DNA from: Rhizobium sp. Leaf262
GTDB taxonomy: Bacteria; Pseudomonadota; Alphaproteobacteria; Rhizobiales; Rhizobiaceae
Direction: 5' to 3'
DNA: 64,000 nt
Assembly (NCBI RefSeq): GCF_001422245.1
Contig: NZ_LMMM01000018.1
Coordinates: forward strand, 1,088-65,087
Below, one piece after another: positions 1 through 64,000 of this stretch. Below the pieces are notes generated by a model. That model had not been told where the DNA came from. It made no database searches and saw only the letters and a list, made by a program, of their open reading frames with translations. A program made the position numbers and the translations under genes. Each line of letters starts with the position of its first letter. The first letter of the stretch is position 1.

Positions 1-483
1 TTTACGCCAGACCAGATCGCCAAGCTTAGCTCTGATCAGCTCACTGCTCTCAAGACCGAACAGGTCGCGGCCCTGACAACAGGACAGATTGCCAAGCTCA
101 GCGCAACACAGATCAAGGCGCTCAGCTCCGACTCTCTGACCCAGTTGCAGGACACTCAGGTCGCCGCGTTCAGCACGGCCCAGATCAGTGCACTTACCAC
201 AGCACAGCTCGACAAGTTCTCGGCAACCAGCATCGCTGCACTGACCACAGATCAGGTCCGCGCGCTGTCTGCTGATCAGGTGGGAACACTCAGTGCTGCC
301 GAGCTCAACAGCTTCGATACTGCTGAAATCGCAGCGCTGTCTATCAAGTCTCTGTCATCGATGACTACAGCGACCATCAGTGCTCTTGAAAAGCCAATCC
401 TCAGCAGCTTCACCACCGCTCAGGTGCAGGCATTGGACACTGATCAGAACAACGCCTACGTCCAGGCTTACACAGCAGTCTGA
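1..483 (+). CDS. Octapeptide-repeat protein, C-terminal fragment
   Basis: The reading frame is open from the first base of the window to TGA at 481-483, so only the last 160 codons are present and the start lies upstream. The protein consists of at least 18 consecutive 8-residue units with no insertions, of the type ALTTDQVR / ALSADQVG / KLSATQIK: small residue, Leu or Phe, Ser/Thr, Ser/Thr, variable, mostly Gln, aliphatic, variable. It ends in the non-repeat tail AYVQAYTAV. No membrane segment or catalytic motif is visible. Long proteins of such units in alphaproteobacteria are often labelled haem-utilisation or adhesin-like on weak grounds; I would not assign a function. The regular hydrophobic spacing suggests a solenoid. 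Confidence 0.75.
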   Translation, partial: FTPDQIAKLSSDQLTALKTEQVAALTTGQIAKLSATQIKALSSDSLTQLQDTQVAAFSTAQISALTTAQLDKFSATSIAALTTDQVRALSADQVGTLSAAELNSFDTAEIAALSIKSLSSMTTATISALEKPILSSFTTAQVQALDTDQNNAYVQAYTAV

Positions 484-514
484 TGATTTGCGGGTAATCC
501 GCAACTCTAAATCG

Positions 515-542
515 AAACGGCGCGGCATCTGCCGCGCCGTTT
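515..542 (+). terminator. Intrinsic terminator of the repeat-protein gene
   Basis: A perfect 12-bp stem (515-526 with 531-542) closes a 4-base loop 32 bases after the stop codon. The 3' side ends in TTT followed by a mixed T-rich stretch. Confidence 0.8.
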
Positions 543-1051
543 CAGTTTATGCCAAGGGACAAAATGTCGTTCGGACCTGCACCTAAATCAGAGCGTACAA
601 AGCCCCCTGCTCTTCACCAGATATCGCGGCAGCTAAATGCACGATGCCTTCCTCGTCAAAAAATGACACTTGGCTTTACGCGTTCAACCACAGACTAAGT
701 TTCTGCTTAAATAAACTAGAAGCGCTTCATACAGCCACGCGGCATTGTGAAACAATGAATGACGCCGCCTCACTGGAAACCCGGCCTGAGATTTTTAAAG
801 TGATTATCTTGATGCGTTAGGTCTTAGGGAAACTGTCCAGGCATTTTATCTTTTTAAGTGTGCGCGGAAGATGTTGCTGGTCGTAAGCCTTGGTAAGTTA
901 CGCTTTACCAATGCTGGCAATTTCATACCGCTCTATCGCACGTCTGGGCATAGAGATTTTTGCTTTCAAGCAGCGAACAAGCAGGAAGCCAAAGTTATTC
1001 GGTTCCGTCGAGGTGGGTAAAAACAGACTTTGCGGCTTAGGACAATGAAAC
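543..1051. other. Intergenic region without a recognisable gene
   Basis: About 500 bases with no open frame having a start, ribosome site and plausible composition on either strand. Base composition is more A+T rich than the flanking genes. I see no repeat or RNA structure that I can name. Confidence 0.6.
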
Positions 1052-1083
1052 AAAAAGGCCCCGAACCAAAAGGTCCGGGGCCT
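1052..1083 (-). terminator. Intrinsic terminator of the chvE-ggu operon
   Basis: Inverted repeat (1057-1067 with 1072-1082, one mismatch, AAAA loop). Read on the minus strand it is followed by a run of five T, directly downstream of the gguC stop. Confidence 0.85.
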
Positions 1084-1111
1084 CAGACGTTAAACCTTGG
1101 CAATCAGATAC

Positions 1112-2107
1112 TCAGAGCTGACCGATGACGATGGCTTCTTCCATTTCCACTCTCAGCGCGTTGCGCAATGGCAAACCGAAACCTGCAGCTTCGATTTCGA
1201 AGACATCGCCGGCTTCGGGCTTGACGCCATCGGCGAAGGACAAGGTCGCTGTACCGAACATGTGGACGTGGACTTCGCCTGGTGCGCGGAACAGGCCATA
1301 CTTGAAATGGTGGTATTCGAGATTGGCGAAGGTGTGGGACATGTTGTCTTCACCCGACAGGAACGGCTTTTCGAAAATTACCTTGCCGTCGCGCAGGATA
1401 CGCGATGTGCCGCGAATATCAGCAGGCGGTGCACCGACGCGGATTTCCGGGCCGAAGCTGGCTGGGCGAAGCTTGGAATGCGCGAGATAGAGATAGTTCA
1501 TCCGCTCGGTGACGTGATCGGAAAACTCGTTGGACACGGCAAAGCCGATGCGGAAAGCTTCACCCTTGTCGGAGATGACGTAGATGCCAGCCATTTCCGG
1601 CTCTTCGCCGCCATCGAGCGCGAAGGATGGGGAAATCAGCGCCGCCCCTGGTGCTGTCGCGACATGGCCGTTGCCCTTGTAGAACCATTCGGGCTGAACG
1701 CCCTTTTCGCCAGCCTTCGGCTTGCCGTTCTCCAAGCCCATCTTGAACATCTTCATGGAGTCCGTCAGGGTCTCCTCGGATGTCTCGCTGGTCTTCTTAT
1801 GCATGCTGTCGCGGGTCGCGGCCGAGCCCAGATGCGTCAGACCGGTGCCCGTCAGGTGCAGATGCGCAGGATCCGGATGGGTGATCGGGGGCAGAAAACG
1901 GCCTTCGGCATAGACCTCTTCGAGATCGATGACATCGCCGTAACCACGGGCAGAGATGACGTCGGCCAGCGATTTGCCACCATTGGCCGCTTCCAGCGCC
2001 AGCGCGTAAACGGAGTCGGCATTATTGACGGCACGCGCCTGCCCACCCTCTTCACGAACGGCGACGATGATCTTTCCGCTCGCATCCTTGATCTGAGAAA
2101 TCAGCAC
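1112..2107 (-). CDS. gguC: GguC, FAH-fold / AraD1-type protein of the ggu operon
   Basis: 331-residue protein, last gene of the chvE-gguA-gguB-gguC operon. The family is related to fumarylacetoacetate-hydrolase-fold enzymes, and relatives are annotated as AraD1, linked to sugar-acid breakdown in pentose pathways. Its exact reaction in Agrobacterium is not settled. The frame can be opened at TTG 2122, but the sequence AAAGGA lies six bases before GTG 2107, so I prefer GTG 2107 with the N-terminus MLISQIKDASG. The neighbourhood (aldose uptake) fits a cytoplasmic step in sugar or sugar-acid catabolism. The long plus-strand open frame across this gene is a shadow. Confidence 0.88.
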   Translation of the reverse strand: MLISQIKDASGKIIVAVREEGGQARAVNNADSVYALALEAANGGKSLADVISARGYGDVIDLEEVYAEGRFLPPITHPDPAHLHLTGTGLTHLGSAATRDSMHKKTSETSEETLTDSMKMFKMGLENGKPKAGEKGVQPEWFYKGNGHVATAPGAALISPSFALDGGEEPEMAGIYVISDKGEAFRIGFAVSNEFSDHVTERMNYLYLAHSKLRPASFGPEIRVGAPPADIRGTSRILRDGKVIFEKPFLSGEDNMSHTFANLEYHHFKYGLFRAPGEVHVHMFGTATLSFADGVKPEAGDVFEIEAAGFGLPLRNALRVEMEEAIVIGQL

Positions 2108-2206
2108 GGTAATTCCTTTCAACGACGTTATGACGTCTGCATCTCATGAAAGTGGCCGGAAACCGGCCACTCTTTTCGTTCGATATGGGGTGGACAGATC
2201 TGGCGA

Positions 2207-3403
2207 TCAGCCCTTGTTCTTGTTGTAGACGTCGAAGAACACGGCAGCCAGAAGCACGAGACCCTTGACCATCTGCTGGAAATCGATGCCGAGACCGACG
2301 ATCGACATGCCGTTGTTCATGACGCCCATGATGAAGGCGCCGATGACAGCACCGGTGATCTTGCCAACGCCGCCGGAAGCCGAAGCACCGCCGATGAAGC
2401 AGGCCGCGATGACGTCCAGTTCGAAGCCAACACCGGCCTTCGGCGTTGCCGAGTTGAGGCGCGTGGCGATGATCATGCCAGCGAGACCGGCGAGAACACC
2501 CATGTTGACGAAGGTCAAGAAGCTCAGACGCTCGGTATTGATACCCGAAAGCTTGGTTGCCTTCTCGTTACCACCCATGGCGTAGATACGACGACCGATA
2601 GTCGTGCGGCGCGTGACGAAGCTGTAAAGCGCGATCAGCACCAGCATGACGATGAGGACGTTCGGCAGACCGCGATAGGTCGACAGCTGATACCCCAGGA
2701 ACAGGATTGCGCCGGCGATCAACAGGTTCTGCACGATGAAGAAGCCGAATGGCTCAACATCGATACCGTGGTGAACATTCACCTGGCGACGGCGCAGACC
2801 CAGCACGAAAAGGGCAATGACGATCGCAAGCGTAAGAACCATGGATGTGGTGTTGAACCCTTCGATTCCACCGAAATCTGGCAGGAAGCCTGTGCTGACG
2901 ACCTGGAAATCGACCGGGAACGGACCGATGTTCTTGCCGCCCAACACGAAGAGCGTCAGACCACGAAACACCAGCATGCCAGCCAGCGTTACGATGAAGG
3001 ACGGAATACGGTGGTAGGCAATCCAGTAACCCTGCGCCGCACCGATCAGACCGCCGACGCCAAGGCAGATAAGCGCCGCCAGAAGCGGATTCATGCCCCA
3101 TTGCACGGTCAAAATGGCCGCGATCGCGCCGACGAAGGCAACGATGGAGCCGACCGAAAGGTCGATATGACCGGCCACGATGACCAGCAGCATGCCCAGA
3201 GACATGATGACGATGAACGAGTTCTGAAGGATCAGGTTCGTCAGGTTGACCGGCCGGAACAGAATGCCGCCGGTGTAAAACTGGAAGAAAACCATGATGG
3301 CGACGAGCGCGATCAGCATACCGTATTCGCGGATATTGGCCCGGATATACGAGCCCACTGAAACGACGTTGCTTTCTTCGGTGGATGTGTTGGCCGAACT
3401 CAT
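2207..3403 (-). CDS. gguB: GguB, sugar ABC transporter permease
   Basis: 398-residue inner-membrane permease of the ribose/xylose/galactose ABC family (BPD_transp_2 type), with many hydrophobic segments starting near residue 30. It carries the conserved cytoplasmic-loop region around NEKATKLSGINTERLSFLTF, which contacts the ATPase, and the late glycine-rich stretch GGASASGGVGKITGA. The start codon overlaps the gguA stop by one base (TGATG), so the two are translationally coupled. It works with GguA and ChvE to import aldoses. Confidence 0.95.
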   Translation of the reverse strand: MSSANTSTEESNVVSVGSYIRANIREYGMLIALVAIMVFFQFYTGGILFRPVNLTNLILQNSFIVIMSLGMLLVIVAGHIDLSVGSIVAFVGAIAAILTVQWGMNPLLAALICLGVGGLIGAAQGYWIAYHRIPSFIVTLAGMLVFRGLTLFVLGGKNIGPFPVDFQVVSTGFLPDFGGIEGFNTTSMVLTLAIVIALFVLGLRRRQVNVHHGIDVEPFGFFIVQNLLIAGAILFLGYQLSTYRGLPNVLIVMLVLIALYSFVTRRTTIGRRIYAMGGNEKATKLSGINTERLSFLTFVNMGVLAGLAGMIIATRLNSATPKAGVGFELDVIAACFIGGASASGGVGKITGAVIGAFIMGVMNNGMSIVGLGIDFQQMVKGLVLLAAVFFDVYNKNKG

Positions 3404-4938
3404 CAGTTCTTCTCCCCTGAGCGCATGATAGCGCGCATGATGCTTTCCTGGCTCGCCTCTCCCTTCGGCAATTCGGCGACAATCCGTCCTTCGTTCATAA
3501 CGTAGATGCGGTCGCAGTTGCCAAGCAGTTCGGGCATTTCCGATGAGATCATCAGAACGCCTTTTCCGTCGGCGGCGAGCTGGTTGATAATGGTGTAGAT
3601 TTCGTATTTTGCACCGACGTCGATACCACGCGTCGGTTCGTCCAGAATGAGGACGTCAGGATTGGAGAACAACCACTTCGAAAGCACCACCTTCTGCTGG
3701 TTACCCCCTGAAAGATTGACCGTTTCCTGAAAGATGCCGGACGAGCGGATGCGAAGACGCTTGCGGAAATCGCTCGCAACCTTCATTTCCTTATGATCGT
3801 CGATGACGCTCGCAGACGAAACGCCGGCCAGATTGGCAAGCGTGGTGTTGTGCAAAATATTATCGTTGAGCACGAGGCCGAGATGCTTGCGGTCCTCAGT
3901 CACGTAGGCGAGACCAGCATCGATTGCTTTGCGCACAGTGCTGACGTCCACGGACTTGCCGTGAACAAGCACATCGCCACTGATCTTGTGGCCATAGGAC
4001 TTGCCAAATACGCTCATGGCGAATTCGGTACGTCCAGCACCCATGAGACCTGCAATACCGACAACCTCGCCCTTGCGCACGCTGATGTTGATATCGTGCA
4101 GAACCTGCCTGTCACGGTGCTGCTGGTGATAGGCGTTCCAGTTCTTGACTTCGAGAATGGTCTCGCCGATCGGCACGTCACGCGGCGGATAGCGGTCCTC
4201 GAGATCGCGGCCCACCATGTTTCTGATGATGACGTCTTCGCTGATCTCTTCCTTGTGACAGTCCAGCGTCTTGACCGTCATGCCGTCGCGCAGAACCGTG
4301 ATCTGGTCTGCGACCTTGCGCACTTCATTGAGCTTGTGCGTGATGATGATCGACGTCAGACCCTGCTTGCGGAACTCGATCAAAAGGTTGAGAAGCGCTT
4401 CCGAATCGCTTTCGTTCAGCGAAGCCGTCGGCTCGTCGAGGATAAGAAGCTTCACGCTCTTTGAAAGAGCCTTGGCGATTTCCACCAACTGCTGCTTGCC
4501 CACACCGATGTCGGTGATCAGGGTTTCAGGCGATTCCTTCAGGCCAACCTTTTTCAACAGCTCGCGTGTGCGGCTGAACGTCTGCTGCCAGCTGATGACG
4601 CCATTGGTGGCGATCTCGTTGCCGAGGAAAATGTTTTCCGCAATCGACAGGAGGGGAACCAGGGCCAATTCCTGGTGAATGATGATGATGCCGATTTCTT
4701 CACTGTCGTTGATCGCGCGGAAATTTCGCAGCTGACCTTCGTAGTGAATTTCGCCTTCATAGGTGCCAGCGGGGTAGACGCCTGAAAGGACCTTCATGAG
4801 GGTCGACTTTCCAGCACCGTTTTCGCCGACGAGTGCGTGTATCTCACCTTGGCGAACCTTCAGGTTCACGTTTTCAAGCGCTTTCACGCCCGGAAACGTC
4901 TTGGTGATATTCCGCATTTCGAGGATGGTATTGTCCAT
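3403..4938 (-). CDS. gguA: GguA, sugar ABC transporter ATPase (two ABC domains)
   Basis: 511-residue full-length ATPase of the MglA/XylG type with two fused cassettes. The first has Walker [11 protein letters not shown] (near residue 40), signature [14 protein letters not shown] and Walker [12 protein letters not shown]. The second has the degenerate Walker [11 protein letters not shown], signature [15 protein letters not shown] and Walker [13 protein letters not shown] degenerate second site is usual for this family. It energises uptake by GguB and ChvE. It follows chvE after an 85-base gap that holds a strong stem-loop. Confidence 0.96.
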
Positions 4939-4982
4939 ATCGCAATCCAGCGCCGTACAATCCGGCGTTCTTTTTTAAAGGA

Positions 4983-5010
4983 GCGGGGATGGAAAAATAT
5001 CCATCCCCGC
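4983..5010 (-). terminator. Intercistronic stem-loop between chvE and gguA
   Basis: Perfect 11-bp stem (4983-4993 with 5000-5010) and a 6-base loop, in the gap between the chvE stop and the gguA start. On the minus strand it is not followed by a clean T run, so it is more likely an mRNA-stabilising or partial-attenuation element than a full terminator. This arrangement usually keeps binding-protein transcripts more abundant than those of the membrane components. Confidence 0.7.
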
Positions 5011-5023
5011 CACAATCATACTA

Positions 5024-6088
5024 TTACTTCAGCTGGTCTTCTTTGTAGTAACCGCTGTCAACCAGAACCTGCTTGACGTTGTCCTTGGTTACGGCAACTG
5101 GCTTCAGGAGGTAGGAAGGAACAACCTTGACGCCATTTTCATAGGTCTTGGTGTCGTTCACTTCAGGCTCTTTACCCTGCATGACGGCGTTGACCATGTT
5201 GACGGTAACCTTGGCCAGTTCGCGTGTGTCCTTGAAGATCGTGGAGTACTGTTCGCCAGCCAGGATCGACTTGACGGATGGTACTTCAGCGTCCTGACCG
5301 GAAACGACTGGCAGCGGCTGGTCCTTGGAGCCATAACCTACGCCCTTGAGCGAGGAGATGATGCCGATGGAGATACCGTCGTAAGGCGAAAGAACGGCGT
5401 CAACCTTTGCGTCTGTGTAGTATGCAGACAGAAGGTTATCCATACGAGCCTGCGCCGTTGCAGGATCCCAACGCAGCGTACCGACCTTGTCCATGCCCAT
5501 CTGGCCGGACTTTACGACGAGCTTGCCGCTGTCGATGTAAGGCTTCAGAACAGACATCGCACCATCGTAGAAGAAGAAGGCGTTGTTGTCGTCTGGCGAA
5601 CCGCCGAACAGTTCGATGTTGAATGGACCCTTGCCGTCCTTCAGACCAAGCTTGTCGGCAATCGACGTCGCCTGCAAAACGCCAACCTGGAAGTTGTCGA
5701 AGGTTGCATAGTAGGAAACGTCGCCGCTGTTGCGGATCAGGCGGTCATAAGCGATGACCTTAATGCCCTGCGAGCCGGCCTGCTTGAGAACGTCTGACAG
5801 CGTTGTGCCGTCGATCGAAGCGATAACCAGGACCTTTACGCCCTTGGTAACCATGTTTTCAATCTGGGACAGCTGATTCGGGATATCATCGTCAGCATAC
5901 TGAAGATCGGTGGTGTAACCGGCTTCCTGAAGCTGCTTGACGATGTTGTTGCCGTCATCGATCCAGCGGGCAGAAGACTTCGTTGGCATCGCAATGCCCA
6001 CAGCGCCCTTGTCCTGCGCCCAGACCGGGCCAGCAAATGATGCAGCGCCGATGGCACAGGCCGCAAACAACGAAACGATGGATTTCAT
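5024..6088 (-). CDS. chvE: ChvE, periplasmic multiple-sugar-binding protein
   Basis: 354 residues with a signal peptide ending at AGPVWAQ. The mature protein starts [17 protein letters not shown] and matches the periplasmic-binding-protein fold for galactose, xylose and arabinose. In Agrobacterium, ChvE binds aldoses and sugar acids, delivers them to GguAB and, when a Ti plasmid is present, signals to the sensor VirA to boost vir induction. It is the first gene of the chvE-gguABC operon and is transcribed divergently from gbpR, its known activator. Confidence 0.96.
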
Positions 6089-6295
6089 AAACTCTCTCCC
6101 TTGGAACCCTTTTTCAGGCCTTGTTTCTTAACAATCGCCTGCAAATCCACACCCGAGCGTCAGGAGTGAAGCTTAATCGAATTGCACATGAAGACACAAT
6201 CCGAACTTTTGCCACTCCTCTCGGCACAGGCGCAACCTGTTCTGAATCCATATAACTGTCAAATAGAATATATTGCTTTTCCTATATCATTTTTG

Positions 6296-6314
6296 TTATA
6301 TTAAATCGATATAA
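6296..6314. promoter_or_regulatory. Dyad in the chvE-gbpR divergent promoter region, candidate GbpR site
   Basis: TTATAT-N7-ATATAA is a perfect 6+6 inverted repeat in the A+T-rich 266-base region between chvE and gbpR. It lies 41 bases before the gbpR start. LysR-type regulators bind interrupted dyads of about this size, so it is a candidate operator. A role in chvE control is inferred only. Confidence 0.4.
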
Positions 6315-6354
6315 TTGCCGATCCCGCTTTCCCGGGATGCAAAGGGGGAGCGGA

Positions 6355-7350
6355 ATGGAACGAAATGGAACGAATTCGTTCGAATTTTTATCCTTGACGG
6401 AAGACAACCCTCTGTTGCGCGCAGGGCTGAAAATGGCCCATCTGCGCATGCTCGTCACCATTGAAGAACACGGCCAGGTTAGCGCTGCGGCTGCGGCCCT
6501 TCACATGACCCAGCCAGCCGCCTCTCGCATGTTGTCCGAAATGGAAGCCATCGTAAAGACACCTTTGTGTCAGCGCGCATCCAGGGGAGTGGTCCTCACC
6601 CAGTTCGGCGAGGCCCTGGCAAAACGCGCCAAAAAGATCCTTCTGGAACTGCGAGAAGCGAGTCGTGAGCTTGCCCAGATGAAATCAGGCGGAGGCGGTT
6701 CCGTCTTCATCGGCTCGGTCACTGCTCCTGCCATCAGCCTCGTGGTTCCAGCGCTTCGCAAGGCGATGGACACCTATCCAGGCATCGAAGTGAATGTTCA
6801 GGTCGAAACCAGCAATGTCTTGGCGCGCGAATTGCTTGCTGCCCGCCATGACTTCGTCATCGGCCGCATCCCTGACGACATCGACCCGGCGCTGTTCAAC
6901 GCCCATGAAATCGGCGTCGAACGGGCTTGCCTTCTGGTGCGCAAAGATCATCCGCTTCTGGAAAACCCGCCTGCAAAGCTCGAAGACCTCTCGCAGTACG
7001 ACTGGGTCTTCCAGCCACCCGGAGCGTTGCTGCGCCGAACCATGGAAGACGTGTTTCTGGCCCACGGAGTGGCGTTGCCACGCAACGTCATCAACACACC
7101 ATCTATCGTGCTGACGCTGGCGATCGTCACGCAGACCAACGCCATTGCGCCCCTGGCCTATGAAATGGCAGAGTTCGTCTCGGGTCAGCACTCGCCCATG
7201 GGCGATATTCGTATTTTGCCCACCGAGTTCGATCTCAGCGTCAAACCCTACAGTCTCATCGTCACCAAGGATCGTGCCTTGCCGCCCAGCGCTCAATTGC
7301 TCTACGATCTCGTGCTGGAAGAAAGCCGGAGCCTGACATGGACGGAGTAA
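6355..7350 (+). CDS. gbpR: GbpR-type LysR regulator of the chvE operon
   Basis: 331-residue LysR-type regulator. The N-terminal winged helix-turn-helix spans roughly residues 25-85 (HMTQPAASRMLSEMEAIVKT is the recognition region), followed by a substrate-binding co-inducer domain. GbpR is known to activate chvE in response to sugars such as arabinose and galactose and to be encoded divergently from it, which is the arrangement seen here. An upstream ATG exists at 6337, but the strong ribosome site AAAGGGGGAG lies directly before ATG 6355, so that start is chosen. Confidence 0.92.
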   Translation: MERNGTNSFEFLSLTEDNPLLRAGLKMAHLRMLVTIEEHGQVSAAAAALHMTQPAASRMLSEMEAIVKTPLCQRASRGVVLTQFGEALAKRAKKILLELREASRELAQMKSGGGGSVFIGSVTAPAISLVVPALRKAMDTYPGIEVNVQVETSNVLARELLAARHDFVIGRIPDDIDPALFNAHEIGVERACLLVRKDHPLLENPPAKLEDLSQYDWVFQPPGALLRRTMEDVFLAHGVALPRNVINTPSIVLTLAIVTQTNAIAPLAYEMAEFVSGQHSPMGDIRILPTEFDLSVKPYSLIVTKDRALPPSAQLLYDLVLEESRSLTWTE

Positions 7351-7406
7351 CGCAAGCCAGACGCCATCTTGCTGTGTTTTCTTAGCGCGCAAATCGGGAA
7401 AATCGA

Positions 7407-7862
7407 ATGCTGTTCGGGCAATCCGTCTTTCAGTCAGTGGTAGAGCGTCTGGAACGCGAGGCGGAGGAAAATCCGCCCGAGGACGATGCACCACCTCCTG
7501 CTGGCATCAATCTTTTCAGCTCCAGCATCGTCTTCGACACGACGACACGGGAGCCATCATCGGCAAATCTGCCGCTCGAGTCCTATTTGGGCTTTCTGGA
7601 AGAGCCGGAAGCTGCACCTGAGCCGACGTTAGAACCGCCTGTCATGCCGCCGCATCTCGTGCGTACGTCGCTTGCTGACGTATCTGACGAGCTGGCGATC
7701 ACCGACTTGGATACGCTCGAGAGCCTTGGCGAAAAACGCCGCAGCTTTGCGCGGACAAACCACCCGGACACGGTCAGTCCGGAATTTCGCGAAAACGCCA
7801 CCTTGCGCATGACAGCCGCTAATCTGCTGATCGATCAGGCGATTCGCTTCATCGGAAAATGA
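7407..7862 (+). CDS. Small J-domain-like protein
   Basis: 151-residue soluble protein with an acidic, proline-rich, low-complexity N-terminal two thirds and a conserved-looking C-terminus. Residues 100-151 (DLDTLESLGEKRRSFARTNH then PDTV) contain an HPD tripeptide at 119-121. It is preceded by a helix with basic residues and followed by a helix NATLRMTAANLLIDQAI, the layout of helices II-III of a J domain. The domain looks short and divergent, so Hsp70 stimulation is an inference. It lies 56 bases downstream of gbpR on the same strand with a usable ribosome site (GGGAAAA). Confidence 0.7.
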   Translation: MLFGQSVFQSVVERLEREAEENPPEDDAPPPAGINLFSSSIVFDTTTREPSSANLPLESYLGFLEEPEAAPEPTLEPPVMPPHLVRTSLADVSDELAITDLDTLESLGEKRRSFARTNHPDTVSPEFRENATLRMTAANLLIDQAIRFIGK

Positions 7863-8093
7863 TCAGGCCTCATCCGAGGGAGGTGGCGTTGCATTATCGA
7901 CCTTTTCAGCCGCCGGCTTGAAGGTGAAGAGCAGCACATAGGCTGAATAGGCCGCGATACCACCAACGACGGTTGCCCAGAAGATTTCGTGATTGATGAA
8001 TTCGATGATAGCCCACGCAGTAGAGAAGCCAACGATCAGCAGCCGCGCCCATAGGGGCTGGTAGATGGGATGGCTCGTGTCGATTTTCAGCAT
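7863..8093 (-). CDS. Small two-helix membrane protein (DUF3329-like)
   Basis: 76 residues with two hydrophobic segments (about 14-33 and 37-56) and a charged C-terminal tail. The opening MLKIDTSHPIYQPLWARLL resembles the DUF3329 family of small alphaproteobacterial inner-membrane proteins. Function unknown. It is convergent with the J-like gene, and the two stop codons are directly adjacent. Confidence 0.72.
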   Translation of the reverse strand: MLKIDTSHPIYQPLWARLLIVGFSTAWAIIEFINHEIFWATVVGGIAAYSAYVLLFTFKPAAEKVDNATPPPSDEA

Positions 8094-8125
8094 ATCGTCT
8101 CCATGCGTCGTCGTGTCGGCTCTGC

Positions 8126-9346
8126 TCAGGATGCCTGCTGTGCAGCCATGCCGGACATCAGGATATCTCCATCCAGACGCGACAATGCAAGCCCCATATG
8201 ACCATCGAAGACCAAAGTCTGCTCATCTGGCTCAATTGTGATCTGTGGCAGGCCAGAGATGCGCACAACATTGGTCTGCACCATTCCGTCGTGAATACTG
8301 GCCTTGAGCAGATCGAAAAACCGGGTTCCCGGACCCGTTACGAAAACCGGCATGTGCCCATGCAGGCTGAAAAGTCGTGAGAGCCCGTTCCCCAACGCCA
8401 ACCCCGCCTGCCGAAAGGCAAAGGCGGCCATACGATTGCCTGATCGCGCCGAGGCAGCAATCTTGTCGACTTCGGCGATCGGCACGAATTTCGCCGGTAT
8501 AGTATTTGTGGGAACCTCGAACGCCGCACGCAGGATGCCATAAAAGCCGCAATAGGCTTCAACGCAGCCTCGGGCACCACATCGGCATAACGCGCCGTCA
8601 GGGACATGCAGCATATGACCGAAATTGGGTGCGATAACGTCTGCGCGGCCATCGCCTGTGTCCCGCGCCACACCCAGCCCGATACTGTGACCCAGTGACA
8701 ACGCCGCCAGTGACTTCGCCTGCCCTTTTTCACCGCGTTCACGCATCCACAAGGCGTCGGCCGCCAGAAGCGTTTCATTGTAAAGATAGACCTGAGCACG
8801 AAAATGCGCGGAAAGGGTCTTGCGAAAGTCAACCTGCCCTTCGCCCAGAACCGGTGACCACAAAAGCGTTGCGCTTTCCGTATCGACCAGTCCCTTGCTG
8901 CTGATGGAAACGTGGAGAATGGCGCTTTGAGCGATTTTCGACCGGCTGGCCAGGCGGATCAACCCATCGAGCACCACCTTTGCGAAATTTTCCGCGGTGC
9001 CTGAGCTTCGCGGCTCGCCGAAACGGTCCATGAGCTTGCCGGTAAAATCGACCAGGGAATATTGGACCGCGTCAGAGGAAATGACCACCACCGCCACGTA
9101 GCCGAAGGCCCTGTTGGGCTGGAACAGCACACGTGGGCGTCCCCTGCCCGCGGCTGCCTGCTGCTCCTGACGCTTGATGAGATTGTATCGCTCAAGTTCC
9201 GCCGTAATGGCAGATACCGTCGCCGAAGCAAGCCCCGTCAGACCCGCCATATCCGTGTGCGAAAGATTCCCATGCCGACGCAGGGCGCTTAGCACGCGAA
9301 GGCTGTTCTGCTGTCGGACCAGCTCTGTGCTTGCTATGACCGACAT
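8126..9346 (-). CDS. xylR: ROK-family repressor, probable XylR
   Basis: 406 residues. The N-terminal winged helix (about 10-70; NLSHTDMAGLTGLASATVSA) is followed by an ROK sugar-kinase-like domain with the zinc-type cysteine cluster GALCRCGARGCVEAYCG. Proteins of this layout (NagC/XylR/Mlc) repress sugar operons and release DNA on binding the sugar. It is divergent from xylFHG, and the intergenic region carries a perfect 19-bp palindrome, which together point to control of xylose uptake. The ligand is inferred from context. Confidence 0.85.
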   Translation of the reverse strand: MSVIASTELVRQQNSLRVLSALRRHGNLSHTDMAGLTGLASATVSAITAELERYNLIKRQEQQAAAGRGRPRVLFQPNRAFGYVAVVVISSDAVQYSLVDFTGKLMDRFGEPRSSGTAENFAKVVLDGLIRLASRSKIAQSAILHVSISSKGLVDTESATLLWSPVLGEGQVDFRKTLSAHFRAQVYLYNETLLAADALWMRERGEKGQAKSLAALSLGHSIGLGVARDTGDGRADVIAPNFGHMLHVPDGALCRCGARGCVEAYCGFYGILRAAFEVPTNTIPAKFVPIAEVDKIAASARSGNRMAAFAFRQAGLALGNGLSRLFSLHGHMPVFVTGPGTRFFDLLKASIHDGMVQTNVVRISGLPQITIEPDEQTLVFDGHMGLALSRLDGDILMSGMAAQQAS

Positions 9347-9436
9347 TGCCCCTCAGTTCCCCCGCCTGTTTCCCACGCCATAAACCTTGTTCGACCACGC
9401 CGCAACCAACCGCAAATATGGTGGATGCCGCACCTG

Positions 9437-9466
9437 TTGACAGGCCTCAGATTCTCTGACATCTAA
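9437..9466 (+). promoter_or_regulatory. Candidate xylF promoter
   Basis: TTGACA at 9437-9442 is a perfect -35 element. After 17 bases there is the weak -10-like CATCTA (9460-9465), immediately before the operator palindrome. Confidence 0.5.
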
Positions 9467-9485
9467 TTTCTCGACTGTCGAGAAA
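9467..9485. promoter_or_regulatory. Perfect 19-bp palindrome, candidate XylR operator
   Basis: TTTCTCGAC-T-GTCGAGAAA is perfectly symmetric around a single central base. It sits just downstream of the predicted xylF -10 box and 87 bases before the xylF start, in the region shared with the divergent ROK gene. ROK repressors bind palindromes of this size, and the position would block transcription. Confidence 0.75.
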
Positions 9486-9572
9486 AAATGCTGCTGCATA
9501 GCTGGACAGGTTTTGTGGCGCGCGTGGGCATGGAGGTGCCGAGCGTGTTGCCGTTACCCGGGAGGACATTTC

Positions 9573-10613
9573 ATGAATTCATTCGCCAAGTTGTTGGCGG
9601 GTACAGCCGTACTCGTATCATTGCATAGCGCGGCCATTGCCGCCGATCTCGTCGTCGGCGTGTCCTGGTCCAATTTCCAGGAAGAGCGCTGGAAGACCGA
9701 CGAAGCGGCCATCAAGGACGCACTGAAAGCATCCGGCGCCAAGTATATTTCGGCGGACGCGCAAACATCCGCTGCCAAGCAGCTGACCGATATCGAAAGC
9801 CTGATTGCACAGGGGGCAAATGCGCTGATCGTGCTTGCTCAGGATAGCAGCGCCATCGGCCCTGCCATCGAGAAGGCCAATGCAGAGGGCATTCCTGTCG
9901 TCGGCTATGACCGACTGATTGAAAACCCCAGCACCTACTACATCACTTTCGACAACAAGGAAGTCGGCCGCCTGCAGGCCAAGGAAGTCTTCAAGATCAA
10001 GCCGACGGGGAATTACGTCTTCATCAAGGGCGGTTCGACCGACCCGAATGCGGACTTCGTTTTCTCCGGCCAGATGGAAGTGCTGAAAGCCGCCATCGAC
10101 TCCGGCAAGATCAAGAATGTCGGTGAAGCCTATACCGATGGCTGGAAACCTGAAATTGCCCAGAAGAATATGGAGCAGTTCCTGACCGCCAACAACAACA
10201 AGGTCGATGCCGTCGTTTCGTCCAATGACGGCATGGCAGGCGGCGTCGTTGCAGCCCTCGAAGCGCAGGGACTTGCCGGTTCCGTTCCAGTCTCCGGTCA
10301 GGATGGCGACAAGGCCGCGCTCAACCGCGTCGCACTCGGCACTCAAACGGTTTCCGTTTGGAAAGACAGCCGCAAGCTGGGCAAGAAGGCCGGCGAAGTC
10401 GCCGTCGCACTCGCCAAGGGAACCAAGATGGAAGCCCTCGAAGGCACCATCAAGTTCAAGGGCGGCACACAGGGCGTGGAAATGAGCTCCTATTTCCTTG
10501 AGCCTCAGGCCATCACCAAAGACAACCTGAACGTCGTTCTGGACGCCAAGTGGATCACCAAGAGTGAGCTTTGCCAAGGCGTAAAGAGCGGCACGGTCGC
10601 CGCCTGCAAATAA
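9573..10613 (+). CDS. xylF: XylF-type periplasmic sugar-binding protein
   Basis: 346 residues with a signal peptide ([24 protein letters not shown]) and mature start [19 protein letters not shown], typical of xylose-binding proteins. The conserved core [20 protein letters not shown] is present. It supplies sugar to the XylH/XylG transporter. The frame is open upstream to 9513, but the ribosome site GGGAGGA lies just before ATG 9573 and the signal peptide starts there. D-xylose is the most likely ligand. A stem-loop follows in the gap to xylH. Confidence 0.92.
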
Positions 10614-10628
10614 CGTCGGACGGGCTAG

Positions 10629-10656
10629 ACGGTGGCGAAATCAACGTCGCCACCGT
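10629..10656 (+). terminator. Intercistronic stem-loop between xylF and xylH
   Basis: Perfect 10-bp stem (10629-10638 with 10647-10656) and 8-base loop, 15 bases after the xylF stop. There is no T run after it, so transcript stabilisation or partial attenuation is more likely than full termination. Confidence 0.7.
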
Positions 10657-10734
10657 TACGCGCCTCGCTCATGCCGCAGGTGACATCGTGCGGCGAATGC
10701 ACGCGCGAGATTTTGATATATTTCAGGGAGTATA

Positions 10735-12054
10735 ATGACCATGGCGGAACAAACCGTTGTCGCATCGTCACCCGAAGCCAGGGTTGACCGGGGCAACCCG
10801 CTGCGACGTTTTCTGAACGCAACGGAAATCGACACCCGTCTTCTCGGCATGGTGGTCGCTTTGTTCGCGATATGGGTCGGTTTCGAAATTCTGTCCGGCG
10901 GCCTGTTCCTCACCTCGCGCAACCTGTGGAACCTCTCGGTGCAGGCCGCCTCCGTTTCTGTCATGGCAACGGGCATGGTTCTGGTCATCGTCACCCGCAA
11001 CATCGACCTGTCCGTTGGCTCTATCCTTGGCTTTGTCGGCATGATCATGGCCGTCACGCAGACACGCTTTCTGCCGGGCTGGCTGGGATACGATCACCCC
11101 CTGTCCTGGATGGTGGCATTGAGTGTGGGCATCATCCTCGGCGCGGCCATAGGTGCATTTCAGGGCATGATCATCGCCTTCATGAACGTGCCGTCCTTCA
11201 TCGTCACGCTGGGCGGTCTGCTGGTGTGGCGCGGCGCGGCATGGATGGTTACCAGCGGCGCGACCGTCGCTCCCATGGACACTCGCTTTCGCCTGATGGG
11301 CGGCGGTGCGGATGGATCGATCGGCGCAACGGCGAGCTGGGTCGTCGGCATCATAGCTTGCGTTCTCATTATCCTGTCCATCATCAATTCGAGACGACAG
11401 CGCAAGCGCTTCGGCTTTCCGCTCAAACCCATCTGGGCGGAATATTTCATGGGCATCATCGGCTGCGGCGTCGTGCTGGGTGCGGTCAAGGTCCTCAACA
11501 GCTATTACATGCCCGTCAATCTTGCCCGCAAATATGCTGAAGCCAACGGCATTGCCTGGCCCGATGCAGGGCTTGAGATTTCGCTGGGTGTCGCCATTCC
11601 GGTACTGATCGCCCTCGGCATCGCCATCGTCATGAACTTCATCACCAATCGGACACGCTTTGGGCGCTATGTTTTCGCCATCGGCGGCAACCCGGAGGCC
11701 GCCGTTTTGGCAGGTATCAAGACGCGCTGGGTCACAGTTAGAATATTCGCCTTGATGGGCGCTCTCTGCGCCATCGCTGCCGCAATTTCCACGGCGCGCC
11801 TGAATGCTGCGACCAATGCGCAGGGCACCTTGGATGAGCTTTACACCATCGCGGCAGCCGTCATCGGCGGCACGTCGCTGGCCGGCGGCGCAGGCACCAT
11901 TGCCGGCGCCATTCTGGGCGCCGTTGTCATGCAGTCGCTCAACTCCGGCATGGTGCTGCTGGGAATGGATACCCCCCTGCAAAGCATCGTCATCGGCGTC
12001 GTGCTCGTCATGGCTGTCTGGCTGGACACTGTCTATCGCGCCAGAGCCAAGTAA
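10735..12054 (+). CDS. xylH: XylH-type sugar ABC permease
   Basis: 439-residue integral membrane protein of the ribose/xylose permease family. It is longer than many relatives because of a central insert around residues 215-285. Conserved signatures include [20 protein letters not shown] in the first half and [20 protein letters not shown] before the ATPase-contact loop. AGGGAG precedes the ATG. The stop codon overlaps an upstream ATG of the next frame, but the real xylG start is 21 bases further on. Confidence 0.93.
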
Positions 12055-12074
12055 TGGAAAGAGGAGTTTCCGAT

Positions 12075-12857
12075 ATGACGGACCAATCCACTCCGCTTGT
12101 GGAAATGCGCAATATTTCTATTTCTTTCGGCGGCATTCACGCTGTTGAAGATGCTTCCGTCGATCTCCATCGCGGCGAAGTCGTGGCTCTGCTGGGCCAC
12201 AATGGCGCGGGGAAATCGACACTGATCAAGATCCTGTCCGGCGCCTATCGCCGCGACGGCGGCGAAATTCTGATCAATGGCGAAGATGCCGATATCCGCA
12301 ATCCTCGTGACGCCAAGAAATATGGCATCGAGACCATTTACCAGACGCTTGCGGTTGCCGATAACGTCGATGCCGCTGCCAATCTCTATCTCGGTCGCGA
12401 ATTGCGCACGCCATGGGGTACGCTGGACGACGTGGCCATGGAAGCCTCCGCCCGTGAAGTCATGGGCCGCCTCAACCCCAACTTCAAGCGCTTCAAGGAG
12501 CCCGTAAAAGCGCTCTCGGGCGGCCAGCGCCAATCCGTCGCCATCGCCCGCGCCATCCTGTTCGACGCCCGCATCCTCATCATGGATGAACCTACGGCGG
12601 CTCTCGGCCCACAGGAAACCGCGCAAGTGGGTGATCTGGTCAAGGAACTGAAAAAACAGGGTATCGGCATTTTCCTGATCAGCCACGACATCCACGACGT
12701 CTTCGATCTGGCAGACCGCGTATTCGTCATGAAGAACGGCAAGGTCGTAGGCCACGCAAAGACGGAAAACGTCACCAAGGACGAAGTCCTCGGCATGATC
12801 ATCCTCGGCAAGGTGCCACCCGGCGCAACCGCCGGCCCCGGAGCCATGCGGGTCTGA
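12075..12857 (+). CDS. xylG: XylG/FrcA-type ATPase, single ABC domain
   Basis: 260 residues with one complete cassette: Walker [11 protein letters not shown] (about residue 41), signature [15 protein letters not shown], Walker [11 protein letters not shown] and switch His in ISHDIH. Many XylG proteins have two fused domains (about 500 residues). This one has a single domain, as in the rhizobial fructose transporter ATPase FrcA, so it must act as a homodimer. AAAGAGGAG sits eight bases before ATG 12075, which decides the start over the overlapping ATG at 12054. Confidence 0.92.
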
Positions 12858-12871
12858 CAATGCATAATAAA

Positions 12872-12900
12872 AAAGGTGCGGAGTGAACCCCCGCACCTTT
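12872..12900. terminator. Bidirectional terminator between xylG and the MarR gene
   Basis: Perfect 10-bp stem (12872-12881 with 12891-12900) flanked by A-rich and T-ending sequence, between convergent genes. It can serve both strands. Confidence 0.8.
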
Positions 12901-12930
12901 ATGCCCATGATGGCTGTCCCCCGACGGCCA

Positions 12931-13440
12931 TCAATCCTGAATGCGCCGAAGAAGTCCCACAAGCTGGTCCCGCGCCTTCTCGCCACCCAGACGGTCGATC
13001 AGCTTTTCTTCATGCTCTTTCCAGACCTGCGATATTTCATCCAGCATGGAGCGACCTTCGCTTGTCATTTCCATATAATGGACGCGCCGGTCGGATTCGG
13101 AACGGCGTCGTTGCAACAGACCCTTGTCTTCTAGACCATCGATGATGGCAACGAAGTTTGCGCGCTGAATACCCAAAGCCTCGGCCACATCGCTCTGCTT
13201 CAGTCCGGTGTTGTTGGCAACCAGGATCAAAACTGAAAAATCGGCTGGTCGAAGTCCGAAAGCCAGCAGGCTCTCGTTAAAATCATTCACAACCGATAGC
13301 TGAGCGCGCCGAAGTCGGTAAACGACAGCCTCCGACAGTATCGAATAATCAATTCCCCCCTTAGGCAACAAGGGCGTCTCGTCGCTTTCCCTGTAGGGAA
13401 GCCTACCCCTGCCATGCTCAAATGCGAGACCTACCGTCAT
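12931..13440 (-). CDS. MarR-family transcriptional regulator
   Basis: 169 residues with the MarR winged-helix layout. The dimerisation helix comes first (VVYRLRRAQLSVVNDFNESL), then the DNA-binding helix-turn-helix (LKQSDVAEALGIQRANFVAI) and the wing with RRRSESDRRVHYMEMT. These proteins usually repress their own gene and a neighbour and respond to small phenolic or oxidising ligands. No obvious target lies beside it. A 10-bp palindrome lies 28 bases upstream of its start. Confidence 0.88.
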   Translation of the reverse strand: MTVGLAFEHGRGRLPYRESDETPLLPKGGIDYSILSEAVVYRLRRAQLSVVNDFNESLLAFGLRPADFSVLILVANNTGLKQSDVAEALGIQRANFVAIIDGLEDKGLLQRRRSESDRRVHYMEMTSEGRSMLDEISQVWKEHEEKLIDRLGGEKARDQLVGLLRRIQD

Positions 13441-13888
13441 TCTAGTCTCCTTTGATTCGTCCCCGTGAACTATAGTTAATTACCCAATTACGTTTATTAG
13501 AACAAGGTTTAATAATAGATAAAGCAAGGATATAAACTTTCACACCCCCAATTAATGGTAGGCGCAAAAAGTTAGCGCAAACACTCAGTCGCCAGCTTGA
13601 GAGCATAAAACTCTCAAGCGACAAACGAAGCCAACCACTCATTCCGGCAATCCCTTGAAAACGACCAGTATTTCACCGAAAAACCATTTGGAGCTTTGTG
13701 GGTCCGAACAATCGACCAGCCTTTTGCGTCATGAAAAATCATGGATGCAATTTCTAAGCGAAAACTTTCCACCAATCCAAAAATCTTTCCCCACTCCCAG
13801 CGCCCCAGACCATTTTACAGATTGATGCGCAGTGAAAGCTGGGTTAAGAACCAATCACGACCAGCGGCGAGTCATCGCCCGCACGGAT
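13441..13888. other. Intergenic region between the MarR gene and tRNA-Arg
   Basis: About 450 bases with no convincing gene. It holds the perfect palindrome AACTATAGTT at 13468-13477, a candidate MarR autoregulatory site. It also holds a perfect 9-bp hairpin (13595-13603 with 13611-13619, 7-base loop) that is not followed by a T run. Nothing else stands out. Confidence 0.5.
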
Positions 13889-13965
13889 GCACCCGTAGCT
13901 CAGCTGGATAGAGTGTTGGATTCCGATTCCAAAGGTCACAGGTTCGAATCCTGTCGGGTGCGCCA
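13889..13965 (+). tRNA. tRNA-Arg (anticodon CCG)
   Basis: 77-base cloverleaf. Acceptor GCACCCG pairs with CGGGTGC, there is a D-arm GCTC..GAGT, an anticodon stem TTGGA/TCCAA with loop TTCCGAT (anticodon CCG, reading CGG) and a T-arm ACAGG-TTCGAAT-CCTGT. The discriminator base is G, and CCA is encoded. Confidence 0.97.
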
Positions 13966-14115
13966 AATTCTCAGCAATTCCAGAGTTTTGACTGCCATAT
14001 TTTCGGCTGGAGAAGCAATCGAGCTTCTTAATTCGGCCGAGTGCGGACCCATGGCCTGGCCTTGAGCGTATCACGCCCGTCCGAGAACTTCGGCCAAGGG
14101 CAAAGGGTCGTGCCG

Positions 14116-14823
14116 TCACCGGACGGTTTTTGCCAGTCCCTTCACCAGAATAGGCCCTGTGGGTCGTCCCGTGGGCGAACCGCCGGTCTGCTCGAGCGTG
14201 ATTTCGTAGAGTTGCTCATCTCTGGGTGTCGGCAGGCGCGGCGTAGCGAGGTTGGCGGAGCGGCGCTGATCCAGAAGGCCGAGTGACACAGGCCCCATAT
14301 CACGGTTTGGCAGCGTCCAAACCTGCATCGTCTTGCCCTCCGGGACGGTGAAGTCTGCCAGAAGACGGATGCTGGCGCTCTCGTTGCTGAAATCCTCGAC
14401 AATCGCCTGTGGCTCGCCCCTCTCATTCAGGAGGATCGCCACGACGACGGGTTCAACCTGTCGCAGGAGCGACCAGCCAAGACCCATCGTCAACAAAAGA
14501 GAGGCCGCAAGAGAAACAAGGGCGGTACGTTTCCATAGGGAAAGGCTGTTGTCGTTGGCAGCAGCAGGCAGTGTATCGTGCTGTCCATCGCTTGCGATAT
14601 CGGCAAGCCCCGCGTCGATACGGTGCCAGAGCGAAGCGCTGGGCGATGCTGCTTCGACCGCCGTATCGAGCGGCAGGAAACGGTCCTGGCTTGCGGCAAT
14701 CGCCTTGCGCAATTCCGCATGCCTGCCGATCTGCGCCTCCACTCGTCGAACGGCATCGTCATCGAGCAGGCCCAGAACATATTCATCAGCAATGCGGGCG
14801 ATATCGTCTTCTTCGAACGTCAT
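14116..14823 (-). CDS. Anti-sigma factor, RskA-type
   Basis: 235 residues. The cytoplasmic N-terminal part ([20 protein letters not shown], then a helical region ending near residue 90) matches the sigma-binding domain of anti-ECF factors. A single membrane helix follows at about 98-117 ([20 protein letters not shown]), then a periplasmic RskA-type domain ([20 protein letters not shown]). It has no zinc-binding His-Cys motif. The start ATG 14823 overlaps the sigma-factor stop (ATGA); an in-frame ATG lies nine bases upstream. It should hold the adjacent sigma factor inactive until a periplasmic or membrane signal. Confidence 0.88.
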
Positions 14824-15395
14824 GCCATGCACTCCCGAAGCGAAGACAGTCCGCGCCTGATCCAGGATTTCGTCGTTCCCAGCGGTAGTTTCAGCCTCCC
14901 TGCAATTTCCCCATGGGTATAGCCGCCGACATAGGCCATCAGGATGCCTTTACGGCGCGTTTCTTCCAGAGTGGACAGGCATTCGCGCAGCCGGGCGTTC
15001 TGATCCAGACGGTGCCATGACGCCATGATGTGCTCGACATGCTGAGCCTCCTGCAACATATCGAGATGGTCGTCTGTCACCAGATCTTCCCGCTTTCCAT
15101 CGCGCAGCATGTTGAGCGCGCGGTTTCGGACGATGGCATAAATCCAGCCACGGGCAGAGCCACGTTCGGGCGTATATTGGTGGGCACTTTTCCAGATACG
15201 GATGAAAGCTTCCTGCACCACTTCTTCGGCCAGATCCCGGCGGCGCACGATCCTCTGCGCCACTGCAATCAATCGGCCAGCTTCCGTGTCGAAGATAAAC
15301 CGCAAACCTTTCCGATCGCCCCTGGCGCATGCGCCGAGCGCGGCTGCGAAATCGTCTGCCATTGTCTGCCTATCCTCGACCAATCGTTCGCGCAT
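14820..15395 (-). CDS. ECF RNA polymerase sigma factor
   Basis: 191 residues with region 2 (DLAEEVVQEAFIRIWKSAHQ) and region 4 (RKGILMAYVGGYTHGEIAGR then LKLPLGTTKSWIRRGLSSLR). It belongs to the ECF group paired with RskA-like anti-sigma factors. The frame is open to 15479, but GAGGA precedes ATG 15395 and the family N-terminus fits there. It is divergent from the DUF4394 gene. The intergenic region holds TGGATGCA and TGCATCCA as an inverted pair 21 bases apart, so each promoter may carry the same -35 element and the sigma factor may drive both itself and its neighbour. Confidence 0.88.
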   Translation of the reverse strand: MRERLVEDRQTMADDFAAALGACARGDRKGLRFIFDTEAGRLIAVAQRIVRRRDLAEEVVQEAFIRIWKSAHQYTPERGSARGWIYAIVRNRALNMLRDGKREDLVTDDHLDMLQEAQHVEHIMASWHRLDQNARLRECLSTLEETRRKGILMAYVGGYTHGEIAGRLKLPLGTTKSWIRRGLSSLRECMA

Positions 15396-15432
15396 TCCGC
15401 GCTTCCTCGACCATACACATGAAATGGATGGG

Positions 15433-15492
15433 TGGATGCAAATCAAAAAAAATTTGGCGGCTGCATCCAAACACGGCACCCCATGTGTCTAA
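15433..15492. promoter_or_regulatory. Divergent ECF-type promoter region
   Basis: TGGATGCA (15433-15440) and TGCATCCA (15462-15469) form a perfect inverted pair. On the plus strand ATCC (15465-15468), 18 bases, then GTCTAA (15487-15492) matches the element upstream of the DUF2147 gene at 18380-18407. On the minus strand the -10 partner is less clear. Confidence 0.55.
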
Positions 15493-15558
15493 CCCTTGAG
15501 AGCGATGAACAGCGCGCCGCTGGGCACCTCTTTTAACGGATTGAAAAGGGAGAACGAT

Positions 15559-16347
15559 ATGACCATCATTCGCACAGCAACCATTGCTTCCGCCCTGCTT
15601 GCCACGACGGCAACCCTCGCTTCGGCTGCACCGGTTCTTGGCCTGACGGGTGACAAGACACTGGTGATGTTTGATACCGATAAGCCCGCTGTCACCAAGA
15701 CTATGGATGTCACGGGCGTCGACAAGTTGGTCGGCATCGATTTTCGACCAGGCAACAAGACGGTGATCGGCGTGACGCCGGACAACACCATTGTTTCGAT
15801 CAATCTTGAAACGGGTGCGGCGACTGAAGTCGCAAAGATGGACAAGCCGCTAACGATGACACAGGCACCCGTGATCGTTGACTTCAACCCCATGGCCGAC
15901 CGCCTTCGTTACATGACCGGCACCACCAATCACCGTGTCCACCCCGACACCGGAGCGGTGACGGTCGATGGCGTTCTGGCTTTCGAAGATGCCGACATGC
16001 ACAAGGGCGAGACCCCCAACATCGTTGCCGCAGCCTACACGAATTCTTATGGCAAGCCGGAAAAAACGGCGATGTACAATATCGACGCCACCATCGGCGC
16101 GCTGGTTCAGCAAACGAAACCGAATGACGGTACGCTGAAATCCATCGGCAAACTCGGCATCGACGGCAAACCAGCGACCTACGCCCTCGACATCCAGACC
16201 ACGGCAGAAGGCAAGAATACTGCGTGGCTGGCAGCCGATAAGGCGCTCTACACGGTCGATTTGGAAACCGGCAAGGCCACAAAGGCTGGTGATATCACCG
16301 GCGTCGACACACCGGTGCGCGCCATCGCGGTTCTACCTGCGATGTAA
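15559..16347 (+). CDS. Secreted DUF4394 protein
   Basis: 262 residues with a signal peptide (MTIIRTATIASALLATTATL..ASA) and repeated motifs such as LVGIDFRPGNKTVIGVTPDN and ADRLRYMTGTTNHRVHPDTG, typical of DUF4394, which looks like a beta-propeller fragment. Function unknown. AAGGGAG precedes ATG 15559. It is divergent from the ECF sigma gene and has the ECF-like promoter motif, so it is probably a direct target. An exported, stress-induced role is inferred. Confidence 0.85.
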   Translation: MTIIRTATIASALLATTATLASAAPVLGLTGDKTLVMFDTDKPAVTKTMDVTGVDKLVGIDFRPGNKTVIGVTPDNTIVSINLETGAATEVAKMDKPLTMTQAPVIVDFNPMADRLRYMTGTTNHRVHPDTGAVTVDGVLAFEDADMHKGETPNIVAAAYTNSYGKPEKTAMYNIDATIGALVQQTKPNDGTLKSIGKLGIDGKPATYALDIQTTAEGKNTAWLAADKALYTVDLETGKATKAGDITGVDTPVRAIAVLPAM

Positions 16348-16396
16348 TCACTGAAAGCTGCTGGCTGCGCGACAACCGGCCAGCGGCTTTTCACAG

Positions 16397-17401
16397 CTAT
16401 TTGCTGTCATTGGCGATCTTGGCCTCAAGAGTCTTTGCAATGGCTTTCAGATTACGCTTTTTGCCCGCAATCTTCTCGATAGCCGCTATGGCCAGGTCGC
16501 TTGCGACGTAATCGGATTTGTGGCCGAGGTTATGAACCACGATCAGTTCCGCACCCCTGACATCGCGAGCGAGATGGCGGGAGTGAATATCGGTCGAGAC
16601 CACCTCGTCTGCGTCACCGGCTATGATGACAGTGGGTGCCTTGATATCGCGAAAATCGGCCGATGCTGTCTTGGCCCAGGCATTCAATCCGCCCACTTCC
16701 TGAGCGTTGTGACGGAAGGCCACAGGGCGAAGCGCCTGATAGGCCCGGGTTTTCGAGATATAGTCCGCCGGCTTTGGATTAGGCGCAAACACGGACTTGA
16801 CCGCACCATCGATGGCGATCGCACCTGCTGCTGGCGCAATAAGTGTGCTGAACAGCACACCGGCCACCGGCACTCGAGCTGCATCATAATACCATGAAAC
16901 CCCGCCTGGCCACGGATACAGTGCAGGCGACAAAAACACGAGCCCTTCGACCATATCCTTGTGGCGCACGGCAAAAGACGCCGTGATTGCACCTCCGAAA
17001 GAGTGACCGACGATGATCGCCTTTCGAATGCCGCGCTTCTTCATCAGCGTGGCGATGGCATCTGCCTGCGCATCCGGCAGAATATTCGATTTAGGGCCGA
17101 TATCCGAGCGACCGTGTCCGGGCCTGTCAACGAATAACAGGGTCGCGCGTCCTTCCAGCTTCTCACGAAACGCATACATCGGGTCATAGAGGCTCGTGCT
17201 GGCTCCATGGATAAAAACGATCGGCGGCAAACTGGCATTCTTTTTGGCAGGCAACAAAACGCTGTTCATTTGGAAGCCACCGACATCGACCCTGATTTCA
17301 CCGGTCGCGGCCCCGCCTCCTGCCCTGTCAGATGCCAAAGAACTTCCCCCGAGCATGATCGCAGCGAGAACACCGAAAACCGGAACCAATTGAGACGCCA
17401 T
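16397..17401 (-). CDS. Secreted alpha/beta-hydrolase
   Basis: 334 residues with an N-terminal signal or anchor (MASQLVPVFGVLAAIMLGGS). Alpha/beta-hydrolase fold landmarks are present: oxyanion HGAS, nucleophile elbow GHSFGG, acid in IIAGDADEVV and catalytic His in HNLGHKSDYV. The substrate is unknown; esterase, lipase or dehalogenase relatives are all possible. CAGGA precedes ATG 17401, although the frame opens at 17446. It is last in the minus-strand group with DUF2177 and DUF2147, after a 114-base gap. Confidence 0.85.
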   Translation of the reverse strand: MASQLVPVFGVLAAIMLGGSSLASDRAGGGAATGEIRVDVGGFQMNSVLLPAKKNASLPPIVFIHGASTSLYDPMYAFREKLEGRATLLFVDRPGHGRSDIGPKSNILPDAQADAIATLMKKRGIRKAIIVGHSFGGAITASFAVRHKDMVEGLVFLSPALYPWPGGVSWYYDAARVPVAGVLFSTLIAPAAGAIAIDGAVKSVFAPNPKPADYISKTRAYQALRPVAFRHNAQEVGGLNAWAKTASADFRDIKAPTVIIAGDADEVVSTDIHSRHLARDVRGAELIVVHNLGHKSDYVASDLAIAAIEKIAGKKRNLKAIAKTLEAKIANDSK

Positions 17402-17515
17402 GATGATCCTGAATTTATGCGTAAACCGCTTTACCACCGAGTGCAAAGCGGCAGTCTGCGATACGATGTTTGAACCCGACCGTCTGGAGACGCATTACGC
17501 GGACGGTCGGGTCCA

Positions 17516-17932
17516 TTAATGGGCGATACGCCCATTCAGTTTTTCCGTTAGCAAATGTCCCGCGCAGGCCGAAACAGCGGAAAGCAGAGAACCCCAGATG
17601 AGATCGGCGATGGTCAAGGTCGTGGACCAGTTTGCCAACGTCGCCTGGTTTGTGAGGTCATATGTGCCATAGGCCATCAACCCAAGAAGGGCTCCGTACA
17701 TGAACGATGTACCGAATTTTGCCGTGACCAGTCCGGGACGCACGGCAAAGAAGGTCAGGCCCGCCGCATAGATGAGGTAGAACAAAACGGCAGGCACGAG
17801 ACGAAACTCGGTCGCCAGCATATCACCCAGAATCGGCCGGTAGAGAATGTTCGCCATGACACTCAGCCAGACGAAATCGACCGCGACGAACACGATCAAT
17901 GTCGAGACATAGGCTAGGACGCGCTTCTTCAT
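17516..17932 (-). CDS. DUF2177 membrane protein
   Basis: 138 residues with four hydrophobic segments and the family-typical opening VFVAVDFVWLSVMANILYRP plus the GLMAYGTYDLTNQATL core. Function unknown. In several proteobacteria DUF2177 genes sit with cyclopropane-synthase-like and ECF sigma genes, as here. It follows the DUF2147 gene by 27 bases, probably as one transcript. Confidence 0.87.
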   Translation of the reverse strand: MKKRVLAYVSTLIVFVAVDFVWLSVMANILYRPILGDMLATEFRLVPAVLFYLIYAAGLTFFAVRPGLVTAKFGTSFMYGALLGLMAYGTYDLTNQATLANWSTTLTIADLIWGSLLSAVSACAGHLLTEKLNGRIAH

Positions 17933-17959
17933 TTCAAACCCTCGATTCTTGCTTGGCGA

Positions 17960-18334
17960 TCATGATTTTATGCGCGACCAGTTGACGCCCTTGCAGACGA
18001 TGCCGGCCAGAACGCAGCCCTTCGTCGTCATGCTGTCGCCCTTGACGGACACGGTCAGCTTGTATGTGAGGTCCCGCTGCGGATCGAAGGCCGTGCCGGA
18101 ATATTCGCCATCGGATGTCGGCTCGATGGTCATGACCAGCTTGTCACCGGTTTTCTCTTTAGGCGTGCCGGGCTTGATCCACGTATTCGTTGCGCAAATG
18201 TTCGATCCGCAGGCGCTGATCTGAACTTTGGCGTTGCCATCGCCGCGCGCCCATTGGCCATTGATATCGGCGGCCGAGGCAGCTCCGACAGACATGGCGA
18301 CAATGCAAAATGCGTAGGTGAATGCTGTTTTCAT
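17960..18334 (-). CDS. Secreted DUF2147 protein
   Basis: 124 residues with a signal peptide ending VGAASA and mature start ADINGQWARGDGNAKVQISA. Four mature cysteines lie in pairs (ACGSNIC and GCVLAGIVC), suggesting disulfides in the periplasm. DUF2147 is lipocalin-like in shape; the ligand is unknown. GGAGGAG lies just before ATG 18334. The upstream region carries the ATCC-N18-TTCTAA element shared with the DUF4394 promoter. Confidence 0.87.
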   Translation of the reverse strand: MKTAFTYAFCIVAMSVGAASAADINGQWARGDGNAKVQISACGSNICATNTWIKPGTPKEKTGDKLVMTIEPTSDGEYSGTAFDPQRDLTYKLTVSVKGDSMTTKGCVLAGIVCKGVNWSRIKS

Positions 18335-18379
18335 GACGATCTCCTCCACCGGATCCTGACCCAGCCCGGATGTTGAAGA

Positions 18380-18410
18380 TTAGAACGTTAGAAAAGTTGC
18401 ATTGGATCAC
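18380..18410 (-). promoter_or_regulatory. ECF-type promoter upstream of the DUF2147-DUF2177 genes
   Basis: On the minus strand GTGATCC, 18 bases after ATCC, then TTCTAA. Spacing and bases (ATCCAA..TCTAA) match the element at 15465-15492. TGATCC-N18 also resembles the singlet-oxygen sigma-E promoter known from Rhodobacter. Confidence 0.55.
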
Positions 18411-18486
18411 CAGACCAGCTGACGTTTTTTTCTCGTTTGCGGAAACCAGTTCGCCTTCCCCGCCGTAGTCTATCGAAAGCAATAGA

Positions 18487-19293
18487 ATGTCGGGCAAAAT
18501 CGCGATGGATTATGGTTTGTTGATCATTCTGGCCATAGGCCTCAGCCTTTTCATGGTTGCAGCATGGGCGATACAGAGAAAAACCGGCGCTAGCGGCTGG
18601 ATCGACACGATCTGGTCGTTCTCCGTCGGGATCGGCGGACTTGTCGCCATTATCTTTGCTGATGGAGCCTTCGAACGGCGCGTTGCGGCTTTTCTCATCA
18701 TCGCCATCTGGTCGATCAGGCTTGGGAGCCACATCGGTTCGCGCACGAAGGGTGGTGGAGAAGACCCACGCTACGCAAAGCTCGTTGAGGAATGGGGAGC
18801 CAAGGCCAGTCGTCGGCTTTTTCAATTCCTACAAATTCAGGCCTTGGCAGGCTTCGTGCTCGTCCTTGCCATTTATGTCGCAGCATCAAACGCTGCCCCC
18901 TTCCCGACCCTGCTCGACGGTTTGGGCATCGCCATTGCACTCGCCGCGCTTGTCGGCGAAGCCCTGTCCGATCGTCAACTGGCGCAGTTCCGCAAGAAGC
19001 CGGAAGCGCGGACCGAGGTATGCGAAGACGGTCTTTGGCGGTATTCGCGGCATCCCAACTACTTCTTCGAGTGGCTTTTCTGGTGCGCTTGGCCTTTGCT
19101 GGCAATCACCGGTCCGTCGCCTTGGGGCTGGTCTGCCCTGCTGGCGCCGGTGTTGATGTACTGGCTGCTGGTCCACGCATCGGGAATCCCACCGCTGGAA
19201 GCCCATATGCTGCGCTCACGCGGAGAGAAGTTCCGGTCGCTGCAGCGCCGCGTCAACGCGTTTTTCCCCGGACCAAGAAAAGAGGAGGTCTAA
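18487..19293 (+). CDS. DUF1295 membrane protein
   Basis: 268-residue integral membrane protein with about six to seven hydrophobic segments and the C-terminal LWRYSRHPNYFFEWLFW motif of the steroid-reductase / isoprenylcysteine-methyltransferase-like superfamily. A lipid substrate is likely but unknown. It is the first gene of a tight three-gene operon with the methyltransferase (1 base apart) and a small membrane protein, which points to one lipid-modification route. Confidence 0.88.
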   Translation: MSGKIAMDYGLLIILAIGLSLFMVAAWAIQRKTGASGWIDTIWSFSVGIGGLVAIIFADGAFERRVAAFLIIAIWSIRLGSHIGSRTKGGGEDPRYAKLVEEWGAKASRRLFQFLQIQALAGFVLVLAIYVAASNAAPFPTLLDGLGIAIALAALVGEALSDRQLAQFRKKPEARTEVCEDGLWRYSRHPNYFFEWLFWCAWPLLAITGPSPWGWSALLAPVLMYWLLVHASGIPPLEAHMLRSRGEKFRSLQRRVNAFFPGPRKEEV

Positions 19294-19294
19294 A

Positions 19295-20326
19295 ATGAAC
19301 ATGCTGGCTTTTGCGATCAATACGGCTGAAAAAGCGCCGCTCTCCGACAACCTCACCCTCGTCGGCATCGACTTCCTGTGCAGCAGAACAAAGCGTCGAC
19401 TGGAAAAGGTGCCGCATGAAGACGAGCTTGCCTTCGTACGCGAAATGGCGAATTTCCCTGTGGCGACGCATACGGACGAAGCCAATCGTCAGCATTACGA
19501 GGTGCCATCGGAGTTCTTTGCGCTGGTTTTGGGCGCGCAGCGAAAATATTCCTGCTGCTATTATCCCAGCCCGACCACCACACTGGACGATGCCGAAACC
19601 GCCGCTCTGGCCGAAACCGTCAAGCACGCCGATATCCATGACGGCATGGATATTCTCGAGCTGGGCTGCGGCTGGGGATCGCTATCGCTTTATCTCGCAC
19701 GGCAGTTCCCCGCAGCGCGCATCACTTCGGTATCCAATTCTGCGTCCCAACGCGCCTATATCATCGGACAGGCGGCATCGCGGGGCGTCAAGAACCTGAC
19801 TGTCATCACCGCCGACATGAACGATTTTTCCCCGCCCGGCACCTACGACCGCATCGTGTCGGTAGAAATGTTCGAGCATATGTCGAACTGGCGCGCGCTC
19901 TTCGAGCGAACACGCAGTTGGCTGAAAGAGGACGGCAAGCTTTTCATCCATGTCTTCAACCACAAGGATCGCTCCTATCGTTTTGACGAAAGCAACCCCG
20001 CCGACTGGATCGCCCACCACTTTTTCACCGGCGGCATCATGCCAGCACTGGACCTGCCGCACCGCTTCGAAGACCTCTATAATGTCGAGGCCGAATGGCG
20101 CTGGTCCGGCGACCATTATCGACGCACGGCGATGGACTGGCTTGCCAATTTCGATAGGGAATCCGCAAGGATCACGCCGATATTGCAAAAGGTTTACGGC
20201 AAGGATGCCAACCTGTGGCGTCGCCGCTGGCGATTGTTCTTCCTGGCGACCGCGGGTCTTTTCGGGCATGAGAAGGGGAATGTCTGGGGCGTCGGACACT
20301 ATCTGCTGACACCGGCGAAGGTCTGA
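19295..20326 (+). CDS. Cyclopropane-fatty-acid-synthase-like methyltransferase
   Basis: 343-residue SAM-dependent methyltransferase of the cyclopropane synthase family. SAM motif I is LELGCGWGSLSLYLARQFPA, the post-I region is SVEMFEHM, and the substrate-side motif QHYEVPSEFFALVLG resembles QHYDLPNDFY of the family. It is shorter than E. coli Cfa (382), mainly at the N-terminus. These enzymes methylate double bonds of membrane phospholipid acyl chains, giving cyclopropane or methyl-branched/furan products. It lies in an operon with DUF1295 beside the ECF module, so stress-induced membrane modification is likely. The exact product is open. Confidence 0.88.
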   Translation: MNMLAFAINTAEKAPLSDNLTLVGIDFLCSRTKRRLEKVPHEDELAFVREMANFPVATHTDEANRQHYEVPSEFFALVLGAQRKYSCCYYPSPTTTLDDAETAALAETVKHADIHDGMDILELGCGWGSLSLYLARQFPAARITSVSNSASQRAYIIGQAASRGVKNLTVITADMNDFSPPGTYDRIVSVEMFEHMSNWRALFERTRSWLKEDGKLFIHVFNHKDRSYRFDESNPADWIAHHFFTGGIMPALDLPHRFEDLYNVEAEWRWSGDHYRRTAMDWLANFDRESARITPILQKVYGKDANLWRRRWRLFFLATAGLFGHEKGNVWGVGHYLLTPAKV

Positions 20327-20328
20327 CC

Positions 20329-20877
20329 ATGGCCGAGGATAGAAAATATGATCCCCTCACCGCAGCAACGCTGACCGTTGCCTGGGTGATCATTCTCAAC
20401 AAGCCCTTCTATCCTCTCAGCATCTGGTGGCTTGTAGGTAACGGCGTGGAGGCGTCGCTGATCAGCGTCGTTTCCATGGTGTTCTTTCTGGCCATACCTT
20501 TGATTGCGCGCCACTCTTCACTTGCAGCGCGGATCGCCCTGCCCGCCATTGGCACTCTCGATACGATTTTCGAGACAAAGCTGTTCGGGCCGGGCTCCGG
20601 CACGGAACTATTCTTTGCCGCCTGCATCATGCTCGTGGCGGTCTCGTTCCGTCAGGGCGAACGCCTGTGGCAGGTGGGAATGACCGGGATGGTTTTTGCC
20701 GGGTTCCTGTGGACGCGCTATATGATCGGCGGGGCGCTGCATGTGTGGAGCGAACCCGATCTGGCCACATTGCTGAACCTGAACGCCTTTGCCGTCGCGT
20801 GCCTGACGGCTTTCATCGCCTTGCGCTATGCGGGGTTGAACCGGGATGCCTATTCCTCAGGCACAAGCCCGTCATAA
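20329..20877 (+). CDS. Membrane protein of the lipid operon
   Basis: 182-residue polytopic membrane protein with about five hydrophobic segments. I do not recognise the family. It starts two bases after the methyltransferase stop (TGACCATG), so it is co-translated with it. The last 28 bases overlap the 3' end of a small convergent gene. Confidence 0.78.
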   Translation: MAEDRKYDPLTAATLTVAWVIILNKPFYPLSIWWLVGNGVEASLISVVSMVFFLAIPLIARHSSLAARIALPAIGTLDTIFETKLFGPGSGTELFFAACIMLVAVSFRQGERLWQVGMTGMVFAGFLWTRYMIGGALHVWSEPDLATLLNLNAFAVACLTAFIALRYAGLNRDAYSSGTSPS

Positions 20878-21059
20878 ACCTCCAGCAGCGCCGCGGAAAT
20901 TGCTGCGCCGAGACTGTTTGCCGCCTCCCTGATGGCGTTTTCGTCGCCATCGCGTGCTGCTATGGCCAGATCTGACCCCTCGTCCGAAATGATGGCCTTG
21001 GCACGTTCGATCGCCCAGAGGCCGAAATCGCCGCGATTGTCTATCGAGACCGTACCCAT
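20850..21059 (-). CDS. Small hypothetical protein
   Basis: 69 residues, acidic and helical (AIERAKAIISDEGSDLAIAA..REAANSLGAAISAALLEVYD), no membrane segment. The frame opens at 21083, but a weak ribosome site (AGAGAG) lies before ATG 21059. Family not recognised. Its last 28 bases overlap the convergent membrane-protein gene, and both proteins look genuine. Confidence 0.6.
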   Translation of the reverse strand: MGTVSIDNRGDFGLWAIERAKAIISDEGSDLAIAARDGDENAIREAANSLGAAISAALLEVYDGLVPEE

Positions 21060-21268
21060 TGATCTCTCTACCCGGTTGGCCATTGCGGCATAGGGCGGTT
21101 ATATATTGCGAGGCTGGTCCGACTGTCAAAACTTGAGAGACCGCGACCGTTCGGCTACCAACCTCCGGCTGATCACGACAGGGATCAATGCTGCGATTTT
21201 TGCGTTATGTTTGAGATCAATTTGATCGAAAACTCTTTTGAACGACCCAGAACAAGGAAGCATTTCTC

Positions 21269-22684
21269 ATGAGCCTGAAGTTTGGAACGAGCGGTCTTCG
21301 CGGACTTTCGCAGGATTTGAAAGGCAAGGCATCCGCCATATATGCCACAGCTTTCGCGCGACATCTTCTGGCATCGGGAATGGCAAAGCATGGCGATCCC
21401 GTGCTGATTGGCCAGGATTTTAGAGAGTCCAGTCCGGCAATCGCCGAAACCTGCATCGGCGCTCTGACAGCTTCTGGCTTCAAGCCGCTCGACTGCGGAG
21501 CCCTGCCGACACCGGCGCTTGCACTTTATGCCATGTCCATGAAAACAGCGGCGCTGATGATCACCGGTTCCCACATCCCCGCAGATCGCAACGGCATCAA
21601 GTTCTATCGCCCGGACGGCGAAATCGACAAGCAGGACGAAAATGCCATTTCCGAACTCGCCAGGCAGGTCGAAAAAGAAACGCTGGACGTTCCCTCGACC
21701 TCTGCCGAGAACAGAGAAACCGAAGCCAAGCAGTTTTTCTACGACCGCAACATCTCGCTTCTGCCCGAGAATGCACTCTCAGGCCTCAAGATCGGTGTTT
21801 ACCAGCACAGCACGGTTGCCCGTGACATGTTCGTCGATGTCCTCAAACACTACGGCGCAGATGTCGTGGCCTTGGGACGCTCCGAAACGTTTATTCCGGT
21901 CGATACGGAGGCCGTTTCGGCAGACACGCTGGAAAAGCTAAAGGCCTGGTCCGCCGAACATCATCTTGACGCGATCATTTCCGCCGATGGAGATGGTGAT
22001 CGTCCACTTCTGGCCGACGAGCAGGGTACGCCGCTGCGGGGCGATCTGCTTGGTCTCATAACCGCGAATTTCCTGAAAGCGGACGTCGTCGTCACGCCGG
22101 TCACGTCCAATTCGGGCATCGAGGCAAATGGCGACTTTGACGTCATTCGCACTAAGGTCGGTTCGCCTTACGTCATCGCAGGCATGAACGAGGCACGCAG
22201 CAGCGGCAAAAACGGTGTCATCGGCTTCGAGGCCAATGGCGGCTTCCTAACAGCAACGCCATTCACGCTGAACGGCAAGTCCGTCTCGCCCCTGCCGACC
22301 CGTGATTGTTTTCTGCCTCTGCTGGCGGCCCTGCAACTGGTCTCCAAAGAGCACAAGCCACTTTCCTCCATTGCAGCCGGCTACGAACTGCCGGTGGCAG
22401 CTGCGGACCGACTGCAGGATTTCCCGCAGGAGAAGAGTGCAGCGCTCATGGCGCATCTACGGTCGTCACGCACCAATCTCGAAAGTTTTCTGGCACCGAT
22501 CGGCGCTGTCGAGAACACCAGCGACATTGACGGGCTTCGAGTTACGCTTGGCAATGGCAATACGATCCACTTCCGTCCATCAGGAAACGCACCGGAAATG
22601 CGTTGCTATGTGGAAGCCGCCAATGAAGACGAGGCGGATGCTCTGTTGACCAGAGGCCTGCACCTGCTCAACCAGTTCGGCTGA
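21269..22684 (+). CDS. Phosphomannomutase/phosphoglucomutase family protein
   Basis: 471 residues with the four-domain phosphohexomutase layout: N-terminal KFGTSGLRG, phosphoserine loop TGSHIPADRNG, metal loop DGDGDRP, sugar-binding GFEANGGF and phosphate loop RPSGNAPEMR. The serine loop is the TGSHIP variant rather than TASHNP, as in some rhizobial mutases. It interconverts hexose 1- and 6-phosphates for polysaccharide precursors. AAGGAAG precedes the ATG, and a good terminator follows. It is monocistronic. Confidence 0.92.
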   Translation: MSLKFGTSGLRGLSQDLKGKASAIYATAFARHLLASGMAKHGDPVLIGQDFRESSPAIAETCIGALTASGFKPLDCGALPTPALALYAMSMKTAALMITGSHIPADRNGIKFYRPDGEIDKQDENAISELARQVEKETLDVPSTSAENRETEAKQFFYDRNISLLPENALSGLKIGVYQHSTVARDMFVDVLKHYGADVVALGRSETFIPVDTEAVSADTLEKLKAWSAEHHLDAIISADGDGDRPLLADEQGTPLRGDLLGLITANFLKADVVVTPVTSNSGIEANGDFDVIRTKVGSPYVIAGMNEARSSGKNGVIGFEANGGFLTATPFTLNGKSVSPLPTRDCFLPLLAALQLVSKEHKPLSSIAAGYELPVAAADRLQDFPQEKSAALMAHLRSSRTNLESFLAPIGAVENTSDIDGLRVTLGNGNTIHFRPSGNAPEMRCYVEAANEDEADALLTRGLHLLNQFG

Positions 22685-22695
22685 CCAGCACGATC

Positions 22696-22727
22696 AACGG
22701 TGCGGCGAGCCGAATTGCCGCACCGTT
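22696..22727 (+). terminator. Terminator of the phosphohexomutase gene
   Basis: Perfect 11-bp stem (22696-22706 with 22717-22727) and 10-base loop, followed by TGTTTCCTGTT. Confidence 0.75.
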
Positions 22728-22788
22728 TGTTTCCTGTTGCGCTTGCTCGTCGGAAACGGCAAAACCTGTGCAAACGGAGATTGCTGAC

Positions 22789-23190
22789 GTGGCAGACGAT
22801 ACCATCACGCTTTACGAGGCCATAGGTGGCGAAAAGACCGTGCACGCGCTGACCAGACGCTTCTACGAGCTGATGGACACGCTGCCGGAGGCCTCCAACT
22901 GCCGCGCAATCCACCCTTCGGATCTCAGCCAGAGCGAAAGCAAGTTCCGCGACTACCTGCTGGGATACCTTGGTGGACCACCAGTCTATGTCGAAAAATA
23001 TGGGCACCCCATGCTGCGGCGTCGCCACTTCGTCGCCCCCATTGGAGCGGTAGAGCGAGACGAATGGCTGCTCTGCTTCCGTCGCGCCATGGACGAGACC
23101 ATCGAAAACCCCAAGCTTCGCGATATCATCTGGGCACCCGTCGAGCGGCTCGCCCACCACATGCAAAATCAGGAAGAGCCTGCGCCATGA
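22789..23190 (+). CDS. Group II truncated haemoglobin
   Basis: 133 residues. Family landmarks are RRFYELMDTLPEA (B helix), the LGGPPVYVEKYGHPMLRRRH segment ending in the proximal His, and a Trp in RDIIWAPVE at the G8 position. It binds haem and O2/NO, with likely roles in NO detoxification or redox chemistry. Start taken as GTG 22789, with GGAG upstream; GTG 22768 is the other in-frame option. The stop overlaps the start of the DUF423 gene (ATGA). Confidence 0.9.
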   Translation: MADDTITLYEAIGGEKTVHALTRRFYELMDTLPEASNCRAIHPSDLSQSESKFRDYLLGYLGGPPVYVEKYGHPMLRRRHFVAPIGAVERDEWLLCFRRAMDETIENPKLRDIIWAPVERLAHHMQNQEEPAP

Positions 23191-23561
23191 CGACCGACCT
23201 GCTGCGACGGGCAGCACTTTTTCTTTCCGGTATGATGGGGGCGGGCGGCGTAGCATTGGCGGCAGCGGCCAACCACACCGGCGCGACTCATATGCTTGGC
23301 AATGCTTCGGCCATGTGCCTTGCCCATGCACCCATTCTTCTGGGTATCTACCTCGGATGGTCGCGAATAAAGACCGCCGCGCCCGCAGTCATCTTGCTGG
23401 GATTGGGAACCCTGCTCTTTGCAGGCGATCTCGTTTCCAGACAGTTTACCGGCAATGGCTTGTTTCCCATGGCCGCGCCCGCTGGCGGCCTTGGAATGAT
23501 GCTGGGATGGATCGTCCTGTCCTGCGCTGCCTTTTTCAAGACAGCGCATCGCGATCTCTAA
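23187..23561 (+). CDS. DUF423 small membrane protein
   Basis: 124 residues, four hydrophobic segments, with the DUF423 (YgdD-like) glycine/alanine-rich pattern GMMGAGGVALAAAANHTGAT. Function unknown. The ATG overlaps the haemoglobin stop by four bases, so the two are coupled. The last four bases overlap the stop of the convergent DUF2325 gene. Confidence 0.83.
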   Translation: MTTDLLRRAALFLSGMMGAGGVALAAAANHTGATHMLGNASAMCLAHAPILLGIYLGWSRIKTAAPAVILLGLGTLLFAGDLVSRQFTGNGLFPMAAPAGGLGMMLGWIVLSCAAFFKTAHRDL

Positions 23562-23968
23562 TTGGCAGCGCTACGGTCGTTCATCGTCTGAAGCGCTCGC
23601 TCGAGACTGGACTTGCTGCCATTCCGCAATGGGATGAAGGTCTTGCCGAATTTCTTGCAGCCGGATTTCACCCGCAGACAAGCATCATGGCTGATACAGT
23701 CGATGGGGCAGAAGACGCAATCGACCGATGGCAGCAACGTATCGATCCGCGAAACCGCTTCACGCAGACCGCCATCGTGATGGATGAGTTCCGCATCGAA
23801 ATTGCTGGCGATCTGGCGAAGATGTGCGACCTGACAATCACGACCGCCGACATATAGAAAACTCTTCGGCCCGGCGGGCGTTTGCTGCGAAGCGGTTTGC
23901 TCGACCTGCTGCGGGCGATTATCCCGCTTGCCGTTCCGCTCCGCCTTCTTCTTTTCCTTGCGCGCCAT
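23558..23968 (-). CDS. DUF2325 protein
   Basis: 136 residues. A basic, disordered N-terminus (ARKEKKKAERNGKRDNRP) precedes a DUF2325 domain: FLYVGGRDCQVAHLRQIA, IHHDGGLREAVSRIDTLLP and the cysteine pair VFCPIDCISHDAC. The cysteines could bind a metal or form disulfides. Function unknown; relatives occur near redox and metal genes. Convergent with the haemoglobin/DUF423 pair. Confidence 0.86.
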   Translation of the reverse strand: MARKEKKKAERNGKRDNRPQQVEQTASQQTPAGPKSFLYVGGRDCQVAHLRQIASNFDAELIHHDGGLREAVSRIDTLLPSVDCVFCPIDCISHDACLRVKSGCKKFGKTFIPLRNGSKSSLERALQTMNDRSAAN

Positions 23969-24067
23969 GCCTCATCCTATCGTTGAAAGTCACCACCTGT
24001 GTGATCAGGTTGCCGACACGATAATAAAGATGAGTTTTAGAGTAAAGTATAAAGTTGAACGTAAACC

Positions 24068-24724
24068 TCATGTTTTTCGAAATGGCGTGGGATTTATCCC
24101 CAGCCCGCCCATGAAAAGCTGCTCCAGAAAACGGGCGGCGTCTTCAAACCGGCCTTCTCCGGCGTTGGAACCCAATACCGCGCGAACCTGCACATCGAAA
24201 TCCGCATAGTGCTGTGTCGTCGACCAAATGGAGAATATTAGATGATAGGGATCACAGGCGGCCATGCGGCCAGCCTTGATCCAGGAGCGGATGACCTCAG
24301 CCTTTTCATCAACAAGTTGCTTCAATGGCCCCTTCAACTCGTCCTCTACATGGGGCGCACCCTGCAAAACCTCATTTGCAAACAAACGACTTTCCCGGGG
24401 AAAATCCCTCGCCATTTCCAGCTTGCGGCGAAGATAGGATCGGATTTCCGAATGGGGGTCTCCACTTTCATCGAAGGCACGCAAGGGGTCCAGCCATGTG
24501 TCGAGCACACGCTGGATCAACGCACGGTGCATCGCCTCCTTGGTCCGGAAATAATAGAGCACGTTGGGCTTCGACATACCCGCGACCTCCGCAATCTGAT
24601 CGATCGTCGTCCCACGAAAGCCGTTGACGGAAAATACATCGAGAGCCGCCTCAAGAATGCACGCTTCTTTTTCTTCCTGAATTCGTGTCCGCTTCCGGGT
24701 TTTGGCCGCTCTGGGGATGGGCAT
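24068..24724 (-). CDS. TetR-family regulator, RutR-like
   Basis: 218 residues with an N-terminal TetR helix-turn-helix (TTIDQIAEVAGMSKPNVLYY) and an all-helical ligand domain resembling the RutR/YcdC C-terminal family. RutR proteins sense pyrimidines, but residue-level specificity cannot be read here. It is divergent from the RND efflux operon with a 420-base gap, so control of that operon is possible but not shown. Confidence 0.86.
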   Translation of the reverse strand: MPIPRAAKTRKRTRIQEEKEACILEAALDVFSVNGFRGTTIDQIAEVAGMSKPNVLYYFRTKEAMHRALIQRVLDTWLDPLRAFDESGDPHSEIRSYLRRKLEMARDFPRESRLFANEVLQGAPHVEDELKGPLKQLVDEKAEVIRSWIKAGRMAACDPYHLIFSIWSTTQHYADFDVQVRAVLGSNAGEGRFEDAARFLEQLFMGGLGINPTPFRKT

Positions 24725-25145
24725 GGGCTGTTCTCTGAATGTTTTGAATGCGAAATCTGGCTTAGGAAAAATCGAAACCTGATCGGACGATGGAATCTTC
24801 GGCAGTCGAAGCCGAGATTCGCAATCTTTACCAGCCAGTCAAATTGCTGATGGTACTTTGAAGAACAGCTATTTTTTTAGCAAGAGGCTGCCACGACAGA
24901 ACCGCAACATGCTCGTCATCAGCGTTTATGAGGTGGATTGAATTCAGCGAGGTGAAGAATTACATTCTGCTCGACAGACTTGGATTTACCTTGCGGTCAA
25001 CTTCGCCCGGATCACTGGGACAGAGTTGTGAGGAGTGCGGAAATCCGCGAGGTGGGGAAGCGCTGTCACCCCGATTTTAGCATTTTTCGTCGCATAACAT
25101 TCAAGGGCGTTCCATACGCGCAAGGATGTGCGGAACGACCTTAGA
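24725..25145. other. Intergenic region between the TetR and RND genes
   Basis: No gene seen. It contains an imperfect hairpin at 24793-24820 (two 5-bp blocks with one bulge, 7-base loop) 70 bases upstream of the TetR start. I find no clear long operator palindrome. Confidence 0.45.
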
Positions 25146-26342
25146 ATGGACAGCGACATGCAGCGCACGACACACCTTTCCCGGCTCCTGACGATCTTGC
25201 TGGCGTCAACCCTCGTCATGCCTGGATTTGCCCATTCTCAAGGCGGTAACGACCGCAAGAACCTGCCTTCTATCGTCGTTAGTGAAGCAACCAAGCGCGA
25301 TCTGGTCGATCGCGTCGTGGCGACGGGTACGATCAAGCCGGTCGATGAAATCTACGTACAGCCGCTGGTCGACGGCCTCTCGGTGGAAAAACTGAATGTC
25401 GATGTCGGAGAAAAGGTCGAGGCTGGCGCCTCCCTTGCCGAACTTTCCCGCGATAGCCTCATCCTCCAGAAAAGCCAGTTGCAGGCCAACCGGGCGAAAG
25501 CCGAAGCTTCGGTTGCCCAAAGCAAGGCGCAGGTGATCGAAGCGCAGGCCAATTACGACGACGCCGTTCGCCAGCGTGATCGGGCCGGGCGTCTCGGCAA
25601 ATCCGGGTCCGGCTCGGTTTCTCAGGTCGAGCAGACTGCCGCAGCAGCAGACGTCGCGCAGGCGCGGCTTCAGGCATCAAAACAGGCGGTCACGGTCGGC
25701 GAAGCGGACGTCAAGGTCGTCGACTCGCAAATCGACGATATCGATCTCAAGCTGTCCCGCACCAGTGTCAAGACACCGGTTTCCGGCGTCGTGTCGGCGA
25801 AAAACGCTCGCGTCGGCGCAATTGCAAGCGGCTCGGGCGAGCCGCTGTTTACAGTCATCAAGGACAATGCCATCGAGCTTGTTGCCGACCTCTCCGAAAC
25901 GGATATCCAGAGCGTGAAGATCGGCCAGAAAGCGCTCATTACCGTTGCCGGCGGTCGCAACAAGATCGAAGGCAAGGTCCGTCTCGTATCACCGACAGTG
26001 GATGCGACCACCCGCCTCGGCTCCGTCCACATCGTCCTGCCCATAGACAGCCCGGCCCGTGCCGGCATGTATGGCAGTGCCGAGGTGGTGATCGCCTCAG
26101 CCAATGCCGTAGCACTGCCCCTGTCGGCGGTAACATCGGGTCGAGATGGCTCCACCACCAGACGGGTGGAGAACGGTGTCGTCAAACAGGTGAAGGTCGA
26201 AATCGGCATTCAGGACGGTGGCTATATCGAGATCAAAAGCGGTCTTTCCGCTGGCGATGTCGTGGTCGAAAAAGCCGGTGCATTCGTGCGAGATGGCGAC
26301 AAGATCAATCCGGTCCCGGCTGATGCCGCAGCCTCGAACTGA
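25146..26342 (+). CDS. RND efflux periplasmic adaptor (HlyD/MFP family)
   Basis: About 398 residues. The hydrophobic N-terminal export signal (LLTILLASTLVMPGFAHSQG) is followed by a biotinyl-lipoyl half-motif, a coiled-coil hairpin (QLQANRAKAEASVAQSKAQV..), and the second lipoyl half KTPVSGVVSAKNARVGAIAS. It bridges the RND pump to an outer-membrane channel; no channel gene is adjacent. Starts GTG 25128, ATG 25146 and ATG 25158 are all in frame and none has a clear ribosome site, so the N-terminus is uncertain. It is 13 bases before the pump gene. Confidence 0.87.
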   Translation: MDSDMQRTTHLSRLLTILLASTLVMPGFAHSQGGNDRKNLPSIVVSEATKRDLVDRVVATGTIKPVDEIYVQPLVDGLSVEKLNVDVGEKVEAGASLAELSRDSLILQKSQLQANRAKAEASVAQSKAQVIEAQANYDDAVRQRDRAGRLGKSGSGSVSQVEQTAAAADVAQARLQASKQAVTVGEADVKVVDSQIDDIDLKLSRTSVKTPVSGVVSAKNARVGAIASGSGEPLFTVIKDNAIELVADLSETDIQSVKIGQKALITVAGGRNKIEGKVRLVSPTVDATTRLGSVHIVLPIDSPARAGMYGSAEVVIASANAVALPLSAVTSGRDGSTTRRVENGVVKQVKVEIGIQDGGYIEIKSGLSAGDVVVEKAGAFVRDGDKINPVPADAAASN

Positions 26343-26355
26343 CTGAGGAACCACC

Positions 26356-29300
26356 ATGAATTTCTCCGCATGGTCTATTCGCAATCCGATCGCACCGCTT
26401 CTGTGCTTCGCATTGCTGCTCTTCCTTGGCGTCAAGGCATTCTATGATCTGCCCATTACGCGCTTTCCCAATATCGACGTGCCGGTGGTGGCCATTACCG
26501 TCACGCAGAGCGGCGCGTCGCCCTCGGAACTCGAAGCCCAGGTGACGAAAGAAGTCGAAGACGCTGTCGCCTCCATCAGCGGCATCGATGAAATCCAGTC
26601 GACCGTGACCGATGGCCAATCGCTGACCACGGTGCTGTTTCGCATCGAGAAACCGACCGAAGAAGCGGTTCAGGATACGAAAGACGCCATAGACAAGATC
26701 CGAAGCGAGTTACCCGCCGATATCGAGGAGCCGGTCGTCAGCAAGATCGATGTCGAGGGACAGGCGATCCAGACCTTTGCCGTGTCCTCTCCCAACATGA
26801 CGCTGGAAGAGCTTTCGTGGTTCGTGGACGACACGATCAAGAGGGCGCTTCAGGGGCAGGCAGGCGTAGGCAAGATCGATCGCTATGGTGGAGCAGACCG
26901 CGAAGTGCGCGTGTCCCTGAACCCCGCCAAACTCAATGCCTATGGCATTACCGCAGCCGATGTGAACAGCCAGTTGCGTGGCACCAACGTCGATCTTGGG
27001 TCCGGTCGTGGCCAGGTTGCCGGCAATGAGCAGACAATCCGCACGCTGGGCGATGCCCGCAATGTCAGCGAACTCTCCAACACCACCATTGCCCTTTCCA
27101 GTGGTCGCTTCGTCAAGCTGTCGGAACTCGGGACCATCACCGACACCTATGAGGAGCCAAAATCCTTCTCGCGCTTCAACGGCAACCCCGGTGTGACCTT
27201 TGCCGTGTTCCGGTCGAAGGGCGCAAGCGAAGTATCCGTGGCCGAGACCGTTGCGCAAAATCTCGATAAGGTGCGTGCGGAGCACCCCAACGTCTCCATC
27301 GAAATGGTCGATGACGCCGTTTACTTTACCTACGGCAACTACGAGGCGGCCCTCCACACGCTGATGGAAGGCTCCATTCTCGCGGTCATCGTCGTCCTGC
27401 TGTTTTTGCGCAACTGGCGCGCCACGCTGATTGCCGCCGTGGCGCTGCCCTTATCCGCCATCCCGACTTTCTGGATCATGGATGTTCTGGGTTTCTCGCT
27501 CAACCTCGTCAGCTTCCTTGCGCTGACGCTGGCGACCGGCATTCTGGTGGACGATGCCATCGTGGAGGTGGAAAACATCTCCCGCCACATCAAAATGGGC
27601 AAATCGCCCTATCGCGCCTCTCTGGAAGCTGCCGATGAGATCGGGCTTGCGGTGATCGCCACCAGCTTTACCATCATCGCCGTCTTCGTGCCGGTTTCCT
27701 TCATGCCTGGCATACCGGGTCAATACTTCATCCAGTTCGGCCTGACCGTGGCTTTCTCGGTCTTCTTTTCCCTGATGGTCGCGCGCCTCATCACACCATT
27801 GATGGCTGCCTACCTGATGCGGGCCGATGACGCTGTTGACGACCACCACGACAATGACGGGAGGTTGATGAAGGCCTATACGCGCATGGTCACCGCCACG
27901 ACCAGCAAATGGTGGGCGCGGTATCTGACATTGCTGGGCGCCATCGGTTTCCTCATTGGCTCCATCGTGCTTCTGAGCGGCGTTCCCGGCAGCTTCCTGC
28001 CACCGGATGATGCATCACGCGTCGTGCTGTCCGTCGAGCTTCCGCCGAATGCGACGCTGGAAGAAACCGACGCGACGACATCGAAAATCTATCAGGCCGT
28101 AAAGGATATCAACGGCGTTGAAAGCGTCTTCATCCTTGGAGGCGCCTCGCCGAAGGGCGATCTGGAGCTGCGCCGCGCAACTGTCCGCGTCATTCTCCAA
28201 CACATCGATCATTCGCTGCTGAAAAGCCTCGTCAATGACGGTTTGGGCTCCATTCCACTGATCGGTCACTATTTGCCGAAGGTTGAAGACAATGGCAGAA
28301 CGCGGCCGCAATGGGATGTGGAGCGCGATATTTTCGCCAAGGTAAACACGATTCCCGATGTCCGCATCATCAAGCTCAACGACCGTGCGGAACGGGAACT
28401 GACCTTCAACTTCCTGTCCTCGAGCGAAGAGGACTTGCAAAAGGCGGTCGGCATTCTCGAATCCAACCTGCGGGCTTCTCCCATCCTCGCCAATGTCTCC
28501 TCGGAAGGCGCCTTGCCTCGCCCGGAACTGCAGATACGCCCCCGGAAAGATGAAATCGCTCGCCTCGGCATCACGCCGCAGCAGATATCGCAAACGGTGC
28601 GCGTCGCAACCATTGGCGATATCGATGCGCAGTTGACGAAGATTTCTCTCGACGACCGGCAAATTCCAATCCGCGTGCAGGCCTCGCTGGATGTCCGACG
28701 CGATCTGGCTTCCATCCGCGCGCTGAAGATCAAGACCGCGTCCGGCGCAACCGTGCCGCTCTACAGCGTTGCCGATATCGACTATTCGGAAGGCCCGAGC
28801 TCGATCAAGCGCAATGACCGCAACCGCGTTGTGTCTATCGGCTCCGATGTTCCCTTCGGTACGGCGCTCGATACGTCTTCCGCCGAGTTCAAGCGCATTG
28901 TGTCGGAAACGAAATTGCCGCCGACGGTGCGCCTTGCTGAAGGCGGAGACGCCAAGGTTCAGGGCGAGATGCAGCGCGGCTTTACCAATGCCATGCTGTT
29001 GGGCCTGCTGCTGGTGCTGGTCGTTCTCATCCTTCTGTTCAAGGACGTGATCCAGCCCTTCACCATTCTGTTTTCGCTGCCACTTGCCATTGGCGGGGTC
29101 GCCGTGGCCCTTATCGTCACCCAAAATGCCCTCTCCATGCCGGTCCTCATCGGCATTCTGATGTTGATGGGCATCGTGACCAAGAACGCCATCCTGCTGG
29201 TGGATTTCGCAATCGAAATGCGACGGCACGGGATGGAAAGGGTTCACGCCATGGTCGAGGCTGGCCGCAAGCGCGCCCGTCCTATCATCATGACCTCGAT

Positions 29301-29682
29301 TGCCATGTCGGCGGGCATGTTGCCGTCTGCCCTGGGCGTCGGCGAAGGAGGCTCGTTCCGGGCACCCATGGCCATCGCCGTCATTGGCGGCATCATCGTA
29401 TCGACAGTGCTGTCGCTGATCGTTGTGCCGGCCTTCTTCCTCATCATGGATGACCTCTCGCGGCTACTGGCACACCTCTTCGGTCGTTTTGTCGGCAAGA
29501 AGGAAGAGGAGCATCCAGTCCTGTCCAATGAGGAGTTGTCGAACCTGGCCCGCAGCAACAAGGACGCCTTGTCCGGACTGGAAGAGCGCGTGGCCAATGT
29601 CGAACAGAAAAACGGTGCGGCTGGCAAGAATCCTGGTACCGGCAACAATGTCCTGCGTCTGCCGCCACTGGCAGCGGAATAA
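26356..29682 (+). CDS. RND multidrug efflux transporter, HAE1 type
   Basis: 1108 residues with the duplicated RND layout: TM1 near the start (APLLCFALLLFLGVKAFYDL), a large periplasmic loop, TM2-6 with the proton-relay pair in LATGILVDDAIVEVEN, then the second half with GILMLMGIVTKNAILLVDFA. It is slightly longer than the usual 1030-1050, mostly in a charged cytoplasmic tail after the last helix. It exports hydrophobic compounds together with the adaptor upstream. GAGGAACCACC precedes the ATG. Confidence 0.94.
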   Translation: MNFSAWSIRNPIAPLLCFALLLFLGVKAFYDLPITRFPNIDVPVVAITVTQSGASPSELEAQVTKEVEDAVASISGIDEIQSTVTDGQSLTTVLFRIEKPTEEAVQDTKDAIDKIRSELPADIEEPVVSKIDVEGQAIQTFAVSSPNMTLEELSWFVDDTIKRALQGQAGVGKIDRYGGADREVRVSLNPAKLNAYGITAADVNSQLRGTNVDLGSGRGQVAGNEQTIRTLGDARNVSELSNTTIALSSGRFVKLSELGTITDTYEEPKSFSRFNGNPGVTFAVFRSKGASEVSVAETVAQNLDKVRAEHPNVSIEMVDDAVYFTYGNYEAALHTLMEGSILAVIVVLLFLRNWRATLIAAVALPLSAIPTFWIMDVLGFSLNLVSFLALTLATGILVDDAIVEVENISRHIKMGKSPYRASLEAADEIGLAVIATSFTIIAVFVPVSFMPGIPGQYFIQFGLTVAFSVFFSLMVARLITPLMAAYLMRADDAVDDHHDNDGRLMKAYTRMVTATTSKWWARYLTLLGAIGFLIGSIVLLSGVPGSFLPPDDASRVVLSVELPPNATLEETDATTSKIYQAVKDINGVESVFILGGASPKGDLELRRATVRVILQHIDHSLLKSLVNDGLGSIPLIGHYLPKVEDNGRTRPQWDVERDIFAKVNTIPDVRIIKLNDRAERELTFNFLSSSEEDLQKAVGILESNLRASPILANVSSEGALPRPELQIRPRKDEIARLGITPQQISQTVRVATIGDIDAQLTKISLDDRQIPIRVQASLDVRRDLASIRALKIKTASGATVPLYSVADIDYSEGPSSIKRNDRNRVVSIGSDVPFGTALDTSSAEFKRIVSETKLPPTVRLAEGGDAKVQGEMQRGFTNAMLLGLLLVLVVLILLFKDVIQPFTILFSLPLAIGGVAVALIVTQNALSMPVLIGILMLMGIVTKNAILLVDFAIEMRRHGMERVHAMVEAGRKRARPIIMTSIAMSAGMLPSALGVGEGGSFRAPMAIAVIGGIIVSTVLSLIVVPAFFLIMDDLSRLLAHLFGRFVGKKEEEHPVLSNEELSNLARSNKDALSGLEERVANVEQKNGAAGKNPGTGNNVLRLPPLAAE

Positions 29683-29703
29683 CACCACGTCTCTCCCATC
29701 AGG

Positions 29704-29728
29704 AAACGCCGGGCGCCGCCCGGCGTTT
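29704..29728 (+). terminator. Terminator of the RND operon
   Basis: Perfect 10-bp stem (29704-29713 with 29719-29728), 5-base loop, followed by a T/G-rich stretch. Confidence 0.75.
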
Positions 29729-29777
29729 CTGTGTTGTGTTCCACTTATTGGCACGCGCAGAAGAAATTCGGCAGCAG

Positions 29778-29791
29778 TTGATCGAAATCAA
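29778..29791. promoter_or_regulatory. Perfect FNR/FixK-type box
   Basis: TTGAT-CGAA-ATCAA matches the FNR/FixK/Anr consensus exactly. It is centred 140 bases before the start of the Crp/Fnr-family gene, so that gene is probably controlled by low oxygen or NO, or by itself. Confidence 0.75.
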
Positions 29792-29924
29792 TTTCCAACC
29801 GATCACAACCGTTATCGTGTGCGCATGGGAACATCGCCCTCAGATAGAAAAATAGGCTCGCCTCCGGGTATCAGACCGCGCGAAGCGGCTTCTGTTCTGA
29901 AGGTTTTCGGGGAGCGCGACGGAC

Positions 29925-30608
29925 GTGAACGGCATGATAAAACTCAACGCCAAGGCAAAAAGCATTCTTGTGCAAGCGTCTTTCATGGATGCCGGAGATG
30001 AATTTGCGACGGCAAAACTGATGGAAGCATCGACGATCACCACGGCTTCCGCCCGCACTGTTTTGTTCCGAGAAAGCGATCAAGCAGAACACTTTTATTG
30101 CGTGCTCAACGGCTATGTTCGCCTGTATCGGTTGAACAAGGATTGTCGCGAGGCCGATGTCAGAATCTGCGGCCCCGGCGATACGTTCAACGACTGCCTG
30201 ATCTTCGGTGCGGATCGCTATCATTATCACGCGCAGGCGACCGAAAACTGCACGTTCGCCCGTTTCGAACTCAGCCGTCTCAGAAGCATGATCGAGGACG
30301 ATCCGAAAATCGCGAAAACACTGATGCAGTGCCTGTCGCGCAGCCTGGTGACCACCTTGGACTGTGTCGCAAATGACCGACTGCAGACAGCACCGCAGCG
30401 CGTGGCCAACTACCTCGTCATGCAATGCCCGTCTGACGCGGCATCCTATTCTCTGAGGTTACCATTCCAAAAAAGCGTTCTGGCCGGCAAACTCGGCCTG
30501 GCCCCGGAAGCCCTTTCCCGCGCTTTCTCCAGCCTTCGCGATGCAGGCGTTATTGTTTGCGGGCGGGTCATCAAGGTCAATGATGTCGCCGCCCTGAAAC
30601 AATTTTAG
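29925..30608 (+). CDS. Crp/Fnr-family transcriptional regulator
   Basis: 227 residues: a cyclic-nucleotide-binding-like sensor domain (about 35-140), a long dimer helix and a C-terminal winged helix-turn-helix. The recognition helix PEALSRAFSSLRD has the E-x-x-S-R pattern that reads TTGAT boxes in FNR. It lacks the N-terminal cysteine cluster of FNR, so it does not sense oxygen through an iron-sulfur cluster in the usual way; a haem/NO (Dnr/NnrR-like) or FixK-like role is possible. GTG 29925 has GGGGAG upstream; ATG 29934 is an alternative. Confidence 0.86.
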   Translation: MNGMIKLNAKAKSILVQASFMDAGDEFATAKLMEASTITTASARTVLFRESDQAEHFYCVLNGYVRLYRLNKDCREADVRICGPGDTFNDCLIFGADRYHYHAQATENCTFARFELSRLRSMIEDDPKIAKTLMQCLSRSLVTTLDCVANDRLQTAPQRVANYLVMQCPSDAASYSLRLPFQKSVLAGKLGLAPEALSRAFSSLRDAGVIVCGRVIKVNDVAALKQF

Positions 30609-30639
30609 ACGTCATGACGTCAAACACAGAGGCTACGAT

Positions 30640-31251
30640 TCACAGGCCGCCATGATCCTTGAGGAAGCTGACGATGCGATCCACGCCCTCCCCGCGCTTC
30701 ATATCGGTGAAAACGAACGGCATCTCCTTGCGCATGCGAGTTGCATCACCATCCATCACGCCAAGATCAGCTCCGACATAGGGTGCCAGATCCTTCTTGT
30801 TGATGACCAGCAGGTCCGAGCGAGTGATGCCGGGCCCACCCTTGCGCGGAATTTCCTCGCCCTGACAAACGGAAATCACATAGATGGTGATGTCTGCCAA
30901 ATCGGGTGAAAAGGTCGCCGCCAGATTATCTCCACCCGATTCGATGAAAACCACATCCAGATCGGGGAAACGCTCGTTCAGACCGGCGATGGCCTGAAGA
31001 TTGATGGTTGCATCCTCACGAATGGCGGTATGAGGGCAGCCGCCCGTCTCTACCCCGACGATCCGCTCTGATGGCAGGGCCTGCATCCGCACCAAAGCCT
31101 CTGCATCTTCCTTGGTGTAAATATCGTTCGTGACGACTGCGACGGAATAATCGGCGCTCATCGCCTTGCACAGCTTCTCCGTCAAAGCCGTCTTGCCGGA
31201 GCCGACCGGCCCGCCGATACCAACTCTCAATGGACCATTTGACGATTTCAT
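30640..31251 (-). CDS. ureG: UreG, urease nickel-insertion GTPase
   Basis: 203 residues of normal length. P-loop [13 protein letters not shown] near residue 12, metal-site motif [13 protein letters not shown] (Cys-Pro-His), and base-recognition [10 protein letters not shown]. It delivers nickel to the urease active site in a complex with UreF and UreD. Last gene of the urease cluster. Confidence 0.97.
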
Positions 31252-31314
31252 TCCGCTTTTCCTTTCGGATGCTATTTCATGTTGAACGTCGTGTCATGTA
31301 ACCGGCCCCAAGCG

Positions 31315-31986
31315 CTAGGACCGGAAAAGACGCGTTTCCTGTATTTCGTGACGCATGGCTGCGGTATCTGCAAGAATGGTGGCCGAGCCCAGATCATCCA
31401 GCGAGGATATCGCTGCGCGACCAGCGACATCAGTTATCGCTCCTTCCAGACGAGCAAGAATGGCAACACCATCCTTCTGTCCCGCCACGCCGAGGCGAAT
31501 ACCCGCCGACACGAATTGCGAGACTGCGGCGTGGAGATACGCCGCAATCGCATCGTCCAGTGCGATGTCATGTGCCGACGCGATAGCACCGACCGCGACC
31601 GGATAGGGTGTTTCCCTGCCAAGCCGCTCGAAGACATCATGCGGCCAGGCAGCGGCTGCGTCTCTGAAAGCATCTCCCAATAGAACTGTTTCGCGATAAC
31701 GTTCTGCCGAACCCGCAAGCGCCCGCGCCAGTTCGGCCAGATGCATCAAGGCTTCATCATCCGTCTGGCAACGCCATGCTTGCGCCAGGAGAACAGCATC
31801 GTTCCAAAAGGTTCCACGGTGCAACAGCAGGTCGATCCATCCATCCAGCTCGACGGCATTTGAAACGCGCCGATCATTGACCGCCGTTTCAAGCCCACCG
31901 GAATAGGAAAAGGCTCCAACCGGGAAGGCCGGAGACATCCAGGCCAGCAGCCTCAGCAGCGCGTGGGCACTCCGCACAGATGTCAT
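31315..31986 (-). CDS. ureF: UreF, urease accessory protein
   Basis: 223 residues, all-helical. Conserved SPAFPVGAFSYSGGLETAV near the N-terminus; the GTPase regulator of UreG in the activation complex. It starts two bases after the ureE stop and is followed by ureG after 63 bases. Confidence 0.94.
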   Translation of the reverse strand: MTSVRSAHALLRLLAWMSPAFPVGAFSYSGGLETAVNDRRVSNAVELDGWIDLLLHRGTFWNDAVLLAQAWRCQTDDEALMHLAELARALAGSAERYRETVLLGDAFRDAAAAWPHDVFERLGRETPYPVAVGAIASAHDIALDDAIAAYLHAAVSQFVSAGIRLGVAGQKDGVAILARLEGAITDVAGRAAISSLDDLGSATILADTAAMRHEIQETRLFRS

Positions 31987-31988
31987 TT

Positions 31989-32468
31989 TCAGTCGTGGCT
32001 ATGATGATGGTGATCGTGACCATGCGCGTGGCCACCATGGGCGTGGTACGCGCCTCGTGCGGGCTGGAACGGCTCCTCCACGTCCCGCACTGTCGCGCCA
32101 AGCCCCTCCAGCATGGCGCGGATGACATGGTCACGCAGAATTAGGATACGCCCCTCCTCGATCTGGGCCGAGAGATGCCTGTTGCCGAGATGCCAGGCCA
32201 ACTCGATCAGATGCAGCGTGTTGCGGCCCTTGACCTCGAACAGTTTTTCATCGGCTGCCCGGACCTCGACGAGATCGCCATTCTCGACGATCAACAGATC
32301 TCCATGAGCAAACAGCACGGCCTCCTTGAGGTCGAGCATCACCATCTCGTCGTTCTGGAGGTGAAGAAGCTTGCGCCGCAAATGCCTCTGGTCGTGGGCA
32401 AGGGTGACATAACCAATGGGCTCGTCCGCAGGCGTGCCGGCGGGATGATAGGATTGAACGCGAAGCAT
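31989..32468 (-). CDS. ureE: UreE, urease nickel chaperone with His-rich tail
   Basis: 159 residues. The two UreE domains are present, with the C-terminal ferredoxin-like metal domain ([20 protein letters not shown] including the conserved His). The tail from about residue 140 is histidine-rich ([18 protein letters not shown]), adding extra nickel-binding capacity. It binds Ni2+ and hands it to UreG. The gene opens the downstream ureEFG block, separated from ureC by two non-urease genes. Confidence 0.96.
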
Positions 32469-32578
32469 GATGTATCCAGGATAAGTTTACGTCAGTCTGA
32501 AACCTGAAGGATCAGGCTCGCGAATGCAAGCGCATGGAGGCAAAATGCAGGCTCATACAGAGCCGGCTCGCGATCCCG

Positions 32579-33412
32579 TCAGGACGCGACCATGAAGGCG
32601 GATTTGAGGTTGTCGAGAGCAGGCGTGACAGGCAATTCTTCTTCGTGGCACACGCGGTTGCGGCCGGAAGACTTGGCCAGATAGAGAGCCTTGTCGGCGA
32701 CCGCAAACGTATCATGCTTGGAGCGCGATGGACCGATATCGGCGACACCGACGGAAACCGTGGTCTGCAGCTGCGTTCCTTGGAAGTTGATGGTAAGGCA
32801 AGCCACTCTGATCCGCGCCAGTTCGATCAGAGTCAGACGGTCTTTGCGCAAACCTCCCCGCACGATCACCGCGAACTCCTCGCCTCCCAGCCGGGCCACG
32901 CAGTGGAAATCGCCGAAGACATCCTCAATGGCTGCCGCAGCCCTTTTGATCACGATATCGCCTGCCGCATGGCCGAAACTGTCATTGATCCGCTTGAAGC
33001 GATCGAGATCGAAAATCGCCAGCGACGCATCCTGTTCGACTTCATCGAAGGACTGATTGAAGGCGCGCCGATTTGCCAGCCCCGAAAGCGTATCCGTCCT
33101 GCTGAGCCGTTCGAACTCTGCATGAGAGGCGTGAAGTTTGCGGATCGCACTGCCGATCACCCCGCATAGCATGCCTGTGACGATACCACCGACGATCCAG
33201 GCCATGACGACGCTGTAAGCCAGCGCCTCGAGCAATGGTAAAGGCAGCAGGTGAAAGAACGCTGCGACAGCAATCACCGTGCAACTGACCAGCAGGGACA
33301 GAATGATGGAAATGAACACCATTTTTGTCGCAAAGGTGCGAAGATTTTGCCCTTCGCCAGGATTACTTAAACTCATTTCTAACGAAACAAATTTCCTCAA
33401 ACGTTCAGCCAT
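32579..33412 (-). CDS. Membrane-bound diguanylate cyclase (GGDEF)
   Basis: 277 residues. Two N-terminal membrane helices (about 28-52 and 58-85) precede a GGDEF domain with intact active-site motif RLGGEEF and the metal/substrate motif FDLDRFKRINDSFGHAAGD. The usual RxxD inhibitory site five residues before GGEEF is absent. It should make cyclic di-GMP. ATG 33412 follows AAGGGTGAGG. It lies between the two blocks of urease genes, on the same strand. Confidence 0.92.
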   Translation of the reverse strand: MAERLRKFVSLEMSLSNPGEGQNLRTFATKMVFISIILSLLVSCTVIAVAAFFHLLPLPLLEALAYSVVMAWIVGGIVTGMLCGVIGSAIRKLHASHAEFERLSRTDTLSGLANRRAFNQSFDEVEQDASLAIFDLDRFKRINDSFGHAAGDIVIKRAAAAIEDVFGDFHCVARLGGEEFAVIVRGGLRKDRLTLIELARIRVACLTINFQGTQLQTTVSVGVADIGPSRSKHDTFAVADKALYLAKSSGRNRVCHEEELPVTPALDNLKSAFMVAS

Positions 33413-33673
33413 CACACCTCACCCTTGCATGACATAAGCGATAAAGATCATAGATTGGCTGGAAGTAAATCAATTGTCTAAATTTTTAACTACCGGAGGT
33501 ATATTTGTGGAATACTTCGCAATGCAGCGATCTATTGCGACTTCTATCGCACTGCAAAATAAAGTCGCCGTCATGGGTTTCGCTTTTGCCTTTGTTTCGA
33601 TCGCAAATCGCGCAAAGCTCTCAACATGAATATATATATTTGCGGACGTCGAGATTTCGTGTCCTGAAAGCAA
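33413..33673. other. Intergenic region between the GGDEF and peroxiredoxin genes
   Basis: About 260 bases, A+T rich, with no gene seen. Expected to hold the promoter of the GGDEF gene. Confidence 0.5.
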
Positions 33674-33700
33674 AGAAGCCCGGCTTTTAGCCGGGCTTCT
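33674..33700 (-). terminator. Terminator of the peroxiredoxin gene
   Basis: Perfect 11-bp stem (33674-33684 with 33690-33700) and 5-base loop just after the peroxiredoxin stop; T-rich on the minus strand. Confidence 0.8.
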
Positions 33701-33721
33701 GCACTGAAAAATCGGGATGAA

Positions 33722-34258
33722 TCAGGCTGCGATACGAGCCTTGAGATGTTCGAGAATGTTCTGCGGCGATGACACGCTGTAAGGGTCGCTTTCGCAATTG
33801 TCCGAATGGCCTTCTTCCTCGAACCACTGCTCAACCACACCGTCATTGACGATGGCCGCATAACGCCAGGAGCGCATGCCGAAGCCGAGATTGTCCTTGG
33901 AAACCAGCATGCCCATCTTGCGGGTGAATTCGCCCGAACCGTCTGGGATGACCTTTACGTTTTCAAGATTCTGACCCTTGGCCCAGGCATTCATCACAAA
34001 TGCATCATTGACGGAAAGGCAGTAAATCTCATCAATGCCGAGCGCGCGGAATTCTGGTGTCAGCTTTTCAAAATCGGGGAGCTGATACGTCGAGCAGGTT
34101 GGCGTGAAGGCACCCGGCAGGGAGAAGAGAACGACCTTCTTGCCCTTGAAGTAGCCGTCGGAGGTCACATCCTGCCAACGATAAGGATTTGGGCCGCCAA
34201 CAGCCTCATCGCGAATACGCGTGCGAAATGTTACAGCAGGCACTTTTTTGCCGAGCAT
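33722..34258 (-). CDS. Peroxiredoxin (Prx5-like)
   Basis: 178 residues. The active-site motif is PGAFTPTCSTYQLP with peroxidatic Cys, typical of the Prx5 / redoxin group that reduces peroxides with glutathione/glutaredoxin or thioredoxin. The frame is open upstream to 34423, but CAGGAG lies before ATG 34258 and the family N-terminus MLGKKVPAVTFRTR begins there. Own terminator and a 161-base upstream gap suggest a separate unit inside the urease cluster. Confidence 0.92.
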   Translation of the reverse strand: MLGKKVPAVTFRTRIRDEAVGGPNPYRWQDVTSDGYFKGKKVVLFSLPGAFTPTCSTYQLPDFEKLTPEFRALGIDEIYCLSVNDAFVMNAWAKGQNLENVKVIPDGSGEFTRKMGMLVSKDNLGFGMRSWRYAAIVNDGVVEQWFEEEGHSDNCESDPYSVSSPQNILEHLKARIAA

Positions 34259-34419
34259 GGGTTTCTCCTGTGCGAGTGTTTGGCGTGAAGAGCCTTGGGA
34301 AAAATTCACGCTGGAAAGCTGCCCTTGCGATAGCGCAAAATCGTTTGCAGTGCAGCAAAAATTGCCATGCGCAGGGCAGTCATGCACAGAAGGAAACCCT
34401 TGGCCCGCAAGGGTAGCGG

Positions 34420-36129
34420 TCAAAACAGGAAGTAGCGCTGTGCCATCGGCAGAACCGTTGCCGGCTCGCAGGTCAGAAGCTCGCCATCCGCCCGCACCTC
34501 GTAAGTCTCGGGATCGACCTCGATATGCGGCGTCAGCGAATTGTGGATCATCGATGCCTTTGAGATGCCGCCGCGCACGTTACGAACGGCCAGTAGCTTC
34601 TTGGCAACGCCCAGACGCTGCGCGATCCCACCATCCAGCGAGGCCTGCGAGACGAAGGTCACGGAGGAGTTGGTACGCAGCTTGCCATAGGCGGCAAACA
34701 TGGGCCGGTAATGCATCGGCTGCGGCGTGGGGATGGACGCATTGGGATCGCCCATCGGGGCCGCGGCAATGGAGCCACCCAGCAGAACCATTTCCGGCTT
34801 CACGCCAAAAAAGGCAGGGTTCCACAGCACCAGATCGGCACGCTTGCCGACTTCGATGGAGCCGATTTCATGGCTGATGCCGTGAGCGATGGCTGGGTTG
34901 ATGGTGTATTTTGCGATGTAACGACGAACACGGAAATTGTCGTTTTCACCCTTTTCTTCCTTAAGGCGACCGCGCTGGCGCTTCATCTTATCCGCCGTCT
35001 GCCATGTGCGGATGGCCACTTCACCCACACGGCCCATGGCCTGACTATCGGAGGAGATGATCGAGAAGGCACCGATATCATGCAGAATATCTTCTGCCGC
35101 GATGGTCTCCTTCCGGATGCGGCTTTCCGCGAAGGCGATATCTTCCGGGATAGATGGCGACAGGTGATGGCAGACCATCAGCATATCCAGATGCTCCGCC
35201 AGCGTGTTGACCGTATAGGGCCGTGTCGGATTGGTGGAGGACGGAATGACGTTGGGGTTACCGCAAATCTTGATGATGTCAGGCGCGTGGCCACCGCCCG
35301 CACCTTCGGTATGGAAGGCGTGGATGGTGCGCCCATTGATGGCCGCAATCGTGTCTTCCACGAAGCCGCTTTCATTCAGCGTATCGGTATGGATCATCAC
35401 CTGCACGTCGAACTGATCTGCGACGCTTAAGCAATTGTCGATGGCGGCAGGTGTGGTGCCCCAGTCTTCATGCAGCTTCAGTGAGGACGCACCCGCAAGG
35501 ATCATCTCTTCCAGCGGTTTGGGCAGCGAAGCATTGCCCTTGCCCGCAAGCGCGAGATTCATCGGAAAGGCATCGAAGCTCTCGATCATGCGTTCGATAT
35601 GCCATGCGCCTGTGCAGGTGGTCGCCAGCGTGCCGTGGGCCGGGCCGGAACCACCGCCCAGCATGCAGGTGACACCACTCATCAGCGCCTCTTCAATCTG
35701 CTGCGGGCAGATGAAGTGGATATGCGCATCCATGCCGCCAGCGGTCAGAATTTTACCCTCACCGGCAATCGCTTCCGTGGAAGGGCCGACGATGATGCTC
35801 ACACCCGGCTGCGTATCGGGATTACCAGCCTTGCCGATGGCATGAATGCGGCCATCCTTCAAACCGACATCCGCCTTGTAGACACCGCTGTGATCGACGA
35901 TCACGACATTGGTGATGACAGTATCGACAGCGCCCTCAGCCCGTGTCGCCTGGCTCTGCCCCATGCCATCGCGAATGACCTTGCCGCCACCGAATTTCAC
36001 CTCTTCGCCATAGGTGGTGAAGTCCTTCTCGATCTCGATGAAGAGTTCGGTATCGGCAAGACGCACCTTGTCGCCCACGGTGGGGCCGAACATGCTGGCA
36101 TAGGCTGCGCGGGAAATCTTGTAAGGCAT
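34420..36129 (-). CDS. ureC: UreC, urease alpha (catalytic) subunit
   Basis: 569 residues, normal length. Nickel and active-site motifs are present: DAHIHFICP (two His ligands), [10 protein letters not shown] with the lysine that is carbamylated, [10 protein letters not shown] and the mobile flap [13 protein letters not shown]. It hydrolyses urea to ammonia and CO2 with UreA and UreB. Last gene of the ureD-ureA-DUF1272-ureB-lprI-ureC block. Confidence 0.98.
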
Positions 36130-36177
36130 CGAAATCAGACTCCTTGGGAGGCGGAGAAAACAAAATCAGCAATCACA

Positions 36178-36615
36178 TCAGAACCCGTCGGCAAGAGCAC
36201 GAAGTTCTTCGGCGCGTTTCGTGCTCATATCGGCAAGGCAGGACGAAACGAGCATCGGCTCCATGGTACCGCCACGCGCCTGAAAGCCTGCCGCTTCGCA
36301 ATTGGCATCACGGAAGGAGACCCAGGCGCGCTGCGCCGCAACCAGCGCATCGACCGCGCCCTTGCTGTCATCGTCAGCGGCCTTGTCCCAGGCGCTCATC
36401 TTCTTGCGAACCTGCTGATAGGCGGCATTCAAATCCTTGTCGGCAGATTCATACTCAATCGCCGCGCAGGCGTTCATATCCGATTGCGTCGTTGGCGAGT
36501 CGCAGTCCGGCTCTTCCTGCGCAAACGCCCGGTCAACCATGAAACTAGAGGGCAACGCTGCTAAGGCGAGCAAAAAGCTGAGTGACAGATGGCGCAACGA
36601 CGTGGCGACCATCAT
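36178..36615 (-). CDS. LprI-like (DUF1311) secreted protein in the urease operon
   Basis: 145 residues with a signal peptide (LSLSFLLALAALPSSFMVD..AFA) and a DUF1311/LprI domain: CDSPTTQSDMNACAAIEYES, DKDLNAAYQQVRKKM, QRAWVSFRDANCEAAGF. Four or more cysteines fit periplasmic disulfides. LprI relatives include lysozyme inhibitors. The ATG overlaps the ureB stop (TGATG), so it is translated with the urease subunits. Its link to urease is unknown. Confidence 0.87.
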   Translation of the reverse strand: MMVATSLRHLSLSFLLALAALPSSFMVDRAFAQEEPDCDSPTTQSDMNACAAIEYESADKDLNAAYQQVRKKMSAWDKAADDDSKGAVDALVAAQRAWVSFRDANCEAAGFQARGGTMEPMLVSSCLADMSTKRAEELRALADGF

Positions 36616-36920
36616 CACAACTTTCCCATGACGAGTTTGCGAAAACCATAGACTTCCCGCTTGCCGGAAAGCGGCACCAGCGTGACTTCGCGCTTCTGAC
36701 CAGGCTCGAAACGAACCGCGGTTCCGGCGGGAATATCCAGACGCATACCGTGCGCCTTCTCGCGCTCGAAATCCAGAGCCGCATTGGTTTCGGCAAAGTG
36801 ATAATGGCTGCCGACCTGAACCGGCCTGTCACCCGTATTGGCAACCTCGATGGTGATGGTGGGCTGACCGGCGTTCAGCTCGATCACACCGTCTGCTGCT
36901 ATGACTTCACCTGGAATCAT
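36615..36920 (-). CDS. ureB: UreB, urease beta subunit
   Basis: 101 residues, normal length. Opening [16 protein letters not shown] and the core [20 protein letters not shown] are diagnostic. Structural subunit of the cytoplasmic urease. Its stop overlaps the LprI-like gene start. Confidence 0.96.
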
Positions 36921-36938
36921 GATCTTTTCCTTTAATCG

Positions 36939-37196
36939 TCACGCCGCTTTGACGGATGCGCAGCCGTCTGCCTTCAAAACCCGCTTTGTGGAAGCCGGGT
37001 TGTTCACCAGCTTTGCAGCGGGGCGGATGGGACGTCGCACCAGTTCACCACCACAATTGGGGCATTTGCCGTCCAGCACCGTCGTTGCGCAGTCGCGGCA
37101 ATAGGTGCATTCGAAGGAACACATCATCGCGTCGAGACTGTCAGGAGGCAAATCCCTGTCGCAGCATTCGCAGTTCGGGCGCAGTTCAAGGGCCAT
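36939..37196 (-). CDS. DUF1272 cysteine-rich protein in the urease operon
   Basis: 85 residues. An N-terminal knuckle of cysteine pairs (CECCDRDLP, CSFECTYCRDC, CPNCGGELVRRP) fits one or two structural zinc sites. DUF1272 is a small conserved family of unknown function, often near ureA/ureB in rhizobia. It lies between ureA and ureB with gaps of 12 and 18 bases. Confidence 0.88.
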   Translation of the reverse strand: MALELRPNCECCDRDLPPDSLDAMMCSFECTYCRDCATTVLDGKCPNCGGELVRRPIRPAAKLVNNPASTKRVLKADGCASVKAA

Positions 37197-37208
37197 GATG
37201 CCGCTCCT

Positions 37209-37511
37209 TTAGCGAATGGGTTCGTGCACGGTCACCAGCTTGGTGCCATCAGGGAAAGTTGCTTCCACCTGCACGTCATGGATCATCTCGGCAATGCCAT
37301 CCATGACCTGATCACGCGAAATGACATGCGCGCCTGCTTCCATCAGCTCGGAGACGGCGCGGCCATCGCGCGCGCCTTCAACGACGAAATCGGTAATCAG
37401 GGCAATAGCTTCCGGGTAATTGAGCTTGACGCCCCGCTCCAGACGGCGACGCGCCACCATGGCTGCCATGGAAATCAGAAGCTTGTCTTTTTCTCTGGGG
37501 GTGAGGTTCAT
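37209..37511 (-). CDS. ureA: UreA, urease gamma subunit
   Basis: 100 residues, normal length: [20 protein letters not shown] and [20 protein letters not shown] are diagnostic. Structural subunit of urease. It follows ureD by 19 bases. Confidence 0.97.
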
Positions 37512-37530
37512 TGTCGTCCCGTTTCATTCA

Positions 37531-38358
37531 TCAGAGATTCCAGACTTTCGGCACTGGCGCGCCATTTCGCAAGAGCGAAATGATCGGAAACAGCATTTTT
37601 CTCAAGGTGAATCCATCCGGCGCGGACAGGCGCACGACAAGCTTTCCCTGCCACTCGCTGGCGCCGCCGGAAAACCCGGCAACAGCCTGTATTTTAGGCA
37701 AAAGCGCCTCCGCCAATGGGCCGATGTAAAGGAGTGTTGCGAATGCGACCTGACCGGAGAGAACCGGCGCTGCACTGGTCAGCTCGGCAATTTTTCCATC
37801 GAGACGCAGTTCTTCCGCGTGAACCAGCTTGCCACCGTGGCGAATGCGCCAGCGATCTCGAAACAGCCCCTCCTCCATCGCTTCGCCCATGGCCTGACGA
37901 CCGAGCAGGACGGCTTCCACGGCAACGAATTCAGCGGAGGCATCGATATCCGCTTCCAGCCTGCGGGTCAGAGAAGCGCGGTCGAAAAGGATGGTTTCCT
38001 GCGGAAGCCAGTGAAGCTTGGCATTGGGGCCAGCGGTGACACGGGCGGTAACGGTCGTCGTGCCAGCGGCGGCCTTGTAGACCTTCTCGCAGGCCTGCGT
38101 GGTTACGACGAGTGACGTGCCTTCACCGGCAACCGCCTGCCATTCGATCTCATCTCCTCCGGTCAATCCGCCGGAGGAGTTGATGAGAATGGCTTCCATT
38201 TCATTGGAAAACGTATCAGGCAGCCTGATTTTGGCGCAGCCTTCCTGAAACAATTCGTCCAGACGGCTGCGCCCATCGACAGCTTTCGTTACAATGCGCC
38301 CTCGACCGCGGGCACGCTGCGGGCATTGTTGAGGGATGATTTGCTGGTCTGGCTGCAC
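37531..38358 (-). CDS. ureD: UreD, urease accessory protein
   Basis: 275 residues from GTG 38358. Family landmarks: [38 protein letters not shown] and LLGRQAMGE. UreD is the scaffold that receives UreF and UreG on apo-urease. GGAG lies five bases before the GTG, and no later start exists before the conserved core. The first 70 bases of the gene overlap the 3' end of the esterase gene. Confidence 0.93.
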
Positions 38359-39509
38359 GTCGTCTCCGAAGCTTTGGCGGATGCGGAAGCGGGAACCGCT
38401 TTCACAGAGCAATCCGTCTTCGCCGTTGCGTCGACAACCATCTGCCCTTCCGAATTCTGGAAGAAGTCCCACATTCTTTCAGCCGCATCAACCCGGCGCA
38501 CGGTTTCCGTCGGCGTTTTGCGATCAACGACCTGCTGAACCTTGCCGGATGTATCGCTGGATGGCTTCCGGATGACGGCTGCGGCAGATGCCACCATGTC
38601 CGCCTTCATCGTCGCACGTGGCCAGGCGTGATCCCACGCATCGATGACGTAGGAATGGATGCGCGCACCGCTTTTGCAGACGTCATAGGTGTTCAAAGTA
38701 AAACTGTCGGTGGACTTGCTTTTGACCGCGCCCTTGCAGCCATCCATTTCGGCCCAGCGTTTCAAGGCCATTTCGCCGCTATATTGCCAATAGGGTTTGC
38801 CGCCGCCCTGATAGGGGTTGGCAGGGTCTTTCAGGCCAGCGAAAGCGACGATGGACAGTGGCTTTGCGGGCGCGCAGCTTTTCGCGTCCGGTGCCCACTT
38901 GCCCTCATTTTCCTGAGGGAGACCGGCGCGAAGAGATGCGACAAAACCGGCAGCAGCAAAATCGTTGCTGCCGCTGCACAGATATTGCGACAACATGCGT
39001 CCACCACCGGAATAACCGGAACCGTAGAAGCGTGTTTCATCCACGCAAAGCTTGGATTTGACCATGCTGATGGCGTCGCGAATGAAGCCAGGCTCATCCA
39101 GCCCACCCTCGCGCTTGGTCACGCCGGGGACGTTCCAGGCATTGGTGCCGGGCAATTCTCCCTTGAGGCTGCCTTGAAGCGCCACGACCACGATGCCTTC
39201 ACGTTCGCCGACCTTATCCCAGCCGCTGCGGTCCAACTGTCCATTCGGATTGCTGTTGCTTCCATGAAAATCAAAGACGACAGGCATTTTTTTATTTCCA
39301 TCATAAGAAGACGGAACAAAATAAACGCCAGCGCGTTCAGACCCCTCAGACATCAGCGAAAACGCGTGTCTGCCGGGTTCCATTGTCTGACCGCAGGTTG
39401 AAGCCAAAGCTGCGGCGCTGGTTGCTGTAAGAATGGCAAAGCCCGCGACAAGAGCGCGAGCGGGACGGACGAACCGGAAAAACCGGCCAGCAGCAGTCGT
39501 AAAATTCAT
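38289..39509 (-). CDS. Secreted esterase, polyhydroxybutyrate-depolymerase-like
   Basis: 406 residues. An N-terminal signal ([23 protein letters not shown]) is followed by an LpqC/feruloyl-esterase-like alpha/beta-hydrolase domain with [11 protein letters not shown] (oxyanion region), the nucleophile elbow [10 protein letters not shown] and a late DAWDHAWP His. About 90 extra C-terminal residues are Ser/Ala/Thr-rich. AAAGG precedes ATG 39509; the frame opens at 39605. It may act on polyesters or plant cell-wall esters. Its 3' end overlaps ureD by 70 bases. Confidence 0.85.
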
Positions 39510-39762
39510 CGGCACGCCTTTATTGGCACAGTTCCCCGGCAGTATGCCGGAAAATACGTGGAATGTAAGGGATCGACGGATGCAGCGTGCAGATGGTTGA
39601 ACCACTGTGTCTCACATGCAGCATTTGCGCTGCCAATAACACAGCTTTTTTCTCAATGAAACGCTAAAATTGCGCATGAATGCTATGCGTCGTTGTAATA
39701 ACGGTCACAAATTACATCATTTTTATCGGTTCGTGAGGTAGATTTGACAGTATAAGGTATTA

Positions 39763-40458
39763 TTATACCGTCAAATGTCGCCGCGCTTCAACCGTATCCA
39801 GCGTTTCAGCCACCCCTTCGTGCACGATCTCACCGCGATCCATGATGTAAACGTAATCGGCAAGCTCGCGGCAAAAATCGAGATATTGCTCCACCAGCAG
39901 GATCGCCATCCCCGTAGAGTCCCGTAGATATTTGATGGCACGGCCGATATCCTTGATGATCGACGGCTGGATGCCTTCGGTCGGCTCGTCCAGCACCAGG
40001 ATTTTGGGGCGTGTCACCAGCGCGCGGCCAATGGCCAATTGCTGCTGCTGCCCGCCCGAGAGATCGCCTCCCCTGCGTGAGAGCATGGATTGCAGCACCG
40101 GAAACAGGCTGAAAATATCATCGGGAATGAAGCGTTCCTTGCGCGGCAGCGGCGCATAGCCGGATTGTAGATTTTCCTGCACCGTCAACAACGGAAAAAT
40201 CTCGCGCCCCTGCGGCACATAACCAACGCCGCGCTTGGCGCGCTGGTAGGGCGCAAGCCCGTTGAGGCTCTCACCGCCGAAACTGATGGTGCCGCCGCTG
40301 AGCGGATGCTGACCGGTCACGGCACGCAGCAACGAACTCTTGCCGACGCCGTTGCGCCCCAGCACACAGGTAATCTTGCCCATTTCCGCATTCAGCGAAA
40401 TGCCGCGCAAGGCTTGCGCTGCGCCGTAATGGAGATTGATGTTTTCGACGCTTAGCAT
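39763..40458 (-). CDS. urtE: UrtE, urea ABC transporter ATPase
   Basis: 231 residues with Walker A GRNGVGKSSLL, signature LSGGQQQQLAIGRAL and Walker B ILVLDEPTEGI. Of the two Urt ATPases, UrtE is the LivF-like one. Last gene of the urt operon. An imperfect hairpin at about 39745-39772 overlaps its 3' end and may end transcription. Confidence 0.94.
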   Translation of the reverse strand: MLSVENINLHYGAAQALRGISLNAEMGKITCVLGRNGVGKSSLLRAVTGQHPLSGGTISFGGESLNGLAPYQRAKRGVGYVPQGREIFPLLTVQENLQSGYAPLPRKERFIPDDIFSLFPVLQSMLSRRGGDLSGGQQQQLAIGRALVTRPKILVLDEPTEGIQPSIIKDIGRAIKYLRDSTGMAILLVEQYLDFCRELADYVYIMDRGEIVHEGVAETLDTVEARRHLTV

Positions 40459-40471
40459 TCATCCACCTGTT

Positions 40472-40990
40472 CTAGTTCAGTAACGTTCGCCTCAGTGCCT
40501 GTAGTGCAGAGTCCTGCTCACTGGTTTTTTCGCCACCCACCCGGGCAACCTCTTCGGCGATGTCGATCAGTTGGCGTCGTTCATCGAAATCCAACGCGTT
40601 CGCCCAGATGTCCCGGAAACGGCGAATTGGGTCTTCAGGGTTGACGACATTCTTCGAAGCCCATTCTCCAAAGACGATTACTTCTTCCATGTCCTTCGAC
40701 GCGATGATGTTTTTCATCTTCTCACGAACGACCGATTTTGCCGCTTCCACATGCATCGGCTTTTCGTTTGCGAGGCACATGAAGAACGCAACAGCAGCAA
40801 TCGCGGGATCACGAATAGAGGCGATGGGTGCGACTTCGGCCTTCTTGCGAAATGACCGGCGCTTATAGGCCCCACGCATTTTCTCGACCGTATCGATGAT
40901 CTCGCTGCCCGCTTCCCGCATCATCTTCAGCCGCCAATACCAAACTGCCGCACCACCGATTGCCATCACCAAAAGTCCGACCAAAGCCAT
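40472..40990 (-). CDS. TerB-like membrane-anchored protein inside the urt operon
   Basis: 172 residues. One N-terminal membrane helix (ALVGLLVMAIGGAAVWYWRL), a basic linker (AYKRRSFRKKAE) and an all-helical domain (DPAIAAVAFFMCLANEKPMH .. QLIDIAEEVARVGGEKTSEQ) that resembles TerB-type helical domains. Function unknown. It sits between urtD and urtE (gaps 76 and 13 bases) on the same strand, so it should be co-transcribed with the urea transporter. Confidence 0.7.
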   Translation of the reverse strand: MALVGLLVMAIGGAAVWYWRLKMMREAGSEIIDTVEKMRGAYKRRSFRKKAEVAPIASIRDPAIAAVAFFMCLANEKPMHVEAAKSVVREKMKNIIASKDMEEVIVFGEWASKNVVNPEDPIRRFRDIWANALDFDERRQLIDIAEEVARVGGEKTSEQDSALQALRRTLLN

Positions 40991-41066
40991 TAAATCAACT
41001 CCAGATTTTAAATTTCACGATTTAAATCTGGTTCTGATTGAAGGCGCAAGTCAGACCTCACTGTTT

Positions 41067-41828
41067 CTAGCGCCCCAAATAATTCTCGATCACCTTGGGA
41101 TCGCTCGACACAAAATCAATCGACCCTTCGGCGAGTACCGATCCCTCGGCCAGACACGTTACCTTGACGCCCAGTTCGCGGATGAAGCCCATGTCGTGTT
41201 CCACCACCACCACGGAACGGGTCTTGGCGATTTCCTTCAGCAGCACTGCCGTCTCTGCCGTCTCGGCGTCCGTCATGCCTGCCACGGGTTCATCCACCAG
41301 AAGCAGCTTCGGCTCCTGCGCCAGCAGCATGCCGATTTCTAGCCACTGCTTTTGCCCGTGAGAAAGATTGGCGGCCAGATCGTTGCGGCGTGAGCTGAGG
41401 CGGACCGTGGCCAAAATCTCTTCGATGCGGGCCTTGTCCTCTTCCGTCAGGCGGTAGAACAGCGTGGCGAAGACGCCGCGTTTGCGGTTAAGCGCCAGTT
41501 CCAGATTGTCCCAGACCGTATGGCTTTCGAACACCGTCGGCTTCTGAAACTTGCGACCGATGCCGAGCTGGGCGATATCCGCCTCGTCCTTTTTGGTGAG
41601 GTCGATGCTGTCTTCAAACAGCACCTTGCCCGTGTCTGGCCGGGTCTTGCCGGTGATGATGTCCATCATGGTCGTCTTGCCCGCGCCATTCGGCCCGATG
41701 ATGGCGCGCAATTCGCCGGGCTCGACCACGAAGGACAGGGAATTCAACGCCTTGAAACCGTCGAAGGAAACGGAGACGCCGTCGAGATAGAGCAGGCTTT
41801 TCGTTCTGTTTTCGGCAACCGTGTTCAT
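41067..41828 (-). CDS. urtD: UrtD, urea ABC transporter ATPase
   Basis: 253 residues with Walker [12 protein letters not shown], signature LSHGQKQWLEIGMLL and Walker B LLLVDEPVAGM. LivG-like ATPase of the urea/short-chain amide transporter. It starts five bases after the urtC stop. Confidence 0.95.
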   Translation of the reverse strand: MNTVAENRTKSLLYLDGVSVSFDGFKALNSLSFVVEPGELRAIIGPNGAGKTTMMDIITGKTRPDTGKVLFEDSIDLTKKDEADIAQLGIGRKFQKPTVFESHTVWDNLELALNRKRGVFATLFYRLTEEDKARIEEILATVRLSSRRNDLAANLSHGQKQWLEIGMLLAQEPKLLLVDEPVAGMTDAETAETAVLLKEIAKTRSVVVVEHDMGFIRELGVKVTCLAEGSVLAEGSIDFVSSDPKVIENYLGR

Positions 41829-41833
41829 ATGTG

Positions 41834-43012
41834 TTACTCCGCAGCCTGTTGCGCCGGTTTGACGGCATCGCCATTTTCCGCGCGCTTGGCCGCATCCTTA
41901 GACGCTTCCACCCGCTTTTCGCGCCGTCCTGCCAGATAATGCTGGGCAGTGCCGACGATACCCTTGGGGAAGAACAACGTGACCGCAATGAACAGCCCGC
42001 CCAGCGCAAACAGCCAGAACTCGGGGAATGCGCCGGTGAAATAGCTCTTGCCGCCATTGACGAGGATTGCGCCGAGGATCGGCCCGATCAACGTGCCGCG
42101 CCCTCCAACTGCCGTCCAGACGACGACCTCGATGGAATTGGCAGGCGAGAATTCGCCGGGATTGATGATGCCTACCTGCGGCACGAAGAGTGCACCGGCA
42201 ATCCCCGCCATCATGGCCGAGACGACGAAGGTGAAGAGCTTGATGTTTTCCACCCGGAAACCCAGAAACCGCACCCGGCTTTCCGCATCCCGTACACCCA
42301 CCAGCACTTTGCCGAATTTGGAATTGACGATGCCGGACGCAATCAGCAGGCAAAGCGCCAGCATGATCGCCGTCATGGCAAACAGAACGGCACGCGTGCC
42401 ATCCGCCTGCACGGAAAAGCCGAGAATGTCTTTAAAGTCCGTCAGGCCGTTATTGCCGCCAAAGCCCATATCGTTGCGGAAAAAGGCCAGCAGCAGGGCA
42501 TAGGTCATGGCCTGCGTGATGATCGAGAGGTAGACGCCGTTGACGCGGGAGCGAAAGGCAAACCAGCCGAAGACGAAGGCCAGCAGGCCCGGCACCACAA
42601 GCACCATCAGCATCGCAAACCAGAACATATCGAAGCCATGCCAGAACCACGGCAGTTCCTTCCAGTTCAGGAACACCATGAAGTCCGGCAGAACAGGATG
42701 GCCATAGGTTCCGCGCGTGCCGATCTGGCGCATCAGATACATGCCCATGGCATAACCGCCGAGCGCGAAGAAGGCGGCGTGACCGAGCGAGAGAATGCCG
42801 CAATAACCCCAGACCAGATCAAGCGCCAGCGCCAGAATGGCATAGGCCAGATATTTGCCCAGCATGGACATGATGTAGGTCGGAATGCGGAATGCGCTGT
42901 CTGCGGGAAGCAGCAGGTTGGACGCGGGCACGAGAACCGCGATGGCGAGGATAATGCCGATGGCGATGAGGATCCGGCGGTCGAGCGCCCGAAGGAGGAA
43001 GCCGGTAATCAT
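41834..43012 (-). CDS. urtC: UrtC, urea ABC transporter permease
   Basis: 392-residue LivM-like permease with about ten membrane helices and the conserved cytoplasmic loop VGVRDAESRVRFLGFRVENI. Its ATG overlaps the urtB stop (ATGA). The long plus-strand open frame over this gene is a shadow. Confidence 0.95.
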   Translation of the reverse strand: MITGFLLRALDRRILIAIGIILAIAVLVPASNLLLPADSAFRIPTYIMSMLGKYLAYAILALALDLVWGYCGILSLGHAAFFALGGYAMGMYLMRQIGTRGTYGHPVLPDFMVFLNWKELPWFWHGFDMFWFAMLMVLVVPGLLAFVFGWFAFRSRVNGVYLSIITQAMTYALLLAFFRNDMGFGGNNGLTDFKDILGFSVQADGTRAVLFAMTAIMLALCLLIASGIVNSKFGKVLVGVRDAESRVRFLGFRVENIKLFTFVVSAMMAGIAGALFVPQVGIINPGEFSPANSIEVVVWTAVGGRGTLIGPILGAILVNGGKSYFTGAFPEFWLFALGGLFIAVTLFFPKGIVGTAQHYLAGRREKRVEASKDAAKRAENGDAVKPAQQAAE

Positions 43013-44625
43013 GCTTCGATGGCCCTTCCCTTGAGTGCGAAGAGACCGCGTGGCCGCTTCTGAATGAACAGGATGATGAGAACGAGAACGAGAATTTTGC
43101 CGAGAACCGCACCGACTGTGGGCTCAAGAAACTTGTTGAGCACGCCGAGCGACAGCGCTCCGACCAGCGTTCCCCAGAGATTGCCGACCCCGCCAAACAC
43201 CACCACCATGAAACTGTCGATGATGTAGGACTGGCCAAGATTGGGCGAGACATTGTCGATTTGGCTGAGCGCCACACCCGCCAGCCCGGCAACGCCAGAG
43301 CCAAGCGCAAAGGTGAAGGCATCCACCCAGGAGGTGCGAATACCCATGGAAGAAGCCATGCGACGGTTTTGCGTCACAGCCCGCATTTGCAACCCGAAGG
43401 CCGAGCGCTTGAGCAACAGAAGTAGGGCAAAGAAGACGGAAAGCGAGAAGCAGACGATCCAGAGGCGGTTCCAAGTGAAGTTCATATAGCCGACGCTGAA
43501 AGACCCGGACATCCAGCTGGGGTTGCCGACTTCACGGTTGGTGGGACCGAAGATGGAGCGCACGCCCTGCTGCAAAATCAGCGAAATGCCCCATGTGGCC
43601 AGCAGTGTTTCCAGCGGGCGGCCATAGAGAAAACGGATGACGCCGCGCTCCATGACGAGGCCAACGGCAGCGGTGACCAGAAACGCAACCGGCAACGCAA
43701 TCGTCAGCGACCAGTCGAACAGGCCGGGATAATGGCTGCGGATCACCTCCTGCACCATGAAGGTGGAGTAGGCGCCGATCATGACCATCTCGCCATGCGC
43801 CATGTTGATGATGCCCATGACGCCGAAGGTGATGGCAAGACCGATGGCCGCCAGCAGCAGCACCGAGCCCAAGGACAGGCCGTACCAGATGTTTTGCGCA
43901 TAATCCCACAGCGCAAGCGAGCTCTCGATCTTGATGATCGCAGACATGACGTCTTCGCGCAGCATCGGGTCGAGATTAGGAGATGCGGATTGAAGAATGC
44001 CGATAACACTGCGACCGCCGATATTCGCGATCGTTTGGATCGCTGCGCGCTTTTCCTCGACCGAACGATCCGAAGCAAGAACCGAAACGGCGCGCGCCTC
44101 TTCCATGCGGCCACGCACCTGCGCATCCGTTTCCTTGGCAAGCGCCGTCTCCAGCAATTGCAGATTTTCCGCGCTCGGTGCTTTCAGGACCGCATCGGCT
44201 GCGGACAGGCGAACGAATTTTTCCGGGCTGAGCAGCGTCAGACCGCCGAGTGCCGCACGAATGACGCGGCGAAGATTGTTATTGACCTTGATCTTGGCAA
44301 CCGCCGCCTTCGGCGCTTCGCCCACACTTTCGCCGGTTAGCGGATTGACAAGCGTAAGATTGGCACCAGCGGGTTTGGTCATGAAAACGAGAGTGTCGGA
44401 CTTGCGAACATAAAGCTCGCCCTCCGCAAAGGCATTCAGCGGCGGGACCACACGCGGGTCTCCCGTCGCCGCAATCTGCCCGATCAGGGCTTCGGCCTGC
44501 TTGAAATCGGCAGTGCCGAGTGCGTCGATGAGGGGTTTAGGATCGGTTTGCTGCGCGTAGGTTGGAGCGGCGATCCCGAGCGTCAGCCATAGGAACATGG
44601 CTCGAAGAAGAAATCGGATCGTCAT
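43009..44625 (-). CDS. urtB: UrtB, urea ABC transporter permease with N-terminal domain
   Basis: 538 residues. A signal peptide (FLLRAMFLWLTLGIAAPTYA) and about 220 residues of helical extracytoplasmic domain precede the LivH-like permease domain (from about 240; LAITFGVMGIINMAHGEMVM). Such an extension is typical of proteobacterial UrtB. Role of the extension unknown. It follows urtA after a 270-base gap holding a long inverted repeat. Confidence 0.93.
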   Translation of the reverse strand: MTIRFLLRAMFLWLTLGIAAPTYAQQTDPKPLIDALGTADFKQAEALIGQIAATGDPRVVPPLNAFAEGELYVRKSDTLVFMTKPAGANLTLVNPLTGESVGEAPKAAVAKIKVNNNLRRVIRAALGGLTLLSPEKFVRLSAADAVLKAPSAENLQLLETALAKETDAQVRGRMEEARAVSVLASDRSVEEKRAAIQTIANIGGRSVIGILQSASPNLDPMLREDVMSAIIKIESSLALWDYAQNIWYGLSLGSVLLLAAIGLAITFGVMGIINMAHGEMVMIGAYSTFMVQEVIRSHYPGLFDWSLTIALPVAFLVTAAVGLVMERGVIRFLYGRPLETLLATWGISLILQQGVRSIFGPTNREVGNPSWMSGSFSVGYMNFTWNRLWIVCFSLSVFFALLLLLKRSAFGLQMRAVTQNRRMASSMGIRTSWVDAFTFALGSGVAGLAGVALSQIDNVSPNLGQSYIIDSFMVVVFGGVGNLWGTLVGALSLGVLNKFLEPTVGAVLGKILVLVLIILFIQKRPRGLFALKGRAIEA

Positions 44626-44731
44626 GTCAGCTCCTCATTGCGACGATGATGCGTCAGTGCGTTTGGTTGAGCACCGTGGGTTTGAAGTGCTCTCTGCCTG
44701 GATGGTGCTCAAGGCATCCCACACTCTCTGT

Positions 44732-44842
44732 CGTCATCCTCGGGCTTGACCCGAGGATCTGCTGCCGTTGCGTTACGTTCTATCGTTGGCGAGAGAATGC
44801 CGGTGCCGCCGGCAGATCCTCGGGTCAAGCCCGAGGATGACG
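44732..44842. repeat. Long inverted repeat between urtA and urtB (dispersed palindromic element)
   Basis: Two perfect 31-base arms (44732-44762 and 44812-44842) flank a 49-base centre. Each arm is itself a small dyad (CCTCGGG..CCCGAGG). Such GTCATCC-CGGG-TTGACCC sequences recur as dispersed intergenic repeats in rhizobial and other alphaproteobacterial genomes (RIME-like). As RNA it would fold into a very stable stem in the urtA-urtB gap. Confidence 0.8.
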
Positions 44843-44895
44843 TCGAGTTAGTGGCGGGCCAACCGTATTACAGCTGGCCCATGCCCTCGCGCCTA

Positions 44896-46185
44896 TCAGC
44901 TACCCTTGCCACCGCACTTACCCGTGGCAACATTGAAGTTGCCGCAGGACATCGGCTTGCGCCAATCCGAGATCAGGTCCTTGCTATCAGGCAGGTAATC
45001 CGACCATTCGTCGCCTACGACCTGCGGGGTCTGCTGCACGATCTGGAACTGGCCGTCGGACTGGATCTCACCGATCAACACCGGCTTGGTGATGTGGTGG
45101 TTCGGCATGACGGTGGCGTAGCCGCCCGAGAGGTTCGGCACGGAAACGCCGATGATCGAGTCCAGCACCTTGTCGGTATCTGTCGTGCCAGCGGCTTCGA
45201 CGGCCTTGACCCAGGCGTTGAAGCCGATATAGACGGCTTCCATCGGGTCGTTGGTCACGCGCTTGTCGTTCTTGGTGAAGGCGTGCCATTCCTTGATGAA
45301 CTCTGCATTCACAGGGGCATCGACGGACTGGAAGTAGTTCCAGGCGGCAAGGTGGCCGACCAGCGGGCTGGTATCGAGACCGGCAAGTTCTTCTTCGCCC
45401 ACCGAGAAGGCGACGACCGGAATGTCTTCAGCCTTCACGCCCTGGTTTGCCAGCTCTTTGTAGAACGGCACGTTGGCGTCCCCATTGATGGTGGAAACCA
45501 CGGCGGTCTTCTTGCCGGCAGAGCCGAATTTCTTGATGTCGGACACGATCGTCTGCCAGTCGGAATGGCCGAATGGCGTGTAGTTGATCATGATGTCCTC
45601 TTCCTTGACGCCCTTCGACATCAGGTAGGCCTTCAGGATCTTGTTGGTTGTCTGCGGATAGACATAGTCCGTACCGGCTAGAACCCAGCGCTCGACGCCT
45701 TCGGTGTTGGCCAGATAATCAACAGCCGGAATGGCCTGCTGGTTTGGCGCGGCACCGGTGTAGAAGATATTGCGGGAGGATTCTTCACCCTCATACTGCA
45801 CGGGATAGAAGAGAATGGAGTTGAGCTCTTCGAAAACCGGCAGAACGGATTTGCGCGAGGACGAGGTCCAGCAACCGAAGACGGCGGCGACCTTATCCTG
45901 CGAAATCAGCTGGCGGGCCTTTTCAGCAAACAGTGGCCAGTCGGAGGCCGGATCGACAACCACGGCTTCGAGCTTCTTGCCCAGAACGCCGCCCTTCTTG
46001 TTCTGCTCTTCGATGAGCATCAGCATGGCGTCTTTGAGGGTCGTTTCGGAAATCGCCATAGTGCCGGACAGCGAATGCAGAACACCGACCTTGATGGTGT
46101 CGTCAGCGGCAAAGGCACCGTGGAATGCGGTGGTGGACATAATAGCGCCAAACAAAGCGCCACTCAGCATCTTTTGAAATGTCAT
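44896..46185 (-). CDS. urtA: UrtA, urea-binding protein
   Basis: 429 residues, signal peptide ending TAFHGAFA, mature start ADDTIKVGVLHSLSGTMAIS. Core motifs such as FGCWTSSSRKSVLPVFE and LFYPVQYEGEE are diagnostic for the urea/short-chain-amide binding protein. First gene of urtABCDE. A 16-bp perfect palindrome lies 96 bases upstream and a 7-bp hairpin (46222-46241) in the leader. Confidence 0.96.
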   Translation of the reverse strand: MTFQKMLSGALFGAIMSTTAFHGAFAADDTIKVGVLHSLSGTMAISETTLKDAMLMLIEEQNKKGGVLGKKLEAVVVDPASDWPLFAEKARQLISQDKVAAVFGCWTSSSRKSVLPVFEELNSILFYPVQYEGEESSRNIFYTGAAPNQQAIPAVDYLANTEGVERWVLAGTDYVYPQTTNKILKAYLMSKGVKEEDIMINYTPFGHSDWQTIVSDIKKFGSAGKKTAVVSTINGDANVPFYKELANQGVKAEDIPVVAFSVGEEELAGLDTSPLVGHLAAWNYFQSVDAPVNAEFIKEWHAFTKNDKRVTNDPMEAVYIGFNAWVKAVEAAGTTDTDKVLDSIIGVSVPNLSGGYATVMPNHHITKPVLIGEIQSDGQFQIVQQTPQVVGDEWSDYLPDSKDLISDWRKPMSCGNFNVATGKCGGKGS

Positions 46186-46280
46186 CGGAAGAACCCCTCT
46201 CCTGTTTAGCCTCTGTGGGCTCAGCGGTTTTGTTACCGCTGCTGGAGGGGGACTATCGGCCTCACGAGATCGAAACCGTA

Positions 46281-46296
46281 TACGTCAATTGACGTA
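46281..46296. promoter_or_regulatory. Perfect 16-bp palindrome upstream of urtA
   Basis: TACGTCAATTGACGTA is perfectly symmetric and lies 96 bases upstream of the urtA start. It is a likely operator for an unidentified dimeric regulator of the urea-transport operon. Confidence 0.6.
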
Positions 46297-46375
46297 GGAG
46301 GGGTGGCGAAACAGGAACAACCGTCCAAGCCTCGGCGCGCATCGTCAGCGCCGGGACGTTCGTCATCTCACATGC

Positions 46376-46576
46376 TCAATTGTGCGGTTTGTCGGATTCC
46401 GAATTTTCCAGGATAGCTTCCTGATGATACCAGCTGTCAAAGTCTATGAATGTCTTCGGCGCTGTGACCGAAGGCACCTTTGAGATGGTATCCTTGCGCA
46501 TTCCCTTGAAGCCTGCACGGCCACCGACGGGGAACTGATAGATTGTGGCACTTTCCATATGGGGTTCGCTTCTCAT
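46376..46576 (-). CDS. gstI: GstI-like regulator of GlnII translation (DUF2735)
   Basis: 66 residues (60 if ATG 46558 is used). MESATIYQFPVGGRAGFKGM is the conserved DUF2735 opening. In Rhizobium, GstI is a small protein of about 63 residues encoded divergently upstream of glnII; it inhibits glnII translation under nitrogen excess. Position, orientation and sequence all match. No strong ribosome site lies before either ATG; the frame opens further upstream at 46651. Confidence 0.85.
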   Translation of the reverse strand: MRSEPHMESATIYQFPVGGRAGFKGMRKDTISKVPSVTAPKTFIDFDSWYHQEAILENSESDKPHN

Positions 46577-46946
46577 GACATTCACGCTTTCGTTGAATAG
46601 CCAGCTTTGTTGCCTCGTTCTGAATATACGCTCAAACACACTGAAAAACACCCCATCTGATTAAAAAAATATCACGAAGCCTAAAAAATAGGCTCATCAA
46701 AATCACCTCCGCGCAAAGAACAGTCTTTATGCAGATCGAGACCGAAATTCGGAAATTTCTGCGAAGAAAATACGCTTCGCCGATAAAACGGCATCATTTT
46801 TGACCAGAAATAGCGTTTGCCCTTGCAAAAGCATCGGAAATTGCAGGATTTTCCAAAATATCATTCGGTCGGTTTTCGCAGATTTTTGGCCCCGGCGAAT
46901 CAACGCGCTTCAAAAAATCGACGATCTACCGATCCACACCCTCAAA
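46577..46946. other. Upstream region of gstI and glnII
   Basis: Regulatory region shared by the two divergent genes, strongly A+T rich around 46650-46800. I did not find a full NtrC dyad by eye; other genes are not seen. Confidence 0.5.
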
Positions 46947-46963
46947 CTGGCACGGCGAATGCA
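46947..46963 (+). promoter_or_regulatory. Sigma54-type promoter of glnII
   Basis: CTGGCACG-GCGA-ATGCA has the invariant GG (46949-46950) and GC (46961-46962) exactly ten bases apart, with only one mismatch to the TGGCAC-N5-TTGC core. It lies about 100 bases before the glnII start. NtrC-dependent expression is known for rhizobial glnII. Confidence 0.8.
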
Positions 46964-47063
46964 TCTACCTTGGCAGCACTTGAAAGAGAGGGTGGTCTGG
47001 TAAGACCGCTTTGCTCGCATAAGGATATCAAGGCTTCGCATCTTAACCTATGAGAGGTTCGTA

Positions 47064-48098
47064 ATGACTAAGTTCAAACTCGAGTACATCTGGCTGGATG
47101 GTTACAAGCCGGTAGCAAACCTGCGCGGCAAGACGCAGATCAAGGAATTCGACGAATTCCCGACACTCGAGCAGCTTCCGCTCTGGGGCTTCGATGGCTC
47201 CTCCACGATGCAGGCCGAAGGCCATAGCTCGGATTGCGTTCTGAAGCCTGTAGCCATCTATCCAGACCCGGCCCGCACCAACGGCGCACTCGTCATGTGC
47301 GAAGTCATGATGCCGGACGGCGTCACGCCGCACGCGTCCAACAGCCGCGCAACGATCCTTGACGACGAAGGCGCATGGTTCGGCTTCGAGCAGGAATACT
47401 TCTTCTACGAAGATGGCCGTCCGCTCGGCTTCCCTGAGCAGGGTTACCCAGCGCCACAGGGCCCATACTACACAGGCGTCGGCTACAAGAACGTTGGCTC
47501 CATCGCCCGCGAAATCGTTGAAGAGCACCTCGACCTCTGCCTGGAAGCCGGCATCAACCACGAAGGCATCAACGCCGAAGTGGCCAAGGGCCAGTGGGAA
47601 TTCCAAGTCTTCGGCAAGGGCTCCAAGAGCGCTGCCGACCAGATCTGGATCGCGCGTTACCTGCTTCTTCGCCTTTGCGAAAAGTACGGCATCGACGTCG
47701 AGTTCCATTGCAAGCCACTCGGCGACACCGACTGGAACGGTTCTGGCATGCACTGCAACTTCTCCACCAAGTTCATGCGTGAGGTTGGCGGCAAGGAATA
47801 TTTCGAAGCGCTTATGGCTGCTTTCGAAAAGAACTGGAAAGAGCACATCGACGTTTACGGCCCGGACAACCATCTGCGCCTGACCGGCAAGCATGAAACA
47901 GCGCCCTGGAACAAGTTCTCCTACGGCATTGCTGACCGTGGCGCCTCGATCCGCGTTCCGCACTCCTTCGTCAACAACGGCTACAAGGGTTACCTTGAAG
48001 ACCGTCGTCCGAACTCCCAGGGCTGCCCTTACCAGATCGCCTCCGTCGTTCTGAAGACGATTGCAGAAGTGCCGCTCGCAAAGTCGGCTGCTGCTTAA
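47064..48098 (+). CDS. glnII: Glutamine synthetase II (eukaryote-type)
   Basis: 344 residues, the length of the eukaryote-like GSII family, with KLEYIWLDGYKPVANLRGKT at the start, GFDGSSTMQAEG, EQEYFFYEDG in the glutamate-binding region, and GSGMHCNFSTKFMR. It makes glutamine from glutamate and ammonium; rhizobia carry it beside GSI and use it when nitrogen is scarce. A sigma54-type promoter lies upstream and a terminator downstream, so it is monocistronic. Confidence 0.97.
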   Translation: MTKFKLEYIWLDGYKPVANLRGKTQIKEFDEFPTLEQLPLWGFDGSSTMQAEGHSSDCVLKPVAIYPDPARTNGALVMCEVMMPDGVTPHASNSRATILDDEGAWFGFEQEYFFYEDGRPLGFPEQGYPAPQGPYYTGVGYKNVGSIAREIVEEHLDLCLEAGINHEGINAEVAKGQWEFQVFGKGSKSAADQIWIARYLLLRLCEKYGIDVEFHCKPLGDTDWNGSGMHCNFSTKFMREVGGKEYFEALMAAFEKNWKEHIDVYGPDNHLRLTGKHETAPWNKFSYGIADRGASIRVPHSFVNNGYKGYLEDRRPNSQGCPYQIASVVLKTIAEVPLAKSAAA

Positions 48099-48104
48099 TA
48101 CCTG

Positions 48105-48137
48105 AAATGGCGTCGCTCGATCCGGGCGACGCCATTT
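48105..48137 (+). terminator. glnII terminator
   Basis: Perfect 12-bp stem (48105-48116 with 48126-48137), 9-base loop, followed by TT. Confidence 0.85.
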
Positions 48138-48252
48138 TTCTGTCCAGAGTCCGCAATTGCGAACGGCTGGTCGCTCAGTTGACCTTTCTCCCTCCTCTTC
48201 GCCGCGCGTATTCTTTGCGCTGACGGAACCAATCAAACCGGGATGGCGAGCG

Positions 48253-49023
48253 ATGGGCATTCTCCAAAAATTCTCTCTGGAAAACCGCACGGCCATTATC
48301 ACCGGCAGCGGGCGCGGTCTCGGCTTTGAGATTGCCAAGGCCTTTACCGAGGCGGGTGCGCATGTTTGGCTGACCGGACGTAACGCCGATACGCTGCAAG
48401 CATCGGTCGACATCCTGCGCAACGCAGGCGGAAAAGCCGACTACGCCGCCTTCAATATAGCGGACACTGCCGCTGGCAGCGATCTCGTCCGCCGCATCAT
48501 GGATGAGGTCGGACACCTCGATATTCTCGTCAACAATGTCGGTGCGCGCGACCGTCGTCCGCTGCGCGACTTTAGGGACGAGGACGTATTCGATCTCATC
48601 CGCACCGACCTCACCTCCTCCATCTGCCTGTCGCGGGATGCGGCGGAAGCCATGACGGTAAATAGTTACGGGCGCATCATCACCATTACCTCCATCCTCG
48701 GTCATGTGGTGCGACCGGGCGATGCGATTTACCCCGTCGCAAAACAGGGACTAACCGGATTGATGCGTAGCATTGCCGTTGAATATGGCGCACTTGGCAT
48801 TACCAGCAACGCCATCGCACCCGGCATGTTCGCCACGGAAACCAACGCAGCCCTTGCCGAAGACCCGGATATGCTGGCCTTCGCCAAGATGCGTGTTCCC
48901 CTGGAGCGTTGGGGAAAGCCGGATGAGATCGCTGGCGCAGCGCTATTTTTGGCCAGCGATGCGGCCTCCTTCGTCAATGGCCATGTCCTGACTGTGGATG
49001 GCGGCATGTCGGTGCGACTTTGA
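48253..49023 (+). CDS. Short-chain dehydrogenase/reductase
   Basis: 256 residues. Classical SDR: cofactor motif TGSGRGLG, NNVG structural motif, catalytic Ser in TITSILG and YPVAK (YxxxK), C-terminal NGHVLTVDGGMS. The closest relatives by pattern are gluconate 5-dehydrogenase-like and ketoacyl-reductase-like enzymes; substrate unknown. ATG 48253 begins the conserved part; the frame opens at 48157. Confidence 0.86.
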   Translation: MGILQKFSLENRTAIITGSGRGLGFEIAKAFTEAGAHVWLTGRNADTLQASVDILRNAGGKADYAAFNIADTAAGSDLVRRIMDEVGHLDILVNNVGARDRRPLRDFRDEDVFDLIRTDLTSSICLSRDAAEAMTVNSYGRIITITSILGHVVRPGDAIYPVAKQGLTGLMRSIAVEYGALGITSNAIAPGMFATETNAALAEDPDMLAFAKMRVPLERWGKPDEIAGAALFLASDAASFVNGHVLTVDGGMSVRL

Positions 49024-49117
49024 AACAAACACTCCCGTATTTTCCTTGCAAACAAAGGTCTTTGGCTGGAAACTGCACAATTGAGCATCACACCCAAAAA
49101 GGCGCTGGTTTTTAGGC

Positions 49118-52100
49118 ATGGCCGCACGGCAACGCATCATCCCCGTCAGGCGCGAATATAACCGTTGGGTCGCCAACCAGACGCTGGAAGATTACGCGCT
49201 GCGCTTTACCGCCAAAAGCGCGCGGCAGTTTTCCTCCAGCCGCATTTCCCACACCGCCATCGGCGCTATATCGTTTCTGGCGCTGGAAGCCATCGGCGGC
49301 GCGATTACACTGTCCTATGGCACCACGAATGCCTTCTTCGCCATCCTCGTCGCTGCCACCGTCATGCTGGCGGTGGGTGTGCCGATCAGCCGTTACGCCA
49401 TCCGCTACGGCGTCGATATCGATCTACTGACGCGCGGTGCGAGCTTCGGCTATATCGGCTCCACCATCACCTCGCTCATCTACGCCGCCTTTACCTTCAT
49501 GCTCTTTGCCATCGAGGCATCGATCATGTCCGGCGCGCTGGAACTGGCGCTCGGCATACCCTTGTGGATCGGCTATATCATCTCGGCCGTCATGGTCATT
49601 CCGCTCGTCACCCACGGCGTGCGGCTGATCAGCCGTTTCCAGATCATCACCCAGCCCTTCTGGATCATCCTCAACATCCTGCCCTTCATCTTCATCGCCT
49701 TTATGGACTGGGGCAAATTCGATCTTTGGCGGGCTTTTGCGGGTATTCACCACGCTTCCGGCCCGCCGGGGACGACAGCGGATTTCAACCTCATCGAATT
49801 CGGTGCGGCGTCCGCCGTCATTCTGGCGCTGATGTCGCAGATCGGGGAGCAGGTGGATTTCCTTCGCTTCCTGCCTGCCGATGGCAAGCTGAAACTGCGG
49901 CATCGCTTTGCGGTGTTTCTCGCAGGGGCTGGCTGGGTTCTGGTCGGTGTACCGAAACTGCTGGCAGGCTCCTTCCTGGTGGTACTGACCTTCAGTTCCG
50001 GCGTTCCTGTCGATCGCGCCGCCGATCCCTCGCAAATGTATCTGACCGCCTTCGGCTATATGATCCCCAACGAGAACGCCGCTTTGTTGCTGATGGTGGC
50101 TTTCGTCGTCGTCTCGCAGCTCAAGATCAACGTCATGAACGCCTATGCCGGGTCGCTGGCATGGTCGAACTTCTTTTCCCGTCTCACCCACAGCCACCCG
50201 GGCCGCGTCGTCTGGCTGGTCTTCAACGTCCTGATCGCGCTGCTGTTGATGGAACTCGGCATCTACCGGCTGCTGGAGGAAACGCTCGGCATCTTCTCCA
50301 TCATCGCCATGGCGTGGCTCTGCACCATCTCAGCCGATCTCTTCATCAACAAGCCACTCGGCCTTGCGCCGCCGGGCATCGAGTTCAAACGTGCGCATCT
50401 CTACGACATCAACCCTGTCGGAGTCGGCACCATGGCGCTGTCTGCCACCATTGCGCTGACGGCTCATTTCGGCCTGTTCGGTACGCTGGCCGCATCGCTT
50501 GCGCCCTACCTCACCCTCATCGTCGCCTTCACCGTCTCCCCGCTGATTGCCTGGGGCACGAAGGGAAAATTCTACCTTGCGCGCAAGCCGCGACAGACGT
50601 GGAAACTGGAAAGCAGCATCACCTGCTCCATCTGCGAACATCCGTTCGAGCCAGAGGACATGGCCTGGTGCCCCGCTTATGCCGCGCCAATCTGTTCGCT
50701 CTGCTGCTCGCTGGACAGCCGCTGCCATGATATGTGCAAGCCCAAGGCCAAGCTGAACTATCAGGTCGCCACCGTCGCACGCGCGTTCCTGCCGAATGAT
50801 CTGGTGGCCCGCCTCGCCACCCGGCTGGGGCGCTATGCCATGTCGGCGGCGCTGGCCATCATCGTCTTGGGCGCAACGCTGGCCCTGATTGCGCATCAGG
50901 TTGGCACCTCCTCCCCCGCCACTGTGGATGTGGTCAACCGCACGATCCTTGCGGTCTTCTTCGTCTTTGCCGTCATCGCCGGTATCGTCTGCTGGTTTCT
51001 GGTTCTCGCCCATGACAGCCGCGTCGTGGCGGAGGAAGAATCCTCGCGCCAGAACACGCTTTTGCTAAAGGAAATCGCTGCACACAAAAAGACTGACGCC
51101 GCACTACAGAACGCCAAGGACACGGCGGAAGCTGCCAATCGCGCGAAAAGCCGCTACGTCGTCGGCCTTAGCCATGAATTGCGCACGCCGCTGAACGCCG
51201 TTCTCGGCTACGCGCAAATCCTAGAGCGCGACGACACCATTCCTCAGCCGCGCCAGTCCGCCATCAAGGTCATCCGCCGCTCCGCCGACCACCTGTCGGG
51301 ACTGATCGATGGCCTCTTGGATATTTCCAAGATCGAAGCGGGCCGCCTGCAGGTCTATTCCAACGAAATCAACATTCAGGATTTTCTCGACCAGATCATC
51401 GATCTCTTCCGCCCGCAGGCGCAGGCAAAGGGGCTAGATCTGCTGCACGAGCGCGCCCGCGCGCTGCCGCAATATGTTCGCACCGACGAGAAGCGCCTTC
51501 GCCAGATTCTCGTCAATCTTCTGTCCAACGCCATCAAGTTCACCGATGCAGGGCAAGTGCGCTTCGATGTCGCCTATCGCAGCCAGGTCGCGACCTTCAC
51601 CATTTCCGATACGGGACGCGGCATCGCCGAGAAGGATTTGAGCCGTATCTACGAACCGTTCCAGCGCGGTGAGGCCGAAAGCATCCGCCCCATGCCGGGC
51701 CTTGGCCTTGGGCTGACCATCACCCAGCTGTTGACCAACACGCTGGGCGGTGAAATTTCCGTGGTCAGCGAAAAAGACAAGGGCTCAACCTTCAAGGTGC
51801 GGCTAATGCTCTCGGCGGTGGATCGTCCCAGCACCGCGCCTGCGCCGGAAAAAACCATCGTCTCCTATTCCGGCCCGCGCCGCACCATCGTCGTGGTTGA
51901 CGATAATGAGGATCATCGCGAATTGATGCGCGAGGTGCTTGGCCCGCTCGATTTCGTGGTGCTGACGGCCCAAAGCGGCCCGGATTGCCTGACGCTCATC
52001 GAAGGCGTCAAACCCGACCTGTTCCTGATCGATATTTCCATGCCCGGCATGAGCGGTTGGCAACTTGTGACGAAGCTGCGGGAGGCGGGCCAGACTGCGC

Positions 52101-52516
52101 CTCTCATCATGCTCTCGGCCAATATTGGCGATGGTTCGATCGCTGGCGCGGGCGAGGACAATCACAACGACACGATTGCCAAGCCGGTCGATATCCGCCG
52201 CCTGTGCGACAAGCTCGCCGTGCATCTGGGCCTGACATGGGTTTATGATACGGATGCCCCTGCCCTGACCACGCCCGCCAGGGCCGAGATCACCACGCCT
52301 GGGCCATCGCACATCAAGGATTTGCAGCAGCTGGGTGAAATCGGCTATATCAGAGGCATCGAGGCGAAGCTTGCCGACCTCGCCCGCACTTCTGAAAATC
52401 TGGCCTTCACCGAAGAACTGACGGGCTACGTGCAGTCCTTCGATATGGCGGGCTACGCCGCCTTTCTCAACCGTTTTGAGAACCAGCCCAGCATCAAAAA
52501 GGAGCGTCAGCCATGA
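49118..52516 (+). CDS. NCS1-transporter-fused hybrid histidine kinase
   Basis: 1132 residues. The first ~490 form a 12-helix domain of the nucleobase/cation symporter 1 type (SLGxG-like FLALEAIGGAITLSYGTTNA; GVDIDLLTRGASFGYIGSTI). Next, about 503-540 carry nine cysteines and two His in a zinc-like cluster (TCSICEHPFEP .. PICSLCCSLDSRCHDMCKP). One or two membrane helices follow (to about 645), then HisKA (His 686 in SHELRTPLNAVLGY), HATPase (NLLSNAIKF, DTGRGI, GLGLGL) and a REC domain (phospho-Asp about 972 in FLIDISMPGM). It probably senses a purine- or hydantoin-like compound or its transport. The response regulator gene overlaps its stop. Confidence 0.88.
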   Translation: MAARQRIIPVRREYNRWVANQTLEDYALRFTAKSARQFSSSRISHTAIGAISFLALEAIGGAITLSYGTTNAFFAILVAATVMLAVGVPISRYAIRYGVDIDLLTRGASFGYIGSTITSLIYAAFTFMLFAIEASIMSGALELALGIPLWIGYIISAVMVIPLVTHGVRLISRFQIITQPFWIILNILPFIFIAFMDWGKFDLWRAFAGIHHASGPPGTTADFNLIEFGAASAVILALMSQIGEQVDFLRFLPADGKLKLRHRFAVFLAGAGWVLVGVPKLLAGSFLVVLTFSSGVPVDRAADPSQMYLTAFGYMIPNENAALLLMVAFVVVSQLKINVMNAYAGSLAWSNFFSRLTHSHPGRVVWLVFNVLIALLLMELGIYRLLEETLGIFSIIAMAWLCTISADLFINKPLGLAPPGIEFKRAHLYDINPVGVGTMALSATIALTAHFGLFGTLAASLAPYLTLIVAFTVSPLIAWGTKGKFYLARKPRQTWKLESSITCSICEHPFEPEDMAWCPAYAAPICSLCCSLDSRCHDMCKPKAKLNYQVATVARAFLPNDLVARLATRLGRYAMSAALAIIVLGATLALIAHQVGTSSPATVDVVNRTILAVFFVFAVIAGIVCWFLVLAHDSRVVAEEESSRQNTLLLKEIAAHKKTDAALQNAKDTAEAANRAKSRYVVGLSHELRTPLNAVLGYAQILERDDTIPQPRQSAIKVIRRSADHLSGLIDGLLDISKIEAGRLQVYSNEINIQDFLDQIIDLFRPQAQAKGLDLLHERARALPQYVRTDEKRLRQILVNLLSNAIKFTDAGQVRFDVAYRSQVATFTISDTGRGIAEKDLSRIYEPFQRGEAESIRPMPGLGLGLTITQLLTNTLGGEISVVSEKDKGSTFKVRLMLSAVDRPSTAPAPEKTIVSYSGPRRTIVVVDDNEDHRELMREVLGPLDFVVLTAQSGPDCLTLIEGVKPDLFLIDISMPGMSGWQLVTKLREAGQTAPLIMLSANIGDGSIAGAGEDNHNDTIAKPVDIRRLCDKLAVHLGLTWVYDTDAPALTTPARAEITTPGPSHIKDLQQLGEIGYIRGIEAKLADLARTSENLAFTEELTGYVQSFDMAGYAAFLNRFENQPSIKKERQP

Positions 52517-53439
52517 GCGTCCCGTCTGCCGCGCTAGCGAAGGATATCGTTCTTCTGGTGGATGATAGCCCGGACGCGCTGGGCTTCCTGACCGATGCGC
52601 TGGAACAATCCGGCTTTTCCGTTCTGATCGCCACCTCCGGGCAATCGGCCCTCAACATCGCAGAGCGCATCACCCCCGATATCATCCTGCTGGACGCCGT
52701 TATGCCATCAATGGATGGTTTCGAAACCTGCACGCGGCTGAAAGCCAACGCGGCGGTCACGCAGGTGCCGGTCATCTTCATGACCGGGCTGACCGAGACG
52801 GAACATGTGGTGCGGGCGTTGGAATCCGGCGGTGTCGATTATCTGACGAAGCCGATCAATATCGATGAGCTGCGCGCTCGCATCCGCGTCCACCTGTCCA
52901 ATGCCCGTTCCGCTCAAAGTGCGCGCGTGGCGCTGGATGCCGCAGGTCGCCACCTGCTGGCGGTGCGCGCAAACGGTGCCATTCACTGGTCGACGCCACA
53001 AGCAACGCGGCTGGTCAATGCTGCGACAGGTCGTGATGACGGGCTGGAAATCGTGACTCAGCATATCGCAGGATGGCTCGCCAATCGCGGAAACGACGTA
53101 CCGCGTGATGCGCCGCTGACCATTCAACAGGCGGATCGGGCCACACTGCAACTGACGTTTCTTGGTGCGATGGGGCCGGATGAGCATCTGTTCCGGCTGA
53201 CGGCTGCGAGCGACAAGCCTGCCGACGCGATGCTGCGCCAGCATTTCGCTCTGACGGTCAGGGAATCTGAAGTGCTGCTCTGGATCGCCAAGGGCAAGTC
53301 CAACCGGGATATCGGCGATATTCTTGGCCTCTCTTCCCGCACGGTGAACAAGCATCTGGAGCAGATTTACGTCAAACTCGGCGTCGAGAATCGCGCCTCC
53401 GCGGCCGTGAAGGCCGCTCATATTTTGCACGAAACATAA
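52513..53439 (+). CDS. LuxR-type response regulator
   Basis: 308 residues: N-terminal REC (Asp in ILLDAVMPSMDG near residue 60, Lys in YLTKPINIDEL), a middle region of unknown role, and a C-terminal LuxR/FixJ helix-turn-helix (SNRDIGDILGLSSRTVNKHL). The ATG overlaps the kinase stop (ATGA), so the two are a cognate pair. The REC of the kinase and this REC suggest a phosphorelay or branched signalling. No target gene is evident here. Confidence 0.92.
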   Translation: MSVPSAALAKDIVLLVDDSPDALGFLTDALEQSGFSVLIATSGQSALNIAERITPDIILLDAVMPSMDGFETCTRLKANAAVTQVPVIFMTGLTETEHVVRALESGGVDYLTKPINIDELRARIRVHLSNARSAQSARVALDAAGRHLLAVRANGAIHWSTPQATRLVNAATGRDDGLEIVTQHIAGWLANRGNDVPRDAPLTIQQADRATLQLTFLGAMGPDEHLFRLTAASDKPADAMLRQHFALTVRESEVLLWIAKGKSNRDIGDILGLSSRTVNKHLEQIYVKLGVENRASAAVKAAHILHET

Positions 53440-53468
53440 AAAACGGGTGCGCAATCCGCACCCGTTTT
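53440..53468. terminator. Bidirectional terminator
   Basis: Perfect 12-bp stem (53440-53451 with 53457-53468), 5-base loop, A run before and T run after, between convergent genes. Confidence 0.85.
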
Positions 53469-53489
53469 CCGATCACCGTCGAGAGCCGA

Positions 53490-53723
53490 TTAACGGCAGA
53501 CGCGGGTTTCCTTGATGACGACGCGGCCATGGTGATGCGTACGAACCTTCTTGACGAAGCAATCGCGAGCAACACGATGGTGGTGGCGAGGGCGATACTC
53601 TTCGCGCATCGGGGTGCGGACCTTCTGCGTGGTGGTAACAGTCACTGTATCAGCGTAGGAAGGTGCCGAAAAAACAAAGACGGAAGAAACTGCAATCAAA
53701 GACGAGATCAGAAGAGTTTTCAT
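53490..53723 (-). CDS. Small basic secreted protein
   Basis: 77 residues with a signal peptide (MKTLLISSLIAVSSVFVFSA..SYA) and a short mature part rich in Arg and His (EYRPRHHHRVARDCFVKKVR) with two cysteines. Family not recognised. AGAGG lies before ATG 53723, although the frame opens at 53936. Might bind metal, nucleic acid or membrane lipid; no evidence to choose. Confidence 0.75.
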   Translation of the reverse strand: MKTLLISSLIAVSSVFVFSAPSYADTVTVTTTQKVRTPMREEYRPRHHHRVARDCFVKKVRTHHHGRVVIKETRVCR

Positions 53724-53853
53724 GTCAGTACCTCTTGGTTGGGGTGCAGAAAAACGTTCAATACCCCGTCCGGTTCCAGCCAAAAACATTAATACTGCGT
53801 AATGTACGGCTCTAAGAAAAACTCTATCTTCCCAGCAACATAGGAGAGTTGAT

Positions 53854-54399
53854 ATTAGCAAAACCACAAGTAACTTCGTCGTCCTTTCCGGATGCTCCGG
53901 TGGTGGGAAATCGACCCTGCTGGAAGAGTTGGCCAAACGCGGTCATGCTATCGTCGAGGAGCCTGGTCGGCGCATTGTAAAGGCCGTGATAGACCATGGC
54001 GGAAGCGCCTTACCGTGGATCGACATGGAGGCTTTTGCCCGCCGCGCGATTGCTCTGTCCATAGAGGATCGATCAAAGGCACCCAAATCCGGCTGGGTCT
54101 TTTTTGACCGAAGTTTGGTGGATGCGGCCTCGGCACTGCGCCATATTTGCGGTGACGACTTTATCGAAAAGCTGGCCCACGACCACCGTTATAATAGATG
54201 TGTTTTCCTGACGCCGCCATGGCCGGAAATCTACCAGATGGATGGAGAGCGGCAGCACGGCTTTACAGCGGCGGTGGAAGAATATGACCGGCTGCTCCGC
54301 GATTATGCAGAACTGAGCTACGAAACCAGAATACTCCCGAAATCGACGCCATCGGAACGCGCCGCATTTCTTCTGCAAACGTTGGAGGGCAAACCTTAA
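53854..54399 (+). CDS. Small P-loop ATPase (AAA family) with a probable ATT start
   Basis: About 181 residues. Walker A SGCSGGGKST lies near residue 12, followed by GHAIVEEPGRRIVKAVI and a late helical part, as in the AAA_28 group. Between an in-frame stop at 53800-53802 and the Walker A there is no ATG, GTG or TTG; ATT 53854 has TAGGAG seven bases upstream and is the best start. TTG 53929 lies after Walker A and would truncate it. Function unknown; the last four bases overlap the convergent deacetylase gene. Confidence 0.75.
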   Translation: MSKTTSNFVVLSGCSGGGKSTLLEELAKRGHAIVEEPGRRIVKAVIDHGGSALPWIDMEAFARRAIALSIEDRSKAPKSGWVFFDRSLVDAASALRHICGDDFIEKLAHDHRYNRCVFLTPPWPEIYQMDGERQHGFTAAVEEYDRLLRDYAELSYETRILPKSTPSERAAFLLQTLEGKP

Positions 54400-55112
54400 C
54401 GACGTTCGAGAAGTTGCGACACGGTGACGAATGAGAAACCGCGTTGCCGCAACCCCTCGATGATCTGAGGCAGCGCCTGTCTGGAAACGTCCCGGCTGCG
54501 ATACATCACATGCATGAGGATGATCGACCCGTTTTTCGCATTGTCGATCACGTATTTTGCCAAGGCATCGGGATTGTCGGCAACATCAGGAAAAGACTCC
54601 GGCTCGACATCCCACATGATCGTCTTGCGACCGTGCTCGGACAGATACCACGGCAGTGCCAGCAGTTTCTTGCCGAATGGCGGTCGAAACAGGATTTCAC
54701 CCTCATAGCCGGCGGCACGAATGGCCGCTTCCGTGCGTTCTATCTCATCCTTGACAGTGGATGGACTGACCCACGCCATGTTGAAATGTGAATAGGAGTG
54801 ATTGCCGATTTCATGGCCCGCTGCGGCAATCAGCCGGGCCTGAGCCAGATTTTCTGCGATTTCCCGACCGGTCAAAAAGAAAGTTCCGGTCACGTCCCGA
54901 TCCTTGAGAAGGGTGAGGACCTCCTTGGTGAAGCGGGGCGACGGACCATCATCGAACGTCAGCGCCACAATCGGCTTGTCCGTTTCGACACGCGAGACGA
55001 TTTCTCCGAACAATTGCGTGGTGCGCGACTTACTGAAGAGATGAAGGCCGAAGAGCAATGCCACCAGCGTCGCCACAATCAGGACAAGAGGCACCCACTG
55101 TCTGAATAGCAT
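54396..55112 (-). CDS. Polysaccharide deacetylase family protein
   Basis: 238 residues. An N-terminal membrane anchor (WVPLVLIVATLVALLFGLHL) precedes a NodB-fold domain: PIVALTFDDGPS (metal Asp pair), GHEIGNHSYSHF (metal His pair), LFRPPFG and IILMHV. It removes acetyl groups from an extracellular or cell-wall glycan. GGAG lies five bases before ATG 55112; GTG 55118 is possible. Confidence 0.91.
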   Translation of the reverse strand: MLFRQWVPLVLIVATLVALLFGLHLFSKSRTTQLFGEIVSRVETDKPIVALTFDDGPSPRFTKEVLTLLKDRDVTGTFFLTGREIAENLAQARLIAAAGHEIGNHSYSHFNMAWVSPSTVKDEIERTEAAIRAAGYEGEILFRPPFGKKLLALPWYLSEHGRKTIMWDVEPESFPDVADNPDALAKYVIDNAKNGSIILMHVMYRSRDVSRQALPQIIEGLRQRGFSFVTVSQLLERR

Positions 55113-55203
55113 TACCACTCCGCATTGTATTTTTCATTGGCGATGTTGTTACGCGCCTTGGTGTCGCCTTTGTGGCACGGCTGAAAGCTCTCGTACGTAA
55201 AAC

Positions 55204-55232
55204 AAAAAAAGCCCGGCATCGCTGCCGGGCTT
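55204..55232 (-). terminator. livK terminator
   Basis: GCCCGGCA-TCGC-TGCCGGGC (55211-55230) read on the minus strand is followed by seven T, 20 bases after the livK stop. Confidence 0.88.
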
Positions 55233-55252
55233 CGAATGACGATATTTGAGGC

Positions 55253-56371
55253 TCAGGTGCCCTGCTGGAAGTAGCTGTACTTGCCGTCTGGACCCTTCTT
55301 CCACTCGTACATGACGTAGCCTGGAAGTTTCGGGTCGCCCTTTTCATCAAAGGAGATATCACCCAGAACGGTCTTGTAGGAGCCCTTCTTCAACGCTGCG
55401 GCAACGGCTTCGGCATCCGTGGAGCCAGCGGCCTTCGCGCCCTCTGCAATCGTCTGAACGGCTGCGTAGGAGTAAAGCGTGTAAGCTTCCGGGTTGAAGC
55501 CGGCCTTCTTGAACTTCTCGACCAGTTCCTTGTTTTCAGGACGCAGGGTCGGGTCAGGACCGAAGGTGTTCAGCGTGCCTTCGACAGCGTCGCCTGCGAT
55601 GGAAGCGAGTTCGTTGGAGACGATGCCGTCACCCGAAACGAGCTTGGCCTGAAGACCCTGATCCTTCGCCTGGCGAATGATCAGACCAGCTTCGGTATGG
55701 AGACCGCCCCAGTAAATAACGGAGACGCCAGCTTCCTTCATCTTCGCGATCAGCGCGGAGAAATCCTTGTCGCCGACGTTGACGCCTTCATAGATGGCTT
55801 CCTTCACGCCAGCAGCGTTTGCAGCCTTCTTGGTTTCATCGGCAAGACCCTGACCGTAAGGTGTCTTGTCGTGAATGATGGCAATCTTGGCGTCCTTGAA
55901 GTGGTCGGCCAGATACTTGCCGGCAATACCGCCCTGCTGGTCGTCACGTCCGCAGGTGCGGAACGTGTTCCACAGACCGCGCTCGGTGAACACAGGGTTC
56001 GTGGCGGCAGGTGTGATTTCGAGAATGCCGTTTTCTGCATAAACTTCCGACGCCGGAATGGATACGCCAGAGTTGAAGTGACCGACAACGAACTTGACGC
56101 CGTCAGCAACAAACTTGTTGGCTACCGAAATGCCCTGCTTGGGGTCGGACACGTCATCGCCGAGAACGATCTTGATCTGCTCGCCATTGATGCCGCCTGC
56201 AGCATTGATGTCTGCCGCAGCCTGCTCAGCACCCTTCTGAAGCTGCGCGCCGAAAGCCGCATTCGGGCCGGTCAGCGGGCCGCCGACGGCGATGAGAATG
56301 TCAGCCCAGGCGGAACCACTGAAGGCGACCATTGCGGTCAGCGCAACTGCGGAAAGAAGAGACTTCTTCAT
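55253..56371 (-). CDS. livK: LivK, branched-chain amino acid binding protein
   Basis: 372 residues, signal peptide ending AFSGSAWA, mature start [20 protein letters not shown], and the LivJ/K core ([20 protein letters not shown]). Last of the liv genes, after DUF6867; the 115-base gap upstream may hold an extra promoter. Confidence 0.94.
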
Positions 56372-56486
56372 TATATTACTCCCAGTTCCATGGTTGGGTT
56401 GATTATCTCTGCCTGCTCAGCACCCACCTTAACTGCTCAGGCTGTTCCACTCATGCGCGCATTCTGAATTCAGAAAAATGCCGCTG

Positions 56487-56852
56487 TCAATCTTTCTTCT
56501 TATAAGAAAATACCGAAGTTCGGTCATACAGCCAGTAGTACTTATCGACCATCTGGCTGGTGCGACGCACCCGGAAGCCAACCGTCGCAAAGACCAGCAG
56601 AACGACGACATCGATCAGGTAGTAAAAACCGTCCAGCATGGGTCCCGCAAACAGCGCATAGTGCAAAAAGCGCATCACCACACCCAGCAGCAGCGTATAG
56701 ACGACCACCCGCGGATAGTCTTCCCAACCGTCAGCAACGGACTTGCCCGTGCGCCAGGCAGTCCAGAACCCGAGAAGAACAACGAGAGCGCGCAAGACAT
56801 AGCGTACGCCGCTGTCACTTTCGAAAAAAAGTCCCTGCATCTTTTTCCCCAT
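56487..56852 (-). CDS. DUF6867-like membrane protein in the liv operon
   Basis: 121 residues with three hydrophobic segments (about 17-35, 48-68, 72-92) and the motif VVYTLLLGVVMRFLHYALFA, matching a small family found beside liv genes in Rhizobiales. Function unknown. AAAGG lies before ATG 56852; ATG 56840 is an alternative with GGGG. It lies between livF and livK. Confidence 0.8.
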   Translation of the reverse strand: MGKKMQGLFFESDSGVRYVLRALVVLLGFWTAWRTGKSVADGWEDYPRVVVYTLLLGVVMRFLHYALFAGPMLDGFYYLIDVVVLLVFATVGFRVRRTSQMVDKYYWLYDRTSVFSYKKKD

Positions 56853-57006
56853 CAGCGCCTTTGGCTTCTTTGCCGCCGGATCTGCCTTTGATTTTCCCGC
56901 CCGCCGTTTGCCGGCAGGCTTTATTGTTATATGGCTCCACAGGCACGCCGCTCTGAACGACTGCCTGACATTGGTCCGCGCCCACCAAAGGCAGGCACGG
57001 ATGTTT

Positions 57007-57735
57007 CTAGTGGCGACCGCCTTCGAGATAGGCAGCGCGCACTTCAGGGTTGGCCAGCAATTCCTTGCCGGAACCGCTCATCGTTACCTTACCGTTGACC
57101 ATGACATAGGCGCGGTCGGAAAGTTTCAGGGCTGCGAATGCGTTCTGCTCCACGAGGAAGACGGTGAGCCCCTCCTCCTTGTTCAGCGTCTTGATCGCCT
57201 CGAAAATACCCTTGACGATCAACGGTGCAAGACCGAGCGAAGGCTCATCCAGGAGGAGCAGCTTGGGACGCGACATCAGCGCGCGGCCGATGGACAACAT
57301 CTGCTGCTCACCGCCAGACAGTGTGCCGCCACGCTGGCTCTGACGTTCCTTCAGGCGCGGGAACATCGTGAAGATTTTCTCGACGTCTTCCTTGAAGTAT
57401 TTCAAATTATCGAGATTGGCGCCCATCTGGAGATTTTCCAGAACGGTCATCCGCGGAAAAATGCGACGTCCTTCGGGTGACTGCGCGATGCGGCGACGGG
57501 CGATCAGATGCGTCGGCACCTTCGTGATGTCTTCGCCATCGAAAATCACAGAGCCGGTACGGGCCTGCGGGCTGCCGCAGATCGTCATCATCAGCGTCGA
57601 CTTGCCGGCACCGTTGGCGCCGATCAGGCTGACGATCTCGCCCTTGTTGACTTCGACATCGACGCCAGCCAAGGCGCGGATATTGCCGTAATAGGTTTCT
57701 ACGCTCTGGACTTTGAGAAGGGGTTCACCGGACAT
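57007..57735 (-). CDS. livF: LivF, branched-chain amino acid ABC ATPase
   Basis: 242 residues: Walker [12 protein letters not shown], signature LSGGEQQMLSIGRAL, Walker B LLLLDEPSLGL. Its start overlaps the livG stop by one base. Confidence 0.96.
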   Translation of the reverse strand: MSGEPLLKVQSVETYYGNIRALAGVDVEVNKGEIVSLIGANGAGKSTLMMTICGSPQARTGSVIFDGEDITKVPTHLIARRRIAQSPEGRRIFPRMTVLENLQMGANLDNLKYFKEDVEKIFTMFPRLKERQSQRGGTLSGGEQQMLSIGRALMSRPKLLLLDEPSLGLAPLIVKGIFEAIKTLNKEEGLTVFLVEQNAFAALKLSDRAYVMVNGKVTMSGSGKELLANPEVRAAYLEGGRH

Positions 57736-58598
57736 CAGATTGTCCCCCCAAGTTCTTCTGCAATCACTTCTTCCACTTCATCATCCTCGACACCCAGATA
57801 GGCGGCGATGACCTTCGGGTCGTTCTTTACATGGTCAGGCGTACCATCGGAAATCTTCTGACCATATTCGAGAACCACGACGTGGTCGGAAATCTCCATG
57901 ACAACGGACATGTCGTGCTCGATCAGGAGCAGAGACGTGCCTTCAGCCCTGATCCCACGCAAGAGATTGTTGAGCGCCAGAGATTCCTTCGGGTTGAGAC
58001 CCGCTGCAGGCTCATCGAGGCATAAAAGCTCGGGCTCGGTGCACATGGCACGGGCGATTTCCAGGCGCCGCTGCGCACCATAGGGAAGATCGCCAGCCGG
58101 ATCGTCGGCACGCTCTGTCAGATCAGCCTTGTCCAGCCAATATTTGGCTTTCTCTATCGCACCGGCAGCCGCCTTCTTGTAGACCGGCATGCCGAGCAAT
58201 CCGAGGAATGTGTAGCCGGACGCCTTCATCAGCGCGTTGTGCTGAGCCACCAGCAGGTTTTCCAAAACGGTCAGACCGGAAAAAAGCCTAATGTTCTGGA
58301 AGGTACGTGCAACCTTGGCCTTCTTGGTGATCTCGAAATCGGGCAAACGCTCGAGCAGGTGTTCTTCACCCGTCTTGCGGCGCATGGTGATCATCCCCAT
58401 CGTCGGCTTGTAGAAGCCGGTGATGCAGTTGAACACGGTCGTCTTGCCCGCACCGTTGGGGCCGATCAGCGCGGTAATCTCGCCGCGCCGTGCCTCAAAG
58501 GAGAAGTCGTTGATGGCCATGAGACCGCCGAACTTCATGGACAGGTGTTCAACCTTGAGAATGGTGTCTGTTGTCATTGCACTATTACCGGAAACCAT
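57735..58598 (-). CDS. livG: LivG, branched-chain amino acid ABC ATPase
   Basis: 287 residues: Walker [12 protein letters not shown], signature [15 protein letters not shown], Walker [12 protein letters not shown]. It is longer than LivF because of the LivG-type insert ([20 protein letters not shown]). ATG 58598 overlaps the livM stop (TGATG); ATG 58577 is a weaker alternative. Confidence 0.95.
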
Positions 58599-59995
58599 CA
58601 GCCGTGACCTTCCTTGGTGAAGCTACCGGAAACGGACTTGCGTTCCTTCAGGAAGGCCGTGGGTTCGCGAGAGCCGACGAAACCGCGGGGTTTGAACAGC
58701 ATCACGATGACCATGGCCAGGCCGAACAGCAACATGCGGTAAAGTTCCGGCGTGAAATCAGGACCGAAGATGTGTTTGAGGAATTCCATTTCGCGCAGCA
58801 GTTCGGTGCCGCCGACCATGACGACCGCTGCAATCGCGATACCTGTCAACGACCCCATGCCGCCCAGAACCACGATGGCGAGAATGACAGCCGATTCGAG
58901 GAACACGAAGCTTTCAGGCGAAACAAACCCTTGGCGAGCGGCGAAGAAAGAGCCAGCAAAACCACCGAACATCGCGCCCGTTGCAAAGGCGGTGAGCTTG
59001 GTCTTGACCGTGTCGATACCAAGCGAACGGCAGGCGATTTCGTCTTCACGCAAGGCTTCCCATGCACGGCCGATGGGCATGCGGCGCAGCTTGATCGTCA
59101 CATAGGCCGTCAGCATGCACAGCAGGAGAATGACGTAGAAGAGGAAGATCTTGTAATAGGCCGAAGACATCGACAGGCCGAAGGCTTTGGCAAAGTTGTT
59201 CGGCGCACCGACATCAAAAGACCAGATGCCGAAGACGGATGCCTTGGCGATGCCAGAAATCCCGAAGGTACCCTTGGTAACCTCTGTCCAGTTCAGCAGA
59301 ACCAGTCGGATGATCTCACCGAAGGCTAGCGTCACGATGGCGAGATAGTCGCCACGCAGACGCAGAACCGGAAAACCGAGAATGATGCCCCAGAACGCAG
59401 CGAGAATACCGGCCATGGGCAGAAGAACCCAGAAGGAAAGGCCGAAATGGCTCGACAGCAAAGCGTAGGAATAGGCACCCACGGCATAGAAAGCGACGTA
59501 GCCGAGATCGAGCAGACCAGCCAGACCGACAACGATGTTGAGACCCCAGGCCAGCATCACATAGATCAGAATCTGAATGCCGAAATTGTCGACGAGCTTC
59601 AAGGAGCCCTGAACACCGAAGACACCCACGGCAATCGCCGGATAGATCAGCAGCAGGATCAAGGCGATCTTCAGAAAGTGCTTGTGAAAGAAGCCCTTGT
59701 TTTCGGAAATCTCCAGAACACCGCTCTTGGCTTTGGCAAGTTTACGGCTATCGAGATGCGGCTTGATGAAGCCGACGACGAGAAAGCGACCGACGGCGGC
59801 GATGGCGACGAAGATCGCCAGAAGACCCCAGCGCATGCCCCAGATCAACTGGTTGTTGATGTCCTGATAGGTCACGACACCGACGTAAAGAATGAACATT
59901 CCCAGCGAGACCAGACCCGCAAAAATGCCCTCCTTGACCGCCTGCGCCATAAGGCTCGGATTGCGGCTTTCGGATTCGGAAGCAATGTTTGCCAT
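58598..59995 (-). CDS. livM: LivM, branched-chain amino acid permease
   Basis: 465 residues with about eleven membrane helices; an N-terminal extension of roughly 90 residues compared with the core LivM. Core motifs [20 protein letters not shown] and [20 protein letters not shown] are present. Four bases after the livH stop. Confidence 0.95.
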
Positions 59996-59999
59996 GATC

Positions 60000-60902
<903 letters not shown>

Positions 60903-61258
60903 ATCTTTCCCCCGGACCCGCTCTCAACGGAACAGGTCTCGTTTATGTTGATTCCGGGGGCTGCATTTTTTGTCCCCCTTGGTAAAAACCCATATCGCGT
61001 TCGGAGGAAATGTGAAGTCAAAAATCTGTAAAACAGCTTTTTATTTGGAATTTCCCCAGTGAATGCCGCCCAGAGGCTCACAACGGTCAGAATTTCAGCA
61101 CAGGTTGCTGCAAAAAGCGGCCCTTGATGATGAAATACAGCTTTTGAAGGGCGGTTTTCCACATCCGGAGCGACAGCACAGACGCGTTGTAAAATCGGAC
61201 GCAAAAGCTTATCTCCTGTCTGCCGGACATCACACCCGGTGACGCCAAAGGGACTTCT
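60903..61258. other. Intergenic region between livH and cysQ
   Basis: About 355 bases that should hold the divergent promoters of livH (minus) and cysQ (plus). No gene, palindrome or RNA element recognised. Confidence 0.5.
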
Positions 61259-62032
61259 ATGCTCGATATATTGACAGCGGCCACGTTGAAGGCCGGCAGA
61301 GAGATCATGTCGGTCCATGCCGCAGGTCCCCACGTCACCTATAAGAACGACTGCTCCCCCGTAACTGAGGCCGATCAGCGGGCCGAAGACGCGATATTGC
61401 GGTCTTTGGCAAAGCATTTTCCGGACATACCCGTCATTGCCGAAGAGGCTGCCGCTAACGGCATCGTACCGGAAACGGGCAACGAATTCTTTCTGGTTGA
61501 CCCACTCGATGGCACCAAGGAGTTCATTTCCGGCAAGCAGGATTTTACGGTCAATATCGCTTTGGTGCGGAACGGTTCGCCCGTTCTTGGCGTCGTCTAC
61601 GCCCCTGCCCTGAAGGTTTTGTGGACCGGCGATGGCAAGGTCGCGTCCAAGGTGCAGATTTCCGACGATTTCGAACCGTCCACCAGCCGCAATGTGCGTT
61701 GCCGGGCCAAGCCGACCATTCCGATTGCGGTTATCAGTCGCTCGCACTGCACGCCAAAGACGGAAGCCTTCGTGGCCGAAAACGGTTTGATCGACAGCAT
61801 TTCCATCGGCTCCTCGCTCAAATTCTGCATGCTGGCCGAAGGTGCTGCCGATGTTTACCCCCGCTTCAGCCGCACCATGATGTGGGATACTGCAGCGGGC
61901 GATGCCGTGCTTCGGGCAGCCGGCGGCATGACACTGGATATGGCGGGCCTGCCTCTTCGCTATGAAGTGCTTGACGGCGACGAGGACCCGCTGGCAAATC
62001 CTGATTTCATCGCCTGGGGCGCCGCTCCCTAA
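61259..62032 (+). CDS. cysQ: CysQ, 3'(2'),5'-bisphosphate nucleotidase
   Basis: 257 residues. Metal-binding and catalytic motifs of the inositol-monophosphatase superfamily: VIAEEAAA, DPLDGTKEFISG and MMWDTAAGDAVLRAAGG. It hydrolyses PAP/PAPS-type 3'-phosphates, protecting sulfate assimilation. AAAGGG precedes the ATG. Confidence 0.94.
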   Translation: MLDILTAATLKAGREIMSVHAAGPHVTYKNDCSPVTEADQRAEDAILRSLAKHFPDIPVIAEEAAANGIVPETGNEFFLVDPLDGTKEFISGKQDFTVNIALVRNGSPVLGVVYAPALKVLWTGDGKVASKVQISDDFEPSTSRNVRCRAKPTIPIAVISRSHCTPKTEAFVAENGLIDSISIGSSLKFCMLAEGAADVYPRFSRTMMWDTAAGDAVLRAAGGMTLDMAGLPLRYEVLDGDEDPLANPDFIAWGAAP

Positions 62033-62132
62033 GGTTGATCGGACAGATCCACACCGACAGAAATTATTTTCATTTTTTTCTCAATGGTCCTCCGCATGGC
62101 CGCACAATCTCCGACGCAACGGAGACCGAGAC

Positions 62133-63173
62133 ATGACGGAACAGACAACGAGACTGGAACTGCCCTATATTCTGCCCTCTCAGGCGCAGAAACACGTCAC
62201 TCACAATCAAGCACTGCAAAGACTGGATGCCATCACCCAGATGGTCATCCTCAGTGAGCGCGCAACGGCACCACAGACATCCGATGAGGGAGATTGCTTC
62301 CTCATCGCGCAGGCAGCAACCGGAGACTGGGCCGGGAAAAGCGGCAGGCTGGCCTTCCGACAGGATGACGGGTGGACCTACATATCTCCCAGAGAAGGGT
62401 GGCTTGCATGGTTTGCGGAAGCCTCGAATCTCAAACTTTTGCAGAACGGCACATGGAAAGCCGTTCCGCTTCCCGAAAACGCAAGTTTCGGGCAGATGGG
62501 CGTGAATGCCACGGCAGACGCATCCAATCGGCTCGTCGTCTCCTCCACAGCCAGCCTGTTTACCCATGCGCCCGCCGGTGGCGGTCATCAGATCAAGGTC
62601 AACAAGGCTGCAGCTGCTGATACGGCCACCCTGCTCTTCCAGTCCGGCTGGGGCGGACGCGCGGAGATGGGGCTGGCCGGAAACGACAGTTTCTCGATCA
62701 AGACCAGTGCCGATGGCGCGACATGGACGACGGCGCTGTCGATTTCGGAGGCCGGACAGGTTTCGACGCCCTCAAAACCGGTTGTACGCGCCGGGAGAGC
62801 GGCAGGCAATGTTTCGCACGTTGCCGGATCGGTCTCGGGCTTCACGAACCTTGCTGTCAAACAGGGTGGATTTGCCTTGGGCAACGTCGTCAGCGACACA
62901 TTGAAAGAACTGGTCATTCCCGCGACCGGCCTTTACTCGGTAGCCATGTCCCTTGCCGTTGTATCCTCTTCGGGCCACGCGGTTGCGATCAGGCTGAATG
63001 GCACCACGAGTTCCTTTGCGCTGACCGGTACATCAGCATCGGCAGGGAATTTCCAGTCGGCAAACTTCATTATGGCACTCAACGCCAACGACCGCATATC
63101 CCTTGCCCATACCGGCACATGCCAGCTCTCCTATGGTGACGGCAAGACGGAACTGTCTCTGACGATGCTCTGA
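62133..63173 (+). CDS. DUF2793 protein with tail-fibre-like C-terminus
   Basis: 346 residues. DUF2793 opening ELPYILPSQAQKHVTHNQAL with RLDAITQMVILS and the GDCFLIAQAATGDWAGKSGR region, then a Gly/Ser/Ala-rich beta region and a C1q/TNF-like C-terminal domain (TGLYSVAMSLAVVSSSGHAV). Such proteins occur in phage tail and gene-transfer-agent contexts, but no other phage gene is nearby. GGAG lies eight bases before ATG 62133. A hairpin without T run (63210-63229) follows. Confidence 0.82.
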   Translation: MTEQTTRLELPYILPSQAQKHVTHNQALQRLDAITQMVILSERATAPQTSDEGDCFLIAQAATGDWAGKSGRLAFRQDDGWTYISPREGWLAWFAEASNLKLLQNGTWKAVPLPENASFGQMGVNATADASNRLVVSSTASLFTHAPAGGGHQIKVNKAAAADTATLLFQSGWGGRAEMGLAGNDSFSIKTSADGATWTTALSISEAGQVSTPSKPVVRAGRAAGNVSHVAGSVSGFTNLAVKQGGFALGNVVSDTLKELVIPATGLYSVAMSLAVVSSSGHAVAIRLNGTTSSFALTGTSASAGNFQSANFIMALNANDRISLAHTGTCQLSYGDGKTELSLTML

Positions 63174-63508
63174 ACGGTTCGCGACCTTGCCCGTCACCGG
63201 CTATAGGTCGGTGGCGGGCAAACGCCACCAAGGATGGGTAATCGATACGAAATAAAACGACGAAAAAGGCTAAATGCCAGCCGGACGCGAATATTATGAA
63301 ATTCCGATATGAATATATTTCACAGAAAATGGCATAAAAAACGACAAATCGAATTTTTCTTTTCGGCACAAGAATCCAGCAAAGCTCGAACAAATCGGGC
63401 GAAACCATTCAAATTCTTAATAAATTGTCTCTGACTGCTTAGGTAATTTTTAAAGGTACGGTCCTAAAGTGCGTCTGCATATGGTCTTGAGTTTGTGTAG
63501 AGTGTCCA
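63174..63508. other. Intergenic region upstream of sciP
   Basis: About 335 bases, very A+T rich in 63240-63450. It holds a 7-bp hairpin at 63210-63229. TTAA occurs at 63417, but a full CtrA box (TTAA-N7-TTAA) is not present as far as I can see. Confidence 0.5.
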
Positions 63509-63784
63509 ATGACCGAAATGATACGCCCACGAGTTAAATATGTCATCGGCCCCGATGGCAGCCCTCTGACGATTGCCGACCTGCCTCCTGCGGACACGCG
63601 CCGCTGGGTCATTCGTCGAAAGGCAGAGGTTGTCGCCGCGGTACGAGGAGGACTATTGAGCCTCGAGGAAGCCTGCGAACGATACACGCTGACAGTCGAG
63701 GAATTCCTCTCCTGGCAGTCTTCCATCAGCGACCACGGCCTTGCAGGTCTGCGCACCACGCGTATCCAGCAATACCGCCACTAG
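63509..63784 (+). CDS. sciP: SciP, CtrA-inhibiting cell-cycle regulator
   Basis: 91 residues, DUF1153. RVKYVIGPDGSPLTIADLPP and TRRWVIRRKAEVVAAVRGGL with a helix-turn-helix-like SLEEACERYTLTVEEFLSWQ are diagnostic. In Caulobacter SciP binds CtrA at its promoters and blocks transcription in G1, coupling the cell cycle to flagellar genes. Restricted to alphaproteobacteria. The ribosome site is weak. Confidence 0.93.
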   Translation: MTEMIRPRVKYVIGPDGSPLTIADLPPADTRRWVIRRKAEVVAAVRGGLLSLEEACERYTLTVEEFLSWQSSISDHGLAGLRTTRIQQYRH

Positions 63785-63979
63785 TTTGAGCTTTCCCCCT
63801 TCGGGAATTGCACGAATGGATGAAGCGTCACCATCCCCCGTTTTCGGGATGAGTGGCGCTGATTCGTTTTATGCGCCGAATTCGCGCTAGCGTCCAGTGA
63901 CGCCGCGTTCACACGTCAGGCCATTTCCTTTTCCCCGCGACATTCTAGAGTGATGCTAAACGCAACGGGGTTGAGACAC

Positions 63980-64000
63980 ATGCAGATTTCCGCTTCAGAG
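63980..64000 (+). CDS. Possible start of a gene cut by the window end
   Basis: ATG at 63980 opens a frame (MQISASE) that runs off the end. GGGG lies 10-13 bases before it. Only seven codons are visible, so this is tentative. Confidence 0.25.

Follow-up and report, generated by a model that had tools for sequence, protein, structure and literature searches.

Our analyses of a 64,000-nucleotide stretch of DNA from Rhizobium sp. Leaf262 (the window) have identified a gene pair which, judged from its sequence and genomic surroundings, most likely (with a probability that we put at roughly 0.7) constitutes a two-component system of permease descent that responds to urea, the presumed ligand in this lineage, or to some related short-chain amide, and promotes uptake of this compound through urtABCDE. 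The literature searches made brought up no dedicated urea-sensing histidine kinase, and the use of urea and formamide is relevant to soil nitrogen and to plant-associated, gut or urinary bacteria. This reading predicts the class of ligand and the DNA site, and strongly predicts one target in the organism's own genome, and is therefore directly testable.

A preliminary description of this DNA, made from its letters alone, had drawn a 1132-residue kinase with HisKA, HATPase and receiver domains and extra membrane helices, whose gene overlaps that of a LuxR regulator by 4 bp, and both the open reading frames and the Pfam matches agree with this layout (Table 1). The presence of HisKA, HATPase_c and receiver domains together with the phospho-acceptor motifs marks the first protein as a hybrid histidine kinase, and the Response_reg and GerE (LuxR) domains of the second assign it by Pfam to the NarL/FixJ type. 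Hydropathy alone places 12 hydrophobic segments at residues 47-471 of the kinase and two more, corresponding to the extra helices, at 574-592 and 610-628. The nearness of glnII (about 1 kb) and of the urt genes (a few kb) described earlier is also borne out, as the end of glnII lies 1.0 kb and the start of urtA 2.9 kb upstream of the kinase.

Table 1. Coordinates of the kinase-regulator pair, its domains, the urt genes and the proposed regulator site in the window.
Feature	Position	Strand	Basis or remark
Hybrid sensor histidine kinase, 1132 aa	49118..52516	+	ORF and Pfam; phospho-acceptor His686 and receiver Asp972 by motif
Putative NCS1-like permease-derived sensor domain, residues 19-490, 12 segments	49172..50587	+	Hydropathy and profile/sequence comparison
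Eight-cysteine module, residues 501-542, C-x2-C-x11-C-x7-C-x2-CC-x5-C-x3-C	50618..50743	+	
Two extra hydrophobic segments, residues 574-628, between cysteine module and kinase core	50837..51001	+	Hydropathy
HisKA domain of kinase	51146..51343	+	Pfam, residues 677-742
HATPase_c domain of kinase	51482..51811	+	Pfam, residues 789-898
Receiver domain of kinase (Response_reg)	51887..52216	+	Pfam, residues 924-1033
REC-LuxR response regulator, 308 aa	52513..53439	+	Phospho-acceptor Asp61 by motif
urtA, urea ABC transporter binding protein	44896..46185	-	TIGR03407 over cut-off; proposed first gene of controlled operon
urtB, urea ABC transporter permease	43009..44625	-	TIGR03409 over cut-off
urtC (41834-43012), urtD (41067-41828), urtE (39763-40458)	39763..43012	-	Named from position and conserved order
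16-bp palindrome, proposed response regulator site, 95 bp before urtA	46281..46296	.	TACGTCAATTGACGTA

Sequence comparison provides indirect evidence that the sensor domain is NCS1-like and of permease descent. The label is indirect because the Pfam NCS1 model has no direct match within the family: PF02133 does not reach its gathering score in the kinase or in the 34 family members scanned, of which 33 are kinases and one is a permease. Among the six close stand-alone permeases scanned it does so in one, that of Klebsiella (1.4e-9; 40% identity to the sensor over 525 aa), the other five being without a match. The earlier picture of a 12-helix NCS1-like sensor is supported indirectly by the 12 hydrophobic segments, the Klebsiella relative and a profile-profile comparison of the sensor family with seven more distant permeases (hhalign 99.9%, E 2.8e-36), but of PF02133 and HisKA, whose joint occurrence in one protein was to be the check, the kinase matches HisKA and not PF02133. 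Six of these seven distant permeases were scanned for PF02133, of which one lies over the cut-off and five below. The profile of the stand-alone permeases matches CodB (7qoa, E 9e-4); that of the kinase-family sensors matched no chain among the PDB sequences. Direct phmmer comparison yielded weak matches to G-protein chains only. With matches up to E 1 admitted, Pfam finds no SSF (SSS transporter) domain in the kinase, and it has no match within residues 500-670, where a STAC domain would lie.

The cysteine cluster between transporter and kinase was previously counted as nine residues in about 40; the cluster is present, but it consists of eight cysteines within residues 503-540 (viz. 503, 506, 518, 526, 529, 530, 536, and 540). 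Loss of these cysteines in orthologues had been named as grounds for abandoning the proposal, and all eight are retained in the alignment of 67 of 67 dereplicated kinases. Among the 8 stand-alone permeases aligned for the tree, 7 keep the CxxC...CxxC part. The module would probably bind zinc in a structural role.

Matches to the sensor region occur in 88 of the 297 genomes from the order and in 59 of 398 from the phylum (each figure takes in the organism's own genome and a few others in which the match is merely to a distant stand-alone permease), and the gene pair is thus more than a chance arrangement. A urtA-like, amidase or urease (ureC) gene is present in the fetched stretch (10-30 kb) at 66 of the 67 dereplicated kinase loci, a count which leaves out two kinase-less loci (viz. 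L214, a stand-alone permease with weak matches of 28% and 24%, and L152). A urtA-like gene was found in this stretch at 55 of the 67 loci, and at 51 urtA is divergent from the kinase and within 2.6 kb of it; as each same-genus genome searched has only 1-3 UrtA homologues, this proximity is unlikely to be due to chance. Of the 62 kinases above 1000 aa in length, 61 are followed by a cognate regulator, and the 5 short kinases have no LuxR regulator. The link to nitrogen metabolism drawn in the preliminary description is upheld, and the genes that recur beside the kinases are those for transport and hydrolysis of urea and short-chain amides. Since these contexts mix urea and amides, the compound sensed in the window is taken to be urea from urtABCDE only. 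glnII lies between urtA and the kinase at 18 of the 46 loci where the two are displaced, all of them Agrobacterium-like, and the kinase-locus census revealed no recurrence of glnII outside such loci. A directed tblastn census was used in place of blind clustering of neighbouring ORFs, which gave noisy results, apparently because GC-rich DNA contains antisense ORFs; the ORF caller missed nine of the 155 loci with a sensor match, of which eight were added by hand and one (L072) was left out.

Comparison of these loci also connects the palindrome before urtA with the kinase-regulator pair. The pattern of TACGTCAATTGACGTA occurs once in the 5.05-Mb genome of the organism, and the TACGTNANNTNACGTA pattern has a single match in this genome and likewise in 7 of 8 further genomes of the genus, each time before urtA; the eighth carries TACGTCGTTTGACGTA at the same place. 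Among the 89 urtA-kinase intergenic regions of the discovery set (each <=700 bp), TACGTN6ACGTA is present in 55, TACGN8CGTA in 19 more, and neither in 15. Outside this set, the palindrome is kept before urtA in 43 of the 46 loci with a urtA-kinase gap >700 bp, which include many close relatives and do not represent 43 independent cases. The site is found within 750 bp upstream of the kinase at 34 of 67 loci, where 0.0066 per locus is expected, and nine of the 10 sites elsewhere in the 1.18 Mb of kinase-locus DNA are located directly before urtA or fmdA. A search for a sigma-70 promoter between urtA and glnII found none.

The ligand, the metal, the phosphotransfer route, the DNA binding and activation as the direction of control we infer as follows. 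The N-terminal half of the kinase would have as its ancestor a small NCS1-like permease that carried urea or amides; binding of the ligand, or its attempted transport, would change the conformation of the transporter domain, and the eight-cysteine module and the two following helices may relay this signal to the kinase core. Phosphate would then pass from His686 through the Asp972 receiver to Asp61 of the LuxR-type regulator, directly or via a further phosphotransfer step, and the phosphorylated regulator would bind the palindrome and turn on urtABCDE.

Other explanations of these observations were considered. The preliminary description had suggested that a nitrogen-rich ring compound (purine, pyrimidine, hydantoin or allantoin), of the sort that classical NCS1 carriers handle, is what the kinase detects. 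The indirectly supported relationship of the sensor to NCS1 proteins is in keeping with this, as is the annotation of several stand-alone relatives as 'allantoin' or 'cytosine' permease, but most of the genes so annotated adjoin urease or amidase genes in clusters, and the nine recurrent neighbour clusters scanned (of 23, the rest being partly antisense artefacts) comprise urea, amide or signalling proteins or an AAA ATPase, with no family for ring catabolism and no genes for purine, allantoin or hydantoin use among them. Given these recurrent partners and the near-unique palindrome before urtA, we have departed from that suggestion and consider it very unlikely. It is unlikely, to a lesser degree, that the transporter-like domain binds no ligand and that the kinase instead senses the activity of the Urt/Fmd ABC transporter, the membrane state, or the ammonia or pH resulting from hydrolysis. 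Other kinases are known to sense in a transporter-coupled way, and this would accord with the frequency of urtA-like genes given above; however, some kinases adjoin urease while their fetched stretch contains no urt genes, the Acinetobacter kinase has a stand-alone sensor homologue next to it at a locus with no urtA match, and the permease domain has 60 positions that do not vary among 75 sensors and permeases, as expected of a working transporter.

The palindrome could also bind another nitrogen regulator, with the kinase pair controlling something else. In many bacteria the urt genes are under general nitrogen control, and no palindrome was found before the kinase, urtA or fmdA at 26 of the 67 kinase loci (including 7 of the 8 ureC loci and all 5 short-kinase loci), which also counts against our main reading, as do one match of the palindrome pattern to an unrelated place in a kinase-less genome (G003) and a second match of the looser TACGTN6ACGTA in the organism's own genome. 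However, the palindrome is absent before urtA in all 22 genomes without a kinase match and, where urtA lies away from the kinase, is present in 1 of 16 genomes, and it precedes the Acinetobacter kinase at its locus without a urtA match; this explanation thus appears quite unlikely.

Where compared, the stand-alone permeases are 40-48% identical to the sensor, a relation by comparison that is consistent with its proposed descent, and in the tree they and the kinases fall on opposite sides of one branch, with at least 3 changes needed for the urt context and at least 4 for the urease context. Ten of 13 stand-alone permease records (12 from the 18 with at least 60% identity, and one with 52%) are located in a urease cluster, near a formamidase or aliphatic amidase, or beside the kinase pair; in Tsukamurella two genes separate the permease from fmdA. 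The remaining three (two Streptomyces and one Arthrobacter) have no urea or amide gene nearby, which speaks against our main reading. Urea or amides may thus be the cargo of some transporters now annotated as cytosine or allantoin permeases. At roughly even odds, the sensor and its stand-alone relatives would form an unrecognised NCS1-derived family of permeases for urea and short-chain amides that have a metal-binding cysteine tail and now often go under the name of cytosine or allantoin permease. A single kinase fusion would then have produced a urea/amide sensor, which would later have been drawn repeatedly into urt, fmd and urease loci and have reached Klebsiella plasmids; the further invariant cysteines of the kinases could add a second input, by metal or redox. 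Residue 340 gives no clean specificity signature: all 35 amide-context kinases have Thr there, all 13 of the rhizobial urea clade Met and all 3 of a second urea clade Ala, but all 6 of a third again Thr. Positions 340 and 402 both looked suggestive as discriminators of urea from amides, and neither is consistent across all lineages.

By analogy, the best reading of the kinase pair is that it may work like CrbS/CrbR, an acetate-related system of an SSS-STAC hybrid kinase and a LuxR-type regulator with an imperfect palindrome before uptake and use genes, which is described as not found in enterobacteria without the system (PMC5715377). Both systems share a transporter domain fused to a hybrid kinase, a LuxR-type regulator and a palindrome before uptake genes, whereas here the transporter domain is NCS1-like rather than SSS (SLC5), the linker appears to be the eight-cysteine module rather than STAC, and the ligand would be urea or amides rather than acetate. 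A permease-derived sensor is likewise found in the SSS-STAC kinases of CbrA/CbrB, where the transporter domain of CbrA still transports histidine (PMC7918813), and of RpuS/RpuR, which controls a pyruvate symporter (PMC9100948), but the transporter family, linker and targets all differ here. With the NCS1 permeases (CodB, Mhp1, PucI) the sensor shares a profile-profile relation via the stand-alone permeases, although no scanned kinase-family member matches PF02133 and the partners point to urea or amides.

An IncFIB plasmid (locus L151) carries a 47% identical kinase, the regulator and the palindrome adjoining a cluster that resembles in composition the 'UTS' cluster (UrtABC/AmiF) of Klebsiella pneumoniae CG307, with which it may be identical; the terms 'histidine kinase' and 'response regulator' do not occur in the main text on the CG307 cluster (PMC13060141). 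In Ectopseudomonas guguanensis G3, a hybrid kinase and a LuxR-type regulator lie beside the second urtABCDE set with an fmdA locus tag nearby; the parts of that report available propose no function for the pair (PMC13296017), and its kinase would appear to belong to the present family.

The hybrid kinase comprises, from its N- to its C-terminus, 12 hydrophobic segments (residues 47–471), eight cysteines (503–540), two further hydrophobic segments, and HisKA, HATPase_c and receiver domains. It contains the motifs SHELRTP (with His686), NLLSNA, DTGRGI and GLGLGL; His686 and receiver Asp972 are putative phosphorylation sites by motif, and Asp61 of the adjacent regulator is likewise a putative phospho-acceptor. 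The window is Agrobacterium-like, and the kinase shares 99% identity in the best segment with that of isolate AFS091568 and 95% with that of A. rubi.

Features of the window around the kinase-regulator pair
Feature	Position	Strand	Remark
Inverted repeat	46281–46296		95 bp before urtA
Hybrid kinase	49118–52516		1132 aa
REC-LuxR regulator	52513–53439
Small ORF	53490–53936	minus	after the regulator; without Pfam match
Downstream ORFs	55253–58598	minus	putative second branched-chain-amino-acid-type binding protein and ABC ATPases (named by eye)

The genes neighboring this kinase were surveyed among 155 loci with a sensor match and at least 7.5 kb of sequence, from which 61 representatives (<80% identity) and eight recovered loci made up a set of 69; two of these (L152 and L214) lack a kinase, leaving 67 kinases. 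A urtA-like gene is found in the fetched stretch for 55 of the 67 kinases (divergent and <2.6 kb away for 51), an amidase (FmdA, AmiE or AmiF) for 40 and ureC for 8, and at least one of the three is found for 66. The exception is an Acinetobacter locus (L154), in which a stand-alone permease belonging to the same family as the sensor lies divergent to the kinase-regulator pair. The urtA products of the window, one related locus and a Klebsiella plasmid passed TIGR03407, and one FmdA, one AmiE and the plasmid AmiF passed their NCBIfam models. In a tree that was drawn at midpoint and covers 75 sensors and permeases, one branch separates kinases from permeases, and the minimum number of context changes is 3 for urt and 4 for urease. 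Three genomes (G493, G513, and G636) each hold two paralogues, one by an amide cluster and one by urease.

Of the 531 plasmid records in which the sensor has a match, 342 are from Klebsiella. On the Klebsiella pneumoniae plasmid pTHO-017-1 (L151), the kinase-regulator pair occurs with urt-like genes and amiF, flanked on one side by a clpK/hsp20 heat-shock island and on the other by a cluster of a second acetamidase and a peptide ABC transporter. Five loci (L111, L112, L113, L116, and L117) form a separate clade of ~900-aa kinases, which share the sensor and the cysteines but are too short to include a receiver, and in which fmdA starts 4.8–6.6 kb from the kinase start; in L111 a REC-HisKA-HATPase-REC type protein follows the kinase.

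A candidate binding site for the regulator was recognized in 89 aligned urtA-kinase intergenic regions of up to 700 bp, of which 55 contain the inverted repeat TACGTN6ACGTA, 19 more contain TACGN8CGTA and 15 contain neither. The Agrobacterium-like loci L031–L048 fell outside this discovery set because glnII (18/18), and often an SDR gene (12/18), separates urtA from the kinase. Within the window, TACGTNANNTNACGTA has a single match with up to two mismatches (0.41 by chance at this tolerance), which is perfect and is also the sole exact match in its own 5.05 Mb genome; the looser TACGTN6ACGTA has one additional exact match there. In a search of 14 genomes, exactly one site, located before urtA, is present in 7 of the 8 other same-genus genomes and a one-base variant precedes urtA in the eighth; 1 of the 5 other-genus genomes, in which the kinase has no match, shows a hit at an unrelated place, and a reversed control pattern matched in one genome. 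The site is kept before urtA in 43 of 46 loci with a urtA-kinase gap >700 bp, many of them close relatives, and in 4/4 genomes of the same family whose kinase lies near urtA. In the controls, it precedes urtA in none of 22 genomes that lack a kinase match and in 1 of 16 in which urtA lies apart from the kinase. A site occurs in the 750 bp upstream of the kinase in 34 of the 67 loci (0.0066 expected per locus from flanking density), and 9 of the 10 sites elsewhere lie just before urtA or fmdA. However, 26 of the 67 kinase loci, including 7 of the 8 with ureC, have no such site, which counts against its assignment to the regulator.

The closest working model is CrbS/CrbR (PMC5715377), with which this system has in common a transporter-kinase fusion, a LuxR-type regulator and a palindrome before uptake genes. 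By analogy, the pair in the window would follow the same logic with urea or short-chain amides as input. The sensor domain of CbrA still transports (PMC7918813), as the present sensor may. A genome paper places a hybrid kinase and a LuxR regulator next to a second set of urtABCDE genes and, in its accessible portion, gives no function (PMC13296017). Full-text searches of a library with few subscription journals brought up no paper that evidently assigns this kinase a role.

The preliminary description called the sensor NCS1-like, which holds through its stand-alone relatives and not through any direct match: PF02133 matches neither the kinase, nor any of 34 sensor-family members (33 kinases and one permease), nor anything in its own genome. 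The sensor profile aligns nearly end to end with one built from seven stand-alone permeases (hhalign, 99.9%, E 2.8e-36); all six scanned of these seven match PF02133 (one over the cut-off, five below), and their profile also matches CodB (E 9e-4). Among six closer permeases scanned, only that of Klebsiella, 40% identical to the sensor across 525 aa, matches PF02133 (1.4e-9, over the cut-off). Hence, by this indirect sequence evidence, the sensor is a remote NCS1 relative.

In the plasmid collection, 18 records carry a permease with ≥60% identity to that of Acinetobacter; 13 records were inspected (12 of these 18 and one at 52%; L152 was judged by the neighbor census), and in 10 a urea/amide gene or kinase pair lies near the permease. 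The permease is found in urease clusters (two Klebsiella, three Acinetobacter plasmids) or near a formamidase or aliphatic amidase (Moraxella, Tsukamurella, Methylovirgula, and Arthrobacter U41), two genes separating it from the amidase gene in Tsukamurella; it adjoins a kinase pair in A. baumannii and also in Methylovirgula. In the other three records, two from Streptomyces and one from Arthrobacter, no urease, amidase or kinase pair was found nearby. Acetamide use is suggested by an Arthrobacter gene order in which permease, aliphatic amidase, AAA ATPase and acetate-CoA ligase follow one another. After Klebsiella urease genes, a permease annotated as "cytosine permease" is placed at 6944–8551 of L274 and 5944–7551 of L282, and is possibly a urea permease. 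A putative cytosine permease and formamidase of Mycobacterium smegmatis with consecutive locus tags (msmeg_3402/3403) are both upregulated under nitrogen starvation (PMC4222082); this permease possibly belongs to the same family.

The cysteine cluster noted in the preliminary description is conserved in orthologues, all eight residues being kept in 67 of 67 dereplicated kinases; in the wider set their spacing fits 153 of 155 loci, and the two that deviate are kinase-less permeases. Among the eight stand-alone permeases of the tree, CxxC...CxxC occurs at the same place in seven, cysteine 518 is kept in three, and cysteines 530, 536, and 540 are kept in one (Methylovirgula). As judged from this conservation, the two CxxC pairs are common to permeases and kinases, and the remaining four cysteines are fixed in kinases only. 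In the kinases of L183, L206, L209, and L212, a longer, variable stretch separates the permease domain from the cysteine module.
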